A DNA stretch of 32,851 nt from positions 1-32,851 of the forward strand of contig CAINDP010000102.1 of assembly GCA_903847405.1 (NCBI GenBank), written 5' to 3'. The notes below the pieces were generated by a model. That model did not search any database and was not told the origin of the DNA. It saw only the letters and a program-made list of their open reading frames with translations. The stretch's first letter is position 1. Each line of letters begins with the position of its first letter. Source of the stretch: an uncultured Myxococcales bacterium. GTDB taxonomy: Bacteria; Myxococcota_A; UBA9042; DTJE01. The translations under genes and the position numbers were made by a program. This document shows, piece after piece, positions 1-32,851 of this stretch.

Positions 1-72
1 CGACCTCCTGGCTCCACGCCAGAAAGGTACGTCCCCCCCTAACTTCCTGCCCTCGTTCAGATACTTTTCCTT

Positions 73-118
73 CGTGAGGCAACGATGCCCCTTCGGATAC
101 ATCTAGCGTGAGGCAACG
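73..118. repeat. 12-bp direct repeat upstream of the PHP lipoprotein gene
   Basis: The 12-mer CGTGAGGCAACG occurs at 73-84 and again at 107-118, 34 bp apart start to start, just upstream of the first gene. It could be a pair of regulator sites or a small local duplication. No clear sigma-70 promoter was found around it. Bases 1-181 otherwise show no gene. Confidence 0.45.
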
Positions 119-181
119 CGGGGCCTTGATTCCTTGGCCGTGGACCTCGATACTACGCGGACGTTTCCGGAGGGAATCTTC

Positions 182-1843
182 ATGCGGACGAACCTGACCG
201 TGATCCTGGTTGCGACGTTCCTGGCGGCCTGCAGTTCCTCGTCGACGACGACGGACGTGGGAACCGACCCGGGGACGCTGGACGTGACGCCGGACGTGCC
301 GGCCCTGGACGTCCCGACGACGGACGTGATCGAGGACGCGCCGGCCGTGGACGTGGCGCCCGACGTGGCGCCCGACGTGGCTGCGGACCCGGGCTGGGAG
401 ACGGTCAATCCCCCCCTGCCCTTCGGCGGCGAGAACCGCGGCTTCAAGGAACTGCGCGGGATCGTGCACCTGCACTCGAACCTGTCCCACGACGGTTGCT
501 TCCCGCAGCATGAGGACATCGACCCGGCGCTGCTGACGGCCTGCGAAACCGAACACCGCAACGCCCCGTGCGTCGCCGGGATGGACTTCGTGATGCAGAC
601 CGACCATCCCGGGAACCTCCGGGATGCGACGTTCGAGCAGGCGCTGCATTTCCGGGCCGACGAGGGCGACGTCATGGTGAACGACGCCCTGGGGCGCCCG
701 ACCGCGAACCGCGTGATGTGCCCGAACGGGAGCCTGGTGTCTTCGTTCCTGTACTACGGCGGTACCGAGGGCAGCAAGAACATGCCCGTCGGCATTTCCG
801 GCAAGATCCCGGAGGACGTGCTGAGCACCTCCTACGACGATTCGGTTCCGCTGGACCTGGCGCAGGCGGCCATTTCCAAGGTGCACGAACTGGGCGGCTA
901 CGCCTTCGTCTGCCACCCCGAGCAGGACGACCTGTCGATCGAGCGCATCAAGGCGGCGCCGCTGGACGGCATCGAGATCTTCAACTTCCACCCGATGCTG
1001 ATGGACGCCCTCCAGTTGAACCTCGAGCAGTTCATCCGCATGGACGCCTTCATGACCCCCGGCCAGGTGAACCCGGTGCCGGACCTGGCCATCCTGCTGC
1101 TGCTGCAGCCCGTCGCCAACGACCCGATCAAGTTCGACGGGGCCTCGCCGTTCATCCGGCTGAGTTCCTTCGGCGCGACGGACATCCACCGGAACGTCGA
1201 GGTTCCGACGCTGTGCACGGACCTGGATTCGTGCGGGAACTACACGTACGACTACCCGAACTTCGCGCAACTGCTGGTGACCGGCGGGCCGGCGATCCTG
1301 GCCGACGGGGACCGCATGGATTCGTTCCAGAGGTCCTTCCGCTGGATGTCCAACCACACCCGCGTGCCGACCGACAAGGCCGGCGACGTGGACGAGGTGC
1401 GGAACGCGATCGGCCTGGGGCGCTCGTTCATGGCCTTCGACATGATGGGCCTGCCGACGGGTTTCGATTTCTTCGCGGTCGCCGACGGGAACGCCGTCGA
1501 GATGGGCAAGGAGATCGCGGGCGCGACCAGCGTGGATCTGTACGTGAGGTCGCCCGTCCTGGCCCCGCCGCTGTGGGGCATCCCGTTCGTCGATGCGGGC
1601 GCCTACGGCAACGCGATGATGCGAACGAAGGTGTACCAGGCTACGGCCGAGGGCGTCGACCTGGTGCTGGACCAGCCGGGACAGGGGCGGGAATTCAAGC
1701 TGGCGGCCGCGACGCCCGGCGCCTATCGCGTCGAGGTGTGGATCACGCCGAAGCACCTGGCGGCGGCCCTCAGCGGCGTCGAGCAACTGGCGGACAACGA
1801 GGTGCCGTACCTGTACTCGAACGCGGTTTTCGTCAGGCCGTAG
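182..1843 (+). CDS. PHP-domain lipoprotein, putative metal-dependent phosphoesterase
   Basis: This 553-residue protein is probably a cell-envelope metallohydrolase. An ATG at 182 is chosen over an in-frame TTG at 134 because it follows an AGGGA ribosome site and starts a lipoprotein signal peptide with lipobox LAAC (Cys17). Residues 18 to about 75 form a low-complexity linker rich in Asp-Val-Pro, as in many exported proteins of Myxococcota-like bacteria. The catalytic region carries PHP-type metal ligands: HLH at 96-98, TDH (Asp141, His142), a CHP histidine at about 245 and DIH (Asp334, His336). PHP proteins hydrolyse phosphoesters with two or three metal ions. Here the substrate is unknown, and the surface location makes a replication or histidinol-phosphatase role unlikely. 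The gene stands alone and converges on the DedA gene. Confidence 0.85.
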   Translation: MRTNLTVILVATFLAACSSSSTTTDVGTDPGTLDVTPDVPALDVPTTDVIEDAPAVDVAPDVAPDVAADPGWETVNPPLPFGGENRGFKELRGIVHLHSNLSHDGCFPQHEDIDPALLTACETEHRNAPCVAGMDFVMQTDHPGNLRDATFEQALHFRADEGDVMVNDALGRPTANRVMCPNGSLVSSFLYYGGTEGSKNMPVGISGKIPEDVLSTSYDDSVPLDLAQAAISKVHELGGYAFVCHPEQDDLSIERIKAAPLDGIEIFNFHPMLMDALQLNLEQFIRMDAFMTPGQVNPVPDLAILLLLQPVANDPIKFDGASPFIRLSSFGATDIHRNVEVPTLCTDLDSCGNYTYDYPNFAQLLVTGGPAILADGDRMDSFQRSFRWMSNHTRVPTDKAGDVDEVRNAIGLGRSFMAFDMMGLPTGFDFFAVADGNAVEMGKEIAGATSVDLYVRSPVLAPPLWGIPFVDAGAYGNAMMRTKVYQATAEGVDLVLDQPGQGREFKLAAATPGAYRVEVWITPKHLAAALSGVEQLADNEVPYLYSNAVFVRP

Positions 1844-1880
1844 GCATGCGCCAGGATGAGGGCTGCGGACCTACGCGGCC
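1836..1880. terminator. Possible bidirectional hairpin between convergent genes
   Basis: GGCCGTAGG at 1836-1844 is complementary to CCTACGCGGCC at 1870-1880 except for a 2-nt bulge, leaving a 25-nt loop. The arms contain the stop codons of both converging genes. There is no T-tract on either strand, so it may be a weak terminator or an mRNA-end stabiliser. Confidence 0.35.
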
Positions 1881-2533
1881 TTGTTCTTCCCGTACTTCGC
1901 CCGCAGGATTTCGATCACCGCCGGCATCACCGACACGATGATGATCGCGAAGATGACCAGGCTGAAGTTCTGCTTGATCACAGGCGCGTTCCCGATGAAG
2001 TAGCCCCCGAAAACGAAGAGCAGCGGCCAGACGATCCCGCCGATCACGTTGAAGAGGATGAACTTCGGGTACGTCATCACGCCGACGCCCGCGACGAACG
2101 GAACGAGGGTACGGACGATCGGCACGAAGCGCGCGATGATGATGGCCTTTCCGCCGTGGCGCTCGTAGAAGGCGTGGGTCTTCATCAGGTGCTCGCGCTT
2201 GATGAAGCGCTCGAAGACCTTCAGGCCCAGGTAGCGCCCCGCCCAGTAGTTCACGGTATCGCCCAGGATCGCGGCCACCGACAGCAGCAGGAACAGGTAG
2301 ACCGGGTTCAGGGGGTTCTGGGCGCCGCCCTCGATCGAGGCGGCGGCAGACAAGGCACCGGCGGCAAACAGCAGGGAGTCGCCCGGCAGGAAGGGCGTCA
2401 CGACCAGGCCTGTTTCGCAGAAGATGACCAGGAACAGGATCGCGTACGTCCAGACCTGGTAGTCGGCGACCAATTCGACCAGTTTGACGTCCAGGTGCAG
2501 GATGAAATCGACGAACCACATCACCAGATCCAT
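1871..2533 (-). CDS. DedA family membrane protein
   Basis: The product is a 220-residue polytopic inner-membrane protein of the DedA/SNARE-associated family. Members act in lipid-carrier recycling (some flip undecaprenyl phosphate) and in proton-dependent envelope homeostasis. Family hallmarks are visible: an acidic residue before a proline loop ([17 protein letters not shown], about residues 40-56), a long hydrophobic run after it, and the conserved [15 protein letters not shown] segment, whose arginines and prolines are needed for function in characterised members. The start follows AAGGAGGA with good spacing. It is the last gene of a five-gene minus-strand operon, 20 bases after mutS2. Substrate is not predictable from sequence. 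Confidence 0.92.
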
Positions 2534-2553
2534 GAAGCATTCCTCCTTGGGTA

Positions 2554-4992
2554 TCAGCCTATCTCCACCATGGTGACCCCTTCGCCGCCCTCGCCCTGCT
2601 GGCCCGTCCGGAATTTGCGGCAGTAGCGACAGGTCTTGAGGTACTCGCGGATCGCGTTGCGCAGGGCCGAGGTGCCCATGCCGTGAATGATCATGACGAG
2701 GGGCTCCTCCCGGAGGAACGCCTCGTCCAGGGCCCGATCCACTTCGCCCACGGCGTCCTCGACGCGCATCCCGCGGCAGTCCACGGTGTTGCGGTCGCTG
2801 CGCATGAACGGCTTGTCCTCGTCCGGGGCGCCGGCCATCGAGGACGAGGGGCGCGTGGCCTGCGCCGAGGGGGACACCTTGGGCGGCGCGGACTTGGCGC
2901 CCTTCGCCTTCGGCACCCGCAGGTCCGCCAGTTTGACCTGCGTGCGCATCAGGCCGACCTGGATCGTGGCCCGCTTCCCGTCGCCGGACACCTCGACGAC
3001 CTTCCCTTCCGCCTTCAGGGTGGCCACGAACACGACGGCGCCCACCTTCAGGCCGGACGCGGGGAACGGCTCGCTGGGATGCAGCAGTGCGGCTTCCTTG
3101 TCCATGTCCCGGTGTACCTCCGCCTTTTTGTCGCGAACCTCCTGGCGGCGGGCCATCACGGTCGGCTGGACCGTGGGGCGCGTGGCCAGGGCCTTTTCCA
3201 CTCGGGCCTGCTTCGCGATGACGTCCAGATCCTCTTCCAGGCGCTTCATCTTCTGCAGAACCTCCCGCCGGGCCTCGTGGACCAGGCGATCGGCATCGGT
3301 GCGCAGGCGGGTCAGTTCCCGCTCGTACTTCTTCTTGTCGGCGGTCAGGCGCGTCTTGAGATCCTCGGTTTCCGCCTTTTCGGTGGCCAGGGCCGCGTTC
3401 AGGCGCCGGGCCTCCGACAGGGCCTCCTCCAGTTCGCGCTCGCGCAGGCCCACCAGGCTCTTGGCCCGCTCCAGGATGGCGGCCGGGAAGCCCGAGTCCG
3501 CGGCGACGTCGAAGGGGTTCGATTCGCCCGAGGCGCCCTGCTCCAGGTGGTAGTCGGGGCGTCCCGTCCGGGGATCGACGCCGACCCGCGCGTTGCCGAA
3601 CCGGGGATCCGAATCGGCCCGGTGCTTCAGGAGGTCGTAGTGGGTCGCGGTCAGGCACTCGGCGCCGCCGGACACCAGGGCCTCGACGACGGCGGTGGCC
3701 AGGGCCTCGCCCTTCTTGGGTTCCGTCCCGGTGGCCAGTTCGTCCAGCAGGACCAGGGTGCGTCCGGGCCGCCGGCCGATGATTTCCGTCAGGCGCGCCA
3801 ACTGGCCCGTGAAGGTCGACACCGCGCGGTCCATGTTCGTCGGGTCGCCGATGACCGTGTAGACCCCGTCGAACCAGGGGACCACCGAGCCCTCCCCGGC
3901 CGGGGGCAGGATCCCGTGGCGGACCATCAGGACCGACAGGCCCACGGTGGACAGCGTGACGGACTTGCCGCCCGCGTTGGGGCCCGACACCACGAGGGCG
4001 TAGCCCAGGCCTTCCGAGGCGATGTCCAGGGTGATCGGGACGACGTCCCGGCCCAGCAGCGTCAGGATGGGGTTCAAGGCGTCGACCAGGCGCAGGCCGT
4101 CCGAGGATTCGCCGATCGTGGGTCGAGCGGCATGGAGGCGCCGTGCCAGGCGGCCGCGCCCCAGCAGCGAATCCAGGCGCCACAGGGCGTCCGCCATCGT
4201 GCGGGCCTCGGCGGCGTACTTCCCCAGCAGGCGCGACCGGTCGGCCAGGACCACGCGCTCCTCGACGCCGATCCCGTCCAGGACCACCTTCAACTGGTTG
4301 TTGTCCTCGACGATGGCCTGGGGCTCGATGAACAGCGTGTGCCCCGTCTGGCTGGTCCCGTGGATGATCCCGGGGACGAAGCGGTGGTCTTCCGCCTTGA
4401 CCGGCAGGACGTACCGGCCCTCCCGAAGGGTGTAGTACTCGTCCTGGATCAGGACCTGGATCTTCGGGTCCTGCAGCATCGTTTCGATGCGGGTCTTCAC
4501 GCCGCGAGACAGCGCGACCACCCGCTGGCGCAGGTCGGCCAGGCGCGGCGAGGCCTCGTCCCGGATGTTGCCGTCCGCGTCGAAGGTGGACGCGACGTGG
4601 TCGGCCACGGCGGACAGGTCAGCGACGCCCTCGAAGAACGCCGCGATCCCCGGGGCGTGCAGGCGCGTGTTCGCCAGGGCCTTCCGGGCCTCGGCGCCGG
4701 CCGTCAGCAGGCGGGCGCACGCGATCAGTTCCGCCGCCGCCAGGACGCCGCCCTTGGCCGCGACCTCGAAGGCGTTCGCGACGTCCTCGACGCCGTCCAG
4801 GGTGGGATGGTCGGGAAGGTCCAGCAGGTCCCGGGCTTCCTCGACCAGGGCCAGTTCCGCCGCGACGTCCGCCGGCGTTCGCAGGGGCGGCAGGTAGCGC
4901 ACCAGGGACCGGCCCCGGGCCGTCTGGCAGGCGTCGGCCGCGGCTTCCAGGATCCGGGGGAACTGCAGGTCTTCAAGGGTCCGGTCGTCCAT
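2554..4992 (-). CDS. mutS2: MutS2 family ATPase/endonuclease
   Basis: The product is an 812-residue MutS2. These proteins suppress homologous recombination or act in ribosome rescue, and are not mismatch-repair MutS. In order: N-terminal core/lever helices; an ATPase domain with Walker A GPNAGGKS (Lys343) and Walker B ending [11 protein letters not shown]; a long Lys/Arg/Glu-rich coiled coil (about residues 510-640); and a C-terminal Smr nuclease domain (about 735-812) with VDCRGM and HGMGTSALR in place of the usual LDLRG and HGxGTGxLR. The ATG at 4992 is preferred to an upstream GTG at 5007 because only the former has a GGAAG ribosome site. It lies 15 bases after a small membrane-protein gene and 20 before dedA. 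Confidence 0.95.
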
Positions 4993-5007
4993 GCGTTCTT
5001 CCTTCAC

Positions 5008-5121
5008 TCAACCGATGCCGCGGATGAACCTCAGGGCCAGGAGTCCCAGCAGCAGGACCAGGTAGACGCCCAGGGCGCCCAGGGCGACGCGCACCATGGG
5101 GGTGGTCTTCACGCGCGGCAT
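5008..5121 (-). CDS. 37-residue single-helix membrane protein (probable small protein)
   Basis: This short reading frame encodes 37 residues. A basic N-terminus (MPRVKTTPMVRVAL) leads into one strongly hydrophobic segment of about 20 residues (GVYLVLLLGLLALRF) and a short basic tail. It starts with ATG seven bases after the end of a GGAGG ribosome site that overlaps the end of the CBS-protein gene (stop 5130-5128). Its stop at 5010-5008 is 15 bases before mutS2. The tight fit between two genes on the same strand, plus the ribosome site, supports real translation. No family is recognised. Its place in a transporter operon suggests a small transporter-associated subunit, but that is inference. 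Confidence 0.6.
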   Translation of the reverse strand: MPRVKTTPMVRVALGALGVYLVLLLGLLALRFIRGIG

Positions 5122-5127
5122 GGCATT

Positions 5128-6429
5128 CTACCTCCGGGCCGGGACCAGGGGCCCCTTCATGATGTCGTTGAAGCGGATCACGCCCAGGATGCGGTCCTCC
5201 GCGTTGGTGACCGGCACCATGCGGTAGTGGTACTTCGAGAACATCTGGGTCAGATCGTCCACCGTGTCGTCCGTTTCGGCGGCCACGACCGGCGCCGTCA
5301 TGATCTCGCCCAGGGTCTGGGCGTCGGTCGCCATGACCAGTTCGCGCAGGTCCACGCAGCCTGCCAGGGTCCGGCCGTCTTCCTGGGTGACGTAGATGTA
5401 GGAAACCACGTGGGGCTCGCGTCCCGAGATGCGGATTTCCGCCAGCGTCGGGCCCACCCGGGCCGTCAGGGGGAACGTCACGAAGTCGGAATCCATCAGG
5501 TCGCCTGCCCGGGCTTCCTGGTCGGCCAGGATGGCCTTGATGCGCCGGGCGTCGTCCTCGGGGACCAGTTCCAGCAACTCGCTGGCGTCGTCGTGCGGCA
5601 GCACGGACAACAGGCTGGCCAACTGGGGCACGGACATTTCCGTGAGGATCTGCTTGGCCCGCTCCCGGCGCAGGTCGGCGATGATCTGGCGCCGGGCGCG
5701 CGGCTCGGCCTCCATCAGCGTTTCGGCGGCGGTTTCGGCGTCCAGGGCCGAGAACAGGGCTTCCTGCTGGGTGCCCGACAGTTCTTCCAGGGCGTCGGCG
5801 AGGTCCTCGGGGGGCAGTTCGGCCAGTTGGCTCTTGGTGATCGACAGCGACACCCGGTCGGTCGCCACCGCGTCCTCGTGGGACAGCGGCTGGACGAACT
5901 TCCAGGACACGAACTCGTCCTTCATCCAGCGGGCGTTCTTGAGGCCCCACCGGCGCAGGAATCCGTTGAACGACATGTCCACGTGGACCAGGAGCAGGCG
6001 GCCCCGGGCGTCCAGCAGGTGGACGTCGTTGACCACCTCGACCGTGCGCCCCTCCAGGTCCAGCACGTCCTTGCCCATGAGGTGGGCGTCCAGCAGCAGC
6101 CACCCGGGCTGATCGACGAAGGGCGGGTACTGCTCGCCCTCGGGCGGCGGCATGACGTAGACGGCCTTGCTGCCCAGTTCCAGGACGCGATCCCAGGGGA
6201 TGAATTCCGTGGGCTTGCCCCAGCCGTGCTCGATGAAGATGCCCACGGCCTCGGGATAGGGTTCCTTCACCGCGAAGACGAGGTCGGCCACCTTGCCCAG
6301 GGGCCTCTTGTGGCCCTGGGCCCGGACCGGCAGTTTCAGGACCTGGGAAAAGAAGAGGTTCCGGGTGCCGCCCATCTCGGCCGGGGGTTCGGACGACGAC
6401 GCGGGAGCATGGGTCCGGGGCGTGTTCAT
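5128..6429 (-). CDS. Soluble PRC-barrel / MgtE N-domain / CBS-pair protein
   Basis: The 433-residue product has the cytosolic regulatory half of an MgtE magnesium transporter without its membrane channel. Residues about 20-185 look like PRC-barrel modules (for example LGKVADLVFAVKEPYPEAVG). Residues about 190-295 are the helical MgtE N-domain (AELPPEDLADALEELSG and the following short helical repeats). Residues about 295-430 are a CBS pair (MDSDFVTFPL ... IMTAPVVAAETDDTVDDL ... ILGVIRFNDIM). In MgtE these domains bind Mg2+ and gate the pore. Here the protein starts one base after the stop of an Nramp-like transporter, with a GGGAGG ribosome site inside that gene's end, so it probably senses Mg2+ or nucleotides and controls that transporter. 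No membrane segment is present. Confidence 0.88.
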   Translation of the reverse strand: MNTPRTHAPASSSEPPAEMGGTRNLFFSQVLKLPVRAQGHKRPLGKVADLVFAVKEPYPEAVGIFIEHGWGKPTEFIPWDRVLELGSKAVYVMPPPEGEQYPPFVDQPGWLLLDAHLMGKDVLDLEGRTVEVVNDVHLLDARGRLLLVHVDMSFNGFLRRWGLKNARWMKDEFVSWKFVQPLSHEDAVATDRVSLSITKSQLAELPPEDLADALEELSGTQQEALFSALDAETAAETLMEAEPRARRQIIADLRRERAKQILTEMSVPQLASLLSVLPHDDASELLELVPEDDARRIKAILADQEARAGDLMDSDFVTFPLTARVGPTLAEIRISGREPHVVSYIYVTQEDGRTLAGCVDLRELVMATDAQTLGEIMTAPVVAAETDDTVDDLTQMFSKYHYRMVPVTNAEDRILGVIRFNDIMKGPLVPARR

Positions 6430-6430
6430 C

Positions 6431-7753
6431 TCAGCCTCCCCCCGCCATCCCGAGCAACTCGGGGAACAGCGTGCTGACGGCGAACAGGGTGGACATCGAA
6501 ATCACGAACAGCACGATCGCCCAGTTCACGAAGTTCTGCCAACGGGTGTTGACGTGTTCGCCCATGAACGAGGCGTCGTTCAGCAGAAGGATCAGGAACA
6601 CCAGCAGCGACGGCAGCAGCGTGACGGCCACGACCTGCACGTACATCGTGATGTCGATCAACGGCGCGTTCGGGATCAGCACCACGGCGCCCGCGGTCAG
6701 CAGCATGAGGCCGTGGATCACGTAGAACCAGGGCGCCTCGCGGACGCTGCGGTTCAGGGAGTGCGCCCAGCCGAAGACCTCGCCGAAGGCCCAGGAGGTG
6801 GACAGCGACACGCACAGCGCGCCCAGGAAGCCGGCGTCGAAGAGGCCGATGGCGAACAGCTTGCGGGCCAGTTCGCCGTGGTTGCCCAGCAGGGGCGCCA
6901 GGGCGTTGGCCGTGTCCTTGGCGTCCTCGACCGTGATCGGCGGGTTCGCATAGTGGAAGGCCGCGCCGGTCACGATCATGATGAAGCCCGCGATCACGCA
7001 GGTCAGCAGCCCGCCGACCAGCGTGTCCAGTTTCCCGAACTTGATGTCGTGCAGGTCCAGGCCCTTGTCCACGACCGACGACTGCTGGAAGAAGATCTGC
7101 CAGGGGGTGATGGTCGTTCCGATGTTGGCCAGGATGATGAACAGCAGTTCGCCGCTGAAGCCGCCCGGGAGGCTGGGGATGAAGAGGCCCTCGGCGACCG
7201 CGCCCCAGCCCGGCGAGGTGGGTGTGTCCATGGCCCAGAAGGCGGCGGGCACGTACACCAGGTTGAAGGCGCAGAAGAACAGGGTCAGCTTCTCGAAGGT
7301 CCAGTACTTGCCGGTGACGGAAATGGCCACCAGGATGGCCGTCACGCCCAGCACGGTGATCCAGGGCGGCACGCCGAACAGCATCATGGCCGCGGTCATG
7401 CCGATGTACTCGGTGACCAGCGTCAGCCAGTTGACCACCGCCAGATCGATCAACGAGAACCAGCCCCAGAAGGGGCCGAAGCCTTCGAAGATCGCCTCGG
7501 CGTGGCCGCGTTTCGTGACGGCGCCCAGGCGCACCGTCATTTCCTGGATGAAGTAGACCATGGGCAGCAGGATCAGGAGGATCCACAGCAGGTTGAAACC
7601 GTACTTGGACCCGGTGACCGCATAGGTGGAAATGCCGCCGGCGTCGTTGTCGGCGACCATGGTGATGATGCCGGGGCCCAGCACGGCAAAGAGGATCAGG
7701 GCGCGCCGGCGGATCCGGTGCATCTTGTGAAAGGATTTGCTGAGCCAGTACAT
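6431..7753 (-). CDS. Nramp-related divalent metal transporter, probably Mg2+-type
   Basis: The product is a 440-residue polytopic protein of the Nramp/SLC11 superfamily, with about 11 hydrophobic helices. Helix 1 has the GPG landmark at 26-28, but the metal-binding DPGN is DAGG (residues 37-40). In helix 6 the canonical Met-Pro-His is TPW (216-218), in the stretch ANIGTTITPWQIFFQQS. The helix-1 Asn and the soft methionine ligand of Mn/Fe Nramps are therefore gone, as reported for Nramp-related magnesium transporters (NRMTs). The next gene encodes MgtE-type regulatory domains, which supports Mg2+ transport. This is the first gene of a five-gene operon; it has a GGGAG ribosome site and a promoter about 245 bases upstream. 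A Mn2+/Fe2+ MntH assignment is less likely. Confidence 0.85.
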   Translation of the reverse strand: MYWLSKSFHKMHRIRRRALILFAVLGPGIITMVADNDAGGISTYAVTGSKYGFNLLWILLILLPMVYFIQEMTVRLGAVTKRGHAEAIFEGFGPFWGWFSLIDLAVVNWLTLVTEYIGMTAAMMLFGVPPWITVLGVTAILVAISVTGKYWTFEKLTLFFCAFNLVYVPAAFWAMDTPTSPGWGAVAEGLFIPSLPGGFSGELLFIILANIGTTITPWQIFFQQSSVVDKGLDLHDIKFGKLDTLVGGLLTCVIAGFIMIVTGAAFHYANPPITVEDAKDTANALAPLLGNHGELARKLFAIGLFDAGFLGALCVSLSTSWAFGEVFGWAHSLNRSVREAPWFYVIHGLMLLTAGAVVLIPNAPLIDITMYVQVVAVTLLPSLLVFLILLLNDASFMGEHVNTRWQNFVNWAIVLFVISMSTLFAVSTLFPELLGMAGGG

Positions 7754-7850
7754 GGGCCGCTCCCGTCTCGTTCGTCCATCGAGGACCAGGCTTCAGCAAC
7801 CGGGTTCGTCGTTCGTGGAAGGTCGAGGCGTGGGAGCGGGAGCCGGCGAC

Positions 7851-7879
7851 CGGTCAGGGGACCGTGCGTCCCATGACCG
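7851..7879 (-). other. Leader hairpin B
   Basis: Two 12-base arms, CGGTCATGGGAC and GTCCCCTGACCG, pair except for one mismatch around a 5-nt loop (GCACG). This is the strongest dyad in the leader upstream of the Nramp-like gene. Confidence 0.55.
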
Positions 7880-7887
7880 TGGCGTCC

Positions 7888-7914
7888 GGGTCCCCGCGCT
7901 TCCGCGCAGGACCC
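7888..7914 (-). other. Leader hairpin A with GNRA-type tetraloop
   Basis: On the minus strand GGGTCC pairs with GGACCC, enclosing GCGC-GGAA-GCGC. The GGAA loop is a GNRA tetraloop, a frequent tertiary-contact element in structured RNAs. It lies about 75 bases downstream of the putative transcription start. Confidence 0.5.
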
Positions 7915-7996
7915 TCGGTACTAGCACCATCGTCCATGGAATCCTCGGTCAAGACCGCCGTTTGCCCACCGGTACCAAGTCCGGCAGACGGGGCGT

Positions 7997-8025
7997 TTTG
8001 TACACCCCGGGGCCACCCAAGTCAA
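7997..8025 (-). promoter_or_regulatory. Sigma-70-type promoter of the Nramp-related operon
   Basis: The minus strand has TTGACT (8025-8020), a 17-base spacer and TACAAA (8002-7997), a good housekeeping promoter in GC-rich DNA. It lies about 75 bases beyond the argF stop, so the transporter operon is transcribed separately from argF. No convincing argF terminator was seen between 8040 and 8100. Confidence 0.6.
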
Positions 8026-8100
8026 GCGTGGAGGGAGGTGCGGAGCCTGTCCGGGGGGGATGGGCGAGCGTGTCGAAGGGGTTCCGGACGTGCGACGGGA

Positions 8101-9084
8101 TCAGCGCCCGATGGTCGCGACCATGACGGCCTTGATCGTGTGGACGCGGTTCTCGGCCTCGTCGAAGGCGCGGCTGCGCGGGCCCTCGAAGACCTCGTCC
8201 TCGACCTCGCAGATGTCGGGGAACTGCCGGGACACGTCCGTGTCCAGGTTGTGGAACGCCGGGAGGCAGTGCAGGAAGATCGCGTCCTGGCGGCCGGTCG
8301 CCTCGAACATCGCGCGGGTGATCTTGTAGGGCTTCAGCACCGCGATGCGTTCCGGGATCTTGGCTTCCTCGCCCATCGACGCCCAGACGTCCGTGTACAG
8401 CGCGTGGGCACCCTTGACGCCCTCGGCCACGTCGTCCGTGATCGTCAGCGCGCCGTGGGTTTCCGCGGCGATGGCCCGGACGGTGTCCACCAGGTCGGCC
8501 TTCGGGTGCAGCGACCTGGGGGCGACGATGCGGACGTGCATGCCCATCTTGGCGCAGCCGACCATCAGTTCGTTGGCCATGTTGTTGCGCCCGTCGCCGA
8601 CGTAGGCCAGGGACAGGCCCCGCAGGTTCGTGCCGAACTCCTCCTGGACCGTCAGGAGGTCCGCCAGCACCTGGGTCGGGTGCCAGTCGTCGGTCAGCCC
8701 GTTCCACACCGGCACGCCCGCGTATTTCGCCAGCGTTTCGACGACGTTCTGCGAGTAGCCGCGGAACTGGATGCCGTCGAACATGCGCCCCAGCACGCGG
8801 GCGGTGTCCGCGACGGTTTCCTTCTTGCCGAACTGGATGTCGCCCTTGCCCAGGTATTCCGGGTGGGCGCCCTCGTCCACGCAGGCGGTCACGAAGGCGC
8901 AGCGGGTGCGGGTGGAGGCCTTTTCGAAGATCAGGGCCACGTTCCTGCCGGCCATGGATTGGCCGCGGACGCCGGCGCGCTTGTTGGCCTTGAGCGTGGC
9001 CGACAGGGACAGCAGATCGGCGATTTCGCCCGGGGTGAAGTCCAGCAGTTTCAAGAACGAACGACCCTTGAGGTTCGCGGCCAT
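8101..9084 (-). CDS. argF: Ornithine carbamoyltransferase (ArcB/E. coli ArgI-like)
   Basis: The 327-residue enzyme joins carbamoyl phosphate and L-ornithine to give citrulline. Canonical motifs are all present: STRTR carbamoyl-phosphate loop (57-61), the HPTQ motif, the ornithine-binding DVWASMGEEA loop with SMG, and FLHCLPAFH near the C-terminus. The sequence follows the long E. coli ArgI / Pseudomonas ArcB subtype (FEKASTRTR, LGRMFDGIQFRGY) rather than the short anabolic subtype. It is separate from the arginine operon, which has its own acylornithine carbamoyltransferase, so this enzyme could be catabolic or serve deacylated ornithine. No arcA or arcC lies beside it. The ATG follows GGAGG; a promoter is proposed at 9165-9193. 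Confidence 0.95.
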   Translation of the reverse strand: MAANLKGRSFLKLLDFTPGEIADLLSLSATLKANKRAGVRGQSMAGRNVALIFEKASTRTRCAFVTACVDEGAHPEYLGKGDIQFGKKETVADTARVLGRMFDGIQFRGYSQNVVETLAKYAGVPVWNGLTDDWHPTQVLADLLTVQEEFGTNLRGLSLAYVGDGRNNMANELMVGCAKMGMHVRIVAPRSLHPKADLVDTVRAIAAETHGALTITDDVAEGVKGAHALYTDVWASMGEEAKIPERIAVLKPYKITRAMFEATGRQDAIFLHCLPAFHNLDTDVSRQFPDICEVEDEVFEGPRSRAFDEAENRVHTIKAVMVATIGR

Positions 9085-9164
9085 GGTGCCTCCGTGTGCA
9101 TTCGCGGTTCGTGGACGCCCGGGCCCCGGCGGCGCCGGCGTCCTTCCCGGATTGGTCGGGTCGG

Positions 9165-9193
9165 AGGATGCCGCAGGAGCGCCGGAGGGTCAA
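9165..9193 (-). promoter_or_regulatory. Putative argF promoter
   Basis: TTGACC (9193-9188), a 17-base spacer and CATCCT (9170-9165) on the minus strand would start transcription about 75 bases before the argF ATG. The -35 is near consensus and the -10 is weak. No ArgR-like ATGCGCAT palindrome is present here, unlike at the arginine operon. Confidence 0.4.
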
Positions 9194-9278
9194 GGGTTTC
9201 GGGCGGTATTCCGGGGGGGGCTGGCATCGACGGGCCCGTCGTGGCACGCTCGCTGCGAACGAAACGAAGGACGATGAC

Positions 9279-9935
9279 GTGAACGCGAGGCTGCCTCCCG
9301 TTCCGCGATCCCTGGACCGGGCACGGGTCCTGCGGGCCGCGTTCCACGCCTTCAACTGCCTGTGGGGCGTCCTGGCGTACCATTTTGTGGTGCCGCGCGT
9401 CGTCGCCGCCGCCGCCATCGGAACGATCGCCGCGGCGTTCGGGATCGTCGAGGGCCTGCGGTTGCGGTCGGAACCCCTGAACGCCCAGGTCCTGGACCAC
9501 CCGTTGTTCCGGAACGTCATCCGCCCGTCGGAACACCACCGGTTGTCCGGGGCGTTCTGGTTCGTGCTGGGCGTGGCCCTGGTGCTGGCGATCTACCCGA
9601 AGGAGGCCGTCGAGGGCGGGTGCCTGGTGATGGGCTTCGGCGATCCCGCGGCCACGCTGGTGGGGACCCGTTTCGGTCGTGTCCGCATCGGGGCCGGCAG
9701 GACCCTGGAGGGGACGCTGGCGTTCGTTGCGGCTGCGTTCGTCGCGGTATCGGCGTTCCGGTTCGCGGCCTACCCGTCGTCCGGAATCGCGTGGACGCTG
9801 GGCTTTGCCGCGGTGGCGGTCCTGGCGGGTGCGGTGGCGGAAGGTCTGCTGAGCCGCAGGATCAACGACAACTTCACGGTGCCGCTGGTGTCGTGCGGGG
9901 CGTGCGCGGCGTATGCGGCGCTGGTCGCGGGTTGA
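9279..9935 (+). CDS. Phytol/dolichol kinase-like or CDP-diglyceride synthetase-like membrane protein
   Basis: The product is a 218-residue protein with about six or seven hydrophobic helices. The signature GFGDPAATLVGTRFG (119-133) followed by RTLEGTLA (141-148) matches the CTP-dependent polyprenol kinase family (phytol kinase VTE5, dolichol kinase SEC59), which is related to phosphatidate cytidylyltransferases. Such enzymes phosphorylate isoprenoid alcohols or diacylglycerol, or make CDP-lipids, at the inner membrane. The substrate cannot be assigned. A GTG at 9279 is chosen because it follows GAAGG by eight bases and begins just before the conserved region. An extension to 9096 would add a charged, GC-driven tail. 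The gene is divergent from argF. Confidence 0.8.
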   Translation: MNARLPPVPRSLDRARVLRAAFHAFNCLWGVLAYHFVVPRVVAAAAIGTIAAAFGIVEGLRLRSEPLNAQVLDHPLFRNVIRPSEHHRLSGAFWFVLGVALVLAIYPKEAVEGGCLVMGFGDPAATLVGTRFGRVRIGAGRTLEGTLAFVAAAFVAVSAFRFAAYPSSGIAWTLGFAAVAVLAGAVAEGLLSRRINDNFTVPLVSCGACAAYAALVAG

Positions 9936-9972
9936 CGATCGGCCATGCCGGGTGATAGTTTGCTGCCGCGTT

Positions 9973-10049
9973 GTCCCTGTAGCTCAGCTGGATAGAGCAC
10001 TCGCCTCCTAAGCGAGGGGTCGGCAGTTCGAATCTGCCTAGGGACACCA
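9973..10049 (+). tRNA. tRNA-Arg (anticodon CCU)
   Basis: A complete 77-nt cloverleaf with encoded CCA: acceptor GTCCCTG/TAGGGAC (one G-U pair), D-arm GCTC/GAGC, anticodon stem CTCGC/GCGAG around loop CTCCTAA (anticodon CCT, reading AGG), 5-nt variable loop and T-arm GGCAG/CTGCC with TTCGAAT. It ends 13 bases from the stop codon of the convergent GH9 gene. No integrase or att-like repeat is nearby. Confidence 0.97.
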
Positions 10050-10062
10050 ATCGGAACCATGG

Positions 10063-13000
10063 CTACGGAAGCGGATCGACCGTATGGGCGCCGCCGGTGA
10101 GCCAGGAGGGCGGGGCCGTCATGTTCGGGCCCAGGAGGATCGAGAACATCTCGACGAAGGGACCGTTGACCTCCCACACGCTGTACTCGTTGGTGTTCAC
10201 GATCGTACGCACGTCGGCGTAGCGCATGCCGCGCGGGATGGCCGAGAACGTCGGGTAGAACTGCGCCTTGGTCGCGTCCATGTACGAGGCGGCCGGCAGG
10301 CTTTCGATCGGGCCGTACACGGGCTTGCCCGGGGAGGCGCCCTGCCCTTCCTTGATCCAGGCCAGCGAGTCGAGGTCCAGGGGTTCCTCGGGGTGCCGGG
10401 AGCCCAGGCGCGTGAAGTACACGAAGCCGTTCGGATTGCCGCCCAGGACGTAGTCGGCGGACAGGCTGAGGGCGTTCAGGTACTTCTGCTGATCGGCCGC
10501 GGTCAATCCACCCAACTGCATGCGGGCGATGACGGTGTCCATGAAGCGGGCCGTGCCGGTGCCGACGCCCCAGTCCCAGTTGTAGTTGCCCGGGCGGGGG
10601 CTGCGGTGCGCGTGGCCGTTGCCGCGGACCGCGTCGGCCCACTTGTTCGCCAGCGTGGTCAGCCACGTCACGGAGGTGGAGCGGACGTCGGCCGAGGCAC
10701 CCGCCGCGTTGGCATACCCCAGGAAGTAGTCCGCCATGACCTGGCCGGGGTTCTTGTAGTCCGAGAACAGCAGGTGCGATTCGGCCAGGTTGTTGAAGGC
10801 GCCGTAGGTCCCCATGGACGTCCAGGTCGCCTTGAACTCGGTGTCGTACTGCGCCAGGGCGGTCAGGCGGAACAGTTCGCTGGCGCCGTACATCAGGAAC
10901 TGGGGCGCCGCCGCGTTGGCCTTGGCCCAGGCGAAGGCCGAAATGGCGCGGGTCTTCAGGTCGGCCGCCTTCGTCGCGTCGAACGGGGCGATCAGCCGGG
11001 ACATCTGGGCGAACAGGCCGGCCGCGCGGGCCGACGCATTGGGGCAGCGCGAGTAGGTCCAGTAGATCAGCGGGTCGTCGTCCGCGTGGTAGAAGGCCCA
11101 GGGGTGCCGGGTGGACTCGACGCCCATCCGCACGCCGCCATCGCTTTCCTGCAGTTGCACCCAGGCGTTGACGCCCCACATCGCCTCGTCCAGGAGGTCC
11201 GGGATGCCGTTGCCGGCCTCGGGGATGTCGAACTGGCGATCCAGGTAGTTCGCCGGATTCACTTCGTAGGCCCGCATCAGGACCTGCGGGATGACCTGGT
11301 GCATGGGCCGCTGGTCGAAGTCGCCGGCGTCGTGGTAGCCGCCCACGAGGCTGCGCTTGCCGGTGAGGGGCTGCGTGGTCGGGAACTTGGTGTCGAAGTC
11401 CATGGTGGACTCGGCGGTGTACACGAACGGGTGGTCCAGGTTCGGGCGCGGGAACTCCATGGACACGGCCTCGATGTCGGCGCCCCACCGGTTGAAGAAC
11501 AGGCCGCGCTCGACGGTGAACAGCGCCTTGTAGGCCGCCGTCGCGCTGATCTGGGTCGGCCACGACACGCCCACGCCGGGGATCCGGACGCGCAGGCGGA
11601 CGCCTTCCGCCGCAGCCACCCCGCCGAGGTCGATCTGGCGCACCTCGGCCTGGGTGTCCGCGTCGAGGGTCGACCGCACGGTGATCGGAAGGGCGGACTT
11701 CACGGCGGTGCGCGGCTGGCTGTCGTCGACGGGCTCGGCCAGGACGTCGGCCGTGGTCGACAGGCCCGACAGGGACAGGGCCCCGCCGTCGCCCATCCAG
11801 CCGGAGACGTAGGCGTAGCGCTCGGTAGCGCGCGGGTTGTAGCCCACCTGGTTCAACTGGACGATCGGGGTTTCCAGGTAGTTGTCGCTGAAGGGCAGCA
11901 GGAAGGACACGCCGGGACCCTTGACGGTCAGGAGGTCCGGTCCGCCGATCGGAGCGTCCAGGGTCAGGTAGATCCGGTGATCCGCGTCGATGATCGAGTC
12001 GCTGTAATCCAGACCGTAGCCGACCTTGTAGGACGGCGCACTGATGGGGAGCGACTGGCGGGATACCTTGGTGACGTTGATCGCGGCTCCGTTGGACCGG
12101 GTGACGGTCCAGGGGCCCGCCTGGAAGGTCGCGCCGTTGCCGTTGAACAGGACGATCTGCAGGACGTTGGGACCGAAGCCGTGGACCTCGCGCACCGCGT
12201 TGTCGAGGGGCTCGCGGGGGCCGCCCAGGGTGCGGCCGTGTTGGACCTCGGACACGGTGCCCGAGGGGGTGTCGACGTCGATGCGCAGGAAGACGTCCAC
12301 CGCGGCGGCCAGGCCCGTGAGCTGGGCCTCGGTCGCGCTGCCGGCCAGCGAGGCGAACTGCTTCTGGGCGGGCATGGCGGCGCCGGCGGTTGCCGGGGGC
12401 TCGGGAGCCAGGAACACCCGGACGGCCGTGGCGCCGGCCGGGGCCGTCCAGCGGATCTTGAGGCTGGTGGAGGTGGCGTTGAACACTTCGGGCTTCAGGA
12501 TCGTGGTCGTGGTGCCGGGCGGCGGAGTCACCGGCGCGCCGGCCACGGTGATGGACACGACCGCCGACGTCGTGGAGGCGCCGGCGTTGTCGGTGGCCCT
12601 CGCGGTCAGGGCGTAGGTCCCCGCCGCCAGGTTCGAAAGGGCGACCTGGAACGGGGTTACGGTGGACGTTCCGACCAGGGCCGAGCCCTGGAAGAAATCG
12701 ACCCGGGCGACGGTGCCGTCGGAATCGGCGGCGCCGGCGATGACGGTCAGGGACGCGGGCGCCGTCAGGGACGCGCCGTTGGCCGGGGACGTGATGGAAA
12801 CGGTGGGTGCGACGTTGGCCACGGGCGCGGCGGCCACGGCGATGGACACGACGGCGGACGTCGTGGACGCACCCGCATTGTCCGTGGCCTTCGCGGTCAG
12901 GGCGTAGGACCCCGCCGCCAGGCCCGACAAGGACGCCTGGAAGGGGCTGGCCGTGGACGTGCCGATCAGGGTGGCGCCCTGGAAGAACTCGACCTTGGCG

Positions 13001-14679
13001 ATGGAGCCGTCGGAATCGGCGGCGCCGGCGGAAACGGTCAGGGTGGCCGGGGCCGTGAAGGACGCGCCCGAAGCCGGGGAGGTGATGCCGACGGTCGGGG
13101 GCACGTTCGCGGGCGGCGGCGGCGTCACGGTGGCGGACTTGACGACCATGCCGGTGAAGGTGGCCTTCGACAGCGTTCCGGCCTTGTGGCTGGTGACGGC
13201 CAGGCCTGCAAGGGCGTTGGCCGGCATCGCGTTGGTGGCCGATCCGATCTGGCGCCAGGTGATGCCGTCTGCGGAGGTGTAGGCCGTGAAGGTGCTGCCC
13301 GCGCGCACCAGGCGCACCCAGGAGGGGACCTTGATCCCGGCCACGGTGGTGCTCTGGCTGCTGCCGCCTGCCGTCGCGCGACGCTGGAACGAGGCGCCGT
13401 ACGAGGGGGTCATGGCCATGAAGGCATGGCGCGCCCCGGCGGCGGTGGACTCGCGGATCATGACACCCGCCTTGGCCCACGCGTTCGTGTTCTGCTGGCT
13501 GGCGACCCGGGCGATCACCTCGCCATCGCCCACCAGGGGCAGGTACGCGAAATGGAACGCATCGGCGGTGCCCCAGACATCCGCACCCGCACCGGAAACC
13601 GTGAGGATTCCCCCGGCGTTGACGAAACTGCCCGCGGCGCCGGTGGAGCCGATGTCCTGGTCCTTCCAGGAAGTGGTCACCACGGGCGCGGCATTGACCG
13701 TGACGGAAACAGGTGCCGAGGTCGTCGAGGCGCCGTCATCGTCGGTCGCCCTGGCGGTCAGGAACCAGGTGCCCGCGGCGAGGCCGGTCATCGCGGCCTG
13801 GAACGGGCCGGTCGTAGCGGTCCCCACCAGGGTGGTCCCCTGGAAGAAGTCGACCTTGGCGACGGCGCCGTCCGAATCGCCGGCGCTGGCGACCAGGTTC
13901 AGGGAGGCGGGGGCGGTATACGTGGTTCCCGCGGCCGGGGACGTCAGCGTCACGGTCGGCGGGACGTTCGCGATCGGCGTGGTACCGATGGCCGCGACCG
14001 ACACGTTGGTGAACGTCACCGTGGCGGTCGCGCCGCCGCTGTGGCTGGTGACCGCAAGGCCGGCCAGCGCGTTCGTGCCCATGGGCACGGTCACCGTCGC
14101 CACCAGGGTCCAGGCCAGCCCGTCCGCGGACGTGTACCCCGCGAACGTGCTTCCCGCGCGGACCAGGCGCACCCAGTAGGGGGCTGCGACGCCGGCCTTG
14201 CTGGTCTGCTGGCTGCCCCCGTTCGCGATCGGCCGGTACTGGGACAGGGCGCCGTTCCCGGGCGTCAGGGCCATGAAGGCGTAAGGCGCCCCGACGGCCA
14301 CGGACTCCCGGATCATGAAGCCGGCCTTGGCCCAGGCGTTCGTGTTCGGCTGGCTGGCGACGCGGGCGATCGCCTCGCCGTCGCCGACCATCGTCTGGTA
14401 CACGAAGTGGAAGGCATCCGAGGGACCCCAGATGTCGGCTCCGCTGCTGGTGACGGTGAAGGTCCCGTTGGAGGACGTGGTGCTTCCCGGCGTCGTGGCG
14501 GGTCCGATGTCGGCCTCGGCCAGGGTGCCGATCAGGGGTTGCACGCGCGCGGTGTCCATCGAAGCCCCCGCGGGCGGATCGAAGGACACGGGCAGAAGAT
14601 CGTCGTTGCTGCTGGCGCCGGCGCACCCGGAGGCGGCGACAAAGAAGGCAAGAAGAACCAGTGTGGCTGTGCGATTCAT
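10063..14679 (-). CDS. GH9 glycoside hydrolase lipoprotein with duplicated lectin-like modules
   Basis: A 1538-residue secreted, lipid-anchored enzyme, most likely an endoglucanase or related beta-glucanase. The signal peptide ends in a lipobox (ASGC). Then come a lectin-like/DUF1349-type module (about 66-230), a bacterial Ig module (233-330), a second lectin-like copy (340-515, clearly homologous to the first), two more Ig modules (520-715), an Fn3-like module (720-810), the Ig-like CelD_N domain of GH9 enzymes (about 935-1060) and the GH9 catalytic domain. Catalytic features are HDAGDF (Asp1117, Asp1120; general base and nucleophilic-water positions), GGNPNGFVYFTRLGSRHPEEP, and Glu1498 in NEYSVW as candidate acid. 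The ATG follows GGGAGGTAG. The gene is single, convergent with the tRNA. Confidence 0.9.
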   Translation of the reverse strand: MNRTATLVLLAFFVAASGCAGASSNDDLLPVSFDPPAGASMDTARVQPLIGTLAEADIGPATTPGSTTSSNGTFTVTSSGADIWGPSDAFHFVYQTMVGDGEAIARVASQPNTNAWAKAGFMIRESVAVGAPYAFMALTPGNGALSQYRPIANGGSQQTSKAGVAAPYWVRLVRAGSTFAGYTSADGLAWTLVATVTVPMGTNALAGLAVTSHSGGATATVTFTNVSVAAIGTTPIANVPPTVTLTSPAAGTTYTAPASLNLVASAGDSDGAVAKVDFFQGTTLVGTATTGPFQAAMTGLAAGTWFLTARATDDDGASTTSAPVSVTVNAAPVVTTSWKDQDIGSTGAAGSFVNAGGILTVSGAGADVWGTADAFHFAYLPLVGDGEVIARVASQQNTNAWAKAGVMIRESTAAGARHAFMAMTPSYGASFQRRATAGGSSQSTTVAGIKVPSWVRLVRAGSTFTAYTSADGITWRQIGSATNAMPANALAGLAVTSHKAGTLSKATFTGMVVKSATVTPPPPANVPPTVGITSPASGASFTAPATLTVSAGAADSDGSIAKVEFFQGATLIGTSTASPFQASLSGLAAGSYALTAKATDNAGASTTSAVVSIAVAAAPVANVAPTVSITSPANGASLTAPASLTVIAGAADSDGTVARVDFFQGSALVGTSTVTPFQVALSNLAAGTYALTARATDNAGASTTSAVVSITVAGAPVTPPPGTTTTILKPEVFNATSTSLKIRWTAPAGATAVRVFLAPEPPATAGAAMPAQKQFASLAGSATEAQLTGLAAAVDVFLRIDVDTPSGTVSEVQHGRTLGGPREPLDNAVREVHGFGPNVLQIVLFNGNGATFQAGPWTVTRSNGAAINVTKVSRQSLPISAPSYKVGYGLDYSDSIIDADHRIYLTLDAPIGGPDLLTVKGPGVSFLLPFSDNYLETPIVQLNQVGYNPRATERYAYVSGWMGDGGALSLSGLSTTADVLAEPVDDSQPRTAVKSALPITVRSTLDADTQAEVRQIDLGGVAAAEGVRLRVRIPGVGVSWPTQISATAAYKALFTVERGLFFNRWGADIEAVSMEFPRPNLDHPFVYTAESTMDFDTKFPTTQPLTGKRSLVGGYHDAGDFDQRPMHQVIPQVLMRAYEVNPANYLDRQFDIPEAGNGIPDLLDEAMWGVNAWVQLQESDGGVRMGVESTRHPWAFYHADDDPLIYWTYSRCPNASARAAGLFAQMSRLIAPFDATKAADLKTRAISAFAWAKANAAAPQFLMYGASELFRLTALAQYDTEFKATWTSMGTYGAFNNLAESHLLFSDYKNPGQVMADYFLGYANAAGASADVRSTSVTWLTTLANKWADAVRGNGHAHRSPRPGNYNWDWGVGTGTARFMDTVIARMQLGGLTAADQQKYLNALSLSADYVLGGNPNGFVYFTRLGSRHPEEPLDLDSLAWIKEGQGASPGKPVYGPIESLPAASYMDATKAQFYPTFSAIPRGMRYADVRTIVNTNEYSVWEVNGPFVEMFSILLGPNMTAPPSWLTGGAHTVDPLP

Positions 14680-15205
14680 GGACTACCTCCCGGGGCGAAC
14701 CCCTTTCCATCGGAACGTCCCGAGGCGGTTCCGGCTCCGGCGCGAGTTTCCCGTGGAAACCCGTCGCCTCCGCCTGCACGCTCGGGAAGAGGGGCGTGGC
14801 GCACTTCGGCCCAAAGCGCAGACTTCACCCGGTCGCATGTGTGACGCAGAGGAACCGCAGACCAGGATCACATCAGGGCACTTCGCGACACGAAGTTCGC
14901 GGGTTCCGGATCCCGCCGGACACACCCTTCGAGGAGGTCTGATGCATCCGTCGTGCCACGGCGAAAACGGCGCGGTCAGGAGCGGGTTCCACAAGGGTCG
15001 CGAAGGCAGCCCGCGCCCTGTGCCATGCGGCGCGCCGCCTTGAACCCGGCAGGGCGCCGGACCGGCCCGGCCCGGAAGACCTGCCCGAGGAAGCCACCAG
15101 GGAATGTCTCAGCGTGAAACGGAATCGGACCGATCCCCCCGCGTGCCGCCATGGGTTGCTCCCGGACGGACGGCACGAAACAGGACACGCCGAATCCGCG
15201 TTGCA

Positions 15206-15221
15206 AAACGGCACACCGTTT
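15206..15221. repeat. Short hairpin or operator dyad
   Basis: AAACGG and CCGTTT flank a CACA loop, followed on the plus strand by CATTTT. This is an unusually AT-rich dyad for this DNA. It could be a weak terminator or a regulator site about 85 bases before the promoter at 15306. Confidence 0.35.
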
Positions 15222-15305
15222 CATTTTGGATCGGGTCGCCGGGGCCGAAGCCCGCGGGACCCGTCGGGACGCAGCGGTGCGGACTGCCGCCGGACGCCGC
15301 CGCGA

Positions 15306-15332
15306 TTGACATCGAGGGAGAGCCGCGATAGT
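15306..15332 (+). promoter_or_regulatory. Putative promoter of the signalling operon
   Basis: A perfect TTGACA (15306-15311) is followed after 15 bases by GATAGT (15327-15332). The spacer is one or two bases shorter than ideal. Transcription would start near 15339, leaving a leader of about 115 bases before the GTG at 15455. Confidence 0.5.
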
Positions 15333-15454
15333 GAGTAGACCGTCGACCTCAGACAACGTGTCCCGCTGCCCACCGGCCCATGGCGCCGGGCGCAGCCTGC
15401 CCTGCGGGACGGGTGCATCCCGTCGCGGGCCCCGTCGAGGGGAGGAGGTGAGCG

Positions 15455-17224
15455 GTGGCTCCCGGACTTCAGCAGCCGCAGGTTCCCCACCCCGTTTTCC
15501 CGTCGATGAAGCCGCCCGCGGGCGACGAGGCCGTCCGTGGTCCGACGTTCGCCGCCGGCGACGGAGCCGCGACGAACGTGCCGCAGCCGGGGCTGTCGTC
15601 CGGGATGCACGGGACCAAGGCCTCGAAGGTCATCACGTCCGCGTTCGACGGGTTGATCCGCTCGTCGGGGACCCAGAGCAACGCGCTGCCCTCCATCGCC
15701 CGTCGGGTCATCGATCTGTGGTCGGAGCGTCCCGGCTCGGGCCTGCGGATCGACGCCACCAGCCTGGGGCTCGACGGCGAGGAGGGACTGGCCGCGAACG
15801 AAAGCGAGGGCCGGTGGCTGCTGCCGGCTTTCATGGCGGGGCTGCGCGTCCTGCGGTTGCGACCGGAGGCCGGAGCCTGGGACGTGCTGCGCCTGGCCGA
15901 GGAACTGTGCCAGGTGCAGCCCTACCCCGAGACACTTGCGGCCTTCCGGGACTGGTTGTGGTCCGACGGAGCCGAGGGCTTCGAAGTCGAACTGCAGGTC
16001 TCGTTCATGGAAGTGCTGGAAACCAGTGACTCCCAGGCCTCCTGGGAGGATTGGAGCGCCGCCGCGGTCCGGTCGCTGACCGGCACGATGCTCAGCCGCA
16101 ACATGGTGCAGGTCAGTGCGCGGGATGTCGATGTCGCCTCCCTGCGCCAGCCGTTCCAGATGTCCCTTCTGGCCTTCCAGCGGGAGGCCGCCTCGGGGAC
16201 GCGGGCCCTGTCGATGGAGCAGGAGGCGAACCTCCGCCAGGGCTCGGACCAGGGGGCCTCCTGGGCCGACGTCGAGATGGACGCCGTGCTGCGGCATCCC
16301 GAACTGCGGGCGACGATCCCGCCGGATCGCCTGGCCCGCCGGATCGTTTCGCTGCTGTCGGCCCACTGCGACATTCGGCTGCTGCAGTTCCTGACCTCCC
16401 TGGCGGCGACCGACGATCCCTATTCGAAGGCGGTCCTGGCCAACCTGGAAAAGGAGCCGCTGGGGGAAATCCTGGCGCGCCAGATCGTGCTGGACGGCCC
16501 CGGGACGACGGCCCTGGGGCACTGCCTGGCCCGTGCGCCGCGCCACCTGTCGTCCGGGCTGATGCACGGCCTGCTGGAGCGGTGCGCGGCCGATCCGGCG
16601 CTGATGGAGGCCCTGGGCCGGATCGCGGCGCAGGGGGGCGGCGACCGGATGCTGTCCGTCCTGGACCCGAACCGACTGAACCTGCCCCAGGCCCTCGCCC
16701 TGGCCCGGATGCTGGGACAGGGCGTCCGGGGGGGCGGCGACCTGGTCCTGAAACTGGCGGAGGTCTGCCCGATGGCCGTCCGGTGCGGGCTGCTGGCCGG
16801 CCTGCCGCCCAGGGCGCTGTCGGGCAGCGAGGACAAGGTGGCGCGGGTGCTGCACGAGGCCACTCCCGAGGAAGCCACGCCGTTGCTGGGTGCGCTGGCC
16901 GAAGCCCGGGACCCCCGGTTGCTGGTGGTGCTGGGACAGGCGATCCAGCACTCCCTGGCGAAGGGCTGGCCATCCCGCGTCCTGAAGTCGGCTTGCGAAG
17001 CCCTGGTGTCCACGCCGTCGGGTTCCGAGGCGCTGGTCCACCTGGCGCGATCCAGTTCGGCTTCGACCGACGTTCGGATGGCGGCCATACGCTCGCTGGA
17101 GAGGCGCCCCGAGATCCTCAGCCGGATCTCCCGCTGGTCGTTCCGGGAGGCGCTGCTGGACCCGCCCGAGGTCCGGGAGCGACTGCGCGAGGTCCGCAAG
17201 CGCGACGGCGAGGTGAAGACATGA
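15455..17224 (+). CDS. Uncharacterised helical-repeat (HEAT-like) protein
   Basis: The product is a 589-residue soluble protein of no recognised family. The first 60 residues are Pro/Gly/Ala-rich and probably disordered. The rest is almost entirely helical. The C-terminal third has HEAT/armadillo-like units (for example the stretch ending in VRMAAIRSLERRP). There is no signal peptide or membrane helix, so it is likely a cytosolic scaffold. It starts with GTG, four bases after a very strong GGAGGAGGTG ribosome site. Its stop overlaps the next ATG (ATGA), so it is translationally coupled to the HD-GYP-like protein and then to a Ser/Thr kinase. This suggests one signalling complex, by inference. 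Confidence 0.8.
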   Translation: MAPGLQQPQVPHPVFPSMKPPAGDEAVRGPTFAAGDGAATNVPQPGLSSGMHGTKASKVITSAFDGLIRSSGTQSNALPSIARRVIDLWSERPGSGLRIDATSLGLDGEEGLAANESEGRWLLPAFMAGLRVLRLRPEAGAWDVLRLAEELCQVQPYPETLAAFRDWLWSDGAEGFEVELQVSFMEVLETSDSQASWEDWSAAAVRSLTGTMLSRNMVQVSARDVDVASLRQPFQMSLLAFQREAASGTRALSMEQEANLRQGSDQGASWADVEMDAVLRHPELRATIPPDRLARRIVSLLSAHCDIRLLQFLTSLAATDDPYSKAVLANLEKEPLGEILARQIVLDGPGTTALGHCLARAPRHLSSGLMHGLLERCAADPALMEALGRIAAQGGGDRMLSVLDPNRLNLPQALALARMLGQGVRGGGDLVLKLAEVCPMAVRCGLLAGLPPRALSGSEDKVARVLHEATPEEATPLLGALAEARDPRLLVVLGQAIQHSLAKGWPSRVLKSACEALVSTPSGSEALVHLARSSSASTDVRMAAIRSLERRPEILSRISRWSFREALLDPPEVRERLREVRKRDGEVKT

Positions 17225-18495
17225 GCACCCCCGAGCCCGCCGGTTCCCATGCCGACCTGTCGCACGGCACCCAGACGCTGGCGGTGATTCGCGACCTGTT
17301 CCTGCTGATGCGCACGGCGTCCTCGCACGGACCCGATCACCCGTTGACCCGCAAGGCCGCATCGACCCTGGCCGCCGACATGAAGGAGGCGGCGCCTCCG
17401 TTCTCCTTGCAGTTCGTCGGGAAGGCGCTGTTCCGGGACACGAAACTGCTGCCCATGGACCTGGAGGCCTACCTGAACGCCATCGACGTCGGGAATGCCC
17501 TGCGGAACCTCGAGGCCAACGAACTGACCGTCGAGCGGGTCCCCGAGGAAGGGGAACTGCTGAGGTTCGGGATCGCGATGGCACGGGGCATGGCCGGTCC
17601 CAGCGACCTGCTGTCGGTGACCCGCATCGATGGGATGAAGTGGCGTGAAATCCAGAACGTCGCAGCCTCCGATGCCGAACTGGTGGACCCGGGCCTGTTC
17701 GTGCTGACCCAGATCACCCTGGCGCTGGCCGAGGCCGAGCAGATGCCGGCCGGGACCGGCGAGCCCTGGCCCTGGGTGAAGGGCGTGTCGGTCATCCGGC
17801 GCCTGGAGCGGGCGGTCGCAGCCGATCGGGCCGCGGCCATCCGGGTGATCGACCTGGCGCCCGGGGAGTGGGACGTCGCCCGCCGGGCGGTTTCGGCCGC
17901 GATGGACGTGATCCTGGTCCTGCGCAGCCTGGCGGTCAGCAACGCGACGGCCCGGGCGACGGCGCATGCGGTGTTGATCCTGGGGCTGGCGGGATACCGC
18001 CCACGTGGGGGCGCGCTGCTGGCCCTGGCCGCCGAGGCTGCCCTGCCCGGGGCGATGCGGGCCCCCGTGACGTCCAGAAGCGGGGTCGAGCCCCATCGTC
18101 TGCGCACGTCGGCCATCCTGCACGGCCTGGCCCATCCGGGCATCGAAGGCGGCCCGCGGGTGATGCCGCTGGTGGACCTGTGCTACGAACTGGGCAAGGC
18201 CCGTCGGGCCGAGGCGGTCCCCTTCGACCTGACACGGGTGGACCTGCTGGCCATGGCTTCGGCCCAGTCCGGGCGGCGCTTCGACCCGGAGTGGGTGGCG
18301 ACGCTGGTATCGGTGTGCGGCGTGCTGCCGCCCGGCGCGTTCGTGAAGCTGTCGGACGGACGCATCGGGTCGGTCATCGACGTCGGCGAGGACGGCGACC
18401 CTTTGCGCCCCAGGGTGCTCGTGGACGGGCGGATCGTCGTCCCCCGGGACCCCGTGTCCCTGGTGTCGCCGGCCGTCGTGGCTGCGGGAGGCTGA
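17221..18495 (+). CDS. Degenerate HD-GYP-like signalling protein
   Basis: The product is a 424-residue soluble protein. The N-terminus (LFLLMRTASSHGPDHPLTRKA) and the C-terminal module (LPPGAFVKLSDGRIGSVIDV) resemble those flanking HD-GYP c-di-GMP phosphodiesterase domains. The middle region, where the HD domain should be, lacks the HD pair, the HHExxDGxGYP motif and other metal ligands. Only scattered histidines (AHAVL, ILHGLAHPG) remain. It is therefore probably a non-catalytic relative that binds a ligand or partner. The ATG overlaps the preceding stop by four bases, and the kinase gene starts four bases after its stop. The assignment rests on the flanking motifs, so confidence in the family is moderate. 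Confidence 0.7.
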   Translation: MSTPEPAGSHADLSHGTQTLAVIRDLFLLMRTASSHGPDHPLTRKAASTLAADMKEAAPPFSLQFVGKALFRDTKLLPMDLEAYLNAIDVGNALRNLEANELTVERVPEEGELLRFGIAMARGMAGPSDLLSVTRIDGMKWREIQNVAASDAELVDPGLFVLTQITLALAEAEQMPAGTGEPWPWVKGVSVIRRLERAVAADRAAAIRVIDLAPGEWDVARRAVSAAMDVILVLRSLAVSNATARATAHAVLILGLAGYRPRGGALLALAAEAALPGAMRAPVTSRSGVEPHRLRTSAILHGLAHPGIEGGPRVMPLVDLCYELGKARRAEAVPFDLTRVDLLAMASAQSGRRFDPEWVATLVSVCGVLPPGAFVKLSDGRIGSVIDVGEDGDPLRPRVLVDGRIVVPRDPVSLVSPAVVAAGG

Positions 18496-18499
18496 AGCC

Positions 18500-19795
18500 G
18501 TGCGCTTGCTGGCTGGTGCGACGATCCTCGATCGCTACCTGGTGGACGCCTTCCTGGACGAAGGCGGCATGGGGCAGGTCTACCGCGGGCACCATGCGTC
18601 GCTGGGCTTTCCCGTCGCCCTCAAGGTCCTGACCGACCAGTCCCCGGAAACCCTGCAGCGCTTCCAGCGGGAGGCGCGGTTGATGGCCCGGGTGCGGCAC
18701 CCGAACGTGGTGTCCGTGCTGGACTTCGGCCTGATCGCACCCGACGTGCCCTGCATCGTCATGGAGCACGTGGCCGGCGAATCCCTGGAAGCGCGGATCG
18801 GTCGCCGGGGTTCGCTGCCCTGGGCCGAGGCGGTGGATCTGGCGACCGGAATCCTTACGGGCCTGGAAGCGATCCACGGCGCCGCCATCCTGCACCGGGA
18901 CCTGAAGCCCAGCAATGTGCTTCTGGCCGCCGGCGCGCCCGAATGCGTGAAGGTGATCGACTTCGGGATCGCCCGGCCCGAGGGGACCAGCGTGACGCAG
19001 TACACGCGGACCGGCATGGTCGTGGGCACGCCGGGATACATGGCGCCGGAACGCCTGATGAACCTGCCGATCGACGCGCGGTCCGACCTCTATGCCGTCG
19101 GCCTGATGCTGCACGAGATGCTGACCGGGAGCCTCCCCTTCGGCGGCAGGACAATGGAGTCGGTCCTGCGCCGGGCCGTCCTGCCCGTGCCGTTGCCCAT
19201 CTTCCCGCCGTCGAATCCGCCGCCGCCACCCGGGCTGGTGCGGTTGATGCTGGAATCCCTGTCCATCGAGGCTTCCGGGCGTCCGGCGACGGCCCGGGCA
19301 TTCGCCGAGCGGTTGGCCGGGGCGGTGCGGCAGGACTCGAACCTGTCGGTCCCGGCGCCGCCTTCGCGCCCCGTCGCCTCGGCCGTGGCGATCCCCCGCG
19401 ATCTGGCCGACGAGTTCGGTCCGACGCTGGTGGACGCACCCCCGGCGGCCAGCGCGGCGCGGCACCTGCTGGTCGGTGCGCGGTTGCCCCCGTCGCGACT
19501 GGCGTCCTCCGAGGACCGGCGCTGGCTGGGCGACGTCGCGGGGCCCCTGGCGCGGGCCTTCACCCTGGGGGGGGCATACTGGTTTGCGGTCCTTCCGGTG
19601 GACGGGGACCTGGACCGGGCGCGCGGTTCGGTGGAAGCGATCCTGGCCGCGCTGCACGGACGGTACGGGACGATGGTCCGGGTGGAATGGGGCGTCGCCC
19701 AGGGCGAATTCGTGATGTCGGCGGCGGCCCTCAGCGGCGCCGCGCCCCTGCCGGAGGAGGTCCGCACGTTGCTGGATCGCCTGACCGCTGCCTGA
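18500..19795 (+). CDS. Soluble Hanks-type Ser/Thr protein kinase
   Basis: The 431-residue product has an intact eukaryotic-like kinase domain (about 10-275): glycine loop DEGGMGQVYRG, Lys42 in ALKVL, HRDLKPSN with catalytic Asp134, DFG at 154-156 and the activation-segment end GTPGYMAPE. No transmembrane helix or PASTA repeat follows. Residues about 310-431 form a separate domain ending RVEWGVAQGEF...LPEEVRTLLDRL, faintly like a degenerate class III cyclase domain, but without recognisable catalytic residues. The GTG start sits behind GGGAGG overlapping the end of the previous gene. It is the last gene of the operon, and its stop is nine bases from the convergent argH stop with no visible terminator between them. 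Confidence 0.92.
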   Translation: MRLLAGATILDRYLVDAFLDEGGMGQVYRGHHASLGFPVALKVLTDQSPETLQRFQREARLMARVRHPNVVSVLDFGLIAPDVPCIVMEHVAGESLEARIGRRGSLPWAEAVDLATGILTGLEAIHGAAILHRDLKPSNVLLAAGAPECVKVIDFGIARPEGTSVTQYTRTGMVVGTPGYMAPERLMNLPIDARSDLYAVGLMLHEMLTGSLPFGGRTMESVLRRAVLPVPLPIFPPSNPPPPPGLVRLMLESLSIEASGRPATARAFAERLAGAVRQDSNLSVPAPPSRPVASAVAIPRDLADEFGPTLVDAPPAASAARHLLVGARLPPSRLASSEDRRWLGDVAGPLARAFTLGGAYWFAVLPVDGDLDRARGSVEAILAALHGRYGTMVRVEWGVAQGEFVMSAAALSGAAPLPEEVRTLLDRLTAA

Positions 19796-19804
19796 TCCGC
19801 CGAT

Positions 19805-21001
19805 TCACTTCCCTGCGTCCGGATCGTCGCGAACGCGCTGGTAGGCGTCCCGGAAGGGGATGCCCGCGTCGCGGACCAGCCGGTAGGCCCTGGCGGCCAT
19901 GTCCATCGACGGGTCCATCGCGGCGGCCAGGCGGTCCGGGTCGAAGGTGATCCGGGGCAGGACCAGGGCCAGGACCCGTGCGGTATCCAGCACCCCGTCC
20001 AGGCCGCGGAACAGGGGACGCTTCAGCAGTTGCAGGTCCCGGTGGTACCCCGACGTCATCTTGGCCGTGACGCCCAGGACCTCGACCAGCGCAGCCTGGG
20101 CCTCGGCGGTGCGCCCCCGGGCGATCTCGAAGACGTCCGGGTTCCGCTTCTGGGGCAGCATGGACGAACCCGTCGTGATCGACGCCGGCAGGTGCACGAA
20201 CCCGAATTCCGCCGAGGCGAACAGGCAGATGTCGGCGGCCAGGCGGCCCAGATCCTGGGCCAGCAGGGCGGCCTCGAACAGGGCGGACGCCTCGGCCTTG
20301 CCGCGCGACAACTGGACCGCGGTCACCGGTTCGTGGGTCGACGCGAATCCCATCGCGCGGGTCGTGTGCTCCCGATCCAGCGGCAGGACCGGCACGCCGT
20401 ACCCGGCGGCGGACCCCAGGGGGTTCCGATCGGCACGGCGCTTCGCGGCCCGGAGGCCCTCCGCGTCGTCCCGGGCCTCGGCGGCGAACGCGCCCGCCCA
20501 CAGCGCCACCGTGGACGGCATCGCCCGCTGAAGGTGGGTGTAGCCGGGCATCGGCAGGTGTCCCTGGGCGGCGGCCACGTCGTCCAGCGCCGCGGCGACG
20601 AGGCCCGCGGCCAGGGCCAGTTCCTCCAGGCAATCCTTCAGCCACGGGCGCAGGGCGGCCAGGATCTGGTCGTTCCGGGAGCGCCCCAGGTGCACGGCCC
20701 GGCCGGCATCGCCCGCCAGCGCGGTCAGGCGGTTTTCGATCGCGGTGTGGCAGTCCTCCTCGTCCGGCTGGATGTGCCATTCGCCCCGGGAATGGGAGTC
20801 CAGAAGGTCGCGGATCGCGGCCTGCAGCGCCTGGTGGTCCGCGGCGGTCAGGAAGCCCGCCGCATGGAGCATCGAGGCATGGGCGGCCGTGGCGTGCAGG
20901 TCGTACGGCACCAGGCGTTCGTCCAGGGACGGGTCGTCCCCCGCCGTGTACCGGAGGACCGTTTCGTCCAGGGGCTCGCCCCGATCCCAGAGCCGCGTCA
21001 T
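19805..21001 (-). CDS. argH: Argininosuccinate lyase, C-terminally short
   Basis: Cleaves argininosuccinate to arginine and fumarate, the last biosynthetic step. The 398-residue product has the superfamily motifs: HLGRSRNDQ (usually HTGRSRNDQ or HSGRSRNDQ), MPGYTHLQ and the signature TTGSSMLPQKRNPDVFE with the catalytic serine loop. The segment PLGSAAGYG...LDREHTTR is of the Bacteroidetes subtype. Usual ArgH length is about 445-465. This one ends after GIPFRDAYQRV and lacks the last 50-60 residues, although the active-site regions are complete. The ATG overlaps the argE stop (ATGA). It is the last gene of the arginine operon. Confidence 0.93.
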   Translation of the reverse strand: MTRLWDRGEPLDETVLRYTAGDDPSLDERLVPYDLHATAAHASMLHAAGFLTAADHQALQAAIRDLLDSHSRGEWHIQPDEEDCHTAIENRLTALAGDAGRAVHLGRSRNDQILAALRPWLKDCLEELALAAGLVAAALDDVAAAQGHLPMPGYTHLQRAMPSTVALWAGAFAAEARDDAEGLRAAKRRADRNPLGSAAGYGVPVLPLDREHTTRAMGFASTHEPVTAVQLSRGKAEASALFEAALLAQDLGRLAADICLFASAEFGFVHLPASITTGSSMLPQKRNPDVFEIARGRTAEAQAALVEVLGVTAKMTSGYHRDLQLLKRPLFRGLDGVLDTARVLALVLPRITFDPDRLAAAMDPSMDMAARAYRLVRDAGIPFRDAYQRVRDDPDAGK

Positions 21002-22098
21002 GGCGCCCTCCCCTGCCCCGTTGCGCCTGCGGCCCAGCCGCGCGCCAGGGCCTCGTAGAACCGTGCACCGTCCAGGATTTCGGATTCCAGCACGTACTCG
21101 TCCGGGGTATGCGAGCGCTCGGTGCGCCCAGGCCCCGCCTTGATCGACGGCACGTCCCGGAAGTAGACCCAGTCGGACACCGCCCGGGACCCGAAGGCGA
21201 CGGCCCCGGGGCGGGCCTCGAGGGCAGCGCGCACCAGCGGATCGGCCGGATCCACGTCGCAGGGAACCAGCCGGTCGATGTACACCGCCAGCTCGCCGGA
21301 CACCGACTTCCGCAGGCGTTCGACCAGCACCTCGTGGGATTCCCCCGGGTTTGTGCGTACGTCCAGCGTGCACGACGCCGCGGCCGGGATCACGTTCCGC
21401 GCGGTACCGCCCTGGGCGGTCGTCGGCTCCAGCGTCACCGGGCCCAGGACCGGGTGGTCGGGCCCCAGATCGGCCGCCTCCAGGTCCACGAGGTCCCGCG
21501 CCAGCAGGCTGAGGGCGTTCCGGGCTCCCAGCGCACGGCCGTGGGCGGCGTGGCAGGCCATGCCCGTTTCGCGCAGCTCCAGCATCAGCAGCCCCTTCTG
21601 CGCGACCGACACGTCCAGGCCGGTCGGCTCGCCGATGACCGCCGCCGCCGGCGCCAGCCCCAGTCGCTGCATTTCGGGGACGAGGATTTCGGCGCCGTCG
21701 CCCCCGGTTTCCTCGCACGCCACCAGGGCCAGGGCCAGGCGCGCCCCCGGCAGGCCGCCGCCGGCCTTCACGCGCAGGAACGCGGCGGTCATCGCGGCCG
21801 CGGGGGCCTTCGCGTCGTTGCTGCCCAGGCCGTGGACGCGCCCTTCCCGCAGGGTCGGGGTCCAGGGAGGAAGGGTCCATCCGGGGGCGGGCGGCACGGT
21901 GTCGAGGTGGGAATTCAGGCACAGGATCGGGCCGACCTCCCCGAGGATCGCCCAGATGTTGTCATGGAAGCGGCGCACCGAAACGCCCCGGTCCGCCAGG
22001 AACGCCGCCACGAGGTCCGCGATGGGCCCCTCGTCCCCCGACACCGACGGTGTCGCCACGAGGCTGCGGTGGAACGACAGCAGCTCGGCGTCGGTCAT
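20998..22098 (-). CDS. argE: M20 deacylase: N-acetyl/succinyl-citrulline or -ornithine deacylase
   Basis: The product is a 366-residue M20-family zinc hydrolase. Expected metal and catalytic residues are visible: His64 and Asp66 in NSHLDTVPP, bridging Asp95 in GLGSNDAKA, the Glu129-Glu130 pair in CEETGG, Glu157 in GEPT, and a C-terminal RSHTPDEY histidine. The C-terminal GPGRTERSHTPDEY resembles ArgE proteins of Bacteroidetes. Because argF' in the same operon carbamoylates an acylated ornithine, the likely substrate is N-acyl-citrulline rather than N-acetylornithine; this is inference from context. Its start and stop both overlap neighbours by four bases (argB upstream, argH downstream). Confidence 0.9.
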   Translation of the reverse strand: MTDAELLSFHRSLVATPSVSGDEGPIADLVAAFLADRGVSVRRFHDNIWAILGEVGPILCLNSHLDTVPPAPGWTLPPWTPTLREGRVHGLGSNDAKAPAAAMTAAFLRVKAGGGLPGARLALALVACEETGGDGAEILVPEMQRLGLAPAAAVIGEPTGLDVSVAQKGLLMLELRETGMACHAAHGRALGARNALSLLARDLVDLEAADLGPDHPVLGPVTLEPTTAQGGTARNVIPAAASCTLDVRTNPGESHEVLVERLRKSVSGELAVYIDRLVPCDVDPADPLVRAALEARPGAVAFGSRAVSDWVYFRDVPSIKAGPGRTERSHTPDEYVLESEILDGARFYEALARGWAAGATGQGRAP

Positions 22099-23048
22099 GG
22101 GGTCGTCGTCCCCTCGGGCTCGGCGTGCTCGGCCGGCCGCAATTCGGAAGCGTCGCGCACGATCAGCGTGCCGGCGCCCTCGTTGGTGAACACCTCGCGA
22201 AGGAGGCCCGATCGCACCTTCCAGCCGACCATGTGGATGCGCCCCACCCCGCGAACCAGCGCGTCGCGGGAGGCGGCGATCTTGGGCATCATCCCGCCGC
22301 CGATGCATCCCCGGGCCTGCAGGGCGTCCAGCCCGGCGAGGTCCACGTAGGACACGAGGGTGCGGGGATCGTCCAGGCGCTCCAGCAGCCCCGCGGTGTC
22401 GGTCAGGAAGAACAGCTTTTCCGCGTTCAACCGGATGGCCAGTACGGCGGCGACCGTGTCGGCGTTGACGTTCAGCACCTGCCCGGCGTCGTCGGCGCAC
22501 AGGGGGCTGACGACCGGGACGATGTCGGCCTGCAGGAGGCTGTTGAGGAGCGCCGGGTCCACCGACACGACGTCCCCGACGCGGCCGTAATCCACCAGGG
22601 TGGAAACGCCGTCCACGTCCATCGAGCGCGGGGGGCGCTTCTTCACGCGGATCATGGCCGCGTCCACGCCCGACACGCCGGCGGCCGGCACGTCGGCGGC
22701 CCGGAAGGCCGACAGGAATGCCGTGTTGATCGCGCCGTTCATCGTCATGACCGCGGCGTCCAGGGCCTCGTCGGAGGTCACCCGCCGGCCCTCCACGAAA
22801 CTGGTCTCGACGCCCAGGCGCTTCGCCAGGTCGGTCGTCTGGGGCCCGCCGCCGTGGACGACCACGACGCGAATGCCCAGCTCGCGCAGCACACCCACCT
22901 GTTCGGCGATGTCCCGCATGGCGTCGGCCTCGCCGCACAGGGCGCCGCCCACCTTCACCACGAACGTCCGCCCACGGTACAGGCGCAGGTACGGCAGCGC
23001 CCTCCGCAGGCCCAGCATCCCGGCTTCCGGATCGTAGGGTCCCGTCAT
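22095..23048 (-). CDS. argB: N-acylglutamate kinase with N-terminal helix
   Basis: The 317-residue amino-acid kinase phosphorylates N-acetyl- or N-succinyl-glutamate. Motifs: FVVKVGGALCG phosphate loop, HGGGPQ, a GRRVT substrate segment, NVNADTVA and GGGMMPKI. The segment MLGLRRALPYLRLYRG before the kinase core matches the mobile N-helix of arginine-inhibited hexameric NAGKs (Pseudomonas, Thermotoga), so feedback inhibition by arginine is likely. An insertion around KKRPPRSMDVDGV and a longer C-terminal tail are unusual. There is no fused GNAT domain, so it is not a bifunctional synthase/kinase. It overlaps argF' and argE by four bases each. Confidence 0.93.
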   Translation of the reverse strand: MTGPYDPEAGMLGLRRALPYLRLYRGRTFVVKVGGALCGEADAMRDIAEQVGVLRELGIRVVVVHGGGPQTTDLAKRLGVETSFVEGRRVTSDEALDAAVMTMNGAINTAFLSAFRAADVPAAGVSGVDAAMIRVKKRPPRSMDVDGVSTLVDYGRVGDVVSVDPALLNSLLQADIVPVVSPLCADDAGQVLNVNADTVAAVLAIRLNAEKLFFLTDTAGLLERLDDPRTLVSYVDLAGLDALQARGCIGGGMMPKIAASRDALVRGVGRIHMVGWKVRSGLLREVFTNEGAGTLIVRDASELRPAEHAEPEGTTTP

Positions 23049-24058
23049 CTCCGATGGCCTCCAAGCAGTTCGATCAACAACGCCTTCTGGACGTGCATCC
23101 GGTTCCCGGCCTCGCGGATCACCGCGCTCCGGGGGCCATCCAGGACCTCGTCCGCCACCTTGACGTTCCTGCGCACCGGAAGGCAGTGCAGGAACTTCGC
23201 GTCACGCTCCGCCACGTCGAACCAGGACTCGCGGACGCACCACTCGTCCCGGAGCGGCGCGCGCAGCACCGCTTCCTCGGCCGGGCGGCCGTAGAACTGC
23301 GGGGCCGCCCAGGACTTCACGTACACGGCGTGCGCGCCGTCCATCCCCTCGACGCGATCCGACGTTTCCCGGAGGTGCGCGCCGGTGCGGGCGGCGATCG
23401 TCCGGGCCCGGTCCATCACCTCGGCAGGCAGGGCGAACCCCTCCGGCCGGAGCACCGTCACGTCCATTCCGCGCCGCACCGCCATTTCCAGCGCAGAGGC
23501 AGGAACGGCGTACGGAAGCGCCTTCGGATGCCACGCCCAGGACAGCACGAACCGTCCGCCCTTGCGCGGGATCGTCAGGTCGTCCAGGGTCTTCCAGTCG
23601 GCCAGCGCCTGGCAGGGGTGCGCCCGGGCCGACTCGAGGTTCATGAAGGGCTTCGGGCAGAGGTCCGCCATGGTCCGGATCAGGCCGTCCGCCAGGTCCG
23701 TCCCCAGGTCCTTGCCCTCGGCGAAGCACCGCACGCCCAGGAGATCGGCGTACTGCGCGAGGACCGGGATCGCCTCCCGGACATGCTCCGCGGCCTCGCC
23801 GTCCATCACCGCGCCGTCGCGGGTTTCCATCTTCCACGAGCCCGACCCGGGCGTCACGACGAAGGTCTGCCCCCCCTGCTGGGTCACCGCGGCCTGCATC
23901 GAGGCCAGGGTCCGCACGGAGGGATTCATGAACAGCAGCCCGACCGTGCGGCCCTTCAGGGCGTCGCCGTAGGGACGGGCCTCCAGGCGGGTCGCCAGGG
24001 CCAGGACCGCTTCCAGCCGTTCGTCGCTGAGGTCGGACAGATCCAGGTAGTCCATCAT
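23045..24058 (-). CDS. argF': N-acylornithine carbamoyltransferase (acetyl/succinyl type)
   Basis: The 337-residue enzyme belongs to the AOTCase/SOTCase branch that carbamoylates acylated ornithine. Diagnostic features: KSWAAPQFYG in place of the ornithine SMG loop, HCLPVRRNVKV instead of HCLPAFH, WAWHPKALP, and Trp75 in GSGSWKME. The specificity position in MDGEAAEH is Ala90; as I recall, Xanthomonas AOTCase has Glu here and Bacteroides SOTCase has Pro. The carbamoyl-phosphate loop reads SVRTL, where the usual final Arg is Leu. Substrate is therefore acyl-ornithine, with succinyl more likely than acetyl, though another acyl group is possible. It has tandem ATGs; the first overlaps the argD stop (ATGA). 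Confidence 0.92.
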   Translation of the reverse strand: MMDYLDLSDLSDERLEAVLALATRLEARPYGDALKGRTVGLLFMNPSVRTLASMQAAVTQQGGQTFVVTPGSGSWKMETRDGAVMDGEAAEHVREAIPVLAQYADLLGVRCFAEGKDLGTDLADGLIRTMADLCPKPFMNLESARAHPCQALADWKTLDDLTIPRKGGRFVLSWAWHPKALPYAVPASALEMAVRRGMDVTVLRPEGFALPAEVMDRARTIAARTGAHLRETSDRVEGMDGAHAVYVKSWAAPQFYGRPAEEAVLRAPLRDEWCVRESWFDVAERDAKFLHCLPVRRNVKVADEVLDGPRSAVIREAGNRMHVQKALLIELLGGHRR

Positions 24059-25218
24059 GCCGGGATCTCCGCGAGGGTCGAAACCAGCCGGTCCACGTGG
24101 ACGTCCCGCAGGACCAGCGGCGGCAGCAGCCGCACGACGTTCGGATCGGCGCTGCCGCCGGCCAGGATGCCCCGCGCCCGCAGATCCTTCAGGACGCCCG
24201 CCGCCGGGCGCGACGTGCGCAACCCCAGCAGGAAGCCCGTGCCCTGGATCCCGGTGACGGGACCGACGGCGCATTCGGCGTGGATGCGGGCCGACAGGTG
24301 GCGCACGTTGCCCAGGAGGCCCTCCTCCTGGATGACGCTGATCACCGTTTCCACCAGGGCGCAGGCCATCGGCCCGCCGCCGAACGTGGAACCCAGGTCG
24401 CCGCGCTTGATTCCCCGGGCCAGGGATTCCGGAATCAGCACGGCGCCCGCGGGGAAGCCGCCCGCCAGGCCCTTCGCCGTCGTCAGCAGGTCCGGGGTCA
24501 CGTCCATGGCATCCGCCGCGAACGGCCAGCCGGTGCGCCCCATGCCGCACTGGACCTCGTCGAAGATCAGGAGGCTTCCGGCGTCCCGGGTGACCTCCCG
24601 GGCGGTGCGGAGGAAGGACGGCGAAAGGGCGCGGGCCCCGGCGACGCCCTGCACGGGCTCCAGGATCACGGCGGCCACCCGGTCGTCGACGGCCGTCCGC
24701 AGGGCATCCTCGTCGTCGAAGGGCACCCACCGCACCTCGAAGGGGGCGGAAGGAAAGCCGTTCCAGGCGGCGGACCCGGCGGTGACGGTCGCCGCCGCCG
24801 AGGTGCGCCCGTGGAAGGCGCCGGCGATCGCCACGACGATCGGGCGCCCGGTGGCCCGGAAGGCGATGCGCAGGGCGTTTTCGTTGGCCTCGGCGCCCGA
24901 GTTCACGAAGAAGACGCGGTCCAGGCCGGGAGGAGCGAAATCCGCCAGCGCCCGTGCCGCCCGCTCCCGGACGGCCAACGGCACCAGGTTGCTCTGGAAG
25001 AACAGGTCGCGCGCCTGGCGCTCCAGGGCCGCCAGCAGGCGTGGATGGCCGTACCCCAGCAATGCCACCGCGTGCCCGCCATAGAAGTCCAGGTACTCGC
25101 GGCCGTCGGCGGACTTCAACATCACGCCCGCGCCGGAAACCGGCTCGAAGTCGATCATCGCAAAGACGTCCAGGAGGGCCGAGGCCCCCGTCGCGTCAAC
25201 CGTCGCCTCGTTCCCCAT
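24055..25218 (-). CDS. argD: Acylornithine aminotransferase
   Basis: The 387-residue class III PLP aminotransferase converts N-acyl-glutamate semialdehyde to N-acyl-ornithine with glutamate. Motifs: GGHAVALLGYGHP near the N-terminus, NSGAEANENALR, GAFHGRT, the cofactor aspartate in IFDEVQCGMGRTG, and the Schiff-base lysine Lys249 in TTAKGLAGGFPAG. Length is normal. The ATG at 25218 shares one base with the argC stop (TGATG) and is preferred to an upstream GTG at 25227. Whether the acyl group is acetyl or succinyl cannot be told from this protein. Confidence 0.94.
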   Translation of the reverse strand: MGNEATVDATGASALLDVFAMIDFEPVSGAGVMLKSADGREYLDFYGGHAVALLGYGHPRLLAALERQARDLFFQSNLVPLAVRERAARALADFAPPGLDRVFFVNSGAEANENALRIAFRATGRPIVVAIAGAFHGRTSAAATVTAGSAAWNGFPSAPFEVRWVPFDDEDALRTAVDDRVAAVILEPVQGVAGARALSPSFLRTAREVTRDAGSLLIFDEVQCGMGRTGWPFAADAMDVTPDLLTTAKGLAGGFPAGAVLIPESLARGIKRGDLGSTFGGGPMACALVETVISVIQEEGLLGNVRHLSARIHAECAVGPVTGIQGTGFLLGLRTSRPAAGVLKDLRARGILAGGSADPNVVRLLPPLVLRDVHVDRLVSTLAEIPA

Positions 25219-26291
25219 CAGAACCACCCCGGTCCGGGGACGCTGAGCCCCCGGTCATCCGGCCACCCCAGCAGCCGGTTCAACCATTGGATCCCGCCTC
25301 CGGCCGCGCCCTTCACGAGGTTGTCGATCACCGAGGTGACCACCAGGGTGCGCCCCCGGGCCGCCACGCCGATCCGCGCCCGGTTGGTGCCCACGACCTC
25401 GGTCAGCCGGGGCGGCGTGGTGCCGACGCGGACGAACGGGGAGTCGGCATAGAAGGCTGCCGCTGCTGCAGCCAGCGCCTCGGAGGTTCGCGGCGCCTTC
25501 AGGGTCATCCGGACCGTCGCGTGGATGCCCCGGACGAACGGCCCCGAGTGGGGCACGAACTGGACGTCGGGTTCGCGGCCTCCGCACGCGGCAGCCAGCA
25601 GGCGCCGCATCTCGGGCTCGTGGCGGTGCGCCAGCGGCGAATAGGCCTTCATGTCGCCGTGGCGCTCCGGATGGTGGGTCGTCGCCGAGGGCGTGCGGCC
25701 GCTGCCGGAACTGCCCGTCACCGCCGCGGCGAAGACATCGTCCTCGACCAGGCCTGCCGCCAGGAAGGGGTACGCGGCCAGCGTCACCGCGGTCGTGAAG
25801 CACCCGGGCTGGGCCGCGTGGCGGGCGGGCGTCCCGGCGAGGTGCTCGGGGACTGCGCACGTGAACTGGGACAGGCGCGCCGGGGCCCCGTGGGGCTGAA
25901 GATAGACGGCTTCGTAGGCCGACGCATCGGGGTACCGGAAGTCGGCCGAAAGGTCCACGACGCGGGCGTCCGCGCCCGCCGCCTCGGCTGCCGTCAGCAG
26001 GCGGTCCAGGATCGCCGCGGTGGCCCCGTGGGGCGTCGCGGCCAGCACGCCGACCGTCCTTCCGAAGCGCAGCGATTCCAGCGCGGAATCCAGCGTCACG
26101 AACGACCATCCATCCGCCGCGGTCCCGGCGAGGTGCGGGAACGCCGTGGTCACGGCGCCGCCGTCCCGGGTCGTGGACACCACGGCCTCGACCACCAGCG
26201 ACGGGTGGCCCAGCAGCAGCCGCAGGCATTCGCCGGCGACGTAGCCCGTTCCGCCCAGGACGATGACGGGCACGCGAGGTTCACCCGTCAC
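25218..26291 (-). CDS. argC: N-acyl-gamma-glutamyl-phosphate reductase
   Basis: The 357-residue NADPH-dependent reductase makes N-acyl-glutamate semialdehyde. Visible are the nucleotide-binding GGTGYVAGE (13-21), LSADFR, catalytic Cys164 in QPGCFTTA, SGSGRTPS, and the HRHEPEM active-site histidines. Its GTG start overlaps the stop of the preceding P-loop gene by four bases (GTGA). Length and motifs are ordinary for ArgC. Confidence 0.95.
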   Translation of the reverse strand: MTGEPRVPVIVLGGTGYVAGECLRLLLGHPSLVVEAVVSTTRDGGAVTTAFPHLAGTAADGWSFVTLDSALESLRFGRTVGVLAATPHGATAAILDRLLTAAEAAGADARVVDLSADFRYPDASAYEAVYLQPHGAPARLSQFTCAVPEHLAGTPARHAAQPGCFTTAVTLAAYPFLAAGLVEDDVFAAAVTGSSGSGRTPSATTHHPERHGDMKAYSPLAHRHEPEMRRLLAAACGGREPDVQFVPHSGPFVRGIHATVRMTLKAPRTSEALAAAAAAFYADSPFVRVGTTPPRLTEVVGTNRARIGVAARGRTLVVTSVIDNLVKGAAGGGIQWLNRLLGWPDDRGLSVPGPGWF

Positions 26292-27370
26292 GGCGTACCT
26301 CCCTGCGCCAGGGGCCCGGCGATCGGCAGCCCGAGGGCCGCCAGCACCACGTCTGCCAGGCCGTCACCGTCCGACCGGGCGTTCCGGCCGGGCACGTTCG
26401 TCTGGCGCTGGACCAGCACCGTCCCGGCGTCGTTGTCCGTCGCGGGTCCGGTCACCACATCGGTCCGCAGGCCGTGGCGATCCTGCAGCAACTGCACGCC
26501 GCCCCAGGCCGCCACCGGATCGCTGGCGGCCAGCACCACCGCCTTGAACGTGGCGCGCAGGCCCAGATCGTTCAGGATGGCGTCGACGCCGTACAGGCCC
26601 AGCAGGCCGTCGCCCAGTTCCAGGACGATGACGTCGGGCCCGCTGGACGCCAGTTCCGTCAGCAGCGTGCGGGCCGATCGCGGCGCCACCTCGGCCGTCG
26701 TGGTGACGATTCCCAGGTCGGTGAACAGCAGCGTCTTGCGCGCGCCCGCATCCTCCATCGCCAGGATGTCCCGCCGCAGGGACACGCCGGTCGCCTTGGC
26801 CGCGGCCACGACGAAGCCCCGGTGGCTGAACGCCTGGACCAGGGCGCAGGCGGCGGCCGTCTTGCCGGCGTTCATGCTGCTGCCGACCACGGCGATGACG
26901 GGAACGCCCTTGACGTCCAGGCGGTCCGAAAGGGCGATCGCACCCTGGGTGATGTGGGCGGGGACGCCGATCCGCTGCGCCAGGAACGGGAAGGCCAGCA
27001 CCTGCCCCAGGACCTCGCACTGGAAGGGCTCGCCGAAGTCCGGGTTCACGCTGTCGCACACGCCCAGCACGCCCCCCAGGTTCAGCAACTGCAGGCGATC
27101 GCCGACGGCGACCGACGCGGGCACGTGCCCGGAGTAGCCGAACAGGGCCTTGCGGTGCCCCAGCGCCACCGCGGCGACGTCCCCGGGCTTGACCTTCGAA
27201 AAGCGCCCGGACGGCAGTTCCAACTGGTTGTAGTTGCCCTTGGAGGTCATCACCCGAACGGCGACCACGCCGCCCTCGAGCGCCGGGATCTCGTCCGTCA
27301 GACGGACCTCGCGGGACAAGCGGCAGTTCATGGTGACGGACCCGATCTTGTCCAGGAAGACGCTCCTCAC
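26288..27370 (-). CDS. Uncharacterised P-loop protein of the arginine operon (DTBS/DUF1611-like fold)
   Basis: The 360-residue protein has no assigned function. Residues 1 to about 150 are beta-rich (VAVRVMTSKGNYNQLELPSG and following). Residues 155-348 form a P-loop domain with GSSMNAGKT (163-171), whose extra residue matches dethiobiotin synthetase GTxxxxGKT and, from memory, DUF1611 proteins. A Walker-B-like VIVLELGDGLLG follows at 248-259. GTG at 27370 follows AGGAGG and overlaps the argG stop (GTGA); its own stop overlaps argC. In related Bacteroidetes clusters this region carries a GNAT acyltransferase gene. Some DUF1611 proteins are reported N-acetyltransferases of D-glutamate, so N-acylglutamate synthesis is a hypothesis. 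An ATP-dependent ligase or regulatory role is also possible. Confidence 0.85.
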   Translation of the reverse strand: MRSVFLDKIGSVTMNCRLSREVRLTDEIPALEGGVVAVRVMTSKGNYNQLELPSGRFSKVKPGDVAAVALGHRKALFGYSGHVPASVAVGDRLQLLNLGGVLGVCDSVNPDFGEPFQCEVLGQVLAFPFLAQRIGVPAHITQGAIALSDRLDVKGVPVIAVVGSSMNAGKTAAACALVQAFSHRGFVVAAAKATGVSLRRDILAMEDAGARKTLLFTDLGIVTTTAEVAPRSARTLLTELASSGPDVIVLELGDGLLGLYGVDAILNDLGLRATFKAVVLAASDPVAAWGGVQLLQDRHGLRTDVVTGPATDNDAGTVLVQRQTNVPGRNARSDGDGLADVVLAALGLPIAGPLAQGGTP

Positions 27371-28587
27371 CGGGCCTCCTTGTCCTGGCCCGCGATCGCT
27401 GCGCGGGCGTGAAGCATGGATGGAATCGCCAGCATGCGTGCGAAGCCCCGGGCGTCGGCGGCCGTCCACTCGCCCGCGGATTCGCCGTAGACGCCGCGGG
27501 ACGCGGCCCGCAGCGAGAACGGTGACGACACGCCCTCGACGAAACTGTTCCCGGGCCGGAACCGCACGTGGACGTCGCCCGTCACCCGATCCTGCGAACT
27601 CAGGAACAGCGCCTCGATGTCCCGGCACGCGGGTTCCAGGGGCAGCGCCTCGTGGACCAGGTCCCCGTAGATCGTCGCGACCTGGTCCTTCACGCGCTGC
27701 TGCCGGCCGGTCAGGACCAGCTTCTCCAGTTCCCGGTGCGCCTGGATCAGCACGGTCGCTGCCGGGGCCTCGAAGGCCACGCGTCCCTTCAAGCCGAAGA
27801 TGGTGTCGCCCAGGTGGATGCCCCGGCCGATGCCGAAGGGGGCCGCCAGGCCGTCCAGGCGCTCCACCAGCGCCACCGGCGCCAGGGCCGCGCCGTCCAG
27901 CGCCACGGGTACCCCTTCCTGGAAGGAGATCGTGTGGGCTTCCGGCTCCCGCGGCCGGTCGTAGGCGCCATGGGTCAGGACCCAGGCATCCTCGGGCAGC
28001 GCGGCCACGGTGTCGGTCGTTTCCGCGCCGCCGATCGTGCAGCCCCAGAGCCCCCGGTTCACCGAGTACGACTTCGTGTCCGCGGACACGGCGTGGCCCC
28101 GTTCGCGCAGGTACCCGGCTTCGAAGTCCCGGCTGAACCCTTCGTCGCGGACCGGGGCCAGGATCTCGAGGGTGGGCGCCAGGACGCGCAGGGCCACTTC
28201 AAAGCGCACCTGGTCGTTGCCGGCCGCCGTGGACCCGTGGGCCACCGCCCAGGCGCCGACGTCCGCCGCAACGGCGGCGACCTTGGCGGCCTGGAGGGCC
28301 CGCTCGGCGCCGACGCACAGCGGGTAGAGGTGCCCGCGCAGCACGTTCCCCATCACGAGGTACCGAAGCGTTTCGTCGAAGAACGCGTCCCGGGCGTCCA
28401 CCAGGACGTGGCGGGTCGCGCCCAGGGTCCTGGACCGGGCCTCCAGGGATTCCCTGGCCCCGGCGTCCAGTCCGCCCGTGTCCACCGTCACCGTGATGAC
28501 GGGCCGCTGGTGCCGCTCGGCCAGCCAGGGCACCAGGAACGACGTGTCCAGGCCCCCGCTGAAGGCCAGTACGATGGGGTCATGCAT
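27367..28587 (-). CDS. argG: Argininosuccinate synthase
   Basis: The 406-residue enzyme joins citrulline and aspartate using ATP. The PP-loop AFSGGLDTS lies at residues 7-15. Also visible are GNVLRGHLYPLCVGAER and HGSTAAGNDQVRFE, of the subtype found in Bacteroidetes-like clusters, and SADTKSYSVNRGLWG. The ATG at 28587 sits after GGGAGG, and the argR stop overlaps it by eight bases (ATGCATGA). Its stop overlaps the P-loop gene. Length is normal and the product is cytosolic. Confidence 0.95.
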   Translation of the reverse strand: MHDPIVLAFSGGLDTSFLVPWLAERHQRPVITVTVDTGGLDAGARESLEARSRTLGATRHVLVDARDAFFDETLRYLVMGNVLRGHLYPLCVGAERALQAAKVAAVAADVGAWAVAHGSTAAGNDQVRFEVALRVLAPTLEILAPVRDEGFSRDFEAGYLRERGHAVSADTKSYSVNRGLWGCTIGGAETTDTVAALPEDAWVLTHGAYDRPREPEAHTISFQEGVPVALDGAALAPVALVERLDGLAAPFGIGRGIHLGDTIFGLKGRVAFEAPAATVLIQAHRELEKLVLTGRQQRVKDQVATIYGDLVHEALPLEPACRDIEALFLSSQDRVTGDVHVRFRPGNSFVEGVSSPFSLRAASRGVYGESAGEWTAADARGFARMLAIPSMLHARAAIAGQDKEAR

Positions 28588-29050
28588 GGGCAGCCTCCCG
28601 GACGATTCGTGCCAGCAGCGCTTCCAGTACCGACTGCTGGCCCCTACCCTGCGTAGCCACGAACACCGTGTCATCCCCCGCCACGCAGCCGATCATCTGG
28701 GGCCAGCCGGCCCGGTCGAATGCCACGGCGACGATGGGCGCGCGCCCCGGGGGCGTACGCACGACCAGGAGGTTGGGACCGGCCGACTTCACGTCGCGGA
28801 TCGAGGTGGCGACCTCGCGAAGTTCGGTTCCCGGCAGCCCCGACGACAGGGCCTCCGGGGTCCGGTACCGTCCGTCCACCTTCGCGGCCTTCAGGTCGGA
28901 CAGATCGCGTGACACGCTGGACTGCGTGACCTGGAAACCACGTTCGCGCAGTGCTTCCAGCAACTGGCCCTGGGTGCGGATGACCCGCTTGGCCAGCAAC
29001 TGCCGGATGACCACCTGGCGCTCCTCCCATTGTTCGTCCCGGACCGGCAT
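28580..29050 (-). CDS. argR: Arginine repressor
   Basis: The 156-residue ArgR has the N-terminal winged helix (recognition segment TQSSVSRDLSDLK, about 42-54) and the C-terminal arginine-binding, trimer-forming domain with GCVAGDDTVFV. It is a hexameric, arginine-dependent regulator. It is the first gene of the nine-gene operon and its upstream region holds palindromic operator-like sites, so it likely represses its own transcription along with the pathway. The ATG follows AAAGGAGGG. Such a leading position mirrors the Bacteroidetes-type arginine cluster. Confidence 0.94.
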   Translation of the reverse strand: MPVRDEQWEERQVVIRQLLAKRVIRTQGQLLEALRERGFQVTQSSVSRDLSDLKAAKVDGRYRTPEALSSGLPGTELREVATSIRDVKSAGPNLLVVRTPPGRAPIVAVAFDRAGWPQMIGCVAGDDTVFVATQGRGQQSVLEALLARIVREAAHA

Positions 29051-29077
29051 TCAAGCCCTCCTTTCCGGTGGCCCGGC

Positions 29078-29135
29078 ATGCGCCCGGCCGTCCCGATATG
29101 CGCATACAAATCGGAGCATGCGCATAACATGTCAA
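29078..29135 (-). promoter_or_regulatory. Arginine operon promoter region with phased ArgR-box-like sites
   Basis: On the minus strand a perfect -35, TTGACA, lies at 29135-29130; no good -10 is seen. Palindromes ATGCGCAT at 29118-29125 and TATGCGCATA at 29097-29106, plus a partial copy (ATGCGCCC) at 29078-29085, have centres exactly 20 bp apart. Tandem ARG boxes of known ArgR proteins are spaced about two helical turns, so this fits a hexamer binding across the promoter and repressing the whole operon. Confidence 0.55.
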
Positions 29136-29138
29136 GAG

Positions 29139-29163
29139 GCAATCTGAATCGGGCTGCGATTGC
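29139..29163. repeat. Inverted repeat between kinase gene and arginine promoter
   Basis: GCAATC (29139-29144) and GATTGC (29158-29163) flank a 13-nt loop, just downstream of the hybrid kinase stop and just upstream of the arginine -35. It may be a weak terminator of the kinase transcript or a regulator site. There is no T-tract. Confidence 0.3.
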
Positions 29164-29200
29164 GGCACGTTGGGACCAGGAATCGACAGGGCCCGCAGGA

Positions 29201-31219
29201 TCAGGCCTCCCCGCCTCGGACGTCCGCGAGGGCCCTCTGGATCGCTGCCGAGAGGGCCTCCAGCCGGAAGGGTTTCGCCAGCACGTCCCGGAAGCCGGCA
29301 CGTAGGCACCGGGCAAGCGTTTCGCTGTCCCGGGTGCAACTGCTGGCGACGAGGCGGGCTGCGGGTTCCCGCGCCAGGAGGGTTTCCACGATGTCGTTTC
29401 CGTCCAGGCCGTCGGGCACATCCAGGTCCAGGATCAGGACGTCGAAAGGGCGGCCCTGCTCGAATGCCTCGGCATGGGCCTTCAGCGCCGACGCGCCGTC
29501 CGCTGCCTGGGCGACCTCGTAGCCCAGCGGCGCCAGGAGGCGCGCGGCGATGTCCCGGCCGAAGGCCTCGTGATCCATCACCAGGACGCGCCCGGTGCTG
29601 CGGGCGATGCCGGCCGCCGGGCGCCGCGAATCGCTGCCGGTGTTCCCGTCGGCTGCCGGAAGCAGGATTTCGAAGGTGGTTCCCGCTCCCACCTGGGACT
29701 GGACGGAAAGCAGCCCGTGGTTGGCGTGGACGATGGCGTAGGACGACGCCAGCCCCAGGCCGTGGCCGGGGCTCATGGTCGTGTAGTACGGCTCGAAGAT
29801 GCGGGACAGGCGTTCCGGGGCCAGCCCGCTCCCCTGGTCCTGGACCTTGATGGCCACGTAGGAGCCGGGCTCCAGGCCGGGCGCGGCCTCGCGGACGGCG
29901 ACGTTGGCGCACGCGACGCGCAGACGGCCGCCCTGCGGCATGGCTTCGACGGCGTTGACCGCCAGGTAGTGCAGCACCCGGCCCAGGCGCATCGGGTCGA
30001 TGCGAACGGGCCAGAGGTTGGCCGGCGCCTCCAGTTCCAGGTGGATGTCGGTCCCTCGCAACGCGAAGGACATCGAGTCCCGCACTACCTGGGGCGCCAC
30101 CGCGACGCTCCGTGCCCCGGCGCCACCCTTGGCGAAGATCAGCAGGTCCCCGGTCAGTTCCGAGGCACGCGTCAGCGCCTTTTCGGCCTGGCGCACGTGC
30201 AGCGCGACCGGGGAGTCGTCGGGAACCATCATGCCCGCGAGGGACAGGTTCCCGATCGCGGCGGTCAGGATGTTGTTGAAGTCGTGCGCGATGCCGCCCG
30301 CCAGCGCCCCCAGCGAGTCGAATTTCTGTGCCCGGGTCACTTCCTCCTGGGCCAGGCGGACGTCCGTCACGTCCAGCGCCGCCGTCAATCGTACCTGGCG
30401 ACCGCGGAAGACGAACGGATGGCTGGTGACCTCCAGGACCAGGGGACGACCGTCCTTGCCCGTCGTGCGCAGTTCGTAGCGTCCGTCGACCGCAGCCCCC
30501 TCCGGGGTCTGGACCAGGGGGATGTCCTCCAGCGGAACGAAATCGCTGAGGAGCCGGCCGATCACCTCCTCCCGGGAACGTCCGATCAGGCGCGCCATGG
30601 TCTGGTTCAAGTCGATGATCACGCCGGCGTCGTGGATCATCAGTCCTTCCATGGTCGCATCCAGTAGGACGCGATGACGCTCCTCGGCGTCCTTGAGGGC
30701 CTCCCGGTCCAGCACCTGGTCCGTGATGTCCCGCGAGATGCCCAGGACGGCCCGGACCCGCCCATCCGATTCGCGCACGGGGGTCAGGCGGGTGTTCAGC
30801 CAGTAGAGCCTTCCTCCGATGGTGTTGGCCGCCTCGACGACGACCGGCCTGCCCCCGTCGATCGCCCTCTGGAGGTCCCCGATCTGCCGTTCTGCAGCCT
30901 TTCCCGAGCGGGTAGGCGGACCCGACTCGGGACGGTCCAACGACGTCTTGCCCAGCAGCACGCCGACGTGCTGCCCGACCAGTTCGTCCCGGACCTTGCC
31001 GAAGCGCTGGCAGGCGAAGTCGTTCACGTACTGGACCACCCCCTCCGAATCGATGACGAAGATGAAATCCTGGGCGGTTTCGATCAGCATCCGGTACTGG
31101 CGTTCACGGCGTTCCGCGCCGGCCAGGCGCTCGCGCAGGTCCTGGAGTTCCTGCCGCAATGCGCCGACCGGGGCGACGTCGCTGGAAGTCCCGGGGAGGT
31201 CGGGGGCTTGGGATGGCAC
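29201..31219 (-). CDS. Soluble PAS-PAS hybrid histidine kinase
   Basis: The 672-residue protein has a short coiled-coil start (residues 20-45), two PAS domains (about 43-168 and 178-290), a dimerisation/phosphoacceptor domain with His312 in GGIAHDFNN, a HATPase domain (N-box VNAVEAM, G-boxes DQGSGLAPE and GHGLGL) and a receiver domain (about 543-665) with Asp598 and Lys649. The receiver's acidic pocket reads MDHE instead of the usual DDE, losing one Mg2+-coordinating acid. No signal peptide or membrane helix is present, so it senses an intracellular cue. A GTG at 31219 is chosen because it lies seven bases after GGAGG. A partner regulator is not adjacent. Confidence 0.92.
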   Translation of the reverse strand: MPSQAPDLPGTSSDVAPVGALRQELQDLRERLAGAERRERQYRMLIETAQDFIFVIDSEGVVQYVNDFACQRFGKVRDELVGQHVGVLLGKTSLDRPESGPPTRSGKAAERQIGDLQRAIDGGRPVVVEAANTIGGRLYWLNTRLTPVRESDGRVRAVLGISRDITDQVLDREALKDAEERHRVLLDATMEGLMIHDAGVIIDLNQTMARLIGRSREEVIGRLLSDFVPLEDIPLVQTPEGAAVDGRYELRTTGKDGRPLVLEVTSHPFVFRGRQVRLTAALDVTDVRLAQEEVTRAQKFDSLGALAGGIAHDFNNILTAAIGNLSLAGMMVPDDSPVALHVRQAEKALTRASELTGDLLIFAKGGAGARSVAVAPQVVRDSMSFALRGTDIHLELEAPANLWPVRIDPMRLGRVLHYLAVNAVEAMPQGGRLRVACANVAVREAAPGLEPGSYVAIKVQDQGSGLAPERLSRIFEPYYTTMSPGHGLGLASSYAIVHANHGLLSVQSQVGAGTTFEILLPAADGNTGSDSRRPAAGIARSTGRVLVMDHEAFGRDIAARLLAPLGYEVAQAADGASALKAHAEAFEQGRPFDVLILDLDVPDGLDGNDIVETLLAREPAARLVASSCTRDSETLARCLRAGFRDVLAKPFRLEALSAAIQRALADVRGGEA

Positions 31220-31239
31220 GGCCACTCCTCCAAGGGCGA

Positions 31240-31288
31240 CCCGGCACGATGGGTGTCCGTGAAATCGAGCGTGGTCCCGCGTGCCGGG
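31240..31288. repeat. Perfect 9-bp inverted repeat upstream of the hybrid kinase
   Basis: CCCGGCACG at 31240-31248 and CGTGCCGGG at 31280-31288 are exact reverse complements, 31 bases apart. The outer arm lies just downstream of the minus-strand TTGACA, so the pair could be a looped operator or a leader hairpin for the kinase gene. Confidence 0.5.
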
Positions 31289-31389
31289 AGTGTCAAGGCG
31301 TCCGGGCGGGACGGCCGGAGGGCAGGCGACGGCTCCCGTCACCCCGATCCGGAAGACCCGAGGCGCCTCTCCGGGCGGTGTCGGGTCGC

Positions 31390-31419
31390 TTGAGGCCGGT
31401 GCCCACGAAGCGGTATCCT
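31390..31419 (+). promoter_or_regulatory. Putative promoter of the ECF sigma gene
   Basis: TTGAGG (31390-31395), an 18-base spacer and TATCCT (31414-31419) match sigma-70 consensus at four of six positions each. This would give a leader of about 170 bases. An additional autoregulated ECF promoter could not be recognised. Confidence 0.35.
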
Positions 31420-31595
31420 TTGGCCCGACATCCCGCCCGACGCAGGCTCGGACCTGCCGCCGATCGACCCGCCTCCCCCGGATTTCGGTGCGTCGGGCCT
31501 GCCCCAGGCGGGAAGCCTGCCCCTCGATCGTTCATTCCGGGTACACTTGTCCTCGACGGATGCCCCGGGCACCGGTTTCCGGATTCGGAGGATGC

Positions 31596-32141
31596 TTGCC
31601 CGGACACGACGACCCCTGCATCGCTGCCTTCAACGCCGGCCTCCGCAGCAGCCTGCCGCGGCTGTACCGCTACGCCGCGCACCTGTGCCGCTCCCGTGAG
31701 GCAGCCTCGGATGCCGTGCAGGACGCCGTGCTGCGCGCCCTGGAACGCCGGGAATCCTACGACCCCGGCCGCCCGCTGCTGCCCTGGCTGCTGACGCTGG
31801 TCCGGCATGCCGTGGTGGACCGTGCGCGATCCTTCGATCCCTTCCGGCGCTCCGCCGATCTGGACCTCATCCCCCCGCAGGAGTCGGGGGCCGGTTCGGA
31901 CCCGGCCCGGGCGGCCGCCACCGTCCAGGCCGCCGCCCGCATCCAGGCGGCACTGGAGCGCCTGCCCCTGGAGCAGCGCTCTTCCGTCGTCCTGTTCTAC
32001 CTCGAGGGGATGACCCTCGACGAAATCGCGACCATCGAGGACGTGGCCGTCGGCACCGTGAAAAGCCGCCTGCACCGGGCCCGGGAGGCGCTGGTTTCCC
32101 TGCTGGGTCCCGAGGCCGACGGGGTGCTGTTGTGGAACTAG
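31596..32141 (+). CDS. ECF-type RNA polymerase sigma factor
   Basis: The 181-residue product is a two-domain sigma factor. Region 2 (about residues 8-65) contains SDAVQDAVLRALERRESYD and the -10-recognition helix WLLTLVRHAVVDRAR. Region 4 (about 115-170) has LPLEQRSSVVLFYLEGMT and the helix-turn-helix VGTVKSRLHRARE. A TTG at 31596, four bases after GGAGG, is the best-supported start; an in-frame ATG at 31560 without a clear ribosome site is the alternative. The gene is followed, 111 bases later, by an anti-sigma gene, the usual arrangement for an ECF switch at the membrane. The signal is unknown. Confidence 0.9.
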   Translation: MPGHDDPCIAAFNAGLRSSLPRLYRYAAHLCRSREAASDAVQDAVLRALERRESYDPGRPLLPWLLTLVRHAVVDRARSFDPFRRSADLDLIPPQESGAGSDPARAAATVQAAARIQAALERLPLEQRSSVVLFYLEGMTLDEIATIEDVAVGTVKSRLHRAREALVSLLGPEADGVLLWN

Positions 32142-32167
32142 GACTTCCCGGAATCCGCCGATTTCTT

Positions 32168-32182
32168 TTGCAGGTCGTGCAA
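32168..32182. repeat. Short dyad between sigma and anti-sigma genes
   Basis: TTGCA (32168-32172) and TGCAA (32178-32182) flank GGTCG in the 111-base gap. This might be an operator or a small hairpin that lowers read-through to the anti-sigma gene. Confidence 0.25.
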
Positions 32183-32252
32183 CCCTTTGCCCGCCTGTTC
32201 CGTAACAACCGATGCGCCCGCGTGCTGGGGCGGCCCCGATGAAGGTGAACTG

Positions 32253-32851
32253 ATGCGCTGCGACACCATCAAGGAATTGTTCGACGACATCGAAGGACAC
32301 CGCGCAGGCGCCTGCCTGGAAGCCGAGGTCCTGGAGCACCTTGCGGAATGCCTGCCCTGCCAGGCCGCCTTCGCCAGCCACCGGCTGGTCACCGAAGCCC
32401 TTCGGGACCTGCCGTCACCGTCGCTTCCGCAGGAACTGCTGGACGTCGTCGAAGGCCGGATCGAAGGAATCCCCGTCGTCCCGTCGTCCCCGGCCCGTCC
32501 CCGGTCCCGCCATCGCGGGACGCTCGTCGTGGCCTTCGCGTCGACGGCACTCTTCAGCGTCTTTCTGGGCATCGCGGCGCCGTGGATCATTCGAGGCCCG
32601 GCTCCCGTTCCGGCCGTCGTTGCCGCCGCGCCGGCCCCCGGTCCCGCCGACGTGTTCCCCGACCTGGATGGTGTGACCGCCACGGTGTCCGGGCGCTTCT
32701 GCCTTCCGTCGTCCTCGTCGCTGCATGTGGCGAAGGGCAAGGAAGTGGACGTCATGGTGTCCTTGAACAGCCCCCGTGCCCTGCAGAACGCCAAGGTCCA
32801 CGTCGTGTTGCCGAAGGGCCTGACCTTCTCGGCGAAGGCCCATCCGCAGCA
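32253..32851 (+). CDS. Zinc-finger anti-sigma factor (3'-truncated by the window edge)
   Basis: About 199 codons are visible and the frame is open to the edge. The N-terminus carries the zinc-binding anti-sigma motif HLAECLPC (His29, Cys33, Cys36), which holds the cognate ECF sigma factor. A hydrophobic helix follows at about residues 89-110 (TLVVAFASTALFSVFLGIA), then a Pro/Ala-rich linker, then the start of an extracytoplasmic beta-rich domain (VDVMVSLNSPRALQNAKVHV). The ATG follows AAGGTG. It is a typical membrane-anchored anti-sigma partner of the upstream gene. The exported domain looks like an adhesion- or CARDB-type fold, but it is incomplete. Confidence 0.82.
   Translation, partial: MRCDTIKELFDDIEGHRAGACLEAEVLEHLAECLPCQAAFASHRLVTEALRDLPSPSLPQELLDVVEGRIEGIPVVPSSPARPRSRHRGTLVVAFASTALFSVFLGIAAPWIIRGPAPVPAVVAAAPAPGPADVFPDLDGVTATVSGRFCLPSSSSLHVAKGKEVDVMVSLNSPRALQNAKVHVVLPKGLTFSAKAHPQ

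Follow-up and report, generated by a model that had tools for sequence, protein, structure and literature searches.

In bacteria with acylornithine transcarbamylases, genome annotation has a standing gap at the first step of arginine biosynthesis, a step for which several major bacterial groups have no recognised enzyme. Among the described N-acylglutamate synthases (NAGS), the BT3761/Cabys_1732 type is a GNAT-like N-acyl(succinyl)glutamate synthase found in Bacteroidetes and Calditrichaeota (PMC7311316). The transcarbamylases themselves have been characterised at residue level. A review associates Glu92, Asn185 and Lys302 (X. campestris numbering) with N-acetylornithine specificity, and lists A, S, P, V or Q at position 92, P at 185 and V, I or E at 302 as the marks of N-succinylornithine (PMC4581275). 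The tie between A, S, P or V at position 92 and N-succinylornithine is made in two sources (PMC4581275, PMC7311316), and in BT3717 the position equivalent to 92 switches specificity, with mutants at this position reported in the GapMind paper (PMC7311316). PDB entries 3l02, 3l05, 3l06 and 3l04 carry A, S, V and P, respectively, at position 92.

In this study we analysed a stretch of 32,851 nucleotides from an uncultured Myxococcales bacterium (contig CAINDP010000102.1, hereafter the window), which carries an arginine operon that includes an unassigned gene, ORF-X (X in other genomes; Table 1). The gene order is argR-argG-X-argC-argD-argF'-argB-argE-argH. Pfam and NCBIfam gene calls confirm what a sequence-only reading of the window had proposed, a nine-gene arginine operon without an N-acylglutamate synthase. 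The placing of ORF-X between argG and argC was also correct, including the 4-bp overlaps on both sides, and GTGA is found at the upstream as well as the downstream junction. The argB product has 317 aa without a fused GNAT domain or acetyltransferase extension. Two translations upstream of argR were judged by eye only: that of positions 29201-31342 resembles a PAS/histidine kinase-response regulator hybrid, and that of positions 31281-32141, read from the other strand, an ECF-type RNA polymerase sigma factor.

Table 1. Coordinates of ORF-X, its domains and motifs, and the neighbouring arginine genes in the window.
Feature	Position	Strand	Description
ORF-X	26288..27370	-	candidate N-succinyl(acyl)-L-glutamate synthase, 360 aa; start codon GTG at 27370, stop codon end at 26288; overlaps argG (end 27367) and argC (start 26291)
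N-terminal beta-rich domain of ORF-X, residues 1-152	26915..27370	-	AF2 pLDDT 87.8
Walker A GSSMNAGKT of ORF-X, residues 163-171	26858..26884	-	G163, M166, G169, K170, T171 invariant in 55 homologues
K192 codon of ORF-X	26795..26797	-	invariant; paired by hhalign with the E. coli BioD lysine after the P-loop helix and strand
E251 codon of ORF-X, motif ELGDG	26618..26620	-	invariant
argR	28580..29050	-	TIGR01529 99 bits, Pfam above cut-off
argG, argininosuccinate synthase	27367..28587	-	TIGR00032 above cut-off
argC	25218..26291	-	TIGR01850 above cut-off
argD	24055..25227	-	Pfam Aminotran_3; argD subfamily 317 bits
argF', knotted acylornithine transcarbamylase	23045..24058	-	NF003384 362 bits, above cut-off
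argB, N-acylglutamate kinase, no GNAT fusion	22095..23048	-	TIGR00761 above cut-off
argE, M20-family ArgE/DapE-like deacylase	20998..22098	-	Pfam, NCBIfam
argH	19805..21001	-	TIGR00838 above cut-off

We searched the genome to which the window belongs (5.65 Mb, 97% complete) for the known synthases, with GNATs checked by family search. ArgJ was not found, the ArgA model matched argB only, and no NAGS was named among the 10 of 11 Pfam Acetyltransf_1 matches that were scanned, one of which is RimI. The GNATs covered were those within PF00583 and TIGR01890, which do not include BT3761-like ones. Because of these three results the missing-synthase gap is real within the GNAT models used, as had been suspected from the window itself. 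We propose, from sequence and genome comparisons, that ORF-X is a non-GNAT synthase of the first arginine step, most likely forming N-succinyl-L-glutamate, and give this reading a probability of roughly 0.74. The broader claim, that ORF-X would be an N-acylglutamate synthase whatever its acyl group, is rated slightly more probable, and succinyl as the acyl group somewhat below it. Under this proposal ORF-X would N-acylate L-glutamate, and the product would then pass through ArgB, ArgC and ArgD; ArgF' would carbamoylate at the N-succinylornithine stage and ArgE would deacylate afterwards. ORF-X would thereby take the place of ArgA, ArgJ, NAGS-K and BT3761, the GNAT-like enzyme of Bacteroidetes, as a protein not homologous to them.

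The gene neighbourhood of X in other genomes argues for this proposal. X lies within arginine clusters at all of the approximately 110 loci inspected in Myxococcota, Acidobacteriota, Planctomycetota and Gammaproteobacteria. It stands beside arg genes at 89 of 90 fetched loci (a set that counts a few genomes twice), usually in the order argR-argG-X-argC-argD-argF'-argB-(argE)-argH. At the remaining locus, L018, the arginine gene next to X is argR, and a wider stretch shows argF' where the contig ends; in one class of Myxococcota relatives, where X is 50% identical, the cluster is shrunk to argR-X-argF'. All five X orthologues among 185 Gammaproteobacteria sit with arg genes, and two gammaproteobacterial orthologues beyond the 90 loci keep argG-X-argC in a cluster of different order. 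X is present in about 36 of 149 sampled Acidobacteriota genomes (E <= 1e-59), and the divergent X of this phylum (31-52% identical) adjoins argC at all 20 loci inspected. Four of these 20 loci hold X, argC, argD and argB and nothing else of the pathway. They are the most telling ones, since the three enzymes encoded with X convert N-acylglutamate into N-acylornithine, so that the synthase step alone is left to be filled. X clusters without argF' also exist, in Acidobacteriota (L215-L218) and at L033, L035 and L077, where argC, argB and usually argD are present; X is therefore independent of the acylornithine transcarbamylase. X is thus encoded together with argB, argC and argD, as would be expected of an N-acylglutamate synthase. 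Homologues lying mainly outside arginine operons had been named in advance as a finding that would speak against such a role, and the survey places them inside (89/90 loci, 20/20 in Acidobacteriota, 5/5 in Gammaproteobacteria). As a separate observation, X loci of Gammaproteobacteria (for example L043-L050) have operons that are complete but for the argE deacylase gene.

The occurrence of X also excludes that of the classical synthases. Full-length ArgA was found in none of 5 X-bearing Gammaproteobacteria versus 123 of 180 without X (Fisher p 0.004), and ArgJ in none of 10 X-bearing genomes versus 25 of 43 without X among 53 relatives (Fisher p 0.0008); these p-values overstate independence because the sampled genomes are related, and many genomes in the counts are incomplete MAGs. 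Another 49 X-bearing genomes contained no full-length ArgA and a single ArgJ match, a 98-residue fragment. As a control, a distant paralogue of X occurs outside arginine operons in 9 of the 185 Gammaproteobacteria. Eight of its carriers have no true X and all of them keep ArgA; in the remaining one, G268, a true X is present and ArgA is absent. These nine distant homologues lie beside ABC exporters and hydrolases, so that we rejected them as X orthologues and assigned them to a separate paralogue family. Where X occurs, ArgA and ArgJ are therefore absent, with other GNATs partly covered, and no X-bearing genome was found with the functional ArgA or ArgJ elsewhere that the sequence-only reading had named as a refutation. 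One exception to the transcarbamylase pattern described below is a gammaproteobacterium with ArgA and without X (G254; L143, G254:C153), in which a short contig carries a fragment of a SOTCase-type argF', possibly through contamination or a lone acquisition.

These data also bear on the alternative that ORF-X is some other essential part of the acyl-arginine pathway, for instance a factor for regulation, metabolon formation or assembly, or a second deacylase, and that an unrecognised synthase is encoded elsewhere. The GNAT search covered some of the GNAT families and the reaction of ORF-X is a proposed one, which gives this alternative some room, and a deacylase role is conceivable for the gammaproteobacterial operons that have X and no argE. 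However, both X and argE are present in Myxococcota and in some of the Acidobacteriota, X anticorrelates with ArgA and ArgJ specifically, and the minimal X-argC-argD-argB clusters are without the first step only. We consider this alternative unlikely. The synthase reading had been put forward in two forms, an N-acylglutamate synthase outside the GNAT type or a ligase that uses ATP to attach an unusual acyl group; it has come through the genomic tests of synthase absence and operon linkage and is supported by them.

By sequence comparison, ORF-X is a member of an undescribed protein family. It matches no Pfam or NCBIfam model at cut-off, sequence searches with it, alone or as a profile, find no significant PDB chain, and no account of the family was found in the open-licence literature. 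When each species was represented by one genome, a scan gave 457 relatives, the best 80 of which come from MAGs of Myxococcota, Acidobacteriota, Planctomycetota and Gammaproteobacteria. The nearest named records, 85-94% identical, belong to uncultured Myxococcales; the parallel with Bacteroidetes clusters that had been drawn earlier does not extend to the host, which is a myxococcotan relative and not a member of the Bacteroidetes. A set of 35 diverse members aligns over the full length with 48-79% identity to the window protein. X is conserved to the same degree as ArgG (68% mean identity), and its pairwise distances follow those of argG, argC, argF' and argB with r of 0.91-0.95, a co-divergence measured by distance correlation in place of a tree.

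Membership in several known families was considered and rejected. For DUF1611/DgcN, PF07755 scores 16.6 bits against a cut-off of 25, NF041892 gives no match, and hhalign covers 45 P-loop columns only (prob 33%), which does not amount to full-length homology. MobB falls short in the same way (PF03205 18.6 bits versus 26.6; TIGR00176 19.9 versus 76.2), no BioD model matches at E 0.1 and the genomic context is arginine, not biotin. ORF-X has no Acetyltransf/GNAT domain and no TIGR01890 or NF003387 match, as GNAT-type NAGS (ArgA, NAGS-K) would have, and no PF01960 match as in ArgJ. The likeness to DUF1611 proteins that had been pointed out from the sequence thus holds in that the P-loops align, but it is a weak argument for function because nothing beyond the P-loop aligned when the profiles were compared, and BioD aligned no worse; kinship at family level is rejected. 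It might still be thought that ORF-X is an ordinary DUF1611/DgcN, BioD or MobB member that came into the operon by chance, as its low Pfam scores for MobB and DUF1611, both under the threshold, could suggest. The window protein lies below every curated cut-off, however, its arg linkage is kept across four phyla, and its N-domain is unlike DUF1611_N and has no PDB match; as stated, this explanation is refuted by the neighbourhood survey and we regard it as extremely improbable.

The paralogue family, found in alpha/beta hydrolase - P-loop - ABC exporter clusters, is homologous to X end to end (hhalign prob 100, E 6e-50). Its members are named 'DUF1611 domain-containing protein' or 'dethiobiotin synthase' in RefSeq; scores against DUF1611 are weak for X as well as for the paralogues, one of which (L129) passes PF07755 at 29.2 bits. 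Paralogue loci (L127-L135, L146-L148) hold an alpha/beta hydrolase or PHB-depolymerase-like esterase and an MsbA/CydD-like ABC exporter, sometimes with Porin_O_P or an S8 peptidase. This family may also be an acylating enzyme. A plasmid search matched the paralogue family and other P-loop proteins only, and jumbo phages of Erwinia and Dickeya encode DUF1611-like hypothetical proteins (34 records, e.g. MZ443774.1 14428-15237).

A confident AlphaFold2 model (pLDDT 94, pTM 0.91) confirms both the P-loop and the beta-rich N-domain noted in the translation. Foldseek places the C-terminal domain nearest to dethiobiotin synthetase (PDB 1dae, 1dbs, 1dts; E 1.4e-7, probability 1.00), with SRP GTPases ranking after BioD and CTP synthetase lower. 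The N-terminal domain alone has no PDB match at E < 0.001 (best E 0.65), and therefore no function can be read from it. Across 55 diverse sequences, K170, T171, K192, D201, E251 and D254 are among the invariant residues of the P-loop domain, and Y47, E51, R73 and N97 are invariant in the N-domain. ORF-X thus has the DTBS fold with a Walker A motif and a following lysine that characterise BioD. The set K170/T171, K192, D201 and E251 presumably resembles the Mg-ATP and substrate site of BioD; E251 is a presumed Mg2+ ligand, D201 and E251 may both serve as metal ligands by analogy, and the Mg-ATP site of ORF-X is apparently intact. We suggest that these residues of the C-terminal dethiobiotin-synthetase-like P-loop NTPase could form the Mg-ATP site and that the N-terminal beta domain, with its four invariant residues, would complete the substrate site.

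Which acyl group is attached can be approached through the neighbouring transcarbamylase. In argF' of X operons, position 92 is A in 66 and V in 2 of 68 aligned sequences, position 185 is P in 65 of 68, and position 302 is A in 43, V in 12 and K in 13. In the more divergent X clusters, position 185 is again P and position 92 is one of A, P, S, V and T, the T of several Acidobacteriota being outside the published residue list. The full AOTCases of genomes without X, two gammaproteobacterial and one myxococcotan, have E/N/K at the three positions. In the myxococcotan one (G024:C134, L189), the AOTCase is followed by a fused NAGS-kinase (NF003387, 599 bits) and then argC, a Xanthomonas-type arrangement from which it follows that both acylated pathways occur within one class. 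Because the transcarbamylase residues in X operons are SOTCase-type, the pathway is best read as succinylated, as in Bacteroidetes, and the earlier suggestion that the acyl group is an unusual one is strengthened. For X operons without argF' (L033, L035, L077, L215-L218), succinylation would be an analogy. The window argF' itself has A/P/K, that is, two of the three SOTCase markers (92 and 185) with an acetyl-like K at 302, and is SOTCase-like, short of full assignment. This K302, and a score above the N-acetylornithine carbamoyltransferase cut-off, could mean that ORF-X attaches an acetyl or other small acyl group rather than succinyl. We find this improbable: position-92 mutants have been reported to switch specificity (PMC7311316), and the window has A92 and P185, with A/V/P across the family. 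The model behind that score, NF003384, cannot tell AOTCase from SOTCase at residue level.

As for the chemistry of the succinyl transfer that we propose, two routes can be considered. BioD and formyl-THF synthetase convert a carboxylate to an acyl phosphate, which an amine then attacks. By analogy, ATP would activate the carboxylate of succinate to an acyl phosphate and the glutamate amine would attack it, so that ORF-X might be an ATP-dependent succinate:L-glutamate ligase acting via succinyl phosphate in a dethiobiotin-synthetase-like active site, a reading we offer only tentatively. It is also possible, if doubtful, that ORF-X makes N-succinylglutamate by acyl-CoA transfer, with the P-loop binding succinyl-CoA by its phospho-ADP part and without use of ATP, as in DgcN. 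DgcN, a P-loop protein acting on glutamate that NCBIfam NF041892 names 'N-acetyltransferase DgcN', is described as acetyl-CoA dependent; it is to our knowledge the only P-loop acyltransferase for glutamate, a remote precedent, and X aligns with the DgcN/DUF1611 profile at the P-loop. We also know of no characterised linear-pathway NAGS that uses anything other than acyl-CoA. The DgcN alignment covers only the P-loop, however, and K192 of X matches BioD and not DgcN sequences, which have R or another residue before TG at this place. ATP-dependent activation is slightly favoured over succinyl-CoA transfer; the lean is slight because BioD/formyl-THF synthetase chemistry suits a ligase, yet DgcN depends on acetyl-CoA.

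If our proposal is right, one undescribed family would fill the annotation gap in Myxococcota, about a quarter of the sampled Acidobacteriota (36/149), Planctomycetota and Gammaproteobacteria, whose X carriers would otherwise be scored as arginine auxotrophs. The succinylated arginine pathway would then reach well beyond Bacteroidetes, and N-acylglutamate synthases would include a third unrelated fold. Should the ATP-dependent ligase prove true, its chemistry would be new to the first arginine step, in a family with a new N-terminal domain fold. The reading of ORF-X yields a simple and directly testable prediction.

In likening X to known systems, function and descent have to be kept apart: in function X is compared with NAGS or a BioD-type ligase, but by descent it is a new family. 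DgcN/DUF1611 proteins (NF041892, PF07755) are P-loop proteins of similar length, and DgcN, like the proposed X, acts on glutamate; however, they have a different N-domain, and DgcN belongs to D-glutamate catabolism whereas X belongs to L-arginine synthesis. BioD differs from X by the extra 150-residue beta domain of the latter (alignment TM-score 0.33 on X), and the paralogues, about 30% identical to X, differ in lying outside arginine operons in carriers that keep ArgA. The Xanthomonas-type pathway of NAGS-kinase and N-acetylornithine transcarbamylase has the argF' operon logic and acylated intermediates in common with X operons, but its synthase is a GNAT domain fused to ArgB and its transcarbamylase carries E/N/K, in contrast to A/P/x in X operons. 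The BT3761-type synthase, compared here by description only, would share the step and the product proposed for X, lies near argG and argD genes and is paired with a SOTCase-type transcarbamylase, but it is GNAT-related, whereas the fold of X is of the P-loop type and its N-domain is unrelated.
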